Assembly: GCA_903891095.1 (NCBI GenBank)
Contig: CAITDI010000002.1
Coordinates: forward strand, 1 to 64,000
Length of the DNA: 64,000 nt
From: an uncultured bacterium
GTDB taxonomy: Bacteria > Planctomycetota > Phycisphaerae > Phycisphaerales > SM1A02
Direction: 5' to 3'
The notes beneath the pieces are model-generated. The model had not been told where the DNA came from, ran no database searches, and was given only the letters and a program-made list of their open reading frames with translations. Shown here in pieces: positions 1 through 64,000 of this stretch. Positions within the stretch are counted from its first letter, which is position 1. Each line of letters opens with the position of its first letter. The position numbers were made by a program, and so were the translations under genes.

Positions 1-9
1 CGCGCGTCG

Positions 10-2001
10 TCACCCGCTTTTGCGGACCCATTCCTCTTCAAGCTCCGACTGCTCCTTGTGCAGCTCTTCGCGCTGCGCGAGGAGCTTCTTCATCTTGCCC
101 GCGTCGCTGGTGACCTTGGAGTCGCTGAACGACGAGTCGATCTTGAGGAGCTCGCGGCCGATGTCGGCGATGCGCGCCTCGATCTTCTCGAGCGGCAGGC
201 TTGAGAAGCGGCTCTTGACCTTCGGCGCGGTGGCCACGGCGGCCTTCGACGGCTGCGGCTTGCTCGCAGCGGGCTGCGCGGGCTTGCTCGGCGCGGGCTT
301 CTTCGCGCGCTCGGCGGCGGCGGAACGCTCGGCTTTTTGCTTGGCTTCCCACTCGCGGTAGGTGCCGTCGAACACGCGCGCGTTGCCGTCGCCGTCGAGG
401 ATGACGAGCTTGTCGCAGACGTCGTCGAGCAGCGCGCGGTCGTGCGAGATCAGGAGCAGCACGCCGCCGTGACCGCCCTTGCCGCCGATGCGCGACTTGT
501 CGACGTCGCCGAACTTGTCGAGCGCTTCTTCGAGACGCTCGGCGCTGGGAATGTCGAGGTGGTTCGTCGGCTCGTCGAGGACGAGCAGGTTCTTGGCGCT
601 CGCGATGAGCGACGCGAGCACGAGCCGTCCGCGCTCGCCGCCCGAGAGATCGCCGATCGCCTTGTCCTGCTCTTCGCCGGTGAAGAGGAACGCGCCCGCA
701 AGGTTGCGCGCCTCCTGCTCGCTCGCGCGGGGCGAACCCTCGAGCGAACGGATCGTGTTCTGCAGGAACTCCCACGCGACGACCTGCTTGTCGAGGTGGT
801 CGTGCGTCTGGCGGAACCAGCCGATCGAAAGGCGCGGCGAGCGCTTGATCTCGCCCGTGTCGGCCTCGAGGTCGCCGAGCAGCGTGCGCACGAGCGTGGT
901 CTTGCCCGCGCCGTTCGGACCGATGATGCCGATGCGGTCGCCGGGGCGCGCGGAAAGCGTGAGGTTCTTGAAGCACACGCGCTCGCCGAACGACTTGGAG
1001 ATGTTCTCCGCGACGAACGCGAAGTCGCCCATCTGCGGGGGATCGGGCAGGTCGAGGTTCATCACGCCCATCTCGGCGTGCTTCTCGACCAGCGAATCCT
1101 GCTTGAATCGCTCGAGCCGCGTCTCGCGGCCGCGTGCCTGCTTGGCGCGCTGGCCGGCCTTGTAGCGGTCGATGAACGCCTGCTCCTGGCGGATCTTGTC
1201 CTGCTGCTTCTCGTGCTGGCGCTCGACGGTGAGCATGCGCTCGACGCGCAGCTCGCGGAACGCCGCGTAGTTGCCGGGATATTCGCGCAGCACGCCGCGG
1301 TCGATCTCGATGATGCGCGTGACCACGCGGTCGAGCAGCCAGCGGTCGTGCGAGATGAGGACGACGCTGCCCTTGAACTCGTCGGCGAGGAAGTCCTCGA
1401 GCCAGCGGCGGCCCTCGATGTCGAGGTGGTTCGTGGGCTCGTCGAGGAGCAGGAGGTCGGGGCTCGAGAGCAGCAGCCGCGCGAGGCCGAGGCGCGCCTT
1501 CTGGCCGCCCGAAAGTCCCTTGATCGGAAGATCGAAGTCCTCGTCGGTAAAGCCAAGTCCGTGCAGCGCCGCGTCGATCTTGTGGTCGACGGCGTATCCG
1601 CCCGCGGCTTCGATGGCCTCCTCGAGCGCGACCTGGCGGTCCATGAGCTTCTCGAGTTCGTCGGTCTCGGCGGTGCCCATGCGCTCGTACACGCCCTCGA
1701 GCTCGGTCTTGAGCTGCTCGATCGAGGCGAACGCCTCGGCCGCGGCGCCGCGGAGCGTCTTGTCCTGCGGAAGCTTCGGGTCCTGTTCGAGGTAGCCGAT
1801 GCGCACCGTGCGGGCGATCTGCACCTCGCCGTCGTCGGGCTTGAGCACGCCGCAGATGAGCTTGAACAGCGTGCTCTTGCCGCAGCCGTTGCGGCCGACG
1901 AGGCCGATGCGCTCGCCCTCGTGGATCGAACCGCTCACGCCATCGAGGAGAAGGCGCGTGCCGTGGCCGAAGCGGAGGTTGGCGAGGGTGACGAGTGACA
2001 T
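10..2001 (-). CDS. ABC-F family ATPase (Uup-like)
   Basis: Soluble tandem ABC ATPase of the ABC-F class, 663 aa, with no membrane segments. These proteins act on ribosomes or, in the Uup branch, on branched nucleic acid. The first ABC has Walker A GRNGCGKST (about residues 37-45) and signature LSGGQ. The second has GPNGAGKTT at about 361-369 and LSGGE at about 451-456, both followed by LDEPTNHLD. An Ala/Lys/Pro linker (about 560-596) leads to a charged coiled-coil tail (597-663), which is the Uup-like feature. The second domain carries an odd Gly/Lys-rich insert (about 502-513) just before the LLLISHDR strand. The start is the ATG of MSLVTL; the frame stays open further upstream, but that stretch lies antisense to neighbours and reads as Arg/Pro-rich nonsense. 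Confidence 0.95.
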   Translation of the reverse strand: MSLVTLANLRFGHGTRLLLDGVSGSIHEGERIGLVGRNGCGKSTLFKLICGVLKPDDGEVQIARTVRIGYLEQDPKLPQDKTLRGAAAEAFASIEQLKTELEGVYERMGTAETDELEKLMDRQVALEEAIEAAGGYAVDHKIDAALHGLGFTDEDFDLPIKGLSGGQKARLGLARLLLSSPDLLLLDEPTNHLDIEGRRWLEDFLADEFKGSVVLISHDRWLLDRVVTRIIEIDRGVLREYPGNYAAFRELRVERMLTVERQHEKQQDKIRQEQAFIDRYKAGQRAKQARGRETRLERFKQDSLVEKHAEMGVMNLDLPDPPQMGDFAFVAENISKSFGERVCFKNLTLSARPGDRIGIIGPNGAGKTTLVRTLLGDLEADTGEIKRSPRLSIGWFRQTHDHLDKQVVAWEFLQNTIRSLEGSPRASEQEARNLAGAFLFTGEEQDKAIGDLSGGERGRLVLASLIASAKNLLVLDEPTNHLDIPSAERLEEALDKFGDVDKSRIGGKGGHGGVLLLISHDRALLDDVCDKLVILDGDGNARVFDGTYREWEAKQKAERSAAAERAKKPAPSKPAQPAASKPQPSKAAVATAPKVKSRFSSLPLEKIEARIADIGRELLKIDSSFSDSKVTSDAGKMKKLLAQREELHKEQSELEEEWVRKSG

Positions 2002-2063
2002 GCGTTTGCCGCGCAGCTCTGCACTGCGAGGGGCGGGAAGGGTAGCAGGATCGCGGGCGGCGC

Positions 2064-2945
2064 TCAGTCGCGCGGCACGGTTTTCCCGCGCCATTCCCAC
2101 AGCCACGCGACCAATCGACGGTCGCGCGGAGGCAGGATCGTGCGGGCGATGAACGCGGCGATCGAGGGCGCAAGTGCGGCGGTTGCCGCGACGAAGGCCA
2201 GGAACCACGCCGTGCTCAGTGCCGTGAAGCCCGCGAGATAGTGATCGAACGCGACCTGCGTCCACGAGCTCATGGCGACGCGGGAGCCAAGCGCGTAGTA
2301 CATCGACCAGACCACGATGGCTGCCAGCACGACCGGAAGCGCGGCGTACACCGCGCGTCGGAGCGGACCTTGCCGCGTGAGCGCGATGCCGATGAACAGC
2401 GCAAGGGGCGCGGCGATCGCCGTGCCGAGCGCGGTGATCAGGGCGAACGGCACGAGCGCGGTCACGCCGAACCGCGCGTTCACGAGCGCGTCTTGTCCAG
2501 CAGGCGAAGCGAGCCATTGATCGTGTGTCGCCGTCCAGTATCCGGATTGGATCTGCGGGTCCGCCTTCGCTTGCTCGTCGAGCGAACTGCGGAAAGCCAG
2601 CGAGAGCTCGACGCCCGCAGCGTCGCACGCCTCGGAACTCGCGCCGCCCATGAAGCCGCCCGTGACGCCGCCGAGGGCGAGCAGCGCGACGATCGCGGTG
2701 ATGGCGAGCGTGGACGCGATCACCGACTTCGCGCGGTTGAGCCACGGCGTCGCGGTGGGATACTCGAACAGCGCGCTCGCGGTGCCGCACTCGCCGCAGC
2801 GGACGTAGAGGAGGCCCGTGCCCGCGTCGCGCTCGATGGTGCGGCCGACGAGCGGGTGCAGGCACTGCATGCAGAGGCGATCGCCTTGCAGGGTCTCGCG
2901 CGGCGCGGCGGCGTTGGGGGGCGTGGTCGATTGCTCGGTGTTCAT
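2064..2945 (-). CDS. Zinc-ribbon membrane protein
   Basis: Unrecognised membrane protein of 293 aa. It opens with a zinc-ribbon-like pair of Cys pairs (CMQC near residue 29 and CGEC near 52), then has about four hydrophobic segments, the first near 75-95 (ITAIVALLALGGVTGGFM) and the rest in the C-terminal half. The loop after the first segment is long and probably outside the membrane. It lies 5 bp from another zinc-ribbon plus membrane protein (2951-3628), transcribed in the same direction, so the two probably form one operon. Function is unknown; the ribbon suggests a sensor or assembly role, which is only inference. Confidence 0.8.
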   Translation of the reverse strand: MNTEQSTTPPNAAAPRETLQGDRLCMQCLHPLVGRTIERDAGTGLLYVRCGECGTASALFEYPTATPWLNRAKSVIASTLAITAIVALLALGGVTGGFMGGASSEACDAAGVELSLAFRSSLDEQAKADPQIQSGYWTATHDQWLASPAGQDALVNARFGVTALVPFALITALGTAIAAPLALFIGIALTRQGPLRRAVYAALPVVLAAIVVWSMYYALGSRVAMSSWTQVAFDHYLAGFTALSTAWFLAFVAATAALAPSIAAFIARTILPPRDRRLVAWLWEWRGKTVPRD

Positions 2946-2950
2946 GAGGA

Positions 2951-3628
2951 TCAAGCGTGCTGGATGCCAGCGGAGTGGAAGTTCTGCGTGCGGCGGAAAC
3001 GCCGTGCGGCGAAGCGAGTGAGTCGCGACTGCAGCGGCGCCATGGCGTAGGCGAGCAGGGCGCTCGCCAGGGGCACGGCGGCGCAGGCGAGGGCCATGCG
3101 GACGCCGCCGAGTTGAAGCGCTTCGACGACCTCGCCGCGGGACGAACGACCGCCTACGAGGAGTGCAAACAGGGAGACCGCGATCGTCACGGGCGCCGCG
3201 CCAAGCAGCCAGGCGCAGAGGAGCCGAACCGCCATCGAGCGATGCGGCGCGAACGCGATCGCGGAGACTGCGGCGCCGACTGCCGCGCTGGCGGCGAACA
3301 TGGCGTAGATCGCGAGCAGTTCCGCGCGGCGGGCCTCGCCGAGATGCTCGAGTTCGGCGAGCTCGTTGCGCCGGTCCACGAGCAGCGCGCCGATCGCAAA
3401 CGCAATCAGCCCCGCCGCCTGTCCGCCCGAGAGCGCGATGCCGAACCGCACGTTGAGCGTGCGCGTCCGCGCCCACAGCCGCAGCGGCGCGCGGGCTCCG
3501 CGCGGATTCCAACGCACCGCGAACCCGCAGCGGGGGCACTTCGCCACCCACATCCGCAGCGCGCGCGCGTACGAGCGCGACGACGAGTCGAGCGTTTTTC
3601 CGCAGGAAGCGCAGCAGTGCGAGGGCAT
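2951..3628 (-). CDS. Zinc-ribbon membrane protein
   Basis: Hypothetical membrane protein of 225 aa. Near the N-terminus are CCASCGK and KCPRCGF, two Cys pairs that would make a zinc ribbon. About four hydrophobic helices follow, including a long Ala/Val-rich pair. The ATG chosen (MPSHCC) begins just before the Cys pairs; an open frame runs 22 codons further but would cross the divergent gene. Its start codon overlaps the candidate ATG of the divergent gene by 2 bp. It is followed 5 bp later by the similar protein ending at 2064. Same architecture and adjacency suggest ancient duplication or joint function; no family name can be given. Confidence 0.75.
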   Translation of the reverse strand: MPSHCCASCGKTLDSSSRSYARALRMWVAKCPRCGFAVRWNPRGARAPLRLWARTRTLNVRFGIALSGGQAAGLIAFAIGALLVDRRNELAELEHLGEARRAELLAIYAMFAASAAVGAAVSAIAFAPHRSMAVRLLCAWLLGAAPVTIAVSLFALLVGGRSSRGEVVEALQLGGVRMALACAAVPLASALLAYAMAPLQSRLTRFAARRFRRTQNFHSAGIQHA

Positions 3629-4127
3629 GGTCGGCAAGCATACCCGCGCGTACACTGTCCGCCCCGTGCTCGCCCAACGACCATACCGACGCAAGTTCGC
3701 CTATCCGATCATCACGCTCTGCGTGGGAGGGATCGTGTACCTCATGTCGCGCGGGCAGATGTCGATGCATCCGCCCGCCACGCCGCAGGAGTACGAGGCG
3801 TTCGCGCGCGAGGTCATGATGAAGGTCCGCGCGGGGCTGCCCGTCCCGAACGTGCGCGGACCGCTGATCGAGCAGCAGTTCAACCTGATGGCGCCTGAGT
3901 CCGTGCGCAAGCCCGAGGGCGGCGCGCTGACCTACGAGTTCGCGGGGGCCGATCCTGCGGCGATCGTCGAGCCGAATGTCCAGCGCATCATCGTGCGCGG
4001 CGCCGACGGCGCGGGTGTGTCGCTGTCGATCGCGATCCTCGATGGTTCCAAGGAAGTCGCAGGCGTGGCGCGCGTCGACCCGAAGTTGGCTGAGACGCCT
4101 GGACCAACGCCGGGAGCAACGCCATGA
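3627..4127 (+). CDS. Small membrane-anchored protein
   Basis: Unrecognised protein with one N-terminal membrane anchor (IITLCVGGIVYLM) preceded by basic residues, then a soluble domain of about 110 aa and a Thr/Pro/Gly-rich tail (repeat at 4095-4123). Two starts are possible: ATG at 3627, or GTG at 3666, which lies about 10 nt after a -10-like TACACT (3651-3656) and would give a nearly leaderless message. The stop overlaps the next gene by 4 nt (ATGA at 4124), so it is translationally coupled to the aminotransferase. It probably faces the periplasm or paryphoplasm. Function unknown. Confidence 0.65.
   Translation: MVGKHTRAYTVRPVLAQRPYRRKFAYPIITLCVGGIVYLMSRGQMSMHPPATPQEYEAFAREVMMKVRAGLPVPNVRGPLIEQQFNLMAPESVRKPEGGALTYEFAGADPAAIVEPNVQRIIVRGADGAGVSLSIAILDGSKEVAGVARVDPKLAETPGPTPGATP
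4095..4123 (+). repeat. 12-bp tandem repeat in coding sequence
   Basis: About 2.4 copies of a 12-bp unit (acgcctggacca / acgccgggagca / acgcc) forming the TPGPTPGATP tail of the anchored protein. One of many short private repeats in this window. Confidence 0.7.
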
Positions 4128-5020
4128 AGGCATGGATCAACGGTCAGTTCGTCGAGTTCGCCGACGCGAAGGTCGGCTTCTTCGACGGTGGTTTCCAGCA
4201 TGGCGTGGGTCTCTTCGAGACGATGCTTGCGCGCAATGGCGCGGTGCTGCGGCTCGAGGCGCATCTCGAGCGCCTCGCGACGAGCGCGCGCGAACTGCGA
4301 CTGTTCGATCCGCTGCGCGTCGAGCCGCTCGCCGAGGCCGTGCAGCTGTGCCTCGAGGCGAATGAACTCAAGGACGCGCGCATCCGCATCACGCTGACCG
4401 CGGGCGACATGGGCCGGCCGTTTGCAGGCGCGAACGCCGCCGGTGAGCGTCCCGCGCCGCCGCAGCCGACGATCGCCGTGCATGTGCAGCCGCCGACGCG
4501 CTATCCCGACGAGATCTTCGACAACGGCGTCGGCGTGACCATCGCCGAAGGCCGCGCGAATCCGCACGATCGCTTTGCGTCGCACAAGACGCTCATGTAC
4601 TGGCCGCGCATCGCGACGCTCCAGCGCGCGGCGGAGCTCGGTTGCTCGGAAGCGCTCTGGTTCACGACGCGAAGCCACCTCGCGAGCGGCAGCGTTTCCA
4701 GCGTGTTTCTCGTGAAGGACGGCCGCATCCGCGTGCCGTTCGCGCGCGGCGAGGAGCCGATGCAGGACGGAAAGCCCGCGTTCCACGCGCCCGTGCTTCC
4801 TGGCTGCACGCGCGCGGCGATCATCCTGTGGGCCGAAGGCACGGGCATCGAGGTCGAGCGCGCGGAGCTGACGATCAACGATCTTCTCGCGGCGGACGAG
4901 GTGTTCCTCACCAACTCGAGCTGGGGCGTGATGCCGGTGGTGCGCGTCGAGCAGCATCAGGTCGGCGCGGGCAAGCCTGGCGCGGTCTCGCGCGCGATGC
5001 GGGAGAAGTGGCTGGCATGA
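4124..5020 (+). CDS. Class IV aminotransferase (BCAT / ADC-lyase type)
   Basis: PLP enzyme of fold type IV, 298 aa, the usual length for branched-chain aminotransferase (IlvE), D-amino-acid transaminase or aminodeoxychorismate lyase (PabC). Seen: FFDGGFQHGVGLFET near residues 19-33, the PLP Schiff-base lysine in ASHKTLMYW (K155), and the phosphate-contact segment LTNSSWGVMPV near 270. Substrate choice within the family cannot be set by eye. There is an insertion between the middle strands (Gly/Pro-rich, about 99-115). The ATG overlaps the stop of the anchored protein and its stop overlaps the next start, making a coupled three-gene run. Confidence 0.9.
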   Translation: MKAWINGQFVEFADAKVGFFDGGFQHGVGLFETMLARNGAVLRLEAHLERLATSARELRLFDPLRVEPLAEAVQLCLEANELKDARIRITLTAGDMGRPFAGANAAGERPAPPQPTIAVHVQPPTRYPDEIFDNGVGVTIAEGRANPHDRFASHKTLMYWPRIATLQRAAELGCSEALWFTTRSHLASGSVSSVFLVKDGRIRVPFARGEEPMQDGKPAFHAPVLPGCTRAAIILWAEGTGIEVERAELTINDLLAADEVFLTNSSWGVMPVVRVEQHQVGAGKPGAVSRAMREKWLA

Positions 5021-5382
5021 CGGGCTTCGGCGGCAATTTTCCGGGCGGTTTCCGCGTGTTCACCGTCGGCCGCGACGCGGCGTCGCGCGTGCGTGCGCGT
5101 GCTCCGTGGCGCGCGCGTGCGGGCGCAGGTCCGCTCGAGCGCGCGCTGGTCGGCGTGCTCACGTTCCTGCTGTCGATCCCCGTCGCGGTGATCCTGCTTG
5201 CGATCGGGCTGCTGCTGCTCGCGCTGGTCCTCGGCTGCGCGGCGGTGTTCATCGCGTTTGCGCTGGCGATGTGGCTCGTGCGCACGGTGCTTGGCGCGGG
5301 TCGCGCGCCGCGCCGCGCGCAGGCGGAGGATGTCGGTCGCGAGAACGTGCGCGTCCTGCCGCGTCAAGACCCGAACGAGTGA
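5017..5382 (+). CDS. Small two-helix membrane protein
   Basis: Hypothetical protein of 121 aa. A Gly/Phe-rich and Arg-rich N-terminus is followed by one long hydrophobic stretch (about residues 45-90, enough for two helices: LERALVGVLTFLLSIPVAVI and LLALVLGCAAVFIAFALAMW) and a charged tail. The start ATG overlaps the aminotransferase stop (ATGA), so expression is probably coupled. A similar short Leu-rich module is common downstream of planctomycete housekeeping genes, but I cannot name it. The real status rests on the overlap and the clean membrane profile. Confidence 0.7.
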   Translation: MTGFGGNFPGGFRVFTVGRDAASRVRARAPWRARAGAGPLERALVGVLTFLLSIPVAVILLAIGLLLLALVLGCAAVFIAFALAMWLVRTVLGAGRAPRRAQAEDVGRENVRVLPRQDPNE

Positions 5383-5383
5383 A

Positions 5384-5407
5384 TTCCCGCTGAATTCGCC
5401 GCGGGAA
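5384..5407. other. Small inverted repeat before dnaE
   Basis: Perfect 7-bp arms (ttcccgc at 5384-5390, gcgggaa at 5401-5407) around a 10-nt loop, right after the previous stop. There is no T-tract on the plus strand, so it is a weak terminator or attenuator candidate at best. Confidence 0.3.
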
Positions 5408-5524
5408 ATTGCGCTTCGCACCGTGCGCGCGAACCGCCGGCTGTGGGGCTTTCCCTACGATGCGCCGCGCTCGATCGAGCGCGCAGGCAGCGGACGACGA
5501 TTGCGATCAAGAGGACGATGAACG

Positions 5525-9439
<3,915 letters not shown>

Positions 9440-9451
<12 letters not shown>

Positions 9452-9509
9452 ATGATGGAGGCGTAAATGATGGAGGCGTAAATGGAGGCGTAACTGTGGG
9501 CGTAAATGG
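9440..9509 (+). repeat. Tandem repeat copying the dnaE stop region
   Basis: Units of 15 then 12 bp built on ggaggcgtaaat. The first unit contains the dnaE stop (9449-9451); later units repeat GGAGG, TAA and ATG, so the region is a chain of tiny frames (for example ATG ATG GAG GCG TAA). The last copies are degenerate. Confidence 0.85.
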
Positions 9510-9611
9510 CGGCACGACGGGCGCGCTGGTTGCCGCCGTTCCGCAGGGGCGCTCGCGCCGCATCGGCGAGGTCTGCTTCCCCCGGTTACGGGCGACCAAG
9601 AGCCGCTGCTG

Positions 9612-9653
9612 CCACGGATCTCGTTGCCAAGGATTTCGCTGCCAAGGATCTCG
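9612..9653 (+). repeat. 15-bp tandem repeat
   Basis: Nearly three copies of ccaaggatctcgttg with point differences, period 15 bp, in non-coding sequence. Confidence 0.75.
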
Positions 9654-9802
9654 AGCGTTCCATCCCGCGCGAGCGGCGCAGTGGCTCGGTCCGCTGCCTG
9701 CGTGTCAACGGCTCCGCCGCGTGCAATCTTGTTGCGGTACTGTGCTTGCCGTCACTTTGGTCGCCTCGGCATGTGCGCGGGCCGGCTTGCGGTGTGGCGC
9801 CC

Positions 9803-9867
9803 CGAGGTGGAGTCACGAGGTGGAGTCCCGAGGTGGAGTCCCGAGGTGGTGTCCCAAGGTGGTGTCC
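9803..9867 (+). repeat. 13-bp tandem repeat, five copies
   Basis: Five head-to-tail copies of cgaggtggagtcc (13 bp each, exactly 65 bp), with changes concentrated in the last two copies. Period 13 is not a multiple of three, which fits non-coding sequence. It lies about 80 bp upstream of the sigma-factor start. Confidence 0.9.
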
Positions 9868-9949
9868 GCGGCCGGTTTTCGTCGTGAGTGGTGATTTCGT
9901 GTTGAATCGATGTCACCTGTAGGTACAGCCATCCCGTTTCCGTGCGCCG

Positions 9950-10708
9950 ATGAGCAAGAAGCCCAATCCAATCAAGCGTCAGCCGACCCGCGCGTCCACC
10001 AAGCCTCGGAAGGCGCGCCCCAGCAAGGATGGAGGTCCCGCCGAGGCTGCGCGGGCTGCTGACGGTGTCGAGTTCGAGGCGGCGATTGAATCGGGCGAGA
10101 CCGCCGGTCCGCCGAACACCGCGGCCGAGCGCGCGCAGCTTCGCCTGCTCGTGGAGCGCAACTACAAGGAACTGCACGCGATCGCGTCGCGCAAGCTGCG
10201 GACTTCTGCGTTGCGTCGGACGATGTCGCCGACTTCGCTCGTGGCCGAAGGCGTCGTGCGGCTGATGAAGCAGCGCGCGCTGCCCAAGACCTCGCCGCAC
10301 CTCGGTGGCCTGGCGACGATCCTGATGGCGCAGGCGCTCTCCGATCGCGCCAAGCACCGCCGTGCCCGCAAGCGCGCCGGAAACGCCAAGTGCCTTCGCC
10401 TCGGCACCGACGTGCCGCATGACAAGCGGCTTGGCCGCGGCGGACATCGGCCAAAGGCGGAGGAGCGCAGCCAGGTGCAGCAGCACGAGCTGCTCGCCGA
10501 GATGGAAGCGCTCGGCCGCGAGAATCCGCGGCAGATGGAGATCGTCGCGCTGCACCTCGTGCTGGGCATCTCGCTGGAAGAGGTCGCGCGCATGGTCAAG
10601 GTCAGCGAGCGCACGGCGTTTCGCGAACTCGCCGCGGGCCGCGCGGCGCTGGCGCTCGCGCTTGGACTCGGCGGCGGCGATTCCCCCGTCGGCCGGAGGC
10701 GCTCATGA
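9950..10708 (+). CDS. ECF-type RNA polymerase sigma factor
   Basis: Sigma factor of the planctomycete ECF type (Sigma70_ECF, PF07638), 252 aa. A basic, disordered N-terminus of about 60 aa precedes region 2 (LVERNYKELHAIASRKL, then MSPTSLVAEGVVRLM, about residues 64-107). Region 4 with its helix-turn-helix is LHLVLGISLEEVARMVKVSE and the following helix (about 203-240). The basic N-terminal tail (KKPNPIKRQPTRASTK) is unusual for the core family. Its stop overlaps the start of a Ser/Thr kinase (ATGA at 10705), a common planctomycete pairing in which the kinase is thought to control the sigma factor. No anti-sigma factor with a zinc motif is adjacent. Confidence 0.9.
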   Translation: MSKKPNPIKRQPTRASTKPRKARPSKDGGPAEAARAADGVEFEAAIESGETAGPPNTAAERAQLRLLVERNYKELHAIASRKLRTSALRRTMSPTSLVAEGVVRLMKQRALPKTSPHLGGLATILMAQALSDRAKHRRARKRAGNAKCLRLGTDVPHDKRLGRGGHRPKAEERSQVQQHELLAEMEALGRENPRQMEIVALHLVLGISLEEVARMVKVSERTAFRELAAGRAALALALGLGGGDSPVGRRRS

Positions 10709-11739
10709 GCGACTCCGCGTCCAATCCGCTCGACGCCGCGCTTCGCAAGCTCGGCGAGGATCTGAGGGGCGGCTCGCTCGGCGCGGCGTTGCGCTGCGGG
10801 CCGTTCACGCTGCTGCAGCTTGTGGGCGAGGGCGGCGTGGGCGAAGTGTTCGCCGCGACGCGCGATGGCGAGACCGACGGCATCGCGCGCTACGCGGTCA
10901 AGCTCATGCGGCCTGGTTCCGATGGCACCGAGGCGCTCGCGCGGTTTACGCGGGAGCGAGCGATCCTCGACATGGTGTCGCATCCGTCCATTCCGCGCGT
11001 GGTCGCGACTGGCGTGAACCCTGAGGGGCGCCTTTGGCTCGCGACCGAGTACGTCCACGGCGGCGCGATCACCGACATGTGCGACCTGGTCTCGGCGCCG
11101 TTTGCGGCGCGCGTCGAGTTGCTGGCGGGCGTGTGCGACGCGGTGGGCGCTGCGCATGAAGCGAGCGTGATCCATCGCGATCTCAAGCCGTCGAACATCC
11201 TCGCGGCGCCCGTCGCCGTGGGTGATCGGGGCGCATCCCGCGGGGCGCCGCTGTTTCCGTGGATCATCGACTTTGGGATCGCGCGCGCGATGAGCGGAGG
11301 CGGACCGCGCCTCACGCCAGCGGGCGTGGCGCATCGAATCGGAACGCCTGACTACATGTCGCCCGAGCACTGGGACGACGGCGTCGGCGGATGCGACGCG
11401 CGGAGCGATGTCTTCTCGCTCGGCGTCGTGATCGGCGAGGTGCTCGCGGGCGTGCTCCCGCGCACCAGGCGGGCAGGCGCGAGCGATTCGTCGCGCGCGC
11501 GCAAGCGGCCGGGCGCGGTGGTGGTGCCGTCGGTCGCTTTCCGCACGGTGATGGCGGAGGATGCGGAGCTCGCCGCCAAGATCGCGCGTGCCCGCGGGTT
11601 GCGGAGCGCCGACGCGCTGCTCGCGGCGCTCGAGCGCTCGATCGACGATGTCGTTGCGAAGGCGCTCGCGGGGCAGCCGAAGGATCGGTTCGCCGATGCG
11701 AATGCGCTGGCGAGGGCGTTGCTGGCGATGATGAGCTGA
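10705..11739 (+). CDS. Hanks-type serine/threonine protein kinase
   Basis: Cytoplasmic eukaryotic-like kinase of 344 aa, essentially only the catalytic domain. Seen: the Gly-rich loop GEGGVGEVFA, ATP lysine in YAVKLM, catalytic loop HRDLKPSN, DFGIA and the activation segment ending GTPDYMSPEHW. A short insert follows the catalytic loop, before DFG. No membrane helix or sensor domain follows, unlike PASTA or TPR kinases. It is translationally coupled to the ECF sigma factor, so the likely substrate is that sigma factor or its regulators; this is inference from the neighbour. The downstream small membrane proteins could belong to the same signalling unit. Confidence 0.95.
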   Translation: MSDSASNPLDAALRKLGEDLRGGSLGAALRCGPFTLLQLVGEGGVGEVFAATRDGETDGIARYAVKLMRPGSDGTEALARFTRERAILDMVSHPSIPRVVATGVNPEGRLWLATEYVHGGAITDMCDLVSAPFAARVELLAGVCDAVGAAHEASVIHRDLKPSNILAAPVAVGDRGASRGAPLFPWIIDFGIARAMSGGGPRLTPAGVAHRIGTPDYMSPEHWDDGVGGCDARSDVFSLGVVIGEVLAGVLPRTRRAGASDSSRARKRPGAVVVPSVAFRTVMAEDAELAAKIARARGLRSADALLAALERSIDDVVAKALAGQPKDRFADANALARALLAMMS

Positions 11740-11874
11740 GCGCGGTGTCCGGAATCTCGGGGCAGGAGCTGATTTCCTTCGGCGGGGCGTTGCGCATTCT
11801 CCCCGGAAGTCCGTATGTCTCGATGCACGGCCGAAGTCCCTTGGCCGGTTGCGACGGACGATTGGAGCAGCACC

Positions 11875-12318
11875 ATGGCCGACAGCACACCCGATGGCAG
11901 GGCCCCGATCGAGCCCGAGCGAACTTTCCACAAGCTTTGGACGGCGAATTTTTGGGAGTTCCGCGTCGCGGGCAACTGGGCGCGGCGGGTTCTTCGCGTC
12001 GGCGGCAAGGCGGATGCAAGCCATCGGGGAGGTCTGACGCGGCTCGGGCAGGTCGTCATTGCGATCCTGGCGCTGTTGGTGATTCGCATCCTGGTGGCGC
12101 TCGTTCTCGCGGTCATCGGAGTGCTGCTCGGCGTGGAGCCCCAAAGCAACGGGTCGATTCGCATGGCTCCGGCCAACAGATCCGTATCGCCAGACGCGGC
12201 AAAGCTCGAGCTTTGGATGTGGCTGATCGGCACAGGCTTCGTGATCGCGGTGGGTGTTTGGATGGGTATCCGCCGCACCCGCGCCGAGCGGGTCGCGCAG
12301 ACCAAGGAGGCTGCATGA
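11875..12318 (+). CDS. Two-helix membrane protein
   Basis: Hypothetical protein of 147 aa. I chose the ATG at 11875 because GGAG lies 8 nt upstream; an in-frame start 20 codons earlier adds residues that look non-coding. It has a polar N-terminus, one long hydrophobic helix (about 62-88: VVIAILALLVIRILVALVL), a short outside loop and a second helix (about 113-132). The Arg/Lys-rich C-terminus is inside. It begins a chain of four small genes after the kinase, and its stop overlaps the next start (ATGA at 12315). No family recognised. Confidence 0.7.
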   Translation: MADSTPDGRAPIEPERTFHKLWTANFWEFRVAGNWARRVLRVGGKADASHRGGLTRLGQVVIAILALLVIRILVALVLAVIGVLLGVEPQSNGSIRMAPANRSVSPDAAKLELWMWLIGTGFVIAVGVWMGIRRTRAERVAQTKEAA

Positions 12319-12938
12319 GCGAGAAAGAGAATGATCATTACGACGAGGAGCGGGAGCCGCCGTCAGATGGCCGAAAGATCTCGGAAGAGCAGCAGTCCGA
12401 AGGCATCTGGGGCGTGCATCGACGGCTGTGGGGGGCGGTGGTCGCGGGGGTTCTCGCACTGGGGTTGCATTCCGGTGGTGCGGTGATGCGAGGATGCGAA
12501 GCCGCCACCGCGACCTCCGTGCGAGAGGCTGGCGCGCTCGAGCTGTTCCTCGTCCGCCTTGGCATCGGCAGTGCGCGGGTGGCGGTTCACAGCTGGAACA
12601 ACTCCAAGAGCGACCCAGACGATCAAGCTGACACGCCGGGGAGTCGGCTGTCCCCTGGACGCGGCCGTATGCATGATGACTCCCTGGAGTGGGTTCCGCT
12701 CCCCACGCCGGAACCCTACAACTGGGTCTTGGAGGAAGGCAACGCCGAACTTGGCAGCCGCGCGAGCGCAGCCGATCTCAAGCCTTCGTTCCTGCGTCCC
12801 ACGTTGCTTGGATCGCCGCTCAGCACGCGGTGCGTGGTAAGGACGTGCGGTGAAGGAAATGCGCGCCTCGGAGGCAAGCATGCAGCCGACTGCGCTTCTT
12901 GGATCCAGGCCGAATCGTTGGGAGAGCAGAGGGCATGA
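12315..12938 (+). CDS. Orphan single-pass membrane protein
   Basis: Unrecognised protein of 207 aa. An acidic N-terminus (EKENDHYDEEREPPSD) leads to one hydrophobic segment (WGAVVAGVLALGLHSGGAVM, about 39-58). The remaining 150 residues are polar, low in secondary-structure pattern and have scattered Cys. Both ends overlap neighbours by 4 nt (12315 and 12935), which is the main evidence that it is real. Codon choice is less G/C-ending than in the housekeeping genes, suggesting fast evolution or foreign origin. Function unknown. Confidence 0.6.
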   Translation: MSEKENDHYDEEREPPSDGRKISEEQQSEGIWGVHRRLWGAVVAGVLALGLHSGGAVMRGCEAATATSVREAGALELFLVRLGIGSARVAVHSWNNSKSDPDDQADTPGSRLSPGRGRMHDDSLEWVPLPTPEPYNWVLEEGNAELGSRASAADLKPSFLRPTLLGSPLSTRCVVRTCGEGNARLGGKHAADCASWIQAESLGEQRA

Positions 12939-13447
12939 CATCTCGCGCGGAAAGTTTGATCACCACCACGCGCAACACCGGCATCTGCAGGCTGGTGCGA
13001 AGTACCACGATCGTCTCGCTGCTGCTCGCGTTCCTGCTGCTGCCGGTTGCTCGGGCAGAAGCACGTCAGGACACTCTGGCACTGGCCATGCGCGGCTTTC
13101 GGTTGCCGTCGGTTCGGGTACCGAGGGTCCCCGAGGCCGAGTGGCCTCGATTTCGCGGTGAAGACTGGAACTCTGGCGAGCAAAGCAGATTACCGATCAG
13201 AGTCGTCGGCCCAGGTGCGTCGGGATTTGGTAGAGGCGACGCAGGCAAAGATGACATGAAATGGATCCTTCCGTTGCTTCTGGTGCTCGCAGTCGCTGCA
13301 GCTTGGGCTTTCAAGCCAATCGGACCGTCTCCAGCAGAATCCGATCGCGAATGCGTTGGCTTCGCTGCGAAGCGCACTCCAACCAGGTCGCCGCCATCGA
13401 GCAGTGGTTGGGTGTCGCCGACGATTCGGCGACCTGAGGACAAGTGA
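12935..13447 (+). CDS. Orphan exported or membrane protein
   Basis: Hypothetical protein of 170 aa starting MTSRAES, coupled to the previous gene by ATGA. A signal-like helix (TTIVSLLLAFLLLPVARAEA, about 24-43) ends in an Ala-x-Ala site. A polar domain of about 60 aa is followed by a second hydrophobic segment (WILPLLLVLAVAAAWAF, about 110-126) and a polar tail. The signal region resembles that of the protein at 13539-14288 (LLPVARA versus VLPAARA), so the two may be diverged paralogues. Codon use is mixed. No family recognised. Confidence 0.6.
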   Translation: MTSRAESLITTTRNTGICRLVRSTTIVSLLLAFLLLPVARAEARQDTLALAMRGFRLPSVRVPRVPEAEWPRFRGEDWNSGEQSRLPIRVVGPGASGFGRGDAGKDDMKWILPLLLVLAVAAAWAFKPIGPSPAESDRECVGFAAKRTPTRSPPSSSGWVSPTIRRPEDK

Positions 13448-13538
13448 GCTCGATCGTGAGGAACTGCGCCGCATCCCGCGCACGCCCGAGTGGATGGATT
13501 GCATAGCCCGTCCTCGAACCGCTGAGAAAGAACCAAAC

Positions 13539-14288
13539 ATGTCTCGAAACCCACGGACCTTGGCGCGAATCACGACGTGTGTTGCCAGGCCGACGTCGCT
13601 GGGGCGCGGTGCCGTTTTTCTGGCGCTGCTCGTGTTGATGGTGCTGCCCGCAGCTCGGGCCCACGCCAGCCACGGCGCGCCCTCTCAGGTGCTTCGCGCA
13701 CTGCAGTCGGTGGGGAAGAGCATCGTCCGGGCCATCGAGGAGGAGGCTCCGACCATTGGAGTCCGCGCCGCAGGAGTGGCCGCGAAGGAGCTCTACACGC
13801 AGCAGCGCGATGAATCCCCCCAAGTCTCGCGGGTCGCGCCCGCCAACACCCGGCCGATGGATGCAACGGCCTGTTGGATCGCCCTTTTGGTGATCGCGGT
13901 TGCGATTCGGAGCGCGCACGTTTGGGCGGTTCGAGGCAGCAAGCGGTCGCAGCCGCTGCCTGATGGGGCCTTCGCTCCGCCCACGACGGTATCTGTTTCG
14001 GTGTTGCCGCCGCTGCGTATCAAGACGAAATCGGAGCCGTGGCGGGCTCCGCCGAGTCCGCCGGCTCTAAGCCGTACCCGACGAAACTGGTGGCGGGTGT
14101 TCATTCTTGCGGCCGCGGTGCTGTGCGTGATCCCACTCATGGGCCTGATCGTCCAGTTTCCGCTGACTGTTGACGAGTGGGCGGGCATCCTTCTGGGCGC
14201 GGCTTTCGTCGCCCTCGTGTTGTTGTTCCTGTGCATGCTGGGCAAGTTCGAGAGCCTCCGTACTTCATCCTCCGATCCTGAGTCGTAG
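13539..14288 (+). CDS. Orphan membrane protein with signal-like N-terminus
   Basis: Hypothetical protein of 249 aa. The signal-like stretch (GRGAVFLALLVLMVLPAARA, about 23-42) is followed by a helix-forming segment (QVLRALQSVGKSIVRAIEEE), a membrane helix near 112-124, a Pro-rich cytoplasmic linker and two strong helices near 183-205 and 213-236. The ATG at 13539 is the first that does not run back over the previous gene. It is last in the run that begins with the sigma factor. Composition is less GC-biased than its flanks. Function unknown. Confidence 0.6.
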   Translation: MSRNPRTLARITTCVARPTSLGRGAVFLALLVLMVLPAARAHASHGAPSQVLRALQSVGKSIVRAIEEEAPTIGVRAAGVAAKELYTQQRDESPQVSRVAPANTRPMDATACWIALLVIAVAIRSAHVWAVRGSKRSQPLPDGAFAPPTTVSVSVLPPLRIKTKSEPWRAPPSPPALSRTRRNWWRVFILAAAVLCVIPLMGLIVQFPLTVDEWAGILLGAAFVALVLLFLCMLGKFESLRTSSSDPES

Positions 14289-14513
14289 CACGAGTTCCTT
14301 GCCCGGCGAAACGCTTCGCATCTCGCGGACGCGTGATCGCGTTACGCATCCTCCCGCAACACCCCCGCATTCAGGCGAATCACCAGACCTGCGGCAAACG
14401 CCGCTGTGAGGTCGGTCGTGCAGCGCGCTTTGGTAGCGACGGCACTTTGCATCACGCAAAGGCTGTTGTTCGACAAGCCGTGCAAACGGCCATGCGCTCG
14501 CGGAGTACTCGAC

Positions 14514-15572
14514 ATGCAACGGATTCCCGAAATGGGCCACGCCAGGCGATGCGCGACCGCGCTCGCGGCCGCCATCACGACGGCGCCCGCCCTCGCCAAC
14601 GACTGCCCCGGCGACGTCAACGGCGACGGCGTGGTGCAGAGTCGTGACATCACCGCGCTGCTCGGCGACTGGGGCGGTCCGCCGAGCGAGGGGTTGGCGA
14701 GCGACATCGACGCGAGCGGCATCGTCGATGCGCGGGATCTCGCGCTGCTCCTGCAGGCGTGGGGCGCGTGTCCGCTGGCTCCGCTGTGGGCCACCGTCAT
14801 CGAGGCGATGCCTGATCCTGCGGTCGTCACGAATCCCGCGTTGCGCGCGGCGATCGAGGCGACGGGCCTCGCGTGGCGCGTGCGCGATCGCGCGTCGGGC
14901 ATCGAGATGCTGCTGGTGCCGCCGGGGTCGTTCATGATGGGCGCGAGCCCGGGCGACGAGGCCGCGTTTTTCGGCGAGTTTCCCCTGCATCTCGTCACGC
15001 TGTCGCATGCCTACTACCTCGGGCGCTACGAGGTCACGCAGCGCGAGTACGAGGCGGTGATGGAGTTCAACCCGAGCTGGAACACCGAGAACCTCGATCC
15101 AGAGCTCAATCCGCTGCGGCCAGTCGAGTCGACGCCGCTGGACTGGGCGGGGGTCTTCCTCTCGTTCACGGGGCTGCGGCTGCCGACGGAGGCAGAGTGG
15201 GAGTTCGCGTGCCGCGCTGGCACTTCCACGCCGACCTACGCCGTCGACGGCCAACTGCTGGGCGATCTCGCGTGGTACAGCCCGAACGGCCGCGGCATGA
15301 CGCAGCCCGTCGGGCGCAAGATCGCGAACGCGCTCGGATTCCACGACATGCTGGGCAACGTGTGGGAGTGGGTCTCGGACTGGTACTCGTCGAAGTACTA
15401 CGCCGAATCGCCGCGGGTCGATCCGACGGGGCCTGAGTTCGGTGAGTTCCACATCATCCGCGGCGGCTCGTGGTACGCGCCGGATTCGAATGTGCGAGCG
15501 AGCTTCCGCGGAGCGATTCCCGGCTGGTTCGTGCTGTCCGACACGGGCTTCCGCGCGGCGCGCACGCCGTGA
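14514..15572 (+). CDS. Exported FGE-sulfatase-domain protein with dockerin-like repeats
   Basis: Secreted protein of 352 aa. A signal peptide (about 7-29, ending APALA) is followed by two dockerin-like calcium loops, DVNGDGVVQSRD and DIDASGIVDARD, each followed by LLGDWGG or LLQAWG. The rest is a formylglycine-generating-enzyme-like (SUMF1/PF03781) domain: GSFMMGASPGDE, YEVTQREYEAVM, RLPTEAEWEFACRAGT, GNVWEWVSDWY and IRGGSWY. The paired catalytic Cys of true FGE near the C-terminus is not seen, so it is probably a structural or binding relative, not an oxidase. A later ATG at 14532 would give a tidier signal peptide. Confidence 0.88.
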   Translation: MQRIPEMGHARRCATALAAAITTAPALANDCPGDVNGDGVVQSRDITALLGDWGGPPSEGLASDIDASGIVDARDLALLLQAWGACPLAPLWATVIEAMPDPAVVTNPALRAAIEATGLAWRVRDRASGIEMLLVPPGSFMMGASPGDEAAFFGEFPLHLVTLSHAYYLGRYEVTQREYEAVMEFNPSWNTENLDPELNPLRPVESTPLDWAGVFLSFTGLRLPTEAEWEFACRAGTSTPTYAVDGQLLGDLAWYSPNGRGMTQPVGRKIANALGFHDMLGNVWEWVSDWYSSKYYAESPRVDPTGPEFGEFHIIRGGSWYAPDSNVRASFRGAIPGWFVLSDTGFRAARTP

Positions 15573-15591
15573 GCGGTCGCGTGCCGACTGA

Positions 15592-16707
15592 TCACATGCC
15601 CGCGAGCCGCTCGGCGACGTCCTTCTCGGCGAGCGCGTCGAGCAGGGGATCCATCTCGCCCGCGAGGAGCTTCTGCAGCGAGAAGCTCTGCTCCACGCGA
15701 TGGTCGACGCAGATGCCTTCCTTGAAGCGGTAGGTGCGGATCTTCTCCGCGCGGTCGCCCGAGCCGATCATCGAGCGGCGCGTGGCGCTGCGCCGCGCGT
15801 CGATCTCGCGCTTGCGGATCTCGAACACGCGCGCGCGCATGAGGCGCCAGGCCTTCTCGCGGTTCTGGCCTTGCGAGCGCGTCTCCTGCATGCGGACCTC
15901 GATGCCCGTCGGCAAGTGGATGAGGTGCACCGCGGTCGCGACCTTGTTGACGTTCTGGCCGCCCGGGCCTTGCGCGGTGGTCACCATCTCCTTGACCTCG
16001 GCGGGGTCGAGCACGACGTCGACTTCCTCGGGCTCGGGCATCACGGCGACGGTCGCGGTGGAAGTGTGGATGCGGCCCTGCGCCTCGGTCGCGGGCACGC
16101 GCTTGACCTGATGCGTTCCGCCTTCGAACTGCAGCGCGGCGAACGCGCCCACGCCTTCCACGGTCGCGATCGCGTGGGTGAGCCCGCCCGCGTCGCCAGG
16201 CTTGGTCTCGACGAGCTCGAAGCGCCACCCGCGGCGAGCGGCGAGCGCGCGGTACATCTCGAAGACCTCGCCCGCCCAGAGCGCGGCTTCGTCGCCGCCG
16301 ACGCCCATGCGCACTTCGAGCACGAAGCTCGCGATGCCCGCGTCGTCGCCCGTGACCAGCGCCTTGACGATCTGCTGCGCGAGGCCGCGCGCGCGCGATT
16401 CGAGCGCGGGGCGCTCCTCGCGCGCCATCGCGACGAACTCGGCGTCGCCCGACGCGGCGAGCTCGGCGAGCCCCGCGAGTTCGTGCGCGCACTTGCGGAA
16501 CTCCGCGAGCGGCTCGAGCGTGCGCGCGAGCAGCGCGCGGCGGCGCGAGAGCTCCATCGACTTCCTGTGGTTCGACGCGATCGCGACGTCCTCGAGCTGC
16601 GCGGCGATGCCGTCGTCCTCAGCGCGTTGCGCGGCGAGGATGCGGCGGAGGTTCTCCGGCAGGAGCTCCGCTTCGATCGCATCGGCGTTGGTCGGGTCGG
16701 ACGGCAC
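15592..16707 (-). CDS. prfA: Peptide chain release factor 1
   Basis: Class I release factor RF1, which reads UAA/UAG and triggers peptide release. The GGQ motif is in GPGGQNVNKVATAVHL. The codon-reading tripeptide is PAT (in VPATEAQGRIHTST), the PxT type of RF1, not the SPF of RF2. I place the start at GTG 16705-16707, because no ATG lies upstream of the N-terminal helices and this gives 371 aa, close to the family length of about 360. The frame stays open upstream through rpmE but reads as shadow. It lies just after the rpmE terminator, which may only partly stop transcription. It converges on the FGE-like gene with a 19-bp gap. Confidence 0.95.
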   Translation of the reverse strand: MPSDPTNADAIEAELLPENLRRILAAQRAEDDGIAAQLEDVAIASNHRKSMELSRRRALLARTLEPLAEFRKCAHELAGLAELAASGDAEFVAMAREERPALESRARGLAQQIVKALVTGDDAGIASFVLEVRMGVGGDEAALWAGEVFEMYRALAARRGWRFELVETKPGDAGGLTHAIATVEGVGAFAALQFEGGTHQVKRVPATEAQGRIHTSTATVAVMPEPEEVDVVLDPAEVKEMVTTAQGPGGQNVNKVATAVHLIHLPTGIEVRMQETRSQGQNREKAWRLMRARVFEIRKREIDARRSATRRSMIGSGDRAEKIRTYRFKEGICVDHRVEQSFSLQKLLAGEMDPLLDALAEKDVAERLAGM

Positions 16708-16740
16708 GGGCGAATAGTCTCGCAGAACGACAGTCTCGCA

Positions 16741-16775
16741 GAAAAAGACAACCGCCCCACCAAGGCGGGGCGGTT
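16741..16775 (-). terminator. Rho-independent terminator after rpmE
   Basis: Perfect 9-bp arms (aaccgcccc at 16750-16758 and ggggcggtt at 16767-16775) with an 8-nt loop; on the minus strand the stem is followed by TGTCTTTTTC. It lies about 20 bp past the rpmE stop and before prfA. Confidence 0.85.
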
Positions 16776-16793
16776 GAGGAAACTCGAAAGTGC

Positions 16794-17018
16794 TTACTTC
16801 TTCTTGTTGTCGAAGTACTTGCCGGCGAACTTCTTCTGGAAGCGCTCGACGCGGCCGAGGGTGTCGACGAAGGTCTTCTGACCCGTGAAGAACGGGTGCG
16901 AGCCCGACCAGATTTCGACGTTCATCTCCGGCACGGTCGCGCCGACGGTCATGACGACCTCGCCACGGAAGATGATCTTGCACTCGGGGTAGTACTTGGG
17001 GTGGGTGTCGGTCTTCAT
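16794..17018 (-). CDS. rpmE: 50S ribosomal protein bL31
   Basis: Ribosomal protein bL31 of the large subunit, 74 aa. HPKYYPE at the N-terminus and SHPFFTGQ with GRVERFQKKF are family signatures. The four zinc-binding Cys of the C+ form are absent; only one Cys (C13) remains, so this is the zinc-independent (C-) type. The Lys-rich tail (FDNKKK) is typical of long L31. A promoter and a leader hairpin lie upstream and a strong terminator lies downstream, so it is largely a single-gene transcript. Confidence 0.96.
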   Translation of the reverse strand: MKTDTHPKYYPECKIIFRGEVVMTVGATVPEMNVEIWSGSHPFFTGQKTFVDTLGRVERFQKKFAGKYFDNKKK

Positions 17019-17034
17019 CGCGCGTTCCTCTCAT

Positions 17035-17051
17035 CCCCAGTCGCGCTGGGG
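17035..17051 (-). promoter_or_regulatory. Leader hairpin upstream of rpmE
   Basis: Six-bp arms CCCCAG / CTGGGG (17035-17040 and 17046-17051) with a 5-nt loop, 16 bp before the rpmE start and close to the predicted 5' end. L31 genes of several phyla carry autoregulatory leaders; whether this is one is inference. Confidence 0.4.
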
Positions 17052-17061
17052 AAGGTCGGAG

Positions 17062-17089
17062 AGAATACAGCGCCCGCCGAAAGATGCAA
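17062..17089 (-). promoter_or_regulatory. Predicted sigma-70-like promoter of rpmE
   Basis: On the minus strand TTGCAT (17084-17089), 16-bp spacer, TATTCT (17062-17067). This would start the message about 37 nt before the rpmE ATG. Hand-read match only. Confidence 0.5.
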
Positions 17090-17272
17090 GCGGCTTGGCG
17101 GTGTCGGGCGATTCTCGGACGGGGTTCGGGTGGCGTTCGCGCCGGGCGTTGGGGTGGAAGTTTCCCGAGCGGCGAACCTTCTGCGGGACTCAGGGGGTCC
17201 ATGGAGCCCTACATTTGCGCTTCCCCGCGGCGTCCTGGCCGCATTCCACCGCTTTCGACGGAGATCAACCCC

Positions 17273-17620
17273 ATGGCCGACGCGATCAACACCTTCAACG
17301 CGACCGAACAGAACTTCGACAAGGAGGTCGTCCAGTCGAGCGTGCCGGTGCTTGTCGACTTCTGGGCGTCGTGGTGCCCGCCGTGCCGCATGCTCAAGCC
17401 CGAGCTGGCTGCGCTGGCGCCCGAGCTCGAGGGCAAGGTGCGCGTGGCGTTCGTCGACGTCGACGCGGAGCCCGCGATCGCCGAGGCGTTCCAGGTGCGT
17501 GGCATTCCCGCGCTGTTCCTGCTGAAGGACGGCGAGGTCGTGGACGCGTGGACGGGCTACTCGCCGCGCGCGGCGGTCAAGCAGCGCCTCGAATCGCACG
17601 TTGGCAAGATCGGTGGCTGA
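17273..17620 (+). CDS. trxA: Thioredoxin with WCPPC active site
   Basis: Thioredoxin of 115 aa, a dithiol-disulfide reductase. The active site is [10 protein letters not shown] (C35 and C38); the usual WCGPC has Gly-Pro, so the Pro-Pro dipeptide should change redox potential. The cis-Pro segment is [14 protein letters not shown]. No signal peptide, so it is cytoplasmic. The ATG at 17273 has GGAG about 10 nt upstream. A TACATT hexamer (17210-17215) could be the -10. Its last 8 nt overlap the proposed start of the copper ATPase, which points to coupled expression with metal export. Confidence 0.95.
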
Positions 17621-19859
17621 ACGCGTCGTGCCCGTCGAGGGCATGCACTGCGCGGCGTGCGCGTCGAAGGTCGAGTCGGCCGCGCGCGGCGTCGCGGGCG
17701 TTCGCTCGGCGAGCGTGTCGTTCGCGGCGCGCAAGATGCGCGTTGACTTCGATGCGGAGACGACGGACATCGTGGAGATCGCCGCGCGCGTGAAGCGCGC
17801 GGGATTCGCGCTGTCGCTTGATCGCGATCCTGCGGTGCGCGCCGCGCGCGAACTTGCGGAGGAACGCGCGCTGCGCATGCGCGTGATGGTCGGCGGCGCG
17901 CTGTCGCTGCCGCTGGTGGCGATCGCGATGTCGCATGGGGCGATTCCCGCTGTCGCGGGCGAGACGGGCGCGTGGATGCAGGGCGCGCTCGCGCTGCCTG
18001 TGTTCGCGTGGTGCGGTTGGCCGATCCATCGCGCGGCGTTTATGCGCGCGCGGGCGTTTGGCGCGGACATGAACACGCTCGTCTCGCTTGGCACGGGCGT
18101 GGCGTTTGCGTCGAGCGTGTGGGCGCTGGTCGCGGGCGGCGCGGCGATGCATGGCGAGCATCGGATGGAAGCGATGCCCGCCGTGTGGTTCGAGGCGTCG
18201 GCGATCATCGTCGTGTTCGTGCTGCTTGGGCGCATGCTCGAGGCGCGGGCCACGCGCCGCGCGGGCGATGCGCTGCGCGCGCTTTCGGCGCTGGCGGTTG
18301 CGCGGGTGCGGGTGATCGATCCAGGCGTGGACGGCGGCGAACGCGAGGTCTCCGCCGAGGAAATCGAGCCCGGCATGCGCGTGCGCGTGCGGCCTGGCGA
18401 GCGCGTGCCCGTCGATGGTCGCGTGGTCGCGGGCGAGAGCGAGGTCGACGAGTCGATGCTCACGGGCGAGCCGATGCCGTGCGTCAAGCGCGCGGGCGAC
18501 GCGGTCGTCGCGGGCACGATGAACACGCTCGGCGCGCTCGAGGTCGACGCGACGCGCGCCGCGGGCGACACCGTGTTGGCACGCATCGTCGAGATGGTCG
18601 ACGAGGCGCAGACGACGAAGGCGCGCATCGCGCGCGTGGCCGATCGCGTGGCGGCGGTGTTCGTGCCGGTGGTGATCGCGATCGCGATCGCGGCGGCGGG
18701 CGCGTGGCTGATGCTCGCGCCCGCGGACATTCGCGTGGCCAAGGCGATCGAGGCGCTGGTAAGCGTGCTGGTCGTCGCGTGTCCGTGCGCGCTCGGCCTC
18801 GCGACGCCGGTCGCGGTGATGGTCGCGTCGGGGCGCGCGGCGCAGATGGGCGTCTTGTTCCGCTCCGCGGGCGCGTTTGAGAAGCTCGCCGCGCTACGCG
18901 AGATCGTGTTCGACAAGACGGGCACGCTGACCGAAGGCGCGCCGCGCGTGGTCCAGGTCATTGCCGTGGCGGGCGTCGATGAAGCGCGCGTGCTCGCGGT
19001 CGCCGCCGCGTGCGAGCGCGCGAGCGAGCATCCGATCGCGCGCGGGATCGTGGACGAGGCGGATCGCCGCGGGATCGCGCGGTTGCCAGGCGAAACGCGC
19101 GACTTTCGCGCCGTCGCGGGGCAGGGCGCGCAGGCGACGGTTGGTGACGCGCGCGTGCTCGTCGGGCGCGCGTCGTGGCTTGCCTCGTTGCTTGCGGCGC
19201 AGGGCGTGGAGATCTCGATCGAGATTCCCGCGGGTACGACGGTGTGCGTCGCCGAAGGCGCGCAACTGCTCGGCGCGATCACGCTGGCCGATCAGGTGCG
19301 TGGGTCTTCGCGCGGCGCGATCGAAGCGCTGCGCGCGCTCGGCGTGCGTGCGTTCATCGCCAGCGGAGACGACGCGACGGCGGTCGCCGCGGTGGCGCTC
19401 GCGGTGGGCGTCGACGCAAGCGACGCACGCGGCGCGATGACGCCCGAGTCGAAGGCTGCGTTCGTGCGCGATCGCCGCGCGCATGCGGATGCTTCGGGGC
19501 GGAGCGGTGTGGCCTTCGTCGGCGACGGCATCAACGACGCGGTCGCGCTCGCCTCGAGCGATGCGGGCATCGCGATGGGCGGCGGCAGCGATGTCGCGCG
19601 CGCGAGTGCGGATGTCACGCTCGTCTCCGCGGACCTCGCGCGCGTGCCCGATGCGATCGCGCTCTCGCGGCGCACGCTTGCTGTGATCAAGCAGAATCTC
19701 GCATGGGCGTTTGGCTACAACCTCGTGCTGATTCCGCTTGCGGCGGGCGCGTTCTGGCCGCTCACGGGCTGGATGTTGCCTCCGGTCGCCGCGAGCGCGG
19801 CGATGGCGCTTTCGAGCGTGAGCGTGGTGATGAACAGCCTGCGCCTGCGCCGCGCGTAG
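17613..19859 (+). CDS. copA: Copper-translocating P1B-type ATPase
   Basis: Heavy-metal P-type ATPase of 748 aa that exports Cu(I) across the inner membrane. It has one N-terminal HMA domain with [10 protein letters not shown] (C13 and C16), membrane helices, the TGEPMP actuator region, the intramembrane CPC (about 389-391), DKTGT with the phosphorylated D434, SEHPIARGI and [10 protein letters not shown]. The later YN ([10 protein letters not shown]) and MALSS motifs in the last helices mark the Cu(I) class (P1B-1). There is no ATG before the HMA domain; I chose GTG 17613, with TTG 17601 as alternative. Both overlap trxA. Confidence 0.93.
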
Positions 19860-19871
19860 TCGCGGCACGGA

Positions 19872-22800
19872 TCAAGCCGGCTGCGTGGGCACGCCTTCGT
19901 ACAGCGTGTCTTGCGCGAGTTCCTCGCGCTTCATCACGACCGAGTGCGGCGCGACGGTCGCGCGCGCGCCGATGTCGGCGCCGTACAGCAACACCGTGTT
20001 CGGCCGCACCGTCGCTCCGTCGCGGATGTGCACGAAGTCGACCTTGAGCACGCGATCCTCGAAGGTGTGCGCCTGGAACAGCGCATCGACCGTCACATCG
20101 TCGCCAAACTGCAGCATGTCGGGATCGACCACATGCGCGAATCCGTTGCCGAGCAGCGCGCGCTTGCCGATGCGGCAACCGACCAGGCGCAGGTACGCGA
20201 CGAGAAACAGCGTGCCCTCGATGAACACCAGCGGCACGCTCGCCCACATGCCCCAAGCGACGTAGAGAAAGTCCCATCGGCTGCACCAGCAGCTCCACAG
20301 CGCGTGCGTGCCTGGCTTGACGCGGCCGATGAGCAGCCATTTCATCGCGACGATCGCGAGTGCGAGCGTGGCAAATGCCGTGCATACGCCGAGCGGCAGC
20401 GCGATGAGCCGGAACGGCACGCGTGAGAGTTCGTCGGCCGCGAGCTCCATCGCGCGGAACCACGCGAGGCCGACGAACACGGGGCCGATCGGCAGCGCGA
20501 AGCGCGCGAGTTCCCAGATCCAGCGGTTGACGCGGCGGATCGGCGACGGATCGTGCGTGAGTTCGCGCGGCATCTCGACGATCTCGCGCTTGGGCAGGCG
20601 GAACGCAGGTTGGCCGAACCACGAGCTGCCCGCTTCGTGCGGGATTCCGTCGCCGCGCGTGGAGATTCCGACGAGCGTTCCCGGCGCGAGCCGCGTGCCC
20701 GGCGGCAGCACCGCGTGATTGCCCACGAAGCACGACGCGCCGAGCTCGACCGTCTCGACCTGCGCGACGCCCGCGTGCAGGCGCGGTCCGCCGAGGTAGA
20801 TGCCGTCGGCGAAGAACGTCTCCGCGCCGATCACCACGCTCGACGGGATCACGTCGGTCACCGTCGAGATCTCGCAGCCGCGACCGATGCGGGCGCCCGC
20901 GAGGTTGAGCCACATCGGCCACATGATCGTGCCCGAAAGCCACTTGCCTGCGGCTTCGACCATCGTCGATTGCAGCGACATGCGCGTGGCCGCGAACGAG
21001 CCGAGCGAGTACGCGCCGCGCGGCGCACGGCCGAGCGCGCGCACAAGCAGCGCCTGCAGCAGCACCGTGCCGATGCCCGCGCAGATCACGGCGCCTGCGA
21101 GGCGCGCGAAGCCTTCGGCGGTCGGCAGGATCGATCCGCTGTGGAACAGCAGGTCGTGCGCCGATTCATCGGCGTGCAGGCCGAACATCGAGAACGCCGC
21201 GATCCACGGCAGGAACAGCGCTCCGACGATCGCGAGAAACACCGCCGTCGCCGCGAGCACGTGCGTGGCCGTCGCCTGCGGCTCGTCGACCTGCGGCGGC
21301 GCGGGCGCGATGCCGACGCGTTCGGCCGGCACGCCGTCGAGCACGGCGTGCTCGTGGACTTCGCCCGCGACGAGGTTCGACAGCGGCCGAAGGATGCTGC
21401 CCGCGCCGAGTTCCGCGCCTGGCGAGAGTCCCGCGCGCGTCTCAAGCGTCGCGCCGCGGCGCACGGTCACGCGGCCGAACACGAGGCATCCCGCATCGAG
21501 CTCGATCGCGCGCAGGCACGCGTCCTGCCCGATGGTCGCGTCGTCCTCGAGCGTGATGAGGTCCCAGCCGCCTTCGTTGAGGCGCACGCCGCGATGGATG
21601 TGCACGCGCTTGCCGATGCGCGCGCCAAAGAGCGTGAGCACCGCGGGCCCGAGCCCGACCGCCTCGAACAGATCCCACGGCGCGAGCGACGCCAGGCGCA
21701 CGACGATCCAGTGTCGCACGTGCCACATGCTCCACGCGCGCACGCGCATCGGGCGATAGCGGCCGATGAGCAGCCACTTGGCCGCAAGTGCGAGCGCGAG
21801 CACGGAGCCCGCGTAGGCGCAGACGACGAGCGCGGCGAACGACGCGAGCACGAACGCGCGCGAGAACGATCCGTGCAGGGCATCGGCGATCCGTTCGCCC
21901 GCGCGCGGAATCCAAAGCACCTGCGACGTCGCGACCAGCATCACCAGCAGGAACGCGCCTTGCAGCGTGGTGGCGAGCAGGGGACGCGCGGTGCCGATCG
22001 GCTCGCTGCGCGCGTGCGCGTTGCTCCCGTCCGCGGCGCGACGCGGCGCGGTGGTGGCGACGCGGTCGAGCTGCGCGGCGACGTCGCGCACGGTGCGAAG
22101 CTGGTACGCGAGGCGCACCGTCGCCGCGCGCGTGGCGGCGGACGCGCGCAGCCTGGAGATCGCGATGGCGATCGTGAGCGAGTCGAGCCCGAGATCGTCG
22201 AAGAAATCCGCGGTGACCGAGACTTCGCCATTGCCGCCGCGTGATCCGAGCGCGGCTGCGATCGCGCGTGACACGATGCGCTCGGTCTCGGTTTCCGGCG
22301 CGACATGCGTCGCGGCTGCGGCCGTGGCGCTCGCCCGCGCGCCGCCGATCGCGGGCAGGCGCTTGCGGTCGAGCTTGCCACCGACCGAACGCGGAACGGC
22401 TGCGATTGGCGCGATGACCGCAGGCACCATGTAGTGCGGCAGTTCCGCGGCGACGAACGCGCGCAGCGCATCCGCGTCGATCGCGTGCCCATCGCGCGCG
22501 ACCACATGCGCGACCAGCAGCGGGCGCGCCGCGTCGCCCTCGACGGTGGCCGCGGCCTCGAGCACGCTCGCGTGCGCCGCGAGCTTGGCCTCGATCGCGC
22601 CGAGTTCGACGCGGTACCCGCGCAGCTTGACCTGCGCGTCGATGCGCCCGTGGTAGTGGAACTCGCCGCGCGCATCGCGATGGACGAGGTCGCCCGTGCG
22701 GTACACGCGGCCAAGCATGGGATGCTCGATGAAGCGCGCCGCAGTCGTCTCGGGCTGCCCGCGGTAGCCGCGCGCGAGCGATGCGCCGCCGATCACGAGC

Positions 22801-23885
22801 TCGCCGTGCGATTGATCGGTGATTTCCCGCAATTCCGCGTGATCGGGATCGATCACGAACGCGGTCGTGCCCGGGATCGCGCGGCCGATCGTGACGGGTT
22901 CGCCTGCGTGCACGGTCGCGCGCAGGCAGGTGACCGTGCATTCGGTCGGGCCGTAGCCGTTCTCGAGCCTGCGTCCGCGTGCCCATGCGTCGGCGAGGTC
23001 GGGCGGCAGCGCCTCGCCGCCGACGTACAGCATGCGCAGCAGCGGGAGATCGCGCTGCGGATCGTCGCACGCAAGCGTGCGCAGCAGCGTCGGCGGCGGA
23101 CAGAGCACGGTGACGCGCTCGCGCTGCAGCCACGGCAGGAGATCGGGGCCGAGTCGCGCGGTCTCGTCGTCCATCACCAGCGCCGTCGCGCCTGCGGCCC
23201 ATGCGAGCCACATTTCCTCGATGCTCGAGTCGTAGCTCGCGGAGGAGCCTTGCGCCACGCGGTCGCCTTCATGCAGGCCGAACTCCGCGAGATCGCCGCG
23301 CACGAGGTTGAGGATCGAGCGGTGCGTGATCTCCACGCCTTTCGGCTTGCCTGTGGTGCCCGACGTGTAGATCACGTACGCGAGGCTGTCGGCGTCGAGC
23401 ACGCGCTGCGCGCATCGCTCGGCGTGCGCCGCCGCGCGGTCGATCGCGTCGGGGGCGATGTGTGGGCATTGGATCGCGTCCCGGTTCGCGCCTGCGAGGA
23501 TCTCCGTCGCGCGCGCGTGGTCCGCGATCAACGCGACCGCGTTCGCATCGCGCAGGATGTCCGCCGCTTGCCGCGCAGGAAACACCGGGTCGATCGCGCT
23601 GTACGCGCATCCCGCGCGCATGGCGCCCAGGATCGCGGCGTAGAGGCGTGCGTCGGTCCGCGGCAGCGCAAGCGCCACCACCGCCTCGCGCGCCGCATGA
23701 GGCGCGAGCAGCGTCGCCACCGCGCGCGACATGCGGTCGAGTTCGGAGTAGCTGAGCGTCACGCGCGCGCGGCCGTCGGCCGGCGGGATCTCGAGCGCCA
23801 CCGCATCAGGCGAGCGCGTGCAGGTCCTCGCGAACAGATCGAGGATCGTGGCGTGCTCCGCGCCTGCGTCGTTCGCGCCGTGCAT
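19872..23885 (-). CDS. Pls/PosA-type NRPS-like amino-acid ligase with membrane and beta-helix domains
   Basis: Large single-module enzyme of 1337 aa with the order found in epsilon-poly-lysine synthetase (Pls) and PosA relatives (TIGR02353). The adenylation domain is residues 1-510 (YTSGTTGKPKG at 173-183, YGPTE at 311-315, K504 in GGKLDRK). A carrier domain follows with phosphopantetheine serine S569 in DLGLDSL. Then come paired membrane helices (about 635-730, 885-980, 1130-1230) separating three left-handed beta-helix/acyltransferase-like domains. By alignment to GrsA the pocket residues read D219, S220, E223, T266, Y287, G289, G310, V318, T319, close to a lysine signature. It converges on copA and lies 6 bp after the SET gene. 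The product could be a poly-amino acid or a modified amine. Confidence 0.88.
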   Translation of the reverse strand: MHGANDAGAEHATILDLFARTCTRSPDAVALEIPPADGRARVTLSYSELDRMSRAVATLLAPHAAREAVVALALPRTDARLYAAILGAMRAGCAYSAIDPVFPARQAADILRDANAVALIADHARATEILAGANRDAIQCPHIAPDAIDRAAAHAERCAQRVLDADSLAYVIYTSGTTGKPKGVEITHRSILNLVRGDLAEFGLHEGDRVAQGSSASYDSSIEEMWLAWAAGATALVMDDETARLGPDLLPWLQRERVTVLCPPPTLLRTLACDDPQRDLPLLRMLYVGGEALPPDLADAWARGRRLENGYGPTECTVTCLRATVHAGEPVTIGRAIPGTTAFVIDPDHAELREITDQSHGELVIGGASLARGYRGQPETTAARFIEHPMLGRVYRTGDLVHRDARGEFHYHGRIDAQVKLRGYRVELGAIEAKLAAHASVLEAAATVEGDAARPLLVAHVVARDGHAIDADALRAFVAAELPHYMVPAVIAPIAAVPRSVGGKLDRKRLPAIGGARASATAAAATHVAPETETERIVSRAIAAALGSRGGNGEVSVTADFFDDLGLDSLTIAIAISRLRASAATRAATVRLAYQLRTVRDVAAQLDRVATTAPRRAADGSNAHARSEPIGTARPLLATTLQGAFLLVMLVATSQVLWIPRAGERIADALHGSFSRAFVLASFAALVVCAYAGSVLALALAAKWLLIGRYRPMRVRAWSMWHVRHWIVVRLASLAPWDLFEAVGLGPAVLTLFGARIGKRVHIHRGVRLNEGGWDLITLEDDATIGQDACLRAIELDAGCLVFGRVTVRRGATLETRAGLSPGAELGAGSILRPLSNLVAGEVHEHAVLDGVPAERVGIAPAPPQVDEPQATATHVLAATAVFLAIVGALFLPWIAAFSMFGLHADESAHDLLFHSGSILPTAEGFARLAGAVICAGIGTVLLQALLVRALGRAPRGAYSLGSFAATRMSLQSTMVEAAGKWLSGTIMWPMWLNLAGARIGRGCEISTVTDVIPSSVVIGAETFFADGIYLGGPRLHAGVAQVETVELGASCFVGNHAVLPPGTRLAPGTLVGISTRGDGIPHEAGSSWFGQPAFRLPKREIVEMPRELTHDPSPIRRVNRWIWELARFALPIGPVFVGLAWFRAMELAADELSRVPFRLIALPLGVCTAFATLALAIVAMKWLLIGRVKPGTHALWSCWCSRWDFLYVAWGMWASVPLVFIEGTLFLVAYLRLVGCRIGKRALLGNGFAHVVDPDMLQFGDDVTVDALFQAHTFEDRVLKVDFVHIRDGATVRPNTVLLYGADIGARATVAPHSVVMKREELAQDTLYEGVPTQPA

Positions 23886-23891
23886 GCAGCG

Positions 23892-24440
23892 TCACTTCGT
23901 GTTCGGCTGCGAAACAGCGCCGTGCAGCGGGTCGTGCAGCGGAGCGAGCAGCGACTTGATGTGCGGCGCAAGATGCGACGCGCGCGCGTGCTGATTCGCC
24001 GCGGAAAGATGCTTGAATCCGCGCACCGTGCCCACGCACTCCGGCGTCCCGCACGCGCATGCGAACGGCTCGGCCATGTCGGCTTCGGTGGTGGTGTAGT
24101 CGAACGTCACCTGCTCGCCCGCGCGGATCGGCTGGCGCGCAAGCAGGCTCTGCCCCTGCACGTGCGCGTTCGGCGCGCAACAGTGGTTGAGGAACCGCCA
24201 CGGATGGCGCACGCGCATCTCTGCGTCGGGCAGCGTCGCGCTCGCCTCGATGTGCACGCCATGATCGAGCTGGATCGAGTACCGCGTCGGATGCGACTGC
24301 GTGCGCCCGTCGATGGTCATGATGATCTCGCCGCGCGCGATGTCACGCGTGGCGAAGACTCCCGCTCCGTACTGCATGTCGCGGACGGTGCAGGGAAAGG
24401 GCGTATGGACGGTCGTGGATGGTTCGGCGAATGTTGGCAC
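23892..24440 (-). CDS. SET-domain methyltransferase
   Basis: SET-domain protein of 182 aa, a family that methylates lysine side chains with SAM. Seen: GAGVFATRDIARGEII at the start of the SET fold (26-40), the pseudoknot motif NHCCAPN (85-91), FDY (113-115) and a post-SET Cys cluster C128, C130 and C135 that would bind zinc with a SET cysteine. The start is a GTG at 24440. It lies 6 bp upstream of the NRPS-like gene in the same direction, so the two are almost certainly one operon. The natural guess is that it methylates lysine in the product or the enzyme of its partner; protein substrates remain possible. Confidence 0.88.
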   Translation of the reverse strand: MPTFAEPSTTVHTPFPCTVRDMQYGAGVFATRDIARGEIIMTIDGRTQSHPTRYSIQLDHGVHIEASATLPDAEMRVRHPWRFLNHCCAPNAHVQGQSLLARQPIRAGEQVTFDYTTTEADMAEPFACACGTPECVGTVRGFKHLSAANQHARASHLAPHIKSLLAPLHDPLHGAVSQPNTK

Positions 24441-24518
24441 GGGTCGGAGTCCGTGGGTGGAATGAATACAGGGACGATTCCGCAGCGTACGGGAAGTCGC
24501 ATTCCGATTGAAGCGATT

Positions 24519-25382
24519 TCAGCGCTTGGTCGCGATGATCTCGAGCACGGTCGGAGTGACGAAGATCGACGCGCTGTCGCGCTCGGCCGCGGCCACGGCG
24601 TCGAGCGCCGCGCGCCCCCATGCCTCGTCGCGCATGCCGAGCTCGACGAGCCGCGGCACGTTGGTTCGGATGAACCCAGCGGGCCAGTTCCACAGTCGGT
24701 CCGACGGTCGCGCCGCCAGCGCGATCGGCCTCACGGCGCGCAGGTCAAAGCCGCGGTCGGTGAGCAATCGGGGCAGGGCGCGCGCAATGTTCGGTTCGCC
24801 GCCCTGGCTGCGCCAGCTTTCGAAGACCGCCTCGACAAAGCTCCGAACGGGCGCGGATGGCGGAAGCAGCTGGTACGACTCGTATTCGACATACTCGTGA
24901 AAAACCGCCGCGCCGCCGGGGCGCAGCGCGTCGTGGATGCGGTCGACGAGCTTGCCGGGGTCGGGCACGAAGCACGCGACCCAGCGGCACCACGCGGCGT
25001 CGAAGCCGGTTCCGGGGATCGCGTGGGTCATGAGGTCGATCTCCGCGGTCTCGATGTTGCGGTGGCCCGCCGCCGCGGCGATCTCGCCGAGGATGCGCAG
25101 GAAGCGCCCGCTGCGCTCGGCCGCGAGCACGCGTCCCGCGGGACCGACGAGTTCGGCCAGGTCGACCGACGCGAAGCCAGGCCCCGCGCCGACGTCGATC
25201 ACGCGCGCGCCTCGGCCAATCCCCGCGTTGGCCCACGCCTGCTGGACCTCGCTGCGCCAGACCGAGTGCTGGAAGTTGAGCCGATCGACCTCGGCGTCGT
25301 GCGTTCCCAGCACGTAGTCGCGCTCTTTCCCGTTGGAATGGGCGGAATCGGCGTGGTACGCATTGCTGCTCTTGTCCGGCAT
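24519..25382 (-). CDS. SAM-dependent methyltransferase
   Basis: Class I methyltransferase of 287 aa. Motif I is VIDVGAGPGFASVDLAE (about 62-78), followed by AAERSGRF, TAEIDLMTH and FDAAWCRWVACFVPDP (motif IV). It has a C-terminal cap of about 100 residues. The ATG (MPDKSS) is chosen because the frame upstream covers a tandem repeat and reads as low-complexity Arg/Pro. It lies 78 bp upstream of the SET gene on the same strand and may be in that operon. The substrate is not evident; the family resembles ubiquinone/menaquinone-type C/O-methyltransferases. Confidence 0.85.
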   Translation of the reverse strand: MPDKSSNAYHADSAHSNGKERDYVLGTHDAEVDRLNFQHSVWRSEVQQAWANAGIGRGARVIDVGAGPGFASVDLAELVGPAGRVLAAERSGRFLRILGEIAAAAGHRNIETAEIDLMTHAIPGTGFDAAWCRWVACFVPDPGKLVDRIHDALRPGGAAVFHEYVEYESYQLLPPSAPVRSFVEAVFESWRSQGGEPNIARALPRLLTDRGFDLRAVRPIALAARPSDRLWNWPAGFIRTNVPRLVELGMRDEAWGRAALDAVAAAERDSASIFVTPTVLEIIATKR

Positions 25383-25437
25383 CGGCGCGTTGTACCACCC
25401 GTCGGCGCGGCGATGGACGCGCAATCGGAAGTATCTC

Positions 25438-25510
25438 GGGAGCCTCGCGTCGGAGCCCTCGCGTCGGGGACCTCGCGTCGGAAACCTGGCGCCGGAAGCC
25501 TCGCGCGGCG
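25438..25510. repeat. Imperfect 14-bp tandem repeat
   Basis: About five degenerate copies of gcctcgcgtcggga, period near 14 bp, in the 249-bp divergent gap between the methyltransferase and the DUF1275-STAS gene. It occupies the place where both promoters should be. Confidence 0.7.
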
Positions 25511-25631
25511 ATCCAGGCGGAAGGCCCGCGTAGAAGACTGCAGGCATGCCGTCGCGCCGCGCGAGGGCAACTGTCAAGAATGCGGCGCGGAACGTCGATG
25601 CACTCGCAGGCGGCTCCGCTGCCACAGAAAC

Positions 25632-26810
25632 ATGCTGGTCATCCGCGCACACTCCTTCATCCTGCAGGCACGCCTGGCGATCTCGCTGGCGCTGGTCGCG
25701 GGGTACACGAATGTGGTCGCGATCCTGACCTGCGGCGTGGTCGTGAGCCACATGACGGGCCACGCGGCCAACCTTGGGCGCGAGGTGGTGGAAGGAAAGT
25801 TCGCCGCCGCGGCGCTGCTGGCGACGCTCCTGGTCGCGTTCTTCGTGGGCGCGTTCATCTCAGGGCTCGCGACCGAAGCAGGGCGCCTGCGCGGATGGTC
25901 GTCGATCTACGTGCTGCCGGCGGCGATCGAGATCGCGCTGCTCTGCGCGTTCGCGGTGGGCGTCGAACTGCACAATCCGATCGCCGAGGAGTTCGGCAAC
26001 CGGCTGTGGTGGATGACCATCGTCGCCGCGGTCTCGATGGGCCTGCAGAACGCGACGATTACGCGCATCTCGAGCGGCGTCGTGCGCACGACGCATCTCA
26101 CGGGCATCCTCACCGACCTCGGGCACGAGTCGGCGCAGCTGGCGCTGGTGCGGCAGCTGCTCGGCGGGCGCGGCGCTGCGCGCAACACGCAGATCGCGCA
26201 GGGGCCTGGCAAGCAGCGTTTGCTGCTGCTGGCGTCGATCTTGTTCTCGTTCATCGTGGGTAGCGCGCTCGGCGCGCTTGCCTACGCAAGCTTTCCGCAC
26301 TGGAGCATGGTCCCGCCGATCGCGCTGCTGGCGTGGGTCATCGTGGAGGATGTGCGCAAGCCGATCTGCGAGCTCGCGGAGACGATGCTCGCGGAGACGA
26401 TGCTTGCGGAGTTTGGCGACGCGGGCCTGCCCGGCGACATCTGCATCGTCAAGGCGATTCCGCGCGGCGGCGATGGCGCGACCGAGGCCCGCCTGCCGAA
26501 TCTCGCCGAGTGGCTCGCGCAGCTCGATCCGCACAAGAGGCGCGTGGTGCTCGACCTCAGCGCCGCGCGCTCGTTTGGTCCGCTCGCGGCAATCGCGATC
26601 GACGCGCTCGTCGCCGCATGCGCGCGCAGCGGCCGGCAGCTGATCGTCGCGGGACTTTCGCCTTCGCAGCGACGGACGATCAACTCGCACTCGCGCGCCG
26701 ATCTCCTCCACGACGGCAACGCGACCGCCGATGTGGCGGCCGCGTTGGCGCGGATGCGCGAAAGGCCGACGCGCGCGATCAGCGCGCCGACGGCTCCCGG
26801 CAGCACTTGA
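25632..26810 (+). CDS. DUF1275 (YoaK-like) membrane protein fused to a STAS-like domain
   Basis: Membrane protein of 392 aa. The first 225 residues are a DUF1275/YoaK-type domain with six predicted helices and family motifs GYTNVVAILTCG, SHMTGHAANLG and MGLQNATITRIS followed by TTHLTGILTDLG. After a linker (with an ETMLAETMLAE duplication) comes about 110 residues like a STAS domain: RRVVLDLSAARSFGPLAAIA and QLIVAGLSP. That pairing recalls SulP transporters, where STAS follows a membrane domain. The ATG at 25632 starts just before the first helix. The 3' end overlaps the convergent holin-like gene by 32 bp. Confidence 0.85.
   Translation: MLVIRAHSFILQARLAISLALVAGYTNVVAILTCGVVVSHMTGHAANLGREVVEGKFAAAALLATLLVAFFVGAFISGLATEAGRLRGWSSIYVLPAAIEIALLCAFAVGVELHNPIAEEFGNRLWWMTIVAAVSMGLQNATITRISSGVVRTTHLTGILTDLGHESAQLALVRQLLGGRGAARNTQIAQGPGKQRLLLLASILFSFIVGSALGALAYASFPHWSMVPPIALLAWVIVEDVRKPICELAETMLAETMLAEFGDAGLPGDICIVKAIPRGGDGATEARLPNLAEWLAQLDPHKRRVVLDLSAARSFGPLAAIAIDALVAACARSGRQLIVAGLSPSQRRTINSHSRADLLHDGNATADVAAALARMRERPTRAISAPTAPGST
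26376..26411 (+). repeat. 15-bp duplication in the DUF1275-STAS linker
   Basis: Two and a half copies of gcggagacgatgctc encode the repeated ETMLA. The copies differ at one base, so the duplication is recent. Confidence 0.85.
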
Positions 26811-27060
26811 CCGTGATGAATGCGGCGACGAGCATCGCCGCGCCACCAGCCATGAAAGCGCCGACGCTGGGTCTCCCCAGCGCGGCGCCCTCGAGATACA
26901 CCCCGTAAAGCACGAGCGTTGCTCCTGCCGACGCGATCAGCGCGGCCGCGAACATCCACACGATGGCGCGTGCGGTGCGCATCACGCTGCGGCGGAGCAG
27001 CCGGCCTTCGGCTTCGGCAAGTTCCGCGATCGACGCGACGAGGATTCCGAGTGCTTGCAT
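26779..27060 (-). CDS. Holin-like small membrane protein (DUF1469-type)
   Basis: Small protein of 93 aa: an amphipathic N-terminal helix (LGILVASIAELAEAEGRLLR) then two membrane helices (about 32-52 and 66-85). This matches the PF07332/DUF1469 holin-3-like family, often found beside DUF883 proteins in stress-related operons. It lies 3 bp after the DUF883 gene on the same strand. The last 32 bp overlap the convergent DUF1275-STAS gene. The family's role is not established; membrane stress tolerance is the usual guess. Confidence 0.75.
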   Translation of the reverse strand: MQALGILVASIAELAEAEGRLLRRSVMRTARAIVWMFAAALIASAGATLVLYGVYLEGAALGRPSVGAFMAGGAAMLVAAFITVKCCREPSAR

Positions 27061-27063
27061 GCG

Positions 27064-27372
27064 TCAGCCCTTTCGCGTGAGGCGGAGGCCGACGAAGAGC
27101 CCGACGACGAACGCCGTTCCGACGGCGATGAACGGATGCGACGAGATCTGCGCCTCTGCGCCGTCGGCGACGGCCTTGCCCTTTGCGGCCGCGGTCTTGA
27201 CCGACTCGTTGAGGCCGGCGCGCGCGGCGCGGAGCGCGTCGCCGCCGAGGCTCGCGAAGTCGGAGCGGACCTGGCGGAGATCGGTCTTGAGCCGGTCGAT
27301 CTCGCGGTAGAGCTCGGTGGTTTCATCCATGCTGGTGGTGGCGGTGTTGCGGTCGGATGGGCTGCGGTCCAT
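27064..27372 (-). CDS. DUF883 (ElaB/YqjD-like) membrane-anchored protein
   Basis: Protein of 102 aa: a charged helical region (TTELYREIDRLKTDLRQVRS), a stretch with ARAGLNESVKTAAAKGKAV, then a C-terminal anchor HPFIAVGTAFVVGLFVGLRL. This is the ElaB/YqjD/YgaM arrangement, proteins that tether ribosomes to the membrane in stationary phase in E. coli. AGGAGA lies 8-13 nt before the ATG on the minus strand. It is first in a two-gene operon with the holin-like protein and divergent from the universal stress protein. Confidence 0.85.
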   Translation of the reverse strand: MDRSPSDRNTATTSMDETTELYREIDRLKTDLRQVRSDFASLGGDALRAARAGLNESVKTAAAKGKAVADGAEAQISSHPFIAVGTAFVVGLFVGLRLTRKG

Positions 27373-27676
27373 TGCGAGGTTCTCCTGTGTTTGTGCTGTT
27401 TCCTGCCGTGCGAGCGTTCGCACTCGGTGAGCCGTGCTGCACCATGCGGAGCATCTTGGCGCTTGCGCTGCCGAAGTCATCGCGAAAGGTTCCGCAGTCC
27501 GCGCGCGTCGGAGCAAAGCGCTGCACAAGCGGGAATCAAGACAGTTTCCCCGCAGGCGCGCGGGGCGGGCGGCCCCACACTTCCATCCGTCTTGCATCCA
27601 ACGAGACGCGCGGCAGACGGACGGCGTTTGCACACGGACCGGACGGAAACCTGAAGACGCACATCACGGAGGCGCC
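27373..27676. other. Divergent intergenic region
   Basis: About 300 bp between DUF883 (minus) and the universal stress protein (plus). It must hold both promoters. I see no clear hexamer pair or palindrome, and the open frames across it are compositionally non-coding. Confidence 0.5.
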
Positions 27677-28657
27677 ATGACCATGCACCACGCAACGACG
27701 GAAATCCCGCTGCATCCCGCTGCCGCCACGCTCGCGCGCGGCGACGGCTCGAACCCCGTGCGCATCGTGGTCGCCACCGATTTCTCGCAGGCCTCGAGCC
27801 GCGCGATGCAGTGGACCGAGGCGATCGCGTCGGGCCGCAGCGCCGAGGTCACGGTCGTCCACGCGATCGATCCGACGCCGCTCGGTCGTTCGCCCGAGGC
27901 CGAGGGCCTGCTCGTCCGCCGCGCCGAGGAACGCGTCGTCGCGAGCTGCTCGTCTCTGGCGATGCACGGCGTCCGCGTCGCCGCGCATTGCGCGATCGGC
28001 CGGCCGTGGAGCGTCGTGCGCGACGCGATCGACCAGACGGGCGCGGACCTGGTGATCGTGGGCAACCGCGGTCTTTCGCCGATCAAGCGCACGCTGCTCG
28101 GCAGCAACGCCGACCGCGTGCTGCGCACCGCGCAGTGTCCCGCGCTCGTCGTGCACGCGATGGACATGCAGCCCGAGCGGCTGCGCGTGCTCATCGCGAC
28201 CGACTTCTCGATCGACGCCGAGGAGGCGATCTCCGCGTTTCGCCGCGTGTTCGTCCGCTCGGCGATCCGGCTCGAGCTGCGCGTCGTGCATGTGACCATC
28301 CCGCCCGAAGCGCTTGCGAACATCGACACGCCGCTGCTCGAGGGCCCCGACTGGCCGTCGATCGAGAGCGACGCCACCGAGTCGGTCGCGCGCGTGGCGG
28401 AGGAGTTTCGCGCGCATGGCATCGAGACGAGCTACGCCGTCGTGCGCGGCAGCGCGGCGCGGATCATCCTCGCCGAGTCGCGCACCTGGCGCGCGGATCT
28501 CCTCGTCATGGGGCGCCACGGACAGACCGGATTCGAGCGCTTTCTCATGGGCAGCACCGCCGAGCGCGTGCTGCACGGCGCGATGTGCGCGGTCTTCACC
28601 GCGCAGAAGACCGAAGTCCCCGCGCGCACCGGCGTGAAGAAGGCGCTGATCGCGTAA
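27677..28657 (+). CDS. Tandem-domain universal stress protein
   Basis: UspA-type protein of 326 aa with two domains. The first starts RIVVATDFSQASSRAM and holds the ATP-binding pattern GNRGLSPIKRTLLGSNADRV; the second starts RVLIATDFSIDAEEA and has GRHGQTGFERFLMGSTAERV. Both G-x2-G-x9-G(S/T) motifs are intact, so ATP binding is expected at both sites. GGAGG sits 4 nt before the ATG. It begins a plus-strand stress block with BON, Hsp20 and DUF892 proteins. Confidence 0.92.
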   Translation: MTMHHATTEIPLHPAAATLARGDGSNPVRIVVATDFSQASSRAMQWTEAIASGRSAEVTVVHAIDPTPLGRSPEAEGLLVRRAEERVVASCSSLAMHGVRVAAHCAIGRPWSVVRDAIDQTGADLVIVGNRGLSPIKRTLLGSNADRVLRTAQCPALVVHAMDMQPERLRVLIATDFSIDAEEAISAFRRVFVRSAIRLELRVVHVTIPPEALANIDTPLLEGPDWPSIESDATESVARVAEEFRAHGIETSYAVVRGSAARIILAESRTWRADLLVMGRHGQTGFERFLMGSTAERVLHGAMCAVFTAQKTEVPARTGVKKALIA

Positions 28658-28790
28658 CGCGGACCGATCCCCGTGGATCTGCGCGGTCGAGACTCGCCAA
28701 ATAGCCATGTCAAACCGCCACACACATGGCAGCGTCCGGACCGAGTGGTCCGCACGACCACCGGCCAACCAGCGAACGGAGCGAACCACC

Positions 28791-29468
28791 ATGACGACAG
28801 CGACCATCAAGACCGATTCACAGATCAAGACCGACGTGCTCAACGAGATGAAGTGGGACTCGCGCATCGACGAGACCGATGTCGGCGTGCAGGTGCGTGA
28901 AGGCATCGTCACCCTCGTCGGCACCGTCAACGTGTACGCCAAGAAGATCGCCGCCCGCGAGGCCGCGCATCGCGTGCACGGCGTGCTCGACGTCGTCGAC
29001 GAGCTGCAGGTCAAGGTCCCCGGCATCGGTGGCCGCACCGACACCGAGATCGCGCGCGCCGTGCGCGACGCGCTCGAGTGGGACGCGTTCGTGCCCGACG
29101 ACAAGATCACCTCGACCGTCTCGCTCGGCATCGTCACCATCGAGGGCCTCGTGCAGACCTGGATGCAGCGCGCCGACGCGGAGCGCGTGGTGCGTGGCCT
29201 GAGCGGCGTGCGGGGCGTGATCAACCAGATCTCCGTGGCCGCAAAGCCCGTCGATTCGACCAAGATCCGCAACGAGATCGAGGAAGCCCTCGAGCGCCAG
29301 GCCGAGCGCGAGGCGCGCCGCATCGGCGTGTCCGTCAAGGACGGCGTCGTCACCGTGACCGGCCGCATCCGCTCGTGGGCCGAGAAGAACGCGATCGACC
29401 GCGTGGTCGGATTCGCGCCGGGCGTGCGCCGCGTCGACGACCAGCTCGTCGTCGATCCGTACGCGTGA
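28791..29468 (+). CDS. Triple BON-domain protein
   Basis: Protein of 225 aa with three BON domains in tandem (about 10-75, 80-145, 150-225), each showing the G-x-V-x-L/V-x-G pattern (GIVTLVGTV, GIVTIEGLV, GVVTVTGRI) and a V-x-G-V hinge. There is no signal peptide with this start, so it is cytoplasmic, unlike OsmY. An in-frame ATG 28 codons upstream would add only low-complexity sequence. BON proteins bind phospholipid or stabilise membranes under osmotic or heat stress. It lies between the universal stress protein and Hsp20. Confidence 0.88.
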   Translation: MTTATIKTDSQIKTDVLNEMKWDSRIDETDVGVQVREGIVTLVGTVNVYAKKIAAREAAHRVHGVLDVVDELQVKVPGIGGRTDTEIARAVRDALEWDAFVPDDKITSTVSLGIVTIEGLVQTWMQRADAERVVRGLSGVRGVINQISVAAKPVDSTKIRNEIEEALERQAEREARRIGVSVKDGVVTVTGRIRSWAEKNAIDRVVGFAPGVRRVDDQLVVDPYA

Positions 29469-29499
29469 GGCGCGATGCGCATCGATCAGCCTGAAATCA

Positions 29500-29535
29500 C
29501 CGCGGCGCGGGCCGGAGTTCCGGTCCGCGCCGCGG
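29500..29535 (+). other. 16-bp GC-rich hairpin between BON and hsp20
   Basis: Arms of 16 bp (29500-29515 and 29520-29535) with one G-U pair and an AGTT loop. No T-tract follows, so it is not a classic terminator. It could be an attenuator, an mRNA stabiliser or part of a heat-shock leader; it ends 41 bp before the hsp20 ATG and does not cover its ribosome site. Confidence 0.55.
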
Positions 29536-29576
29536 AATCAAGACCGCACGCAAGCAAGCACAGGAAGGACACCAGC

Positions 29577-30068
29577 ATGAGCATGACCATGTGGAACAAG
29601 AACCCGATGATGGATGAACTCACCAGGACCCGCGAGGAGATGGACCGTCTCCTCGGCCGCTTTCTCACCGCGACTCCGCTGTCGTCGTTCGAGACGCGAT
29701 CGACGCGCCTCGAGGGCTGGATCCCCGCGATCGACGTGAGCGAGACCGACGAGGGCGTGGTGATCCGCGCCGAAGTCCCGGGCATCGCCGCGCGCGACCT
29801 CGAGATCACCGTGACCGGCAACATCCTCAACATCTCTGGCAAGAAGGAAGAGAAGGAAGAGGTCGACCAGGAGGACTTCTACCGCTGCGAGCGCCGCTTT
29901 GGCTCGTTCCGCCGCGTGATCGACCTGCCTGAGTCGATCGATCCCGAGCGCGTCACCGCCGACGTCGACAACGGCATCGTCACGATCCGCGTGGCGAAGA
30001 AGCCGGGCCTGCGTTCGCGCCGCGTCGAGGTCAAGCCCGCGGGCCGGCGCGTGCCGGTTCCTGGTTGA
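29577..30068 (+). CDS. Small heat-shock protein (Hsp20/alpha-crystallin)
   Basis: ATP-independent holdase of 163 aa. The alpha-crystallin domain runs from about 45 to 145 (WIPAIDVSETDEGVVIRAEV, then ISGKKEEKEE, FYRCERRFGSFRRVIDLPE). The C-terminal I-x-I-like anchor is not clear; the tail is Arg/Pro-rich (RRVPVPG). The ATG follows AGGAAGG by 9 nt. No CIRCE element is seen upstream; a large hairpin is. It belongs to the stress block. Confidence 0.95.
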   Translation: MSMTMWNKNPMMDELTRTREEMDRLLGRFLTATPLSSFETRSTRLEGWIPAIDVSETDEGVVIRAEVPGIAARDLEITVTGNILNISGKKEEKEEVDQEDFYRCERRFGSFRRVIDLPESIDPERVTADVDNGIVTIRVAKKPGLRSRRVEVKPAGRRVPVPG

Positions 30069-30123
30069 TCGCGACAACAGTCACACAAACCTGCGGAAAC
30101 CGCAGAGAACAAGGAGGGGCAGC

Positions 30124-30654
30124 ATGTCACCAGTGGCAACCACCACATCGATGCGCTCGCTCAAGGATCTGCTGATCGAGCAGGTCAACGAGCTGCATAC
30201 CGCGGAGACGCAATCGGAGACGGTCCTCAACAAGGTCGCTTCGGCAGCGTCGTCGCCCAAGCTCGCGGAGGCGATCCGCGCGCACATCGAGGAAACCAAG
30301 CACCACATGGAGCGCCTGGACCGCGTGCTCGGCGAGCTGGGCATCAAGCCCAAGCGCGCCGAAATGCACGGTTCGAAGGGCCTCCTCGAGGACTGCCTGG
30401 CGATCGCGGGTCGCTCGAAGGTCGACCCGCATGTCCGCGATGCGGCGATCATCGCCGCGATGCAGCGGCTCGAGCACGATGAGATCGCCGGCTACGGCTG
30501 CGCAAGGACCTGGGCTTCGCTGCTCGGGTTCCAGGCGTCGGCGTCGGAGCTGCTCAAGAGCCTGACCGAAGAGCGACGGTTCGATGAGAGCCTCTCGCGC
30601 ATGGCGGAGACGCTCAACAAGTCGGCGCTCGAGCCGATGGCAGCAGCCAGGTAA
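30124..30654 (+). CDS. Ferritin-like DUF892 (YciF-type) protein
   Basis: Four-helix ferritin-like protein of 176 aa, DUF892/YciE-YciF family, induced by stress in enterobacteria. The start SLKDLLIEQVNELHTAETQ, then AHIEETKHHMERLDRVL and AAMQRLEHDEIAGYGCARTW supply the Glu/His positions that could bind a di-iron centre. A very strong ribosome site (AAGGAGGGG at 30111-30119) precedes the ATG, and a small hairpin (30091-30105) lies just before that. A terminator follows at 30689, closing the stress block. Confidence 0.9.
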   Translation: MSPVATTTSMRSLKDLLIEQVNELHTAETQSETVLNKVASAASSPKLAEAIRAHIEETKHHMERLDRVLGELGIKPKRAEMHGSKGLLEDCLAIAGRSKVDPHVRDAAIIAAMQRLEHDEIAGYGCARTWASLLGFQASASELLKSLTEERRFDESLSRMAETLNKSALEPMAAAR

Positions 30655-30688
30655 TTGACGAGGCGGAGCTGGAGAAACGGGAAGAAGC

Positions 30689-30730
30689 AGGGGCGGAGTC
30701 GCGAGACTCTGCCCCTTCTTGTTTTGACCT
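30689..30730 (+). terminator. Rho-independent terminator after the DUF892 gene
   Basis: Twelve-bp arms (30689-30700 and 30705-30716, one G-U pair) with a GCGA tetraloop, followed by TCTTGTTTT. It ends the stress-block transcript. Confidence 0.85.
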
Positions 30731-30747
30731 TCTTGTTTTGACCTTGT
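30714..30747 (+). repeat. 14-bp tandem repeat overlapping the terminator tail
   Basis: Two exact copies of ccttcttgttttga plus a partial third. The first copy contains the T-rich tail of the terminator, so the tail itself has been duplicated. Confidence 0.85.
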
Positions 30748-30864
30748 CTTTCGGCCGCAGCCTGCGTTCGTTGCGCTCGCGGCGCGGGCGCATCCGCATC
30801 GCCGACGACCGGTGACGAACGCCCGATGCCTGCCCGCCGCGTCGCGATGTGAAGCTCGATGAAA

Positions 30865-30902
30865 CACACAGGCCGGATGGCTTGCGCCGTCCGGCCTGTG
30901 TG
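30865..30902 (-). terminator. Strong hairpin, likely terminator of the PCMT-esterase gene
   Basis: Arms of 16 bp (30865-30880 and 30887-30902, one G-U pair) with a 6-nt loop, 73 bp beyond the stop of the minus-strand gene at 30975. The minus-strand tail is short in T (TTTC), so termination may be imperfect. Confidence 0.6.
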
Positions 30903-30903
30903 C

Positions 30904-30960
30904 TTGGGTGGTTGTGAAACTTGGGTGGTTGTGAAACTTGGGTGGTCGTGAATTTTGGGG
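30904..30960. repeat. 17-bp tandem repeat, three copies
   Basis: Three copies of ttgggtggttgtgaaac (the third diverged) between the hairpin and the stop of the minus-strand gene. Period 17 and non-coding. Confidence 0.9.
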
Positions 30961-30974
30961 CCCTTGCCCCCGCC

Positions 30975-32984
30975 TCAGAGCCCGAACGGAAGCGTGTCCG
31001 GCGACGCGACCGCCGTGGGGATCTCCATCGCCTCGACGGCGTTGGTCTCGTCGATCCACACGAACTCGTCGAACTGACCGGGCAGCGTCGCCTGGAAGTA
31101 GTGGCTCACCAGCTCCGTGTCGGGCCGGTAGACCACGCCGATCGCGCGCTCGAGCCGCGGCTCGAGCAGCGCCACGCGCATGCCGAGCGAATGCGGCTTG
31201 CGCAGCGGCAGGAAGAACGCCTTCTTGCCGGTTTCGTGGCAGAGGTGCTCGTAGCTGTCGGGATGCGCGGGACGCACGACCTTGACCTCCATCGGGCCGT
31301 CCCAGTTGGTCGCGGCGGCGACGGTTCCGCGGTCGGTGCCGAAGCCGATCGCATACGCGCGATCGCCGAACTTCTCGCGCACGAGCTGCCCGAGGTTGAG
31401 CTCGCCGTGCATCGCCATCTCGGTCGCCGCGGCGTTGCCGATGTGCGAGTTGTGCGCCCAGACCACCGCGCGCGCGTCGGGACCGCGGTGCTCGAGCAGC
31501 GCAAGCAGCGTCTCGAACATGTGCCGGTCGCGCAGGTTCCACGACTCGCGCGCGCCGCGGTACATCGCGCGGTAGTACTTCTCCGCCTCGGTGATCACGG
31601 TCGCGTTGCGCGCGGCGTCGAAGAAGTTGTCGCCGTCGTCCTTGCAGTAGCGGAGGCGCTGCTCGAGCAGGTCGCGCAGCGTGCCGAGCGCCTGCCTCTC
31701 GCAGCCCTCGAGCTGGCCGACGGTGACGGCGCGCCCGTAGGTGCTGGGATCGCGCTCCCACGGCGTGAAGCATGCGTACATCTCGCGCGCACGCTCGGCA
31801 GCCGACGGATCGACGCGGTCGAGGTAGTCGAGCACGGCGCCGATCGAGTTGTTGAGGCTGTAGATGTCGAGGCCGTGCACGCTGGTGCGCTTGCTCCTGT
31901 CGTCGATGCAGCGGTTGCGCCGCTCGAGCCAGTCGACAAAGCACTGGAACTGCGTGTTGCGCCACATCCACGTTGGAAAGCGCGAGAACATCGGCTCGCG
32001 CAGCGGCATCGAGTCGAGCATGCGCACGCGCCGGTCGATCGCGGCGGCGTCGGGCCAGTCGGCCTCGAGCGCGACGATGTTGAAGCCCATGCGCGCGACA
32101 AGCGCTTCGGTGATGCGCGCGCGCAGGCGGTAGAACTCGGCGGTTCCGTGCGTGGCCTCGCCGAGGAGCACGATGCGCGCGTTGCCGATGCGCGCGAGCA
32201 TCGACTCGAGGCCGACCTTGTCGACCGAGTCGAACGGCTCGCACGATTCGCCGATCAGCGTCGCGAGCTTGGCGGTCTCGCGGACGCCGATGCGGATCGG
32301 GCGGCCAGCGCGTCGCGGCTCGACAGGCGCACCGTCGATCGCCCAGCCCTCGCTGCCGACGAGCGGGACGAACTGGACCTTGCCGAGCGACGAGCGCTCG
32401 TAGTGATCCTGCGAAGTGCGCACGATGAGGAGCAGCTCCTGCTGCCGCTGCTCGGCGCCCACGGGAATCACGAGTCGTCCGCCGATCGCAAGCTGCGAGA
32501 GCAGCGAGTGCGGGACCTCGGGTCCGCCCGCGGACACGATGATCGCGTCGAACGGCGCGCGGTCGGGCCAGCCGAGCGTTCCGTCTCCGTGCATCACATG
32601 CGCGTTCGCGCAGCCGATCGCCTCGAGTCGCGCGGCTGCGATGCTCGCGAGCGACTGATGCCACTCGATGCCGTAGACATCGGTCGCGAGCAGCGAAAGC
32701 AGCGCGCACACGTAGCCCGAACCCGTGCCGACCTCGAGCACTCGGTCGGTCGGCTTGATCTTGGCCGCGTCGAGCATGAGCGCGACGATGTACGGCTGCG
32801 AGATCGTCTGGCCTTCCTCGATCGGCAGCGGCGCGTCCTCGTAGGAGAGATCGTGGTAGCGGCCGGGTACGAACTTCTCCCGCGGGATCTTGTGGAACGC
32901 ACTGAGCAGGCGTTCCTCCTTGATCCCGCGCGCCATGATCTGCATCTCGACCATCGCGTCGCGGCGGTCCTTGAATGTCGGCAT
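30975..32984 (-). CDS. Protein-L-isoaspartate methyltransferase / erythromycin-esterase fusion
   Basis: Two-domain protein of 669 aa. Residues 1-215 are a protein-L-isoaspartate O-methyltransferase (PCMT), the enzyme that starts repair of damaged aspartyl residues: IPREKFVPG, SQPYIVALML, SAM motif VLEVGTGSGYV (82-92) and VSAGGPEVP. Residues 245-660 are an erythromycin-esterase-like (EreA/PF05139) domain with LLGEATHGTAEFY (E276, H279), ADWPDA and WAHNSHIGNA. The ATG (MPTFKDRRDAM) matches the usual PCMT start. The esterase superfamily has many members with unknown substrates, so macrolide resistance should not be assumed. A hairpin lies downstream. Confidence 0.92.
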   Translation of the reverse strand: MPTFKDRRDAMVEMQIMARGIKEERLLSAFHKIPREKFVPGRYHDLSYEDAPLPIEEGQTISQPYIVALMLDAAKIKPTDRVLEVGTGSGYVCALLSLLATDVYGIEWHQSLASIAAARLEAIGCANAHVMHGDGTLGWPDRAPFDAIIVSAGGPEVPHSLLSQLAIGGRLVIPVGAEQRQQELLLIVRTSQDHYERSSLGKVQFVPLVGSEGWAIDGAPVEPRRAGRPIRIGVRETAKLATLIGESCEPFDSVDKVGLESMLARIGNARIVLLGEATHGTAEFYRLRARITEALVARMGFNIVALEADWPDAAAIDRRVRMLDSMPLREPMFSRFPTWMWRNTQFQCFVDWLERRNRCIDDRSKRTSVHGLDIYSLNNSIGAVLDYLDRVDPSAAERAREMYACFTPWERDPSTYGRAVTVGQLEGCERQALGTLRDLLEQRLRYCKDDGDNFFDAARNATVITEAEKYYRAMYRGARESWNLRDRHMFETLLALLEHRGPDARAVVWAHNSHIGNAAATEMAMHGELNLGQLVREKFGDRAYAIGFGTDRGTVAAATNWDGPMEVKVVRPAHPDSYEHLCHETGKKAFFLPLRKPHSLGMRVALLEPRLERAIGVVYRPDTELVSHYFQATLPGQFDEFVWIDETNAVEAMEIPTAVASPDTLPFGL

Positions 32985-33028
32985 CGTGTGGTTCCTTGTT
33001 GGTGTGTCGTGGACGGTGCTGCGGCGGT

Positions 33029-33574
33029 TCAGTCGACCTTGGCCGACGCGATCGCGGTCAGGCGCGCGACCTCGGTGTGCACCAGCGGCGCCTCGGGCTT
33101 GCAGAGCGCCGCGGCAAGCGTGCGCACCGTCGGATGCGCGGCGACCTCGCCTGCGCGCAGTCCGCAGATCTCGCCGCGGCAGAGCTCGATGTTGCGCAGC
33201 GTGGGATTGCTCGGCGCGTGGAGATGCGCCAGCTGCTCGCGCAGGAATCCGAGGAACTTCGGCGCGACGAACACCAGCGTCGGGATCTCCGGGCTCTTGC
33301 GCGCGATCGAGTCGATCCAGATCGCGACGTCGCGCGCGAACCGGCGCATGAGCTCCTCGGACTCGTGTCCGAAGCCCGCGACGCTCTGATGAGCGCCCTT
33401 GCTCGCGCCCATGCCGAGCTTCGATGGCCGCTGGTGCTCGTGCACGTCGCGCCAGGTGTTGGGGATCACCGAATGCTCGTGAAGGCGCAGCCGTGCGGGC
33501 AGCTCCATCGTTCCCGTGAAGAGCGTTGCGCTGCGGGAATCACATGCTGCGATCTGAACTGGTCGCGAGGTCAT
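33029..33574 (-). CDS. baeRF12 / host-attachment-protein-like protein
   Basis: Protein of 181 aa resembling the bacterial release-factor-like family 12 (older name host attachment protein, PF10116). Seen: the opening strand PVQIAACDSRSATLFTG, the long middle loop, ESEELMRRFARDVAIWIDSI and LVFVAPKFLGFLREQL, the pattern of this family. The Gly-Gly-Gln release motif is not present. A good ribosome site (GGAGGAG) is 9 nt upstream of the ATG. The family is linked to translation stress but its role is open. It lies just upstream of the PCMT-esterase gene on the same strand. Confidence 0.65.
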   Translation of the reverse strand: MTSRPVQIAACDSRSATLFTGTMELPARLRLHEHSVIPNTWRDVHEHQRPSKLGMGASKGAHQSVAGFGHESEELMRRFARDVAIWIDSIARKSPEIPTLVFVAPKFLGFLREQLAHLHAPSNPTLRNIELCRGEICGLRAGEVAAHPTVRTLAAALCKPEAPLVHTEVARLTAIASAKVD

Positions 33575-33821
33575 CGGTCATCTCCTCCAAGGTGAGGTTT
33601 GTCGTGAGAGTGAATTGCGGGGGTTGCGCGTGCGCCTGCGGATCACGGAGCAATTGGCCGAGATGCGCCTCCGCCTCCAGCCGGTTGAGCAGGGGGTTCC
33701 CGCCGAATCGCCTGCCGAGCTCGCGGGCGATGGCCTCGACGAGGCAATCGCTCAGATCGAGGCGGATTCTCGGGTTCGCCAGCGGCCGGACAATGCAATG
33801 CATGGTGTGCTCCGTTGCCAT
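33540..33821 (-). CDS. Small hypothetical protein overlapping the baeRF-like gene
   Basis: Candidate gene of 93 aa (MATEHTMHC). Residues 15-55 (RIRLDLSDCLVEAIARELGR, then RFGGNPLLNRLEAEAHLGQL) form an amphipathic helical pattern that looks like a real domain, while the last 30 residues are polar. The 3' 35 bp overlap the baeRF-like start in another frame, which would couple the two. An in-frame start upstream exists but adds His/Ala-rich sequence. The divergent kinase gene begins 166 bp away. No family recognised. Confidence 0.5.
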   Translation of the reverse strand: MATEHTMHCIVRPLANPRIRLDLSDCLVEAIARELGRRFGGNPLLNRLEAEAHLGQLLRDPQAHAQPPQFTLTTNLTLEEMTDDLATSSDRSM

Positions 33822-33986
33822 CTGAACGGCGTGTTCCGCGGCGACAGGCACATGATGGCGCGCGTGATGCGCAAAGCGACGGGGAAGCGTGCTTGACGCG
33901 AGGCAGGACGCGGAATCGTTGAAGGGGGAATTGTCCCCGTGCAAATTGCCTGTTGAAAACACCCTTGCTGACTTAGTCTGCGTTGC

Positions 33987-36092
33987 ATGTCGATCGCTCT
34001 CACCAACGGGAATTCCAGCGCAGGCGCGTCGCGCCAGTGCGCGGCGTCATCCGCGAAAAGCATCGCTCTCGCGGCTGAAATCTCCGCGCTCGGCGGCGAT
34101 GAACGCGCGATCGCGGCGCGCCTGGCCGAGGTTGAGATCGCGAGCGGGCTCGCCGCGATGACGCAGCTCAACTCGTTGTTCCGTGCGTTGTCATCCGCCG
34201 ATGCGCAAGGGGCCGTCGACGCCATAGCCGATGCCGCGATGCAGCTCGTCGGCTGCGCGGGAGTGCGCATCGTCGTCCGGTCCTGCTGTGGTCTCGTGTT
34301 CACGGGTGCGCAAGGCGTGGCCGAGGTGATCACGCGCGCGCTGGACGCGGCCGGGCTCGACGCGGGCGGATCAGATGCCGACCCGAGCGATGCCAGCGGC
34401 ATCCGTTCGTTTGACGTCGCCCGCGCGCCCGACCTCGCTGGAACGTTCCTGCAGGGATTGCTCCGCGAGCAGGCTTTCACGGCGGTGCACGCGTGCCGCG
34501 TGCCATTCGCGCAAGACCGATGCGCGGGCACTGTGCATGTGTTCTGCCGAGATGGCGCCGAGCTGCAGGGAACCGCCCGCCAGGTGCTCGCGACGCTCTG
34601 CTCGCGGCTGGCCTTCGGTCTCGAGTCGATCTGGGGCGTCGCCGAGGGACGCGGTCACGCGGCGCACCTGCGCGCGATCCTCGACAGCGCGCACGACTCC
34701 ATCATCTGCATCGATACGCGCGGCGTGGTGCAGTCGATCAACGCGACGACCACCAAGATGCTCGGCTACACCGCCGAGGATCTCGTCGGGCGAACGCTGG
34801 ATGTCATGATGTCGGACAGCGACAGCGACAAGATGCGCGCCGGGCTCGTGCGCTTTGCCGCGACGCGCGAGCGGCGCGTGACAGGCGCGCTGCGCGAGGT
34901 CGAGGTCCGCCGCAAGGACGGCACGGCGGTCACCATCGACCTCGCGGTCAACGAGATCGAGGGCGGACGGGGTTTCACGGGCATTCTCCGCGACATCTCG
35001 ACCCGCAAGCGCGTCGAGGCGCAGATGCGCGAGTCCGACCGTCTCGCCGCGATCGGCACGCTCGCCGCGGGGCTCGGCCACGACATGAGCAACATGCTCT
35101 TCCCGATCCGCGCGCACCTCAATGTGCTCGCCTCCAACGAAAAGCGCCTTCCGCGCGAACGCCGCGACATGCACATCGCCGAGATCCGCAGCGGCGTCAC
35201 CTATCTCCAGCATCTCGCCGACTCGCTGCACTTTCTCGCGATGGACCCCGACGCCGAGGGCGACGGCCTCGGCCTGACCGACCTCTGGACCTGGTGGCAG
35301 CAGACGGGCCCGCTCCTCAAGAACGCGCTTCGCCGCTCCGCCGATCTCGACGTCTCGATCGCGCTGGACCTGCCGCCGATCGTCGTTGCGCAGCACGCGC
35401 TGACCCGTGCGGTGCTCAACCTTCTCGTCAACGCGGGCGAGGCCATGCCCAAGGATCGCCCGCGCGAGCTGGCGAAGGTCGTGATCCGCGCTCACGCGGC
35501 GCCAGGCGGTGAGGCCGTCCTTCTCGAGGTCGCCGACAACGGCACAGGCATGACCGAAGAGGTCCGCCGTCGCGCCCTCGACATGTTCTTCACCACCAAG
35601 ACGCGCGGCATCGGCACTGGGCTCGGGCTTCCGCTCGTGCGCGGCGTGGTCGAGCGTACGGGCGGCTCGGTCGACATCGACTCGCGCGTCGGGCTCGGGA
35701 CGACGATCCGGCTGCGGCTCCCCATCGCCAAGGAGACGGAGGAGGAAGTCGGCCCCAGCGCCTGGGTCCAGATGTCCGACGGCCGCGCGGGGGCGATCGT
35801 GCGCGCTGCGCTCGAGGCGCGCGGCGTGACCATCGAGTCGGCCGCGCAGTTCGACGGCGTCGACATCCGCGTGGTCGACCGCGACCACATCTCCGTCGAG
35901 GAGGCCCGCCGCTGGATCGGCGTGCATCCCGCGCCGCACCTCGTCGTGATCGGCGCGCTGTCGCCCAACGAACGCCGCGAGCTCGCGGCCCTCGGCGTCA
36001 CGCTCGTACCAAACCATTCAGATCTCGCGGCCATCGAGGCAGGGCTCGACGCCGCGCTCGCACATCAGCAGAAGGAGCATGTCCATGACTGA
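33987..36092 (+). CDS. GAF/PAS sensor histidine kinase
   Basis: Cytoplasmic sensor kinase of 701 aa. A GAF-like domain (about 50-210) is followed by a PAS domain (about 226-345: ILDSAHDSIICIDTRGVVQS, MLGYTAEDLVGRTLD). The dimerisation/phosphoacceptor helix has GLGHDMSNML with H365. The ATPase domain shows NLLVNAGEAMP (N box), ADNGTGMTEE (G1) and GIGTGLGLPLV (G2). The last 110 residues look like a degenerate receiver-like domain (VQMSDGRAGAIVRAALEARG, LVVIGALSP) without a clear phospho-Asp. The 3' end overlaps the response regulator. No membrane helices, so the signal is internal. Confidence 0.92.
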   Translation: MSIALTNGNSSAGASRQCAASSAKSIALAAEISALGGDERAIAARLAEVEIASGLAAMTQLNSLFRALSSADAQGAVDAIADAAMQLVGCAGVRIVVRSCCGLVFTGAQGVAEVITRALDAAGLDAGGSDADPSDASGIRSFDVARAPDLAGTFLQGLLREQAFTAVHACRVPFAQDRCAGTVHVFCRDGAELQGTARQVLATLCSRLAFGLESIWGVAEGRGHAAHLRAILDSAHDSIICIDTRGVVQSINATTTKMLGYTAEDLVGRTLDVMMSDSDSDKMRAGLVRFAATRERRVTGALREVEVRRKDGTAVTIDLAVNEIEGGRGFTGILRDISTRKRVEAQMRESDRLAAIGTLAAGLGHDMSNMLFPIRAHLNVLASNEKRLPRERRDMHIAEIRSGVTYLQHLADSLHFLAMDPDAEGDGLGLTDLWTWWQQTGPLLKNALRRSADLDVSIALDLPPIVVAQHALTRAVLNLLVNAGEAMPKDRPRELAKVVIRAHAAPGGEAVLLEVADNGTGMTEEVRRRALDMFFTTKTRGIGTGLGLPLVRGVVERTGGSVDIDSRVGLGTTIRLRLPIAKETEEEVGPSAWVQMSDGRAGAIVRAALEARGVTIESAAQFDGVDIRVVDRDHISVEEARRWIGVHPAPHLVVIGALSPNERRELAALGVTLVPNHSDLAAIEAGLDAALAHQQKEHVHD

Positions 36093-36894
36093 GTCAAGCA
36101 CCATGATCGAGACCATCGAGACGGCGATTCCACGCGCCATCGCCCGCAAGAAGTCCTCCGAGGGCACGTCGCCGCTCGCCACGCAGCGCGACATCCCGCG
36201 CGCGACGGTGCGCGTCGTCTGCGTCGACGACCACTCGGTGCTCGTCGAGGGACTGCGCGCGCAGTTCGCCGTCGATGGGCAGATCAAGTGCGTCGCCGCG
36301 CTCACCTCGGCGGAGGACCTGATCGACACCGTCGCATCGCAGCGCCCCGACGTCGCGATCCTCGACATCGAGATGCCCGGCCCCGACGTGTTCGAGGTCG
36401 CAGACCGGCTCCGCCACCTGCATCCCGAGACGCGGTTCATCTTCCTCAGCGCGCACATCCGCGACGGCTTCCTTGCGTCGGCATATCGCTGCGGCGCGTC
36501 GGGCTACTTTGCCAAGGGCGACGACCTCGAGGAGATCGTCGACGGCATCAAGCGCGTCGCGCGCTGCGCCGAGGGAACCTTCGTGATGGGCTCCAAGGTC
36601 CGCGCGCGCTGCCAGCCGCCGAAGGGCCGAACCACCCGTGCGGGCGCGCTCGCCGCATCGAAGGCACCCGCGGGCGGTCCGCCGAAGACGCTGCTCGATT
36701 CGCTCACCCAGCGCGAGCTCGAGGTGCTGCGCCTGATCGGCAAGGGACTCTCGCGCGGCGAGATCGGCGAGGAACTCGCGCGCAGCCCCAAGACGATCGA
36801 CGGCCACCAGGAGCGCATCATGAAGAAGCTGCAGGTGTTCACGCGCGCGGAGCTCATGCGCTTCGCGATCCGCGAGGGGCTGGCGCAGGCGTGA
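36085..36894 (+). CDS. LuxR/NarL-type response regulator
   Basis: Two-component regulator of 269 aa, partner of the kinase at 33987-36092. The receiver domain has acidic pair CVDDHS (48-49), phospho-site D94 in AILDIEMPG, and FLSAH and YFAKGDD. After an Ala/Lys/Pro linker comes the LuxR helix-turn-helix: LTQRELEVLRLIGKGLSRGE and SPKTIDGHQERIMKKL. I prefer the ATG at 36085, because AAGGAG (36072-36077) is 7 nt upstream; the ATG at 36079 is too close to it. The start is inside the kinase gene, so the two are coupled. Confidence 0.93.
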   Translation: MTESSTMIETIETAIPRAIARKKSSEGTSPLATQRDIPRATVRVVCVDDHSVLVEGLRAQFAVDGQIKCVAALTSAEDLIDTVASQRPDVAILDIEMPGPDVFEVADRLRHLHPETRFIFLSAHIRDGFLASAYRCGASGYFAKGDDLEEIVDGIKRVARCAEGTFVMGSKVRARCQPPKGRTTRAGALAASKAPAGGPPKTLLDSLTQRELEVLRLIGKGLSRGEIGEELARSPKTIDGHQERIMKKLQVFTRAELMRFAIREGLAQA

Positions 36895-36915
36895 TGCATC
36901 CACGAACACCGCAGT

Positions 36916-36946
36916 GCGGCGTGCGACATGCGTGATCGCACGCCGC
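36916..36946 (+). terminator. Hairpin after the response regulator
   Basis: Perfect 10-bp arms (gcggcgtgcg at 36916-36925 and cgcacgccgc at 36937-36946), 22 bp past the stop. No T-tract, so it may be Rho-assisted or stabilise the 3' end. The rest of the 294-bp gap to 37189 shows no gene. Confidence 0.45.
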
Positions 36947-37188
36947 GCGGTGGTCGGGGACATCACGATTGCCCGTGGGAAACATGCGCGTTCGCGCGCA
37001 GTTGGTGGACTTCGAGGCGCACGCGATGGACTCGCGCGCCCGGACTTCTAGAGTCGAAGGTTGCAACAGCGGCGGCGCGCGCGTGCGCGCCGGACCGTGT
37101 CGGGCCCGCCAGCGGCGCGACTGCAGCGACCGTCGGCATCACGACCGATCGCATCCACCTCGCCATCCGCATTCCAAGGAGAGACAGC

Positions 37189-38226
37189 ATGAACTGCGCC
37201 TACAAACGGCTCGCCTGCGCCACCGTGTTCGCAACCATTTTCGGCGGAGCCTACGGCTTTAGCTCGATGCTTGAGCCGCCGAAGTCGCCGCCGCCGACGG
37301 TGGCCAAGCCCGCCACGCCCACCGATCCCAAGACTGATCCCAAGACTGATCCCAAGACTCCGCCGATGGAGTGCAAGGTCCCCAACGGATCCGAGCCGAC
37401 CGTGGATCTCACCGCGCTCGACAAGGTCGACGAAGGCTGCTGGTCGGAGCTCCGCAACAAGCGCGTGTACTTCGCGCACGGCACCGTCGGCACGAACATC
37501 GTCGCGGGACTGTGCGCCGTGCAGTGCCGCAAGGTCGACATCAAGCTCGATGCGATCGGCTACTGCGAGCCCGACAAGACCGACGCCGCGCCGCGCTCGG
37601 TGTTCGATTCGCCGGGAATCTTCGACGCCCAGTCGGGCAAGGCGGGCAATCCGGAGCAGAAGATCGACGAGTTCGCCAAGTTCCTCCGTTCGCCTGAAGG
37701 CACGAAGGTCGACATCGCGCTGCTCAAGTTCTGCTACTCGGACATCGGCCGCACGACCGACACCGATGCGCTCGTCGACCGCTACGGCAAGATGGTCGAG
37801 CAGCTCAAGCGCGACCGCCCCGACCTGCGGATCATCACCTGCACGGTTCCGCTCAAGAGCGAGGAGTCTGGCGCCAAGGCGCGCATGAAGAAGCTCGTTG
37901 GCGCCGGATCCGATGCGTCGAATGCCGCGCGCGGTCGTTACAACGATGCGATCCGCAAGCGCTTTCCGGCTTCGCAGGTCTTCGACATCGCCGCGACCGA
38001 ATCGCGCAAGCCCGATGGCGGCGAGGCCACCGTCAATGTCGGCGGCAAGCGCGTGCAGACGCTCGCCGCGGAGTACACCGAGGACGGCGCGCACCTCAAC
38101 CAGACCGGCCAGATGCTGCTGGCGCGTGAGTTCCTCCTCGCGCTGACCAAGCAGTGCCGCGGCGCTGCCGAGCCTGCGCCGACCGTCGGCGGTGCGTTCG
38201 GCGCCGACGAGCCGGGCGGCAAGTAA
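37189..38226 (+). CDS. Exported SGNH-hydrolase-like protein
   Basis: Protein of 345 aa with an N-terminal hydrophobic segment (about 9-25), then a Pro/Lys linker (TDPK repeats), then a domain resembling SGNH hydrolases: RVYFAHGTVGTNIV, where a GDS block would be, LLKFCYSDIG, and the C-terminal DGAHLNQTG carrying the Asp-x-x-His pair. The usual GDS serine block is not intact (HGTVG), so activity is uncertain. AAGGAGAG lies 8 nt before the ATG. Several Cys pairs (C73, C85 area and later) may form disulfides. A terminator follows at 38303. Confidence 0.75.
   Translation: MNCAYKRLACATVFATIFGGAYGFSSMLEPPKSPPPTVAKPATPTDPKTDPKTDPKTPPMECKVPNGSEPTVDLTALDKVDEGCWSELRNKRVYFAHGTVGTNIVAGLCAVQCRKVDIKLDAIGYCEPDKTDAAPRSVFDSPGIFDAQSGKAGNPEQKIDEFAKFLRSPEGTKVDIALLKFCYSDIGRTTDTDALVDRYGKMVEQLKRDRPDLRIITCTVPLKSEESGAKARMKKLVGAGSDASNAARGRYNDAIRKRFPASQVFDIAATESRKPDGGEATVNVGGKRVQTLAAEYTEDGAHLNQTGQMLLAREFLLALTKQCRGAAEPAPTVGGAFGADEPGGK
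37321..37356 (+). repeat. 12-bp tandem repeat in coding sequence
   Basis: Three copies of actgatcccaag (the first differs by one base) encoding TDPKTDPKTDPK in the linker after the signal segment. Confidence 0.9.
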
Positions 38227-38302
38227 CGCAACGATCTTTCGAGTCGGAAACCAATCGCGACGCGGGCCCCGCAATCGGGCTGGGCATCGCAACGCATGAC
38301 TC

Positions 38303-38350
38303 ACCGCGCCGCGCGACCGTGTTCACCACGCTCCGCGGCGCGGTCGTTTT
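38303..38350 (+). terminator. Terminator after the SGNH-like gene
   Basis: Perfect 11-bp arms (38303-38313 and 38334-38344) with a 20-nt loop, followed by CGTTTTT. It ends the transcript of the gene stopping at 38226. Confidence 0.75.
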
Positions 38351-38376
38351 TGAATGGGCACGCGCCGCTCAGTCAC

Positions 38377-38456
38377 CACGAACCCCCGCAGCTGGACACG
38401 AACCCCCGCAGTCGGACACGAACCCCCGCAGCTGCAGACGAATGCCCGCAGGCGGA
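38377..38456 (+). repeat. 20-bp tandem repeat, four copies
   Basis: Four copies of a 20-bp unit beginning cacgaacccccgcag, with the last copy most diverged. Non-coding, within the 356-bp gap between the two SGNH-like genes; the rest of that gap shows a terminator and nothing else recognisable. Confidence 0.93.
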
Positions 38457-38582
38457 AGCCTGCGGAACGGGTTGCATCCAATCCCGCCGTCAACCTGTTC
38501 CACCTGTGACGGTCGCTCCGTCGCCGCGCTCGGCGAAATGTCTTGGTCCTCCACCCACCGCGGGTTACTCTTGCCCCACGCG

Positions 38583-40226
38583 ATGCCTCGCCGCCTCACG
38601 ACCATCCTTTCCGCTGCCGCTGCCGCCGCTGCCGCCGCGTGCGTGGTCGTTGCCAGCGCGCATGCCGGCGACCTCACCTACGCCGACGTCCCGCGCGTCA
38701 CGGTCAGCGATGCAGCATTCTTCAAGTCACGGTTCGAGGCCGCGCGCAAGGGCGTCGTGCGGATCGCACTGTTTGGCGATTCGCAGGAGACCGCACCGTG
38801 GGGCTGGGGCTGGTACTACATGTCCTGGCTCAATGCGCGGTTCGCCGAGGTCTACGGCCCCGCGACCGAGTCGCTGCTGCTGACCGATCACACCGCGGTC
38901 GAGCGCCCGCAGTGGCTCGCGACCGTGGTCGAGAGCACCGCGCGCACCGCGTCGACGGTCGCCGCGAACCGTGCTTTGCCTCTGATCGATGTGCACGCCT
39001 TGCTCGACGCTGGTCCGACCGGCGGTTCGATGCGCGCGGTTCTGCTCGACGATGCGTCGTACTGCGTCGATCGCGCGCTCGAGCAGCGCCCGTGGTTCGA
39101 CCGCAGCGCGCCCGTCGTGGCGGAGATCCTGGCGATCGCGCGGCCAGGCTCTGGCGGCGTCGTCTGGCGCAACGCGCCGATCGACGGAAACACGCCCGAC
39201 TCCGCAGCGCCAGTCGCGCAGTCCGGCGCATTTGAATTCGCGGCCAAGACGCCTGCGGGACAGTGCATGTGGTTCACCACGCCAGCGCTCGCCAAGGCGG
39301 GTCGACGCCATGTGCAGCTCGGCATTTCCGGCAGCTCCGCCAAGAGCGGTACCGACATCGCCGGCGTGCGCTTTCGCGCGACGGGCGCGCAGCACGGCGT
39401 GGTGATGCAGGGCTTCACGCGCGGCGGAATGCAGCTGCCCGAACTCATCCAGCAGCACGGCGAGAGCGGGGCGATGCTGCGCGCGATCGGACCGTCGGTC
39501 GCGGTCCTCGCCTACGGCGCGAACGACGCGGGAAATCTCCCGACCGTCGAAGCGTGGCGTGCGCAGCTCCTTGACGCGATCGCGTGGATCCGCACCTTGA
39601 TGCAGGATCCCGCATTCCCCGTGATCATCGCGTCGGACCTGCGCGGGGACAGCGGTCCCGTTCCAGCGGCCATGATCGACCGCATGCCCGTGGTCGCGCA
39701 TCAGATCGCGCTCGCGGACCCGCATGTGCTCGCGCTGAATGTGCGCCGCATCACCGAGGAGGAATACGGCTGGGGGCCGTCGCTGCGCTATCTCGCCGAC
39801 ACCGCGCACTACAGGCCGTACGCGCAGCGGCTGCTCGCCGAGGCGTTCGTGGGCGAACTGACCCGCGCGCTCGCGCTCGCCGATCCAGCGTGCGCGCAGC
39901 CAAGCTGGGCCGATTGCGTGCGATCGTGGGGCGCCTCGTGCCAACAGGGCGGATGTCGCATGCTGATCGATGTCGAAGCCGCGGAGTTCGGGCTCCCGTG
40001 GGCTGGTGCGGGCACATCGTGCGTCGACGCCGATGGCGACGGCTACAGCGACCTCTGTCCATCGGGTGGGCCCAACGACCTCAACCACGACGGCTTTGTC
40101 GATGCGGCGGATCTCGCCGTGCTGCTGAGCGCGTGGGGCGGTGCTGGCGGGCCCGCGGACCTCAACCACGACGCCGAAGTGAACGCAGCGGACCTCGCGG
40201 CGTTTCTCGCGGCGTGGGGCGGTTAG
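38583..40226 (+). CDS. Exported SGNH-like protein with C-terminal dockerin-like repeats
   Basis: Secreted protein of 547 aa. A signal peptide with a long Ala run (residues 10-18) ends near SAHAG. The SGNH-like domain shows IALFGDSQE (GDS block I), AYGANDAG (Gly-x-Asn-Asp block III) and DTAHYRPYA (Asp-x-x-His block V), so the catalytic set seems intact; a beta-sandwich insert lies between. The C-terminus has a Cys-rich spacer, then CVDADGDGYSDLCP and two dockerin-like loops, DLNHDGFVDAADLAVLLSAW and DLNHDAEVNAADLAAFLAAW, ending in WGG. The stop overlaps the convergent hydrolase stop by 4 bp. Probably a carbohydrate esterase or lipase at the cell surface. Confidence 0.85.
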   Translation: MPRRLTTILSAAAAAAAAACVVVASAHAGDLTYADVPRVTVSDAAFFKSRFEAARKGVVRIALFGDSQETAPWGWGWYYMSWLNARFAEVYGPATESLLLTDHTAVERPQWLATVVESTARTASTVAANRALPLIDVHALLDAGPTGGSMRAVLLDDASYCVDRALEQRPWFDRSAPVVAEILAIARPGSGGVVWRNAPIDGNTPDSAAPVAQSGAFEFAAKTPAGQCMWFTTPALAKAGRRHVQLGISGSSAKSGTDIAGVRFRATGAQHGVVMQGFTRGGMQLPELIQQHGESGAMLRAIGPSVAVLAYGANDAGNLPTVEAWRAQLLDAIAWIRTLMQDPAFPVIIASDLRGDSGPVPAAMIDRMPVVAHQIALADPHVLALNVRRITEEEYGWGPSLRYLADTAHYRPYAQRLLAEAFVGELTRALALADPACAQPSWADCVRSWGASCQQGGCRMLIDVEAAEFGLPWAGAGTSCVDADGDGYSDLCPSGGPNDLNHDGFVDAADLAVLLSAWGGAGGPADLNHDAEVNAADLAAFLAAWGG

Positions 40227-40906
40227 GCGAACGCGATCTGGAACATCGCGCGCGCTTCGGCGATCTCATCCTCGAACACCGAGTGCGGGCGGCCCGGGTA
40301 GCGGCGCAATGTGACCGCGGCTCCCGCGCTCGCGAGCGCGCGTGCCGTCGCCTCGACGCGCGAGTAGGGGATGTGCGGATCGGGGTCGTTTGCGCCGAGA
40401 AACACCGGTGTTCCCGCGATGTCGGACGGCGCGCGGGGCAGGGGATCCGCATCGCCGATGGCGCCGCCCGTGAACGCCGCGATCGCGCCAAAGCGCCGCG
40501 GGTGGCGCAGCGCATGATCGAGCGACAGGCACGCGCCCTGCGAGAAACCCACGAGCGCGACGCGCGACGGCGGGATTCCCTGCGCGTCGAGCTGGTCGAT
40601 GAGCGACGCGATGAGCGCATGCGCCGACTCGACGCTCGCGCGGTTGTACTCATACGGCGCGATGAAGCGCTGCGGATACCACGAGTTCTCGCGCGCCTCG
40701 GGCGCGAGGCCGAGCATGCCGTCGACTCCGAGCTCGCGGTGGAGCGAGAGGATGTCCTCGGCGGGCGCGCCGCGGCCGTGGAGGTAGATCGCGGCGGAGC
40801 GCACCGCCCCGCGCGCCGGCGCAAGCGTGAAGATGCGCGCCCCGCGATGCGGCAGCGGCGCCTCGCGCGTATCGAGCACGGGGAGAGCTGGTTCCTGCAT
40901 GGTCAT
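40223..40906 (-). CDS. Alpha/beta hydrolase (carboxylesterase/phospholipase, MhqD-like)
   Basis: Serine hydrolase of 227 aa, PF02230 type. Seen: the oxyanion segment YLHGRGAPAEDI, the nucleophile elbow GFSQGACLSL, GANDPDPHIPY with the catalytic Asp, and PGRPHSVFEDE with the catalytic His. In Bacillus subtilis, MhqD of this family is co-regulated with MhqO/MhqE dioxygenases by MhqR during quinone stress. Here its start overlaps the stop of the dioxygenase gene (ATGA at 40903), so the pair is coupled. This context, not the sequence alone, supports a detoxification role. Confidence 0.9.
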   Translation of the reverse strand: MTMQEPALPVLDTREAPLPHRGARIFTLAPARGAVRSAAIYLHGRGAPAEDILSLHRELGVDGMLGLAPEARENSWYPQRFIAPYEYNRASVESAHALIASLIDQLDAQGIPPSRVALVGFSQGACLSLDHALRHPRRFGAIAAFTGGAIGDADPLPRAPSDIAGTPVFLGANDPDPHIPYSRVEATARALASAGAAVTLRRYPGRPHSVFEDEIAEARAMFQIAFA

Positions 40907-41811
40907 GCGAGTGCCGGCAACTGCGCGGCGATCTGCGCGCGGAACTGCTCGTATTGCGGCGGAAGCTTGAGCTCGCGCCCCAGCGCGTCGGCGGGCTCGT
41001 CGATCGCAAAGCCAGGTCCGTCGGTCGCGATCTCGAACAGCACCCCGCCCGGGATGCGGAAGTAGATCGAGCGGAAATACTGCCGATCGCGCACGGGCGT
41101 GACGGCGATGCCCGCGCCGCGAAGCACATTTGCCGCGGCCGCCTGCGCCGCATCGTCGCGCACGCGCCATGCGACATGGTGGATCGTGCCCGCGGCGAGT
41201 TGCTGCGCCGCGAGTCCAGGCGCGTCGATCACGTCGATCTCGCGCCCGCTGCCGCCGTCGCCGAGCGCGAGCCGCGTGGTGTTGCCATCGCGGGCGATCT
41301 CGCGAAAGCCCATGCCTTGGGCGAGAAACGCGCAGGTTTCCGCCGCCGAGGGCACGGTGAGCTCGACGCGCGCGATTTCGGCCGCGCACGCGGTCTGCAG
41401 CGACGACGACGATTCCTCGGCGGTGATGCGGATGCCGTCGGGATCCTCGAACGCCAGCGTGCGCGCGCCGAAACGCGCGCGCTCGTCGGTCGCGACGCCG
41501 GCCTTCGCGAGACGCGCGCGCAGCGCATCGAGCGCGCCGCCACGCACGGCGAGTGCGATCGCCGTGATCTCCTCGCCGCCGTGCAGCGCGCGCGGAGCAC
41601 GCGGCTCGGGGAAGTGCGTGAGCAGCGTCCCCGGCGCGCCGCCGCCGAGCCCGTAGTAGAGATGCCACAGCGTGGGCGCGTCGAAGTTGACCGTGCGCTT
41701 GATGAGCTCGAACCCGAGCGCTTGCGTGTGGAACCGCACATTGGCCGCCGCGCTGCCCGCGAACGCGGTCACATGGTGGATGCCGTCGACGATCGGTGCG
41801 CGTGCTGTCAT
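40903..41811 (-). CDS. mhqO: Ring-cleaving dioxygenase (MhqO/MhqE-like)
   Basis: Vicinal-oxygen-chelate protein of 302 aa with two VOC halves: GIHHVTAFAGSAAANVRFHT at the N-terminus (His metal ligand) and GTIHHVAWRVRDD in the second half, with RIPGGVLFEIATD carrying the metal Glu. NFDAPTLWHLYYG and GGAPGTLLTHFP are hallmarks of the MhqO/MhqE group that opens hydroquinone or catechol rings. It is coupled to the hydrolase and follows the old-yellow-enzyme gene by 13 bp. The three probably form one electrophile-detoxification operon under the divergent MarR regulator. Confidence 0.92.
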   Translation of the reverse strand: MTARAPIVDGIHHVTAFAGSAAANVRFHTQALGFELIKRTVNFDAPTLWHLYYGLGGGAPGTLLTHFPEPRAPRALHGGEEITAIALAVRGGALDALRARLAKAGVATDERARFGARTLAFEDPDGIRITAEESSSSLQTACAAEIARVELTVPSAAETCAFLAQGMGFREIARDGNTTRLALGDGGSGREIDVIDAPGLAAQQLAAGTIHHVAWRVRDDAAQAAAANVLRGAGIAVTPVRDRQYFRSIYFRIPGGVLFEIATDGPGFAIDEPADALGRELKLPPQYEQFRAQIAAQLPALA

Positions 41812-41824
41812 CGAGGTGCCTGCT

Positions 41825-42907
41825 TTAGCGCGGACCCGCCGCGCTCTCGGCGAGCGTCGGGTAGTCGGTGTAGCCCTTCGCGCCCGGGGCGTAGAACGTC
41901 GACTGGTCGGGCGCGTTGAGCGGCGCCTTGGCCTTGATGCGCGCGGGCAGATCGGGATTCGCGAGGAACGCCGTGCCGAACGCGACCGCGTCGACGGCGC
42001 CGCTGGCGATCGCCTTCTCGGCCTCGTCGGGCGTGTAGCCCATGTTCGCGATCAGCGTGCCCTTGAAGTTCGCGCGCGCCACCGAGAGCACATCGCCGTG
42101 CTGCTTGCCGAAGAAGTCCGCGCGCATCACGTGCAGGTACGCGATGCCCATCGCGGACAGGCGCGACGACACGTACTTGGTGAGCGCGATCGGATCGCTG
42201 TCGATCATGTTGTTGTAGCTGTTGACCGGCGAGATGCGCACGCCCACGCGCCCCGCGCCGAAGACGCCGACGACGGCCTCGGTCACCTCGAGCATCAGTC
42301 GCGCGCGGTTCTCGATCGAGCCGCCGTACGGACCGCTGCGCTTGTTGCTGCCGTCGCGCATGAACTGGTCGAGCAGGTAGCCGTTCGCGCCGTGGATCTC
42401 GACGCCGTCGAAGCCCGCGCGCTTGGCGTTCTCCGCAGCCTTGCGGAAACCCGCGACGATCTGGGGGATCTCAGCGTCGGCGAGGACGCGCGGCATCTCG
42501 TACGGCACCATCCCGTCGGGCGTGTAGACCGTGGAGTCGATCGCGATCGCGCTCGGCGCGACGGGCTGCTGGCCGTTGTTCATCGCCGAGTGGCATGCGC
42601 GCCCGCCGTGCCAGATCTGCAGGAAGATGCGCCCGCCCGCCGCGTGCACGGCGTCGGTGACCTTCTTCCAGCCCGCGACCTGCGCGTCGGAGTGCACGCC
42701 CGGTGCGCCCGGGAACGCCGCGTTGCCCGCCATCACCATCGTCGCCTCGGCGATGAGGAGTCCCGCCGTCGCGCGCTGCGCGTAGTGGGTCGCGATGAGG
42801 TCGCCCGGCACATCGCCCGCCTCCGCGCGGCAACGCGTGAGCGGCGCCATGAGGACGCGGTTGGGGAGTTCGAGCGAGCCGACCTTGATGGAGGAGAGGA
42901 GGTGCAT
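41825..42907 (-). CDS. Alkene reductase, old yellow enzyme family
   Basis: FMN-dependent ene-reductase (NemA/OYE type), 360 aa, that reduces activated C=C bonds, quinone-like electrophiles and nitro compounds with NAD(P)H. Seen: LPNRVLMAPLTRCRAE, QIWHGGRACH, the substrate-binding HGANGYLLDQF (His-x-x-Asn), RSGPYGGSIENR and the FMN-phosphate segment VAFGTAFLANPDL. I chose the ATG of MHLLSS at 42907, 32 bp from the 20-bp palindrome; an in-frame start 16 codons upstream would run through the palindrome. It is first in the operon with the MhqO-like enzyme and hydrolase. Confidence 0.95.
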   Translation of the reverse strand: MHLLSSIKVGSLELPNRVLMAPLTRCRAEAGDVPGDLIATHYAQRATAGLLIAEATMVMAGNAAFPGAPGVHSDAQVAGWKKVTDAVHAAGGRIFLQIWHGGRACHSAMNNGQQPVAPSAIAIDSTVYTPDGMVPYEMPRVLADAEIPQIVAGFRKAAENAKRAGFDGVEIHGANGYLLDQFMRDGSNKRSGPYGGSIENRARLMLEVTEAVVGVFGAGRVGVRISPVNSYNNMIDSDPIALTKYVSSRLSAMGIAYLHVMRADFFGKQHGDVLSVARANFKGTLIANMGYTPDEAEKAIASGAVDAVAFGTAFLANPDLPARIKAKAPLNAPDQSTFYAPGAKGYTDYPTLAESAAGPR

Positions 42908-42939
42908 GAAAGTGACCGTTTGAAGAGCAGCGGTGCGAA

Positions 42940-42959
42940 TTAGTTGTTGCAACAACTAA
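42940..42959. promoter_or_regulatory. Perfect 20-bp palindrome, likely MarR-family operator
   Basis: TTAGTTGTTGCAACAACTAA reads the same on both strands and is A/T-rich in a very GC-rich genome. It sits between the divergent alkene-reductase (start 42907) and MarR (start 42983) genes, where a repressor could block both promoters. Confidence 0.85.
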
Positions 42960-42982
42960 ACAGGGCTCGTAGGCTAGACATC

Positions 42983-43609
42983 ATGCGCAAGCCCGTCAAG
43001 CACTCCGCACCCGCGAAGGCGGCGAACACCGCGAAGGCGGCCATGCCCGCGAAGGCGACCACGCCCGCGAAGGCGACCACGCCCGCGAAGGCTACCAAGC
43101 CCGCGCCGCTCGCGCCCAAGCCGCCCGCCAACCTGCAGGAAGAGATCGGCAAGAAGCAGCCCTTCGAGATCGCCGAGCAGGAGGCGTATCTCAACATCCT
43201 CCGCACCTGTTCGCACGCCGCGCGGGAGTTCGCCGTGCTGTTCCGCGATCACGGCCTGTCCGACCCGCAATACAACGCACTCCGCATCGTCGGCTCCGCC
43301 GGCGACGAGGGCATTCGCTCCGAGACCATCCGCGAGCGCATGGTCGGCCTCGACTCCGATGTCACGCGGCTCGTCGACCGATTGCAGGAAGCGCGTCTCG
43401 TCGTGCGCCGGCGATGCCAGAACGACGCGCGCTGCGTCTACGTCACTGCGACGCCTTCCGGCCGCGCGCTGCTCAAGCGTGTGCAGCCCAAGGCCGACGC
43501 GCTGCATCGCGAGCAGTTCGGCCACATGTCGCGCGCGGACCTCGATGTGCTCAACCGCCTGCTGTTCTCGGCGCGCAGTCGGGTGAGTTCGCGGACGCGC
43601 GAGCGGTGA
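42983..43609 (+). CDS. MarR-family regulator with basic Ala/Lys N-terminal tail
   Basis: Winged-helix regulator of 208 aa, MhqR/MarR-like by context. The MarR domain covers about 50-200: EAYLNILRTCSHAAREFAVL, GLSDPQYNALRIVGSAGDEG, then ETIRERMVGLDSDVTRLVDR as recognition helix and RRCQNDARCVYVTATPSGRA as wing. Before it lies a tail of about 45 residues rich in PAKATT/AKAA, like the C-terminal tail of histone H1, made by a 15-bp repeat. It is divergent from the detoxification operon across a 20-bp palindrome, which is probably its operator. The Cys residues in the wing region (C137, C143 area) could sense electrophiles. Confidence 0.9.
   Translation: MRKPVKHSAPAKAANTAKAAMPAKATTPAKATTPAKATKPAPLAPKPPANLQEEIGKKQPFEIAEQEAYLNILRTCSHAAREFAVLFRDHGLSDPQYNALRIVGSAGDEGIRSETIRERMVGLDSDVTRLVDRLQEARLVVRRRCQNDARCVYVTATPSGRALLKRVQPKADALHREQFGHMSRADLDVLNRLLFSARSRVSSRTRER
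43009..43100 (+). repeat. 15-bp tandem repeat in the MarR N-terminal tail
   Basis: About six imperfect copies of cccgcgaaggcgacc (period 15 bp) encoding PAKAT-type pentapeptides. The later copies are most alike, suggesting recent expansion. Confidence 0.9.
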
Positions 43610-43673
43610 TGTTTCCGCGCGTGTGTGCGCGCGTTCGCCGCATCTCGCGCGGCTTCTCCTGTACCTTGCGCGG

Positions 43674-45617
43674 ATGAAGGACACTTTTGCGGATCTCGGC
43701 TTCGGCCAGGAACTCCTCGCCGAGCTGACGACCCTGGGATACGAAGAGCCCACGCCCATCCAGAAGGCGGCGGCGACGCCGCTTCTCGAGGGCAAGGACC
43801 TCCTCGGCCAGGCCGCGACGGGAACGGGCAAGACCGCTGCGTTCGCGCTTCCGCTGCTGCAGCGCGTGGGCAAGATGAAGCCCGCGCCCGGCAAGCCGCT
43901 CGTCCTCGTGCTCGTGCCGACGCGCGAACTCGCGGTGCAGGTGTCGGAGGCGTTCCATCGCTACGGCCGCGGACTCGGCATCTCGGTGGCGCCGATCTAC
44001 GGCGGGCAGGACTTCCATCGCCAGATCATGGCGCTCAAGCGCGGCGCGCATGTCGTGATCGCGACGCCTGGCCGCGTGCTCGACCACATGCGCCGCGGCA
44101 CGATCGCGCTCGACGGCCTCGTGTCGGTCGTGCTCGATGAAGCCGACGAGATGCTCGACATGGGATTCGCCGAGGATCTCGAGCTCATCCTCGAGGCGAC
44201 GCCCGAGACGCGGCAGACCGCGCTCTTCTCGGCGACCTTGCCGCCGCGCATCGCGGGCATCGCCGAGCGCCACCTCAAGGATCCCGCGCGCGTGCTCATC
44301 CCGCGCGACACCGCCAAGAAGGGCTCGATGCCCAAGGTGCGGCAGACCGCGTACATCATTCCCCGCGCGCACAAGATCGCCGCGCTCGGCCGCGTGCTCG
44401 ACCTCGAGAGCCCGACGCTCGCGATCATCTTCTGCCGCACGCGCCTCGAGGTCGACGAGCTCGCCGAGCGCCTCGTCGGCCGTGGATACAGCGTCGAGGC
44501 GCTGCACGGCGGCATGTCGCAGAGCGAGCGCGACCGCGTGATGAAGAAGGCCCGCGCCGCCACCGTCGACCTGCTCGTCGCGACCGACGTCGCCGCGCGC
44601 GGCATCGACATCGAGCACATCTCGCATGTCGTCAACTTCGACGTGCCCAACTCGCCCGAGGCGTACACGCACCGCATCGGCCGCACGGGCCGCGCGGGCC
44701 GCGAGGGCGTCGCGATCACGCTCGCCGAGCCGCGCGAGCATCGCCTCGTCCGCAACATCGAGTGGATCACCAAGCAGAAGATCGAGATCGCGACCGTGCC
44801 CACGCCGCACGACGTGAAGGCGCGCCGGCTCGATCTCACCAAGGGCACCGTGCGCGAGGCGATCATCGCGGGCGAACTCGATGGATTCCGCACGGTCGTC
44901 GAGTCGCTCGCGGGCGAGTACGACCTGATGGATGTCGCCGCTGCCGCGGTCAAGCTCGCGCACGAAGCGCTCGCTGGTTCCGCCGCCGAGGAAGACGACC
45001 TGCACATCCCGACCTACGACAGCTTCGCGCGCCCCGAGCGCCCGGCGCAGCGTCCGTACGGCAACGAGGGCGGCGGTGGTGGTGGATACCGCGACCGTCC
45101 GTACGGTGGCCGTCCCTACGGTGACCGGCAGAACGACCGTCCGTACGGCCGTCCGCTCACGCCGCGTCCTCCGTTCAGCAATGGTGGCGGCAACGCTGGC
45201 AACGGCGGCGATGCTTCTGGCGACGAGCGCCCGATCTACGAGCGTCCGCGCAGTGGTCCGCCGCAGGGCGGTGTGTTCTCGCGTCCTGGCCCGCAGCAGG
45301 GCGGTGCGGGTGGGCAAGGTGGTCCGCGCGGCGGATTCCAGCCGCGTGGCGACATGCACGCGCGCGACATGGTGCGCGTCTACATCGCGGCCGGCCGCAA
45401 CATGGGCATGCGTCCCGCGGATCTCGTGGGCGCGATCGCCAACGAAGCCAACGTGAACCCGCGCGGCATCGGCGACATCGAGATCGCCGACGCGTTCTCG
45501 CTGGTCGAGCTGCCGTCGGGTGACGCCGAGCGCGTGGTCGAGGCGCTGCGCGGCGCAACGCTGCGCGGCCGCAAGGTCGCAGTGCGCGTGGATGACGGGC
45601 GCCGCAGGCAGAAGTAA
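43674..45617 (+). CDS. DEAD-box RNA helicase (DeaD/CsdA-like)
   Basis: ATP-dependent RNA helicase of 647 aa. Motifs: FADLGF, Q motif (EPTPIQKAA), ATGTGKT (I), PTRELAVQ (Ia), TPGR (Ib), DEADEM (II), SAT (III), RGIDIEHISHV (V) and HRIGRTGRAGREG (VI). After residue 440 comes a Gly/Arg/Pro/Tyr-rich tail of about 120 residues with YRDRPYGGRPYGDR, then a DbpA-like RNA-binding domain (RVYIAAGRNMGMRPADLVGA, about 567-645). This is the DeaD/CsdA layout, with a role in ribosome assembly and cold adaptation. The ATG follows a stretch with an in-frame GTG 17 codons upstream that lacks a plausible ribosome site. Confidence 0.96.
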   Translation: MKDTFADLGFGQELLAELTTLGYEEPTPIQKAAATPLLEGKDLLGQAATGTGKTAAFALPLLQRVGKMKPAPGKPLVLVLVPTRELAVQVSEAFHRYGRGLGISVAPIYGGQDFHRQIMALKRGAHVVIATPGRVLDHMRRGTIALDGLVSVVLDEADEMLDMGFAEDLELILEATPETRQTALFSATLPPRIAGIAERHLKDPARVLIPRDTAKKGSMPKVRQTAYIIPRAHKIAALGRVLDLESPTLAIIFCRTRLEVDELAERLVGRGYSVEALHGGMSQSERDRVMKKARAATVDLLVATDVAARGIDIEHISHVVNFDVPNSPEAYTHRIGRTGRAGREGVAITLAEPREHRLVRNIEWITKQKIEIATVPTPHDVKARRLDLTKGTVREAIIAGELDGFRTVVESLAGEYDLMDVAAAAVKLAHEALAGSAAEEDDLHIPTYDSFARPERPAQRPYGNEGGGGGGYRDRPYGGRPYGDRQNDRPYGRPLTPRPPFSNGGGNAGNGGDASGDERPIYERPRSGPPQGGVFSRPGPQQGGAGGQGGPRGGFQPRGDMHARDMVRVYIAAGRNMGMRPADLVGAIANEANVNPRGIGDIEIADAFSLVELPSGDAERVVEALRGATLRGRKVAVRVDDGRRRQK

Positions 45618-45645
45618 CGCCAGTCCCAACATCATCCTCATCCGC

Positions 45646-48150
45646 ATGCTCGCCATGACGAACCTTCGCACGCTGTTCCTGATCGTCGTGGCCTCGCTCG
45701 CCTGCTGCATCGCGCCCGCGCCCGCGCGCGCCGAATCGGCGCCTCCGCGCGACAAGACCGCCAAGCAGCAGCGTGCCGCGCACGACCTCACGCGCGGCGA
45801 CAAGAAGGACGGGACGCCCGAGTGGAACCTCGGCCCGACGGGCGCACGCGGCTGGATCTTCAGCCGCGGGTTCGACACGTCGGAATCGCGGCAAATCCTC
45901 GTGGAAAGCGTGGCGCAGGGTTCGCCCGCCGACGGCGTGCTCGCGCCTGGCGACGTGATCCTCGGCGCGGGCGCGGGCGCGGGCGGGGGCGGCGGGGGCG
46001 GCGGCGGCGATGTGGCAGGCGCGACGCGCTTCGCCAGCGACGCGCGCGTCGCATTCGGCGAAGCGATCGCCAAGGCCGAGCGCGACGGATCGCTGCAGCT
46101 CCTGCGCTGGCGCGCGGGCGACACGAAGTCGGTCACGATCAAGCTCGCAAAGCTCCCCGCGTACGCCGACACCGCGCCGTACGACTGCGCCAAGTCGCGC
46201 ACGATCGTCGAGGCGGGCTGCCGCGCGATCGCCAAGCGCGGCTTTCCTGGAGGAGCACTCGACCATCCCGCGCTCGGCGACAACTGGGATCCCGATGTCC
46301 TCAACTCCGTCAACGCGCTCGCGCTGCTCGCCGGCGGCGACGCGCAGTACGCGGACCTCGTGCGCGACTACGCGCACAAGGTCGGCCCCGCGAACCTCGA
46401 GCTCAAGATGCAGGAGGGGCTCTACGCGTGGACCTGGGGCTACGCGAACCTCTTCCTCGCCGAGTACTACCTCGCGACGCGCGACGAGGCCGTGCTGCCC
46501 GCGATCCGCGAGTACGCGCACAAGATCTCGATCGGCCAGAGCGAAGTCGGCACGTGGGGCCACGGCTTCAAGGTCGACGGCAACAACGGCACGCTCGGCG
46601 GCTACGGCGCGATCAACCAGTGCGGGCTCGTCTGCTGGATCTCGCTGATTCTCTCGGAGAAGTGCGGCGTTTCCGATCCCGTCGTGAGCGCGGCGGTGGC
46701 GCGGTCGCGCGCGTTCTTCGGCTTCTACTCGGGCAAGGGCTCGATCCCGTACGGCGATCATCCGCCGTACTGGCTGCATGACGACAACGGCAAGTCGAGC
46801 GCCGCGGCGGTCGCGTTCGACCTGCTTGGCGACGAGGCGGGCGCGCGCTTCTTCTCGCGCATGGCGACGGCCGCGTACGGCGAGAAGGAACTCGGCCACA
46901 CCGGCAACTACCTCGGCTACCTCTGGGGCGCGCTCGGCGCGAACCGCGCGGGTCCGCAGGCGGTCGCCGCGTTCCTCAGGGAGCAGCGCTGGTACTACGA
47001 CCTCGCGCGCCGCTGGGACGGAGGGTTCTTCACCAACCGCCGCGACAACTACGACTGGGACATGACGGGCGTGTTCGTGCTGCATCACGCGCTGCCGCTC
47101 AAGAAGCTCGCGATCACCGGCCGCGACCTGCACGACGCGAACATTCTCGCGGGCAAGGCGCTCAAGGACACGCTCGACGCGGGCCGCGGCTTCGATGTCG
47201 GCGACAAGGACCCGTACTTTGCGAGGAAGTCGACCGCGCAGCTCGTCGACGCGCTCGGCGATTGGTCGCCGACCGTGCGCACGCGCGCGGCGCGCATCCT
47301 GAGCACGCGCAAGGACGAGGCCGACGTGGTCGTGCCCAAGCTCGTGCGCATGCTCGGCAGCAAGTCGCTCGACGCGCGTTGCGGCGCGTGCCTCGGGCTC
47401 GAGCAGTTCGGCGCGCGCGGCGCGGCCGCGGTCGACCCGCTGGTCAAGCTTCTCGACGACCCCGACATGTGGATGCGCATCCGCGCCGCGTTCGCGCTCA
47501 CCGAGATCGGCAAGCCCGCGATGAAGGCCGTGCCCGCGCTGCTCCGCCGCGCGGCGCTCGAGAACCCCGCCGACCCGCGCGGCATGGAGGCGAAGTACCT
47601 CGCGTTCGCGCTGTTTCGCGCGGATTTCGTCGATCAGGTGCCGCGCGACGCGGGGCTCATCTCGCAATCGATGGACGGCGTCGACCGCGAGCTCGCGTAT
47701 CCCGTCATCCGCCGCATGCTCGCGTGCGACGACGGGCTCGGGACCTTCGCGATGCGCTCGGTGTTCAAGACGCTCTCGCTCGACGAGCTGCAGACGCTGA
47801 TGCCGTCGATCGTCAAGGCTGCGCACGACACCGCGCCGAGCGGCGAGATGTTCGCGCAGGAGATCCGCTTCGAGGCGCTGCGCTTCATGGCCGACAACAA
47901 GGTCCGCGAGGGCCTGCCGGTGTTCATCGAGTACGCGCGCACGCAGAACGGCTGGGGCAGCAAGACCAAGGAAGTCCTGCCGCTGCTCGAGCAGTACGGC
48001 GCCGCCGCGCGCGAGATCCTGCCCGAGCTTCGTGCGCTCCAGGAGAAGTGGGCCGCGGAGGACGCGAAGCGCGACGAGAAGCCGACGGAGAGAACGAAGG
48101 CCACCGTCGCCGCCGAAGTCATCCGCGCGATCGAGTCCGCGCAGCAGTAG
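45646..48150 (+). CDS. Exported PDZ / HEAT-repeat protein (DUF6288-like)
   Basis: Large exported protein of 834 aa. A signal peptide (about 6-28, ending ARAES) is followed by a PDZ-like domain (residues 45-165) interrupted by a polyglycine stretch (GAGAGAGGG), then a long alpha-toroid-like domain (170-500: YAWTWGYANLFLAEYYLATR, GYGAINQCGLVCWISLILSE, GHTGNYLGYLWGALGANRAG). The C-terminal third has HEAT-like repeats (VRTRAARILSTRKDEADVVV, RCGACLGLEQFGARG, MRIRAAFALTEIG). It resembles DUF6288 proteins of planctomycetes; no enzyme activity can be claimed. An alternative start is the ATG at 45655. Confidence 0.85.
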   Translation: MLAMTNLRTLFLIVVASLACCIAPAPARAESAPPRDKTAKQQRAAHDLTRGDKKDGTPEWNLGPTGARGWIFSRGFDTSESRQILVESVAQGSPADGVLAPGDVILGAGAGAGGGGGGGGGDVAGATRFASDARVAFGEAIAKAERDGSLQLLRWRAGDTKSVTIKLAKLPAYADTAPYDCAKSRTIVEAGCRAIAKRGFPGGALDHPALGDNWDPDVLNSVNALALLAGGDAQYADLVRDYAHKVGPANLELKMQEGLYAWTWGYANLFLAEYYLATRDEAVLPAIREYAHKISIGQSEVGTWGHGFKVDGNNGTLGGYGAINQCGLVCWISLILSEKCGVSDPVVSAAVARSRAFFGFYSGKGSIPYGDHPPYWLHDDNGKSSAAAVAFDLLGDEAGARFFSRMATAAYGEKELGHTGNYLGYLWGALGANRAGPQAVAAFLREQRWYYDLARRWDGGFFTNRRDNYDWDMTGVFVLHHALPLKKLAITGRDLHDANILAGKALKDTLDAGRGFDVGDKDPYFARKSTAQLVDALGDWSPTVRTRAARILSTRKDEADVVVPKLVRMLGSKSLDARCGACLGLEQFGARGAAAVDPLVKLLDDPDMWMRIRAAFALTEIGKPAMKAVPALLRRAALENPADPRGMEAKYLAFALFRADFVDQVPRDAGLISQSMDGVDRELAYPVIRRMLACDDGLGTFAMRSVFKTLSLDELQTLMPSIVKAAHDTAPSGEMFAQEIRFEALRFMADNKVREGLPVFIEYARTQNGWGSKTKEVLPLLEQYGAAAREILPELRALQEKWAAEDAKRDEKPTERTKATVAAEVIRAIESAQQ

Positions 48151-48168
48151 CGGGCGCGACGGTCACGC

Positions 48169-48205
48169 CACGCCGCATCAAGCCATGCCGCATCAAGCCA
48201 CGCCG
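48169..48205. repeat. 15-bp tandem repeat at a convergent gene junction
   Basis: Two and a half copies of cacgccgcatcaagc between the stop of the DUF6288-like gene and the end of the convergent DinB gene, extending into the DinB stop region. Confidence 0.85.
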
Positions 48206-48687
48206 AGCGCCGCGCGCTTGCCCGTGACGAACGGCATGTGGTGGTCGACATGCTTGGTGTACAGCTCGAGGATCTGCCCGAGCGAGACCTTGCCGCGCTG
48301 CGTGTGGATGCCCTCGCGCGCGAACGCATCAAGCGGCAGCGTGCGCAGCCACTGCGCGGTAAATCGGCGATTCGCCTCGAAGAGATCGAGCACCGTCGCG
48401 ACCTCGAGCTTGTCGCACGGCAGCTTGGCGATGAAGAGGTTCTCGTCGTACGACACGAGGAGCGGCAGTTCCTCGGCGGCGATGCGGCGCATGCGGTGCG
48501 TCGCGATCAGGTCGCTGTCGAGGAGATGCGTGACGACCTCCTGGATGCTCCAGGTGCCAGGTCCGATGCGCGTGTTGAGCTGCTCGCGCGTGAGCGACTT
48601 GGCCGCGGCGCGGACCGTGGCGACGCCGGCCTCGTAGGCGGCGATGTGCGAGGCGATCTTGGCAGCGAAGTCAGCGGAGGTCGTCAT
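48193..48687 (-). CDS. DinB-like (DinB_2) four-helix protein
   Basis: DinB/YfiT-like protein of 164 aa, a four-helix bundle. Seen: LNTRIGPGTWSIQEVVTHLL with the metal His (H54) and the C-terminal LGQILELYTKHVDHHMPFVT with the His pair (H146-H150 area). This is the thiol-dependent S-transferase-like or hydrolase superfamily; substrates are usually unknown. The C-terminus overlaps the tandem repeat that separates it from the convergent gene. Not part of an obvious operon. Confidence 0.88.
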   Translation of the reverse strand: MTTSADFAAKIASHIAAYEAGVATVRAAAKSLTREQLNTRIGPGTWSIQEVVTHLLDSDLIATHRMRRIAAEELPLLVSYDENLFIAKLPCDKLEVATVLDLFEANRRFTAQWLRTLPLDAFAREGIHTQRGKVSLGQILELYTKHVDHHMPFVTGKRAALGVA

Positions 48688-48711
48688 GCCGCGGACTGTA
48701 CTCGCGCGCGA

Positions 48712-50352
48712 TCACGGAGGACACACGCCCCAGGCATTGAGCATGATCGAGAGATCGCCGCCGCCGAGCGTGCCGTCGCCATCGATGTCGCCGAGCCCGC
48801 CGACGCCGCCCGTGGTTCCCCAGCCTGTCAGCAGCATCGCAAGGTCGCTGCCCGTCACCGCGCCATCGAAGTCGATGTCCGAGGGGCAGGTCGGCTTGGG
48901 ATACCAGAAGCCACGCGCATCCGACGCAATGCCGTTCGCGGTGACGAACAGCGAATACGTCCCGTACGGCACCTTCGCGGGGATCGTCATCTGCGTGGTC
49001 GTGACCGTCGAGCCAGTCTGCACGCCCGTGAGGTTCCAGTTGAAGGTGCGCGTGTAGTACACGTTGCCGGTGCCGTTGGTGGCCGCGAGCCGCACGATCG
49101 GATAGTTCGTATTCATCTGCCAGTCGTCGCCGTACGTCGAGCCCGCGCTGATGCCGTTGAACAGCGTGCCCGTGAGCGTGTACGAGCCGTCGGTCGCGCG
49201 CGTGACGCCCGAGACCGTCGGCTTGCCCGCCGCGAGCGGCGTGCCGTCCGGCGTGTAGATCCAGTAGGTCGACGAACCCTGCAGCGCGGCGAGGATCTGC
49301 CCCGTCGGAAGATTGAGGAACGTCCACACGAAGCTGGACGAGTTGTACGTCAGCCCCGTCGGGCCAAAGATCTGCTGGAAGGTGTTGGTCAGGTAGTCGT
49401 ACTCAAAGCACAGCGTGGGCGAGGGGAAGTGGTTCGCCGACGTCGGGATCGCCGACGCGAGGCAGAGGATCTTGCCGTTCGGCAGCATCGCCATCGGCGC
49501 ATCGGGCGTGCCTGAACCGAGCGGCATCACCGGACCCGCGGCCCAAGTGCCGTTCGCGCCGTTGACGCCTGGCGTGTAGATCGCGGTGTTGCCCGTCGCG
49601 CCGGTGAAGAACGCGCGTCCGTTGGGCAGCAGCAGCGCGCCGCCGCACTCGAACCCGAAGTCGTCGTACAGCGCGACGGGGACGTTCGCGTCTGCGACCC
49701 AGGTATTGGTGCTGGGGCGGTAGCGCTCCGAGGTCGTCGCGTGGCGATCGACCATCAGGATGCTGTTGTCGGCGAGCTTGACCCACGCGGACTCGTTGTG
49801 GATGCCGACGCACGTCGGTCCCGCCGAGTAGGTGTTGGTCGTCGGATTGAAGATCACATTGGACCGCAGCGTGCCCGCCACGAGCGCCTGCAGCACGCGG
49901 CCGTCAGGGAGCATCTCGGTGTTCGCGTCGGACACGTTCGCACCCGGCGCGGGCAGCGCAGCCCACGTGTTGGTGAGCGGGTTGTAGATCTCGGCGTTCG
50001 CGAGGCCTGTGCCGTATTCGCCGCCCGCGACGTAGACGCGCCCGTCCCTCAGGACCTGCGACGAGAAGTACAGGCGTGTCTGCCCCATCGAAGCGAGCGC
50101 CGTCCAGGTGCCGGTCCCGTAGTTGCCGGTGCGGTCTGGCGTGAGGCGGTTCCACGCGTTGCCGTACTGCGGTCCCGCACTGCTCTTGGCCATCACGGTG
50201 CCGTCGGAGAGGAGCAGCATCCCGCCGCCGCTCGCGGCGGGTGCCGCCGCGGTGACCGTGCGCCACGTTCCTGCGGCGAGCGTGTTCTGCGTGGTGGCAA
50301 GCGCGGTCAGCGCGGTCAGGGTCGCGCATCCGAATCGAGTCAGGTTGTTCAT
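48712..50352 (-). CDS. Exported kelch-type protein with C-terminal dockerin-like repeats
   Basis: Secreted beta-propeller protein of 546 aa. A signal peptide ends near NTLAAG (residue 28). Kelch-like blades repeat G-x-V/A-Y-V-A-G-G and N-P-x-T-N-T-W patterns (VYVAGGEYGTGLANAEIYNP, NVIFNPTTNTYSAGP). The order resembles galactose-oxidase-like propellers with a C-terminal Ig-like domain (about 395-490), but the copper ligands cannot be verified by eye. The tail has DIDFDGAVTGSDLAMLLTGW and DIDGDGTLGGGDLSIMLNAW, two dockerin-like loops. The ATG (MNNLTRF) is preferred to one 9 codons upstream. Confidence 0.82.
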   Translation of the reverse strand: MNNLTRFGCATLTALTALATTQNTLAAGTWRTVTAAAPAASGGGMLLLSDGTVMAKSSAGPQYGNAWNRLTPDRTGNYGTGTWTALASMGQTRLYFSSQVLRDGRVYVAGGEYGTGLANAEIYNPLTNTWAALPAPGANVSDANTEMLPDGRVLQALVAGTLRSNVIFNPTTNTYSAGPTCVGIHNESAWVKLADNSILMVDRHATTSERYRPSTNTWVADANVPVALYDDFGFECGGALLLPNGRAFFTGATGNTAIYTPGVNGANGTWAAGPVMPLGSGTPDAPMAMLPNGKILCLASAIPTSANHFPSPTLCFEYDYLTNTFQQIFGPTGLTYNSSSFVWTFLNLPTGQILAALQGSSTYWIYTPDGTPLAAGKPTVSGVTRATDGSYTLTGTLFNGISAGSTYGDDWQMNTNYPIVRLAATNGTGNVYYTRTFNWNLTGVQTGSTVTTTQMTIPAKVPYGTYSLFVTANGIASDARGFWYPKPTCPSDIDFDGAVTGSDLAMLLTGWGTTGGVGGLGDIDGDGTLGGGDLSIMLNAWGVCPP

Positions 50353-50487
50353 GGTCGTCCAGGCAAGCAGCGTTCGCACTCGTCGGGAACGCCGTCGGTC
50401 CCGCGGTCGCCCGAAGGTACGGTCCCGCGCTTGCAGAACGATGCATCAATCCCGAACTTCAGGGGAATTTTGCGTCTGAGAATTCGA

Positions 50488-50537
50488 GGTTCACGGCTGG
50501 GTCAACGGCTCGGTTCACGGCGGGGTCACCGGCTGGG

Positions 50538-50547
<10 letters not shown>
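50488..50547. repeat. Imperfect 12-bp tandem repeat
   Basis: About five copies of a unit like ggtcaccggctg (11-13 bp period) running into the 3' end of the membrane-protein gene at 50538. The rest of the 185-bp gap shows nothing recognisable. Confidence 0.75.
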
Positions 50548-53514
<2,967 letters not shown>

Positions 53515-53538
53515 TCGAGTGAGGTCCGAGTGATTTCG

Positions 53539-53580
53539 AACGCGGCGCGCGCTGGCAACGGCGCGCGCCGCGTTTGCTTT
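53539..53580 (+). terminator. Rho-independent-like terminator after icd
   Basis: Perfect 14-bp arms (53539-53552 and 53561-53574) with an 8-nt loop, followed by TTTGCTTT, 25 bp past the stop. Confidence 0.8.
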
Positions 53581-53745
53581 GGAGACGCGGGACGCGCTTC
53601 CGAATGGACCGAATCGCCACGCGCCGTTGGCGCATCCTCCGAACCGTTGTAGAGTTGCACCGTCCTGGCCGGTGTCGTCTCTGGCTTGGATCGCGTGTGC
53701 GGCTTCGCAGGGTTTCGGAGGATCTCCTCCGCAGAGGTCAGGTCG

Positions 53746-54423
53746 ATGGTGCTCGTCCAACGGTCCATGCATGTGCTTCGGCTTCGCGTCCGCTGTGTGC
53801 GGATGCGTGCGGTGGTCGCTTGGATGTGCCTGCTGGCGTTCGTCATCGCGAGCCAGGGACTCATGCCCTCGGCCGCGCTGCTCACGCGCATCGGCGTGCT
53901 GCCCGCGTCGGCCGAGCGCTATCCATGCGAGGGCTGCGCCTGCGGCTGCGGAAGCGCCGAACACTGCTGGACCAGCTGCTGCTGCCACACGCTCGAGGAA
54001 CGCGTCGACTGGGCGATCGCGAACAACGTCGCGATCCCGCGTTCGATCGGGCCGCGCGCGTTTGCGCTCGTGATGGCGCGCGCGGCGGCGGCGGAACTTC
54101 CCGCGTGCTGCGCGGCGCGGGCGATGCAGGCGCATGATGATTCGCACGCCGACGCGGACGGCGCGTGCCACGGCGACTGCCACGCGGCGCCCGGCGCGTC
54201 GTCCAGCGCGGCCCGCACGCTCGCCGTGCGCATGGCCACGCTCTCCGCGCTCGGCTGCAAGGGAATCTCGGGCTGGCTCGCCGTCGCGCCGCCGATGCTG
54301 CCGCATGCGTTCGTGGCGCTCACGCTGCCGCGGGCGATCCGACCGTCGTTCGACGCGCCGATCAGCGACGCGCTGCCCGCGGGTCTCGTGATCGAGCATC
54401 CGGCGCCGCCGCCTCGCGCGTGA
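53746..54423 (+). CDS. Cys/His-rich membrane-anchored protein, possible metal handling
   Basis: Hypothetical protein of 225 aa. After a helix (VVAWMCLLAFVIASQGLM, about 23-40) it has a dense Cys cluster: CEGCACGCGSAEHCWTSCCC, with His next (about 62-83). A second Cys/His-rich stretch (ACCAARAMQAHDDSHADADG then ACHGDCHA, about 126-155) and a C-terminal GCKGISGWL plus Pro-rich segment follow. The spacing looks like metal binding, but no family can be named. It starts a three-gene plus-strand run with a beta-barrel protein and a YHS lipoprotein. The start is chosen at the ATG after GAGGTCAGG; a later ATG (53767) is possible. Confidence 0.65.
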   Translation: MVLVQRSMHVLRLRVRCVRMRAVVAWMCLLAFVIASQGLMPSAALLTRIGVLPASAERYPCEGCACGCGSAEHCWTSCCCHTLEERVDWAIANNVAIPRSIGPRAFALVMARAAAAELPACCAARAMQAHDDSHADADGACHGDCHAAPGASSSAARTLAVRMATLSALGCKGISGWLAVAPPMLPHAFVALTLPRAIRPSFDAPISDALPAGLVIEHPAPPPRA

Positions 54424-54566
54424 GCGGTCGATCTTCGTCCTCACGAAACCCAGTCCTGTTCGCACCGCGCCCGTCGCGGGCTTGCGCGCGTTTCCGCAGC
54501 GCGGCCTTCGCGTTCGCGTGGTGCACGTCATCACCATCACGATCATCCAACTCACGGAGTGCATCC

Positions 54567-55535
54567 ATGCACCGCAATCGCACGTTCGCTTTCATCGCTT
54601 CCGCAACGACCCTCGCCGCCGCCATCGCGACGACCGCCACCGCAAACCACGGCCCGGGCACCTCGGGCGGCGGCATCAACACCTTCTCCGGCGAGACCAT
54701 GAAGGCCTCGACCTGGGACATGAGCTTTCGCCTCGACTACACGAGCTTCGACGGCCTCACCGAGGCGCAGGCCGCGTCGCACGCCGCCAACAGCGGTGCG
54801 TACGACAGCATCGACTCGGCCACGATCACCACGTTCGGCCTCTCGTACGGCGTGACCGAGGACATCCAGGTCGGCACGACCATCGGCTGGTACTGGGGCA
54901 GCAACTTCATCGACGCGATGGACACTGGCAAGGGCGTCGAGACCGCGTCGGCCGATCCGTCGGGCCTCACCGACATGTGGATCACGGGCAAGTTCCGCAT
55001 CGTCAAGGGGCAGCCGGGCAACGTCTCGCTCATCGCGGGCATCAAGCTGCCGACGGGCAAGAACGACTGCCTGCTCTCGAACGGCGAGCCGCTCGAGCCG
55101 TCGAGCCAGCCGGGCACGGGCGCGGTCGACTTCATGACCGGCGTCGCGTACTCGCGCTTTCTCGATGCGCACATCACGATCGATGCGAGCGCGGCGTACA
55201 CCTTCCGCACCGAGCACGACGACTTCAAGGTCGGCGACCGCTTTGACGCGGGCGTGGCGCTGGCGTACCGCCTGACCGACGACATCAACTCGTTCCCCAA
55301 CATCAGCGTGTTCGGCGAGGTCGCCTACACGCAGATCTGGAAGGACCAGGACGTCGGCGTCGCCAATCCCAACAGCGGCGGCGAGACGCTGTATCTCTCG
55401 CCGGGCGTGCGCGTACGCTTCAATCCCACGATGTCGCTCACCGTGTCGCCTGCGTTCCCCGTCTGGCAGAACCTCGACGGCGACCAGGTGGAGCAGAAGT
55501 ACAAGGTCAGCGCGATGATGAGCATCGCGTTCTGA
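54567..55535 (+). CDS. Outer-membrane beta-barrel (transporter/phenol-degradation MetA-like)
   Basis: Exported protein of 322 aa with a signal peptide (about 1-26, ending TATANH) and a beta-barrel pattern of alternating residues ending in a C-terminal aromatic (SAMMSIAF). Strands and turns such as LSYGVTEDIQVGTTIGWYWG, DMWITGKFRIVKGQPGNVSL, AGIKLPTGKND and LYLSPGVRVRFNPTMSLTVS match the Phenol_MetA_deg/transporter family (PF13557). GGAG lies 8 nt before the ATG. Its stop overlaps the YHS lipoprotein start (TGATG). Probably an outer-membrane channel for the metal module; the solute is unknown. Confidence 0.8.
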   Translation: MHRNRTFAFIASATTLAAAIATTATANHGPGTSGGGINTFSGETMKASTWDMSFRLDYTSFDGLTEAQAASHAANSGAYDSIDSATITTFGLSYGVTEDIQVGTTIGWYWGSNFIDAMDTGKGVETASADPSGLTDMWITGKFRIVKGQPGNVSLIAGIKLPTGKNDCLLSNGEPLEPSSQPGTGAVDFMTGVAYSRFLDAHITIDASAAYTFRTEHDDFKVGDRFDAGVALAYRLTDDINSFPNISVFGEVAYTQIWKDQDVGVANPNSGGETLYLSPGVRVRFNPTMSLTVSPAFPVWQNLDGDQVEQKYKVSAMMSIAF

Positions 55536-55882
55536 TGAGATCGAGCGATCCCATGCGAACGAGCAGCATCACACGAATTCGTTTCGGTCGTCTCGCCGCA
55601 GCGGCGATCGCCTTCGCCACGGCCGTCGGCGCGCAGTGCACCCTCACGGGGTGCGCTGCCGCCGGCCCGTGCGGCGCGACGGGCGCCGACTGCAACTGCG
55701 CCGAGTGCGAGGTCTGCCGCTTCAACGCGGATCTCGCGTGCGTCGAGGTCAAGATCAAGGACAACACGCCGCGCACGGAGTACAAGGGCAAGACCTACTA
55801 CTTCTGCAGCGAGGACTGCAAGCGCGACTTCATCAAGGACCCGGACAAGTACCTCGCGTCGTCGATCAAGAAGGCTGGCTGA
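55535..55882 (+). CDS. YHS-domain lipoprotein
   Basis: Small exported protein of 115 aa. A signal sequence ends in the lipobox LTGC (residues 37-40), so it is probably lipid-anchored. A Cys-rich stretch (CGATGADCNCAECEVC) leads into a YHS-like domain (60-110): EYKGKTYYFCSEDCKRDFIK, with the paired Cys that bind metal in this family. The start ATG overlaps the beta-barrel stop by 1 nt; a second ATG at 55553 is possible. The last 17 bp overlap the convergent desaturase. YHS proteins accompany copper and other heavy-metal systems, so metal binding is the best guess. Confidence 0.82.
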   Translation: MRSSDPMRTSSITRIRFGRLAAAAIAFATAVGAQCTLTGCAAAGPCGATGADCNCAECEVCRFNADLACVEVKIKDNTPRTEYKGKTYYFCSEDCKRDFIKDPDKYLASSIKKAG

Positions 55883-56933
55883 TGCCTGCGCGCGCCTGCT
55901 GCGCGAGCTGGGCCTGCTGCATCGCCACGCGCTTGTGGCGCGGCGGCGTGACGTCGGTCGCGAGGCCGACGAACTCCAGCGTCTTGATCAGGTAGTACGT
56001 CACGTCGATCTCCCACCAGCGGTGCTGGTTGCACGCGCTCGAGGGGTCGTGGTGGTGGTTGTTGTGCCAGCCCTCGCCCGAGGTCAGCAGCGCCACGAAC
56101 CAGTTGTTGCGGCTGTGGTCGTCGGTGCCGTGGTTCGTGTAGCCGAACATGTGGGTGAGCGAGTTCACGCTCCAGGTGATGTGCCATACGACGACCGTGC
56201 GCACGACCACGCCCCAGACGAGCAGGCTCCAGCCGAGCTCGATCGAAAAGCACGCGCCCACCCCGAAGTACAGCGCCGCCTGCACGATGTAGATCCAGAT
56301 CCATGCGGAGGACTTCTCGAGGCTCAGGTAGAACGGGTCCTCGAGGACGTCGCGCGCGTACTTCTGGTAGGTCGTGATGTTGTGCGTGCTCGGGTTGTAG
56401 ACCAGCAGCCAGCCGACATGCGCCCAGAGAAACGCGACCAGCGGGCTGTGCGGGTCGTTCTGCTCGTCGGAATGCACGTGGTGGTAGCGGTGGGTGGCGA
56501 CCCAGCGACCGGGCGTGTCCTCGATGCTGCACAAGGCGAGCACGACCATCGCGTGCTCGAGCCACTTGGGGACCTTGGCGCTCTTATGCGAGAGCAGGCG
56601 GTGGTAGCAGAGCGTGATCGACTGTCCGAACACGAACACGCCCACCAGCATCACGATCACACCCGTCCAGCTGAAGAAGTAGGGCACGAACGCAAGCAGC
56701 GCCGCGAGATGGAGACCCGCGATCGGGATCGCGTACAGCCAGTAGATGTTGCCGGGAACGATGCAGTCTGGAAGCGGGAGCCGAGGCAGACTCCCGTGGG
56801 AATCCGTTGGGCTTGCCGTTGGGCTTGCCGTGGGGCTTGCCGTGGGGCCTGCGGCGGACGCGGTGTTCGGTTGGAAAGTGGTGATATCGGAGTGTAGCCA
56901 CGGGGAGATTTCCCTGAGGCGGCACGCGCGCAT
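55866..56933 (-). CDS. Fatty-acid (acyl-CoA type) desaturase
   Basis: Membrane di-iron desaturase of 355 aa. All three His boxes are present: HRLLSH, HRYHHVH and HNNHH (GEGWHNNHHHDPSS). Membrane helices flank them (about 65-105 and 210-260). The N-terminal 45 residues are polar and include a TASP repeat from a 12-bp tandem unit, which is not part of the family. It introduces a double bond, probably delta-9, into fatty acyl chains. The 3' end overlaps the YHS gene, and a small inverted repeat (56976-56993) lies 43 bp upstream of the start. Confidence 0.93.
   Translation of the reverse strand: MRACRLREISPWLHSDITTFQPNTASAAGPTASPTASPTASPTDSHGSLPRLPLPDCIVPGNIYWLYAIPIAGLHLAALLAFVPYFFSWTGVIVMLVGVFVFGQSITLCYHRLLSHKSAKVPKWLEHAMVVLALCSIEDTPGRWVATHRYHHVHSDEQNDPHSPLVAFLWAHVGWLLVYNPSTHNITTYQKYARDVLEDPFYLSLEKSSAWIWIYIVQAALYFGVGACFSIELGWSLLVWGVVVRTVVVWHITWSVNSLTHMFGYTNHGTDDHSRNNWFVALLTSGEGWHNNHHHDPSSACNQHRWWEIDVTYYLIKTLEFVGLATDVTPPRHKRVAMQQAQLAQQARAGISQPS
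56806..56853 (-). repeat. 12-bp tandem repeat, four copies, in the desaturase N-terminus
   Basis: Four copies of gttgggcttgcc (plus-strand reading) encode TASPTASPTASP-like sequence on the minus strand. Confidence 0.92.
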
Positions 56934-57393
56934 TCGCGTGCTTTCGTCCGCAAACGTTGGTGGGGCGGCGAATCGATAGTTGCCTCCAACTATGGCGCGG
57001 CGGAACTCTGATGCTGCCGTGCTTGATTCGCTTGCGGCTTGGTGATTTCGCGGCAGTTTCGTGGCGTCGTTCCCCCGAATGCTGCGTGATTGGTCTGATC
57101 GTCCGACCTGATCGCAGCGCCTCTACCCACCAACCAGCCAACGCCAAGTGATCCTTCATTCGGGGGCACCCCTCGTCCGGGCCCCCGAATGTCACGCTCG
57201 GAGCGCGCGAGCAGCGGTTCCATACCCCGCATGCTCGCGCGCTCCTGAGCGGTCGTCAGCGAGGACGAGATTTCCAACCGCCCTAACCTCGGGAGCCGGT
57301 CCGGGAGTCTGTGACAGCCGTCGGTCGTCGACGCGCGCATCACATGCTCCCGGGCCGGCGTGTTTTTCGTGGGCGTGGTGCGCTCTCTGGGCG
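56934..57393. other. Hairpin-rich intergenic region
   Basis: Gap of 460 bp between the divergently placed desaturase and the end of the CRTAC1 gene. It holds an operator-like repeat (56976-56993), a perfect 11-bp hairpin (arms 57157-57167 and 57181-57191) and a perfect 14-bp hairpin (arms 57200-57213 and 57232-57245). The ten-base string cccccgaatg occurs twice (57075 region and 57182-57191) and once inverted. Open frames here have no start signal or domain. Could be a structured RNA or a terminator cluster; not resolved. Confidence 0.55.
56976..56993. promoter_or_regulatory. Inverted repeat upstream of the desaturase gene
   Basis: ATAGTTG-cctc-CAACTAT, perfect 7-bp arms with a 4-nt spacer, 43 bp before the desaturase start. 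A/T-rich for this genome and shaped like a small regulator's binding site. No regulator is adjacent. Confidence 0.5.
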
Positions 57394-58899
57394 TTACGGC
57401 GCGAACTTCACGTCGATCGCGCGGTCGATCTCGGTCGCGTCGACCGTGCGCTTGGCGCCGTTGGGCCAGCGGATCTCGAGCTTGGCTGGCCCCGCGAACG
57501 CGCCGAGGCCGAAGTGCAGGATCGGGCTGTTGGCGTTGCCTTCGCCCGTGCCCGCCTCGACCTCGCGCACGAGCGTGCGGCCGTCGGGGAGCGCGATGCG
57601 CACCTGCGCGCCGATCGCGTCGCGGTTGATGGTCGCGCCGTCCCCGAGCAGATGCACCTCGAGCCAGTGCCCGACCGTCGCCGTGGTGTTGACGTACAGC
57701 CTGCCCGCGGTCACGAGATCGAGCCGGCCGTCGCGGTTGAAGTCCGCCCACGCGGCCTGGTAGGTCGGCGGCAAGTTCGCGAGGCCGGAGCCCGCGGTGA
57801 CGTCCTTGAACGCCCATGCTTCCCGCGCGGTGGACTCGTTGCGGTACAGCACGGGGAAGTTCTTCTTCCCAAAGCTCGCGTCGGCGTAGACCGTGGTGAA
57901 GAAGAGGTCGAGCGCGCCGTCGTTGTCGAAGTCGCCGCACGCGGGGCTCGCGTAGCTCTCCTGGTACGCGATGCCGCACTCGTGCATGTCGTCGAAGGCG
58001 AACTGCTTGGCGGGTCCGCCGTTTCGCAGGAAGCAGCTCTTGGGCTGGTCGCCGCGCGAGTCGACGTGCGCGAAGTTGCCCGCGAAGAGGTCGATGTGCC
58101 CGTCGCCGTCGAAGTCGCCAAAGCACGCGCCGATCGAGTGGCCGCCGGCGAAGCCGTCGCTGGTCGCGAGCGCGTTGCGCTTGGCGGCCTCGTCGGCGAA
58201 CTTCGCGTGGCCGTCGTTGACGAGGAGCGTGTTCGGCTGCAGCCGGTAGTTCGACGCGTAGATGTCGAGGTCGCCATCCTCGTCGAAGTCGCACGCGGTG
58301 ATGCCGCGCGCGCGGCGGTCGGAGGTGCTCGACGCGAGCGTGAATGACTTGCCGTGGTCGTTCAGGAGCAGGAACGATGGGAAGGTCGTCTGCGTCTCCC
58401 AGTTCTCGAAGCCGCCGATGTAGATGTCGACGAACCCGTCGTTGTTGAAGTCGCCGACGGCGGCGCCGCGGGCGACGGTGGCGGGGAGCTCGGGCAGAGC
58501 TTGGACAGGCACGCCACGGAGAGGCAAGTCACGGAGAGGCAAGTCATGGACAGGCACGCCACGGACGGCGTCCTCCGCGCCGCTCGCCCGCACCATCCGC
58601 GCCACCCCCGGCGGCGCGAACGAAACCAGGTCGCCCAATCCGTCGTTGTCGATGTCCGCGATCACTCCCGCGCCCGGCGCGTCGACGCGCGTGAAGCTCC
58701 TGCCCTCATGGTTGATCCACAGCGCGCCGCCCATCCAGAGGTCGGGCCAGCCGTCGCCGTTCACATCGCCCCAGGCAGCGTGCTCGCCGCCGCCGGTGAT
58801 GCCGAGTTCCGTAGTGCGATCGACGAAAGTCTGCGCGAGTGTGTCCCGTGCAAGCAGGATTGCCACAAGCGCGGCGCAAGTGGTGGTGATTGGACGCAT
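57394..58899 (-). CDS. CRTAC1-family exported protein with FG-GAP/VCBS repeats and ASPIC/UnbV tail
   Basis: Secreted protein of 501 aa. A signal peptide (about 1-23, ending DTLAQ) is followed by FVDRTTELGI and several FG-GAP/VCBS repeats with calcium loops: GDVNGDGWPDLWMG, GDFNNDGFVDIYIGG, CDFDEDGDLDIYASN, GDFDGDGHIDLFAGN, GDFDNDGALDLFFTT and ADFNRDGRLDLVTAG. The last 100 residues are the ASPIC/UnbV domain (WLEVHLLGDGATINRDAIGA, IRWPNGAKR). I chose the ATG at 58899; a GTG two codons upstream is possible. A 15-bp repeat lies inside the N-terminal third. Likely an adhesion or matrix protein on the outer surface. Confidence 0.9.
   Translation of the reverse strand: MRPITTTCAALVAILLARDTLAQTFVDRTTELGITGGGEHAAWGDVNGDGWPDLWMGGALWINHEGRSFTRVDAPGAGVIADIDNDGLGDLVSFAPPGVARMVRASGAEDAVRGVPVHDLPLRDLPLRGVPVQALPELPATVARGAAVGDFNNDGFVDIYIGGFENWETQTTFPSFLLLNDHGKSFTLASSTSDRRARGITACDFDEDGDLDIYASNYRLQPNTLLVNDGHAKFADEAAKRNALATSDGFAGGHSIGACFGDFDGDGHIDLFAGNFAHVDSRGDQPKSCFLRNGGPAKQFAFDDMHECGIAYQESYASPACGDFDNDGALDLFFTTVYADASFGKKNFPVLYRNESTAREAWAFKDVTAGSGLANLPPTYQAAWADFNRDGRLDLVTAGRLYVNTTATVGHWLEVHLLGDGATINRDAIGAQVRIALPDGRTLVREVEAGTGEGNANSPILHFGLGAFAGPAKLEIRWPNGAKRTVDATEIDRAIDVKFAP
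58503..58566 (-). repeat. 15-bp tandem repeat with A-B-B-A order in the CRTAC1 gene
   Basis: Four 15-bp units: two outer copies of ggacaggcacgccac around two inner copies of ggagaggcaagtcac or -cat. They encode the PVHDLPLRDLPLRGVPV stretch, between FG-GAP blades. Confidence 0.9.
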
Positions 58900-59046
58900 C
58901 CGCACAGGCTACAACCCGATGGTTTGCCCGTGGACCGTTGCGTCGTCGATACCCACTATTCGCGAAGCGTTGCCCATCGGCGTGTTGCGATGTTGGGCTA
59001 TCGCCGTTAGCGTCAGCCACTCCGAAGCAATCGCCAGAGCAACCGC

Positions 59047-59916
59047 ATGCCGTCCAGCCCGACACCGTCCGAGCAGCCACCGATCGACATTCGCACGCCT
59101 GGCCTCGTGGAAGCGCTCTCGAGCGTCCAGACGCATTGCATCTGGGAGCGGTTGCGCACCGTCGGCCAGCCCATGACCGTCGCGGCGCTCGCAGCCAGCG
59201 GCGAATGGCAGCGCGATGAAGTCCAGCGCGCGCTCGACGCGCTTGCGAGCGTTCAGCTCGTCGCGAGCGCACCGGCGACCCGCGCCACCGGCGCGGTGAC
59301 CTGGTCGGTCACGCGCCAGTCTCTCGCCATTTCCTACCGCGGCGCCGACGCGACGGACCAAGCCCTGCGCGCGAAGCTCTTCGGTGCGCTCGAGCGTGAG
59401 CGCACTCGCGAGGTCCGGGCCAAGATCATGCCCGATTCCGACCGCAAGCACGGCGAGGTCTTCTGGTGGAACAGCCGCGACGCGCTCTGCCTGAACCGCG
59501 AGCAGCTGCGCGAGCTTTGGGGAATCATGAGCGAGCTGACGCGCTTCTTCGCCCGTTGCGCCACCGAGAACGCAGGCCCCGACGCGCAGTCGCGCAGCCA
59601 GGACTGCAACTACAACATCAGCGTCGACATCGAGCCGATGCATCCCGGCATTCGTCCGATGCCGCAAATGGTCCTCCTCGAGTCCAAGCACGCCGAGGCA
59701 TTCAGCAGCACGGTGATGGAGACGCAGCTCGCCGACCTCAGTAAGCGCGAGCTCGAGGTCGCGAGGCAGCTCGCGGCGGGCAGCTCGAGCAAGCAGGTCG
59801 CCGAGAAGCTCGGTCTGTCGCCCAACACGGTCGCCGAATTCACGCGGCGCGTCTACAAGAAGCTCGGCGCGAAGAACCGCGCGGAGCTCGTCCTGAAGAT
59901 GCGCGGCATGAGCTGA
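59047..59916 (+). CDS. LuxR-type regulator with winged-helix-like N-terminus
   Basis: Transcription regulator of 289 aa without a receiver domain. The first 90 residues resemble a winged helix (LVEALSSVQTHCIWERLRTV, VAALAASGEWQRDEVQRALD). The middle is of unknown fold. The C-terminal LuxR/GerE helix-turn-helix is clear: LSKRELEVARQLAAGSSSKQ, VAEKLGLSPNTVAEFTRRVY. Two DNA-binding-like domains in one protein is unusual for the family. It sits convergent to the TIGR03790 gene with a 21-bp gap and divergent from the CRTAC1 gene, with 147 bp in between. Confidence 0.82.
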   Translation: MPSSPTPSEQPPIDIRTPGLVEALSSVQTHCIWERLRTVGQPMTVAALAASGEWQRDEVQRALDALASVQLVASAPATRATGAVTWSVTRQSLAISYRGADATDQALRAKLFGALERERTREVRAKIMPDSDRKHGEVFWWNSRDALCLNREQLRELWGIMSELTRFFARCATENAGPDAQSRSQDCNYNISVDIEPMHPGIRPMPQMVLLESKHAEAFSSTVMETQLADLSKRELEVARQLAAGSSSKQVAEKLGLSPNTVAEFTRRVYKKLGAKNRAELVLKMRGMS

Positions 59917-59937
59917 CGCCGGTGGAGCTCGCGCGGA

Positions 59938-62556
59938 TCACTTCGCCTCGCAGCGGAACCGCGCCTCGGTCGGATGCTGCGTGCCCGCGCAGCCGATGCG
60001 CAGGTCCATGCGCGCGTCGGCTGCCTTCGCGGGCGCCTTGCCGGTGATGCGCAGGCGATGCGCGCCTTCGGCGAGGTTCGCCGGCGCGTAGCGCCATATT
60101 CCAGGGGCGCCCGTCGTTCCAGGGGCGCCCGTCTTCGCTTGCACGAGCTTGACGCCGTCGATCTCGACCGTCGCGTCGGTGTTGGTCGCGAGCTGCACCT
60201 GCCAGAGATCGGCGGCGGGGGCGTCGAACCATCCCGTGATCTCGAAGGGCTTGCCGTCCTGCACGCGCGACGCAATCCACGCGGGATCGAAGGTGTCGGT
60301 GACGACTGCGGCGGCCGTGGCTGCCGGCGCGGACTTCGCGCCTTTCGCCGCGCCGGAGCCCGCGTTCGCCGTGATCGCGAGGCCCTTCGCACTGGCGTCC
60401 TTCGCCGCGCGTGCATCCCTTGTCGCGGCCTTGGTCGCGGCCTTGGTCGCGGCCTTGGTCGCGGCCTTGGTCGCGGCCTTGATCGCGGCCTTGATCGCGG
60501 GCAACTCGACCTCGACCACGAACGGCGCGCCAAACACATCGCCCGCGCCACTTCCTGCGAGGTGCGCCACCGCGCGGAGCTCGGCCTTCTCGCATCCGAT
60601 CGCCGTCGAATCGATGGCGGCCGCGCCCTTCGCGCCGTTCACGCGGCCGACCACGCGACCGAGGTGCATCACGTCGATGCCCGTCGCGCCTTCGCACGCG
60701 ACCTCGATCGAGAGCGGCTTGCCCCACGCGACCTTCGTGGCGTTCGGCTTTGCACCCACCGTCGCGGCGCGCGCCGCATTCGCGAACTTGACCGCGTACT
60801 CCACGCGATCGCGCGACTCGACCGCATCGCTGCGCGTCGCGACCACGCCCAGCGTGCGCGCGCCGTCGCCGTGCTTGGTCGTGTCGAGCGCGAACGACTC
60901 GCCCTTCGCGCAGCGCCCGACGCGCACGCCGTCGACGAAGAACTCGAACTCCTTCGCGGGATCCTCGCCCGGCGCGCCGCGCGGCTTGAGCTCGACCTGG
61001 CCCTTCATCGTCGCGCCGCGCGCCGCGCCCTCGACGGTCACGCCGCTGCCGTTGCCCTTCGGCAGCGCCTTCGCCCACGGACGACACAAGGGGTCCCCGA
61101 TCACAAGCAGCTGATACGGCCCCTCGAGCGACTGGTAGAACGCCTCCGCCAGCGTCGCGCCGCGCGCGTAGTGCCATTGGATGAACGGACTCGGGAACTT
61201 CGCCTGCAGCGCGTACGGCTCGGTGACCGCGCCCGAACTTCCCGCAGCGCCCGCGCGGATGAACGCGGTGCACGGCGTCTGTCCGTCGCGCTCGCCCATC
61301 ATGCCGCCGCAACTCGTGAGGTGCTCGCAGATCGCGCCAGGCAGGATCGTGCTCTTCGAGTCGGCCCAGTTGAAGTCCGCGATGCCGACGACCGCGCCCG
61401 CGACATCGCGCTTGCCGACGGGCAGCACGCCGTCCTCGACGAGCGCCGCGACGCCGAGCTTGCGGAGCGCGTCGGCGAGCGGCGCGAACGCCCACTCGCG
61501 CGTCGCGGAGCGGATGTCGCCGTTGCGCTCGATGTACACCGTGCCCTTGGGCTCGCTGCCGTCGGCCTTCTCCGCGCGGCGCAGGCACTCGAGGACCTCG
61601 CGCACCGAGTTGCCGCGGCCCGCGGTCACGCCGAGCATGGTCGACAGCAGGTAGCGGGGGCCTTCCGCGGCGGGCGCGCCGTCGACGCCCCACGCGTATG
61701 CGCCGCGGAAACCGCGGGTTTCCTGCACTTCGACCGGGCGCGACTTCATCGACGCGACGAGTTCCTTCAAGTCCGCGCGCCCCGCGAGCGACGCGAGGTC
61801 GGGGTCGCTCGCCATCTGCCCGTGGTTGCGCCAGCCGATCTCGACCGCGCGCTTGAGCGACGCGAACGCGCCGTCGGCGTCGCCCGCGAGCGCCTGGCAG
61901 CAGGCGAAGTTGTAGTAGACGCCCGCATCGCTGCGCGGCTCGACGAGCAGCGGCGCGATCGTGGCGACGGCTTCGGCGTACTTCTTCGCGTCGTAGAGCG
62001 CGACGCCGCGCGCGTACTCCGCGCGTTCCGCGGCCGACAACGGCTTGCCGTCCGCGACGGGCAGCGTGCGCCGCGCGTAGCGGTTGATGTCGAGGTCGAG
62101 GTACGCCGTGTCCTTCTGCATGAACAGCTCGTGGAGGTAGGTCACGCTGTTCGTGCTCGCCGCGGCGGTGATCACCTGCGGGAACTTCTTGCCGTTCATG
62201 TCGCTCTGCACCCAGATCACGCTCGGCAGGTCGACCGAGTACGCGATGCAGTCGACCTGCGCGCGCAGGCCGCGTTCGTCGATCGCCTTGAGCACGGGCC
62301 CGAGGATCTGCGCGCGGAACTCGTCGGGGCCCATGCCGTCAAAGCTCGACAGCCCCGAGAGCGCGACGAAGTTGCCCGCGGGGATATGCCGCAGCCGCGC
62401 GTATTCGTTGGCGACGGTGAGCGACGCCCAGCTGTCTGCGTTCACGACCACGACGACGGATTCGGGCGATTGCCCGGCGTGCGCGATGCGGCTCGTCGCG
62501 AAGAAGAGTTGAAGCGAGATCGCCGCGGCAGCCAGGAATCGCATCGACATCATCAT
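59938..62556 (-). CDS. TIGR03790-type exported protein with TPR-like insert and Ala/Lys/Thr repeats
   Basis: Large exported protein of 872 aa. A signal peptide (about 5-27) is followed by VVVVVNADSWASLTVANEYA and ARLRHIPAGNFVALSG, the opening of the TIGR03790 family. A TPR-like insert lies at about 175-270 (RGVALYDAKKYAEAVATIAP, VYYNFACCQALAGDADGAFA). The family core resumes with GVTAGRGNSVREVLECLRRA and FIQWHYARGATLAEAFYQSL. After about 500 come Ig-like segments, an AATK repeat (12-bp unit, 60418-60501) and a carbohydrate-binding-like end (WRYAPANLAEGAHRLRITGK). Four in-frame ATGs crowd the start; the longest is used. Function unknown; surface role likely. Confidence 0.85.
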   Translation of the reverse strand: MMMSMRFLAAAAISLQLFFATSRIAHAGQSPESVVVVVNADSWASLTVANEYARLRHIPAGNFVALSGLSSFDGMGPDEFRAQILGPVLKAIDERGLRAQVDCIAYSVDLPSVIWVQSDMNGKKFPQVITAAASTNSVTYLHELFMQKDTAYLDLDINRYARRTLPVADGKPLSAAERAEYARGVALYDAKKYAEAVATIAPLLVEPRSDAGVYYNFACCQALAGDADGAFASLKRAVEIGWRNHGQMASDPDLASLAGRADLKELVASMKSRPVEVQETRGFRGAYAWGVDGAPAAEGPRYLLSTMLGVTAGRGNSVREVLECLRRAEKADGSEPKGTVYIERNGDIRSATREWAFAPLADALRKLGVAALVEDGVLPVGKRDVAGAVVGIADFNWADSKSTILPGAICEHLTSCGGMMGERDGQTPCTAFIRAGAAGSSGAVTEPYALQAKFPSPFIQWHYARGATLAEAFYQSLEGPYQLLVIGDPLCRPWAKALPKGNGSGVTVEGAARGATMKGQVELKPRGAPGEDPAKEFEFFVDGVRVGRCAKGESFALDTTKHGDGARTLGVVATRSDAVESRDRVEYAVKFANAARAATVGAKPNATKVAWGKPLSIEVACEGATGIDVMHLGRVVGRVNGAKGAAAIDSTAIGCEKAELRAVAHLAGSGAGDVFGAPFVVEVELPAIKAAIKAATKAATKAATKAATKAATRDARAAKDASAKGLAITANAGSGAAKGAKSAPAATAAAVVTDTFDPAWIASRVQDGKPFEITGWFDAPAADLWQVQLATNTDATVEIDGVKLVQAKTGAPGTTGAPGIWRYAPANLAEGAHRLRITGKAPAKAADARMDLRIGCAGTQHPTEARFRCEAK
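60099..60134 (-). repeat. 18-bp duplication in the TIGR03790 gene
   Basis: Two copies of ttccaggggcgcccgtcg differing at the last base, encoding TGAPGTTGAPGI. Confidence 0.88.
60418..60501 (-). repeat. 12-bp tandem repeat, seven copies, in the TIGR03790 gene
   Basis: Seven copies of cttggtcgcggc, four of them identical, encoding KAATKAATKAAT on the minus strand. It makes a Lys-rich helical linker between two domains. Confidence 0.95.
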
Positions 62557-62590
62557 GCGGCGAGTGTAACGGCGCCTCGGCGCGCCGAGC

Positions 62591-63010
62591 CTACTGCGTG
62601 CGCCAGCGCACGAACCCGCGGTCGAGCTTCTCGAAGCCGACCTTCGGGTAGTACTCCATCGCTTCGGGCGCGGAGATCAGCACGAACGAGCAGCCCGGGC
62701 CGATCACCTCCTGCGTGAGGCGGATCAGCTCGCGGCCCACGCCCGCGCGCTGCAGGTCGCGCACCACCGCGAGGTCGGCGAGGTAGCAGCACCACGAGAA
62801 GTCGGTCACCGAGCGCGCGATGCCGACGAGCTCGTCGCCGCGCCACGCGCTGAAGACGAGGTTCGCGTTCTCGACCATGCGCGCGATGCGCGCGAGGTCG
62901 CCCGTCGGCCGCTTGAGACCCGACGAGTCGAACACGCGCGCGACGGCGGCGGGGTCGAGCGGGATGTCGCGGCGGTAGGTGATCGCGGTGGCGCTGTCGG
63001 CGGCGGGCAT
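62591..63010 (-). CDS. GNAT-family N-acetyltransferase
   Basis: Acetyl-CoA-dependent acyltransferase of 139 aa. Seen: FSAWRGDELVGIARSVTD, LADLAVVRDLQRAGVGRELI (the acetyl-CoA-binding R/Q-x-x-G-x-G/A motif as QRAGVG), and YYPKVGFEKLDRGF at the C-terminus. The substrate is not evident. It lies 34 bp upstream of the TIGR03790 gene on the same strand and may be co-transcribed with it. Confidence 0.9.
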   Translation of the reverse strand: MPAADSATAITYRRDIPLDPAAVARVFDSSGLKRPTGDLARIARMVENANLVFSAWRGDELVGIARSVTDFSWCCYLADLAVVRDLQRAGVGRELIRLTQEVIGPGCSFVLISAPEAMEYYPKVGFEKLDRGFVRWRTQ

Positions 63011-63400
63011 CGGCGGGAGGCTACAGCGGGTGCCGGGCGTGACGGCGCTTCGCAGGGTTCCGCGGGTGACTTCTCGGATGCAAGCTTCGAGGCACCTGCC
63101 TGAACGCTCGTCGGCCCGCAGTTGTCCGCCGATCCAGCGTGCGCTCTCGGCGAAGTGCCTATCCGGCCTTGGGATGCGGGCGCCACGCCCCGCGGGATCG
63201 CTGTCGCGCGGGAATCTTGTGCAAACTCCAACGGTTTCCCTAGGTCAAATCCAAAGCGGTGGCATGCTGTCTCCGAAGGCAGGCTTTCCGCGCTCGGATG
63301 TTCGTTCCAAACCATCCGCACCAGCGCTCTGGAAGTGTGCCTTGCGAACAGTCCCCCTTGTTCGTGTCTGCAGTTCCCCCGGTATCAGTCCTGTTGTAGT
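63011..63400. other. Intergenic region, no gene recognised
   Basis: About 390 bp between the GNAT gene and the truncated exported-protein gene. It is less GC-rich near its right end and must contain that gene's promoter; I cannot assign one. Open frames here are antisense or low-complexity. Confidence 0.5.
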
Positions 63401-63436
63401 CCCTGTTTCGTTCCCTGTTTCTTGCCCTGTTTCCAA
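63401..63436 (+). repeat. 12-bp tandem repeat directly before a start codon
   Basis: Three copies of ccctgtttcgtt (last bases vary) that end exactly at the ATG at 63437, so the 5' untranslated region of the next gene is made of repeat. No ribosome-binding site is visible in it. Confidence 0.9.
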
Positions 63437-64000
63437 ATGGAGTCCCAAGTGAAGAGCAAGTCAATCGTGGCCATCGCCATGGCTTTTTCGTGCGCCGGTA
63501 TCGCCAGCGCGAGCGTCATCAACAGTGCCGTTTCCACCAGCGTGACGGGCTTCAACGGCACCGGTTCGACCACCCTCGGCTCGGGCTCAATCAGCCTGCA
63601 GAGCGGCATCGGTGACGAAGGCGCCATCCTCGGAACGATCGGCACCAACGCCGCGATCCGCGGCAAGTACACCACGCAGGCGATGGCGGGCGTCGGCTCG
63701 CACGGCGGCGCGCTCTACCTCGTGAGCGTGGTCGTCGGCAGCATCAAGAAGACCGGTCCGTTCGCGGCCTCGTTCAACCAGGTCGTCGTGGACTCGGGCT
63801 ACACCTTCGGTGGCTCCGCGATGTCGAGCGCGACGATCGGTTTCGGCGTCGGCGGCAACGGACTTCGCTTCAACGACTTCGGCGGCGCGAACCAGCTCTA
63901 CATCGAGACGGGCATCCCCGAGGACGGCCTCACGGCGTACAGCATGAAGCTCGGCCCGAACGGCGAAGTGCGCAACACGCAGACCCCCTCGAACGAGCTC
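63437..64000 (+). CDS. Exported protein, truncated by the right edge
   Basis: Open frame of 188 codons running off the window end. Starting at ATG 63437 (MESQVKSK; another start could be GTG 63449), it has a signal peptide (SIVAIAMAFSCAGIASAS, cleavage near residue 26) and a Gly/Ser/Thr-rich beta-type domain (VSTSVTGFNGTGSTTLGSGS, GSHGGALYLVSVVVGSIKK, FGVGGNGLRFNDFGGANQLY). The style matches PEP-CTERM or other secreted planctomycete surface proteins, but the C-terminus is outside the window. Composition and reading pattern are clearly coding. Confidence 0.82.
   Translation, partial: MESQVKSKSIVAIAMAFSCAGIASASVINSAVSTSVTGFNGTGSTTLGSGSISLQSGIGDEGAILGTIGTNAAIRGKYTTQAMAGVGSHGGALYLVSVVVGSIKKTGPFAASFNQVVVDSGYTFGGSAMSSATIGFGVGGNGLRFNDFGGANQLYIETGIPEDGLTAYSMKLGPNGEVRNTQTPSNEL

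Follow-up and report, generated by a model that had tools for sequence, protein, structure and literature searches.

A Cys-rich, probably exported protein as a putative metal-sensing nascent chain ahead of a barrel-YHS operon in Planctomycetota

The first gene of a three-gene unit of an uncultured planctomycete was found to encode a Cys-rich protein with a Pro motif beside its stop codon. By analogy with CruR and CutF, we interpret this protein, with a probability of roughly 0.6, as a metal-sensing regulatory nascent chain, that is, a large upstream open reading frame controlling the genes for an outer-membrane barrel and a YHS lipoprotein that follow it. To our knowledge, very few proteins have been shown to sense metal post-transcriptionally as nascent chains, namely CruR and CutF, both from Pseudomonadota. 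The unit occupies positions 53746-55882 of the window, which is the whole 64,000-nucleotide stretch of contig CAITDI010000002.1 that was analysed. An earlier sequence-only reading had described the unit as a trio that looked like an uncharacterised metal capture or efflux system. Profile matches and translations showed that the trio is real, with a Cys-rich protein, a PF13557 barrel and a four-Cys YHS lipoprotein. The functional proposal survived in part. The trio is conserved, uncharacterised and linked to transition metals, but its Cys-rich member is disfavoured as the capturing or exporting part, given the terminal Pro motif, the spacing from Cys to Pro, the place of the gene at the head of the unit and the variety of genes that follow it in other loci. 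The features are:

53746..54423, plus strand: gene 1, Cys-rich, leader-like and probably exported protein of 225 aa from an unnamed family
53926..53985, plus strand: eight-Cys core C61-x2-C-x-C-x-C-x5-C-x3-CCC, seven of its Cys invariant
54256..54258, plus strand: Cys171, within SALGCKG; the last Pro of the terminal motif follows 52 residues later
54406..54417, plus strand: PPPR motif at the C-terminus, a candidate translation-arrest sequence separated from the stop by one residue
54424..54566, plus strand: intergenic region of 143 nt, C > G, candidate attenuation region
54567..55535, plus strand: gene 2, outer-membrane beta-barrel protein of the PF13557 type, 322 aa (profile match)
55535..55882, plus strand: gene 3, YHS-domain lipoprotein, 115 aa (profile match)

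Inspection of the translation of gene 1 showed a hydrophobic N-terminal segment followed by P-C-E-G-C-A-C-G-C-x5-C-x3-CCC-H and further Cys, giving 15 Cys in total; alternative starts are possible at the ATG codons at 53767 and 53803. The protein matched nothing in Pfam or NCBIfam at E ≤ 1, and a PDB sequence search gave no useful match. The window's genome has two paralogues (on contigs C88 and C1), and further relatives were found in genomes G026 and G056 and in an independent Planctomycetota MAG. An alignment of 24 members showed that the Cys cluster pointed out earlier is indeed conserved, since C61, C66, C68, C74, C78, C79 and C80 were invariant. The core consensus was F/Y-P-C-x2-H/C/R-x-C-G-C-x-S-A-x2-C-W-x2-C-C-C, and the Cys of a C-x-G motif was nearly invariant in the same alignment. 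Members are up to 325 aa long, with a long, varied, Cys/His-rich middle region, and a hydrophobic N-terminal segment was recognized by eye across the family. The core Cys of gene 1 likely face the periplasm, and the product, instead of being a standing membrane protein, may be exported or anchored. The previous description of gene 1 as a Cys-rich membrane protein was right about the Cys but may not hold for the membrane; only gene 2 encodes a clearly integral (outer) membrane protein.

By searching with a profile built from six sequences, the family was detected in 46 of 392 sampled Planctomycetota genomes, Brocadia-like genomes among these, and in 5 of 181 genomes of the window genome's taxonomic family; it was absent from the 15 other genomes of the genus. 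The family is therefore patchy yet widespread, as judged from samples of genomes that include many MAGs and in which gene starts are uncertain. Two queries for members on plasmids found none. One member (L068:7629-8311) was frameshifted, its C-terminal half lying in the next reading frame.

The C-terminus of the family was markedly distinct from those of neighbour proteins. PP was present in the last 16 residues of 64 of 66 family members compared with 17 of 338 neighbour proteins, and terminal PP[R/K/Q] was present in 55/66 and 3/338, respectively. One of the two exceptions for PP was a frameshifted member, and the other has PPPPR just beyond the 16-residue limit. The motif, of the type PP-x-x-P-P-R, ends 1-16 residues ahead of the stop and occurs in the variants PPPR, PPxPPPR, PPEKPPR and PPDKVPI, with one Pro invariant among 24 diverse members. 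All four Pro codons occur in it, indicating that the peptide, not the RNA, is conserved and under selection. No report of arrest at PPPR was found in the literature. It was further found that essentially all of the 55 non-redundant members have a Cys at 49-55 residues before the last Pro, with few Cys at 38-48 or 56-70 residues. The distance from the core to this spaced Cys was highly variable, ranging from about 27 to 171 residues.

The position of the gene was also conserved. The downstream gene was on the same strand as the family member in 43 of 44 loci, compared with 23 of 42 for the upstream neighbour. The gap to the next gene was mostly <510 nt, with a median of 194 nt (66 nt for control pairs), and these gaps showed an excess of C over G (p = 3e-4 against control gaps), which is indicative only, because the compared loci are related and statistical tests overstate their independence. 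Folding of the 143-nt gap in the window was not significant (z of -1.16). Neither the window nor nine loci contained Rfam elements, the same nine loci contained no riboswitch, and no promoter match and no plus-strand terminator match were obtained. A stem-loop does cover the barrel start codon (GTGCATCCATGCAC), but it was dropped because 19 of 71 genes here have one that is as good. No operator shared by the regions upstream of the three paralogues was found beyond similar dyads in two: CGGAGGATCTCCTCCG at window positions 53716-53731, 15 nt ahead of the ATG at 53746, and TGCGGAGATCCTCCGCA upstream of the contig C1 paralogue.

The genes following the putative leader differed between loci. They encode a barrel plus YHS protein, a barrel alone, a TonB-copper-type receptor, DUF1559-type prepilin-like proteins with a PQQ propeller, PepSY_TM, DUF4198 or AhpC/TSA, or secreted dockerin or PEP-CTERM-like proteins, the names DUF1559 and PEP-CTERM being assigned by eye. 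About two dozen loci (L049-L070, L072, L073) have the leader followed by a DUF1559-type prepilin-like gene and then by a PQQ propeller, PepSY_TM, DUF4198 or AhpC/TSA gene. Such variation, seen even among the three paralogues of one genome, is as expected of a cis-acting leader. The paralogue on contig C88 (G000:C88:78286-79008) heads a PEP-CTERM-like tandem pair of secreted genes, and that on contig C1 (G000:C1:3495-4205) heads the gene of an HHHHVTV dockerin protein. Several downstream proteins besides the barrel seem to begin their mature part (after the stroke) with His, as in A/HGECC, A/HDTW, A/HTTVMS and A/HHHHV, which may be reminiscent of N-terminal His copper sites.

Genes 2 and 3 scored as ordinary members of their families. 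Gene 2 matched PF13557 (Phenol_MetA_deg) with E = 1.9e-12 and 48.2 bits (cut-off of 22), and its barrel has an invariant H28-G29 right after the likely signal peptide. Gene 3 matched the YHS domain PF04945 with E = 8.4e-12 and 45.3 bits (cut-off of 30.3); a lipobox-like LTGC precedes the domain, and four Cys (C61, C69, C91 and C95) were invariant in 12 sequences. The 1-nt overlap of the two genes that had been reported requires gene 3 to start at 55535; the in-frame ATG at 55553 is another possible start. All three genes are read from the plus strand; they are flanked by a monomeric isocitrate dehydrogenase-like gene (ending at 53514) and a convergent desaturase-like gene, both named from their translations. 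The window does contain a copA-like ATPase at another place, as had been stated (17601-19859; TIGR01511, 522.9 bits).

The trio was then compared across 16 genomes with a close barrel (E < 1e-60), the window's own genome (G000) included. The YHS gene was directly 3' of the barrel gene in 15 of them, the exception being G252, and the Cys-rich gene was beside this pair in 11, namely G000, G062, Brocadia-like genomes and, in a divergent form, G188; the genes are thus neighbours in related genomes, as the sequence-only reading implied. The usual order was Cys, barrel, YHS, and in several Brocadia-like loci the YHS gene is followed by one more Cys-rich gene and one more barrel gene. Genomes with trio-type loci are spread over several families of the phylum, and the recurrence of the trio in G062 and many Brocadia-like genomes is far beyond chance. 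The barrel was found in 1 of 181 genomes of the window genome's family, i.e. its own genome only, so the trio is not general within that family. No description of a fixed pairing of a PF13557-type barrel with a four-Cys YHS lipoprotein was found in the literature searched. The congeners G010 (L155) and G015 (L159) have the dehydrogenase and desaturase genes as close neighbours and the trio missing, while G008, whose dehydrogenase fragment is 95% identical, has a YHS gene without an export signal between the two flanks (L124:5236-5544, L146). The simplest reading is that the trio was in place before the split of G000 and G008 and was partially lost in G008.

The surroundings of the leaders and of the barrel-YHS pairs gave indications of the metal. 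At locus L076 the leader is directly upstream of a receptor whose best model was TIGR01778, with 448.5 bits, slightly under the cut-off of 472; this TonB-copper-type receptor adjoins a copper-type P-ATPase and ccoS. PepSY_TM and AhpC/TSA genes are near leaders in other loci, and CusB/CusC-like efflux genes adjoin the barrel-YHS pair at L104. Six Brocadia-like loci (L079, L082, L083, L107, L109 and L110) have the leader and barrel, some with the YHS gene, in one block with cbiB, cbiQ and an ATP-binding cassette gene, and several of them also have cobB, which is a hint at cobalt or nickel rather than copper in Brocadia-like genomes. On balance copper is, at slightly better than even odds, the preferred metal for the window. 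Cu(I) would be the likeliest metal for the leader, cobalt or nickel being possible, and lineages may differ.

We infer that the leader could work as follows. The gene 1 protein would be exported co-translationally, and the ribosome would slow or stop on reaching the terminal PPPR. At that moment Cys171 would be just out of the ribosome tunnel, and the eight-Cys core would already be across the membrane. Metal bound to these Cys might change how the chain folds or how strongly it is pulled, and might thereby decide whether the ribosome stays, which would govern transcription (by way of Rho) or translation across the 143-nt gap and on into the two genes downstream. The metal, or a complex of it, would cross the outer membrane by way of the barrel and be bound in the periplasm by the four-Cys YHS lipoprotein; the route might serve either uptake or efflux.

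This reading is weakened by the length of the members, since 325 aa is long for a leader, and by the loci with a second Cys-rich gene 3' of the YHS gene. It is further weakened by the departure of PPPR from RAPP, by the failure to detect DUF2946 homology, by the finding of neither significant structure in the gap nor Rfam elements and, where copper is concerned, by the cbiB, cbiQ and cobB surroundings in Brocadia-like genomes. The Cys-rich protein might instead be a working part, i.e. a metal-binding protein or chaperone, exported or anchored in the membrane, that hands metal to the YHS lipoprotein and the barrel. The invariant core Cys, which likely face the periplasm, the recurrence of the partnership with barrel and YHS genes in distant families, and the long, varied Cys/His-rich middle region are all consistent with such a function. 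Nevertheless, we consider it unlikely, because it does not account for the PP-x-x-P-P-R beside the stop, for the constant distance between Cys and Pro, for a gap that is long and C-rich, or for operons of quite different contents being headed by one gene. A combination of both functions, in which a nascent-chain sensor is also retained as a periplasmic metal buffer once released, would have the same positional and terminal features as the leader, and would suit members that are longer and Cys-richer than CruR or CutF. It is rather improbable, as CutF is rapidly degraded after export and CruR is thought to be short-lived (PMC9973294, PMC9426467).

The mechanism might also be as proposed for the leader but with cobalt or nickel, not copper, as the metal, for B12 or nickel-enzyme supply. 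The location of the module among cbiB, cbiQ and cobB in several Brocadia-like loci, the DUF4198 genes that follow the leader in other loci, and the occurrence of CutF-like proteins with only His motifs ahead of Ni/Co genes are in line with this. The core of the present family, however, is Cys-only, as is usual for Cu(I) or Zn sites, and its partners include TonB-copper, ccoS, PepSY_TM and AhpC/TSA genes; the failure to find a riboswitch in the nine loci likewise makes cobalt or nickel a doubtful choice.

For the family as a whole, a broader proposal is made tentatively from the sequences, at a little under even odds: a Planctomycetota family unrelated to DUF2946, or diverged from it beyond recognition, might combine an exported eight-Cys sensor with a PPPR-type arrest motif and act as a portable leader that puts many operons, that of barrel and YHS included, under direct metal control. 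If so, the nascent-chain metal switch would be widespread and not confined to CruR and CutF, many unannotated genes would gain a function, and a ready test of how the ribosome reads metal on a nascent chain would be at hand. The barrel and YHS lipoprotein point to an undescribed outer-membrane metal route.

Among the closest known systems is CruR, a copper-responsive upstream regulator of Bordetella pertussis. CruR is an exported DUF2946 protein, heading a copper operon with a TonB receptor and a PepSY_TM protein (PMC9426467). Its RAPP is near the C-terminus, and the CXXC-RAPP interval of 45 residues (49 from the last Cys to the last Pro) is conserved within 1-2 residues and matters for regulation (PMC9426467). 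Between cruR and its downstream neighbour lie 162 bp with a C>G bubble; Rho is involved, and the ribosome stalled at RAPP keeps Rho off until copper binds (PMC9426467). The arrest was demonstrated in vitro (PMC12992588), and a copper role was proposed for the PepSY_TM protein CrpH (PMC13038864). PepSY_TM and AhpC/TSA genes have been reported in CruR-headed operons.

Like CruR, the present family has a putative export segment, a putative Cys metal motif, a Pro/Arg motif close to the stop, a distance of ∼50 residues between Cys and the last Pro, the first position in the operon and a long C-rich gap, and its partners include TIGR01778-type receptors, PepSY_TM and AhpC/TSA. The sequences themselves are different. 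The family has an eight-Cys core with CCC where CruR has one CXXC; the spaced position, 49-55 residues before the last Pro, holds a single Cys of the C-x-G type, not CXXC; the order is P-P-R compared with R-A-P-P; and the proteins reach 325 aa and head barrel plus YHS and DUF1559 operons in Planctomycetota. The C-terminal RAPP was absent, the four variants given above standing there. A scan of 24 members with E values up to 10 gave no match to DUF2946 (PF11162), and PF11162 was not found in the window's genome, whereas true DUF2946 members do occur in Planctomycetota, e.g. at L132 (CPIC...RAPP). As geometry and position match but the sequence is not DUF2946, the family is regarded as CruR/CutF-like by hypothesis and is not filed as a member.

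CutF, encoded in cutFOG of Rhodobacter capsulatus, combines a Sec signal, a CxxxC motif and an end rich in Pro, and it switches on a copper oxidase (PMC9973294). The present family shares with CutF and CutF-like proteins the Cys motif, PP near the C-terminus and a same-strand downstream metal gene (PMC9973294). CutF-like regulatory upstream ORFs carry PP no more than some 15 residues from the C-terminus and are followed by a same-strand gene within 1000 nt; here 64 of 66 members had PP within 16 residues, and the next gene was on the same strand in 43 of 44 loci. The CutF-like survey kept only proteins <150 aa, and members of the present family reach 325 aa. The uA_LPPP peptides, poly-Pro arrest peptides upstream of secA in Planctomycetota, differ from the present family in preceding a secretion gene, not metal genes, and no Cys core was found in the description of them (PMC10987492). 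They resemble it in being exported proteins of the same phylum with a terminal PPP motif ≤15 residues from the stop (PMC10987492).
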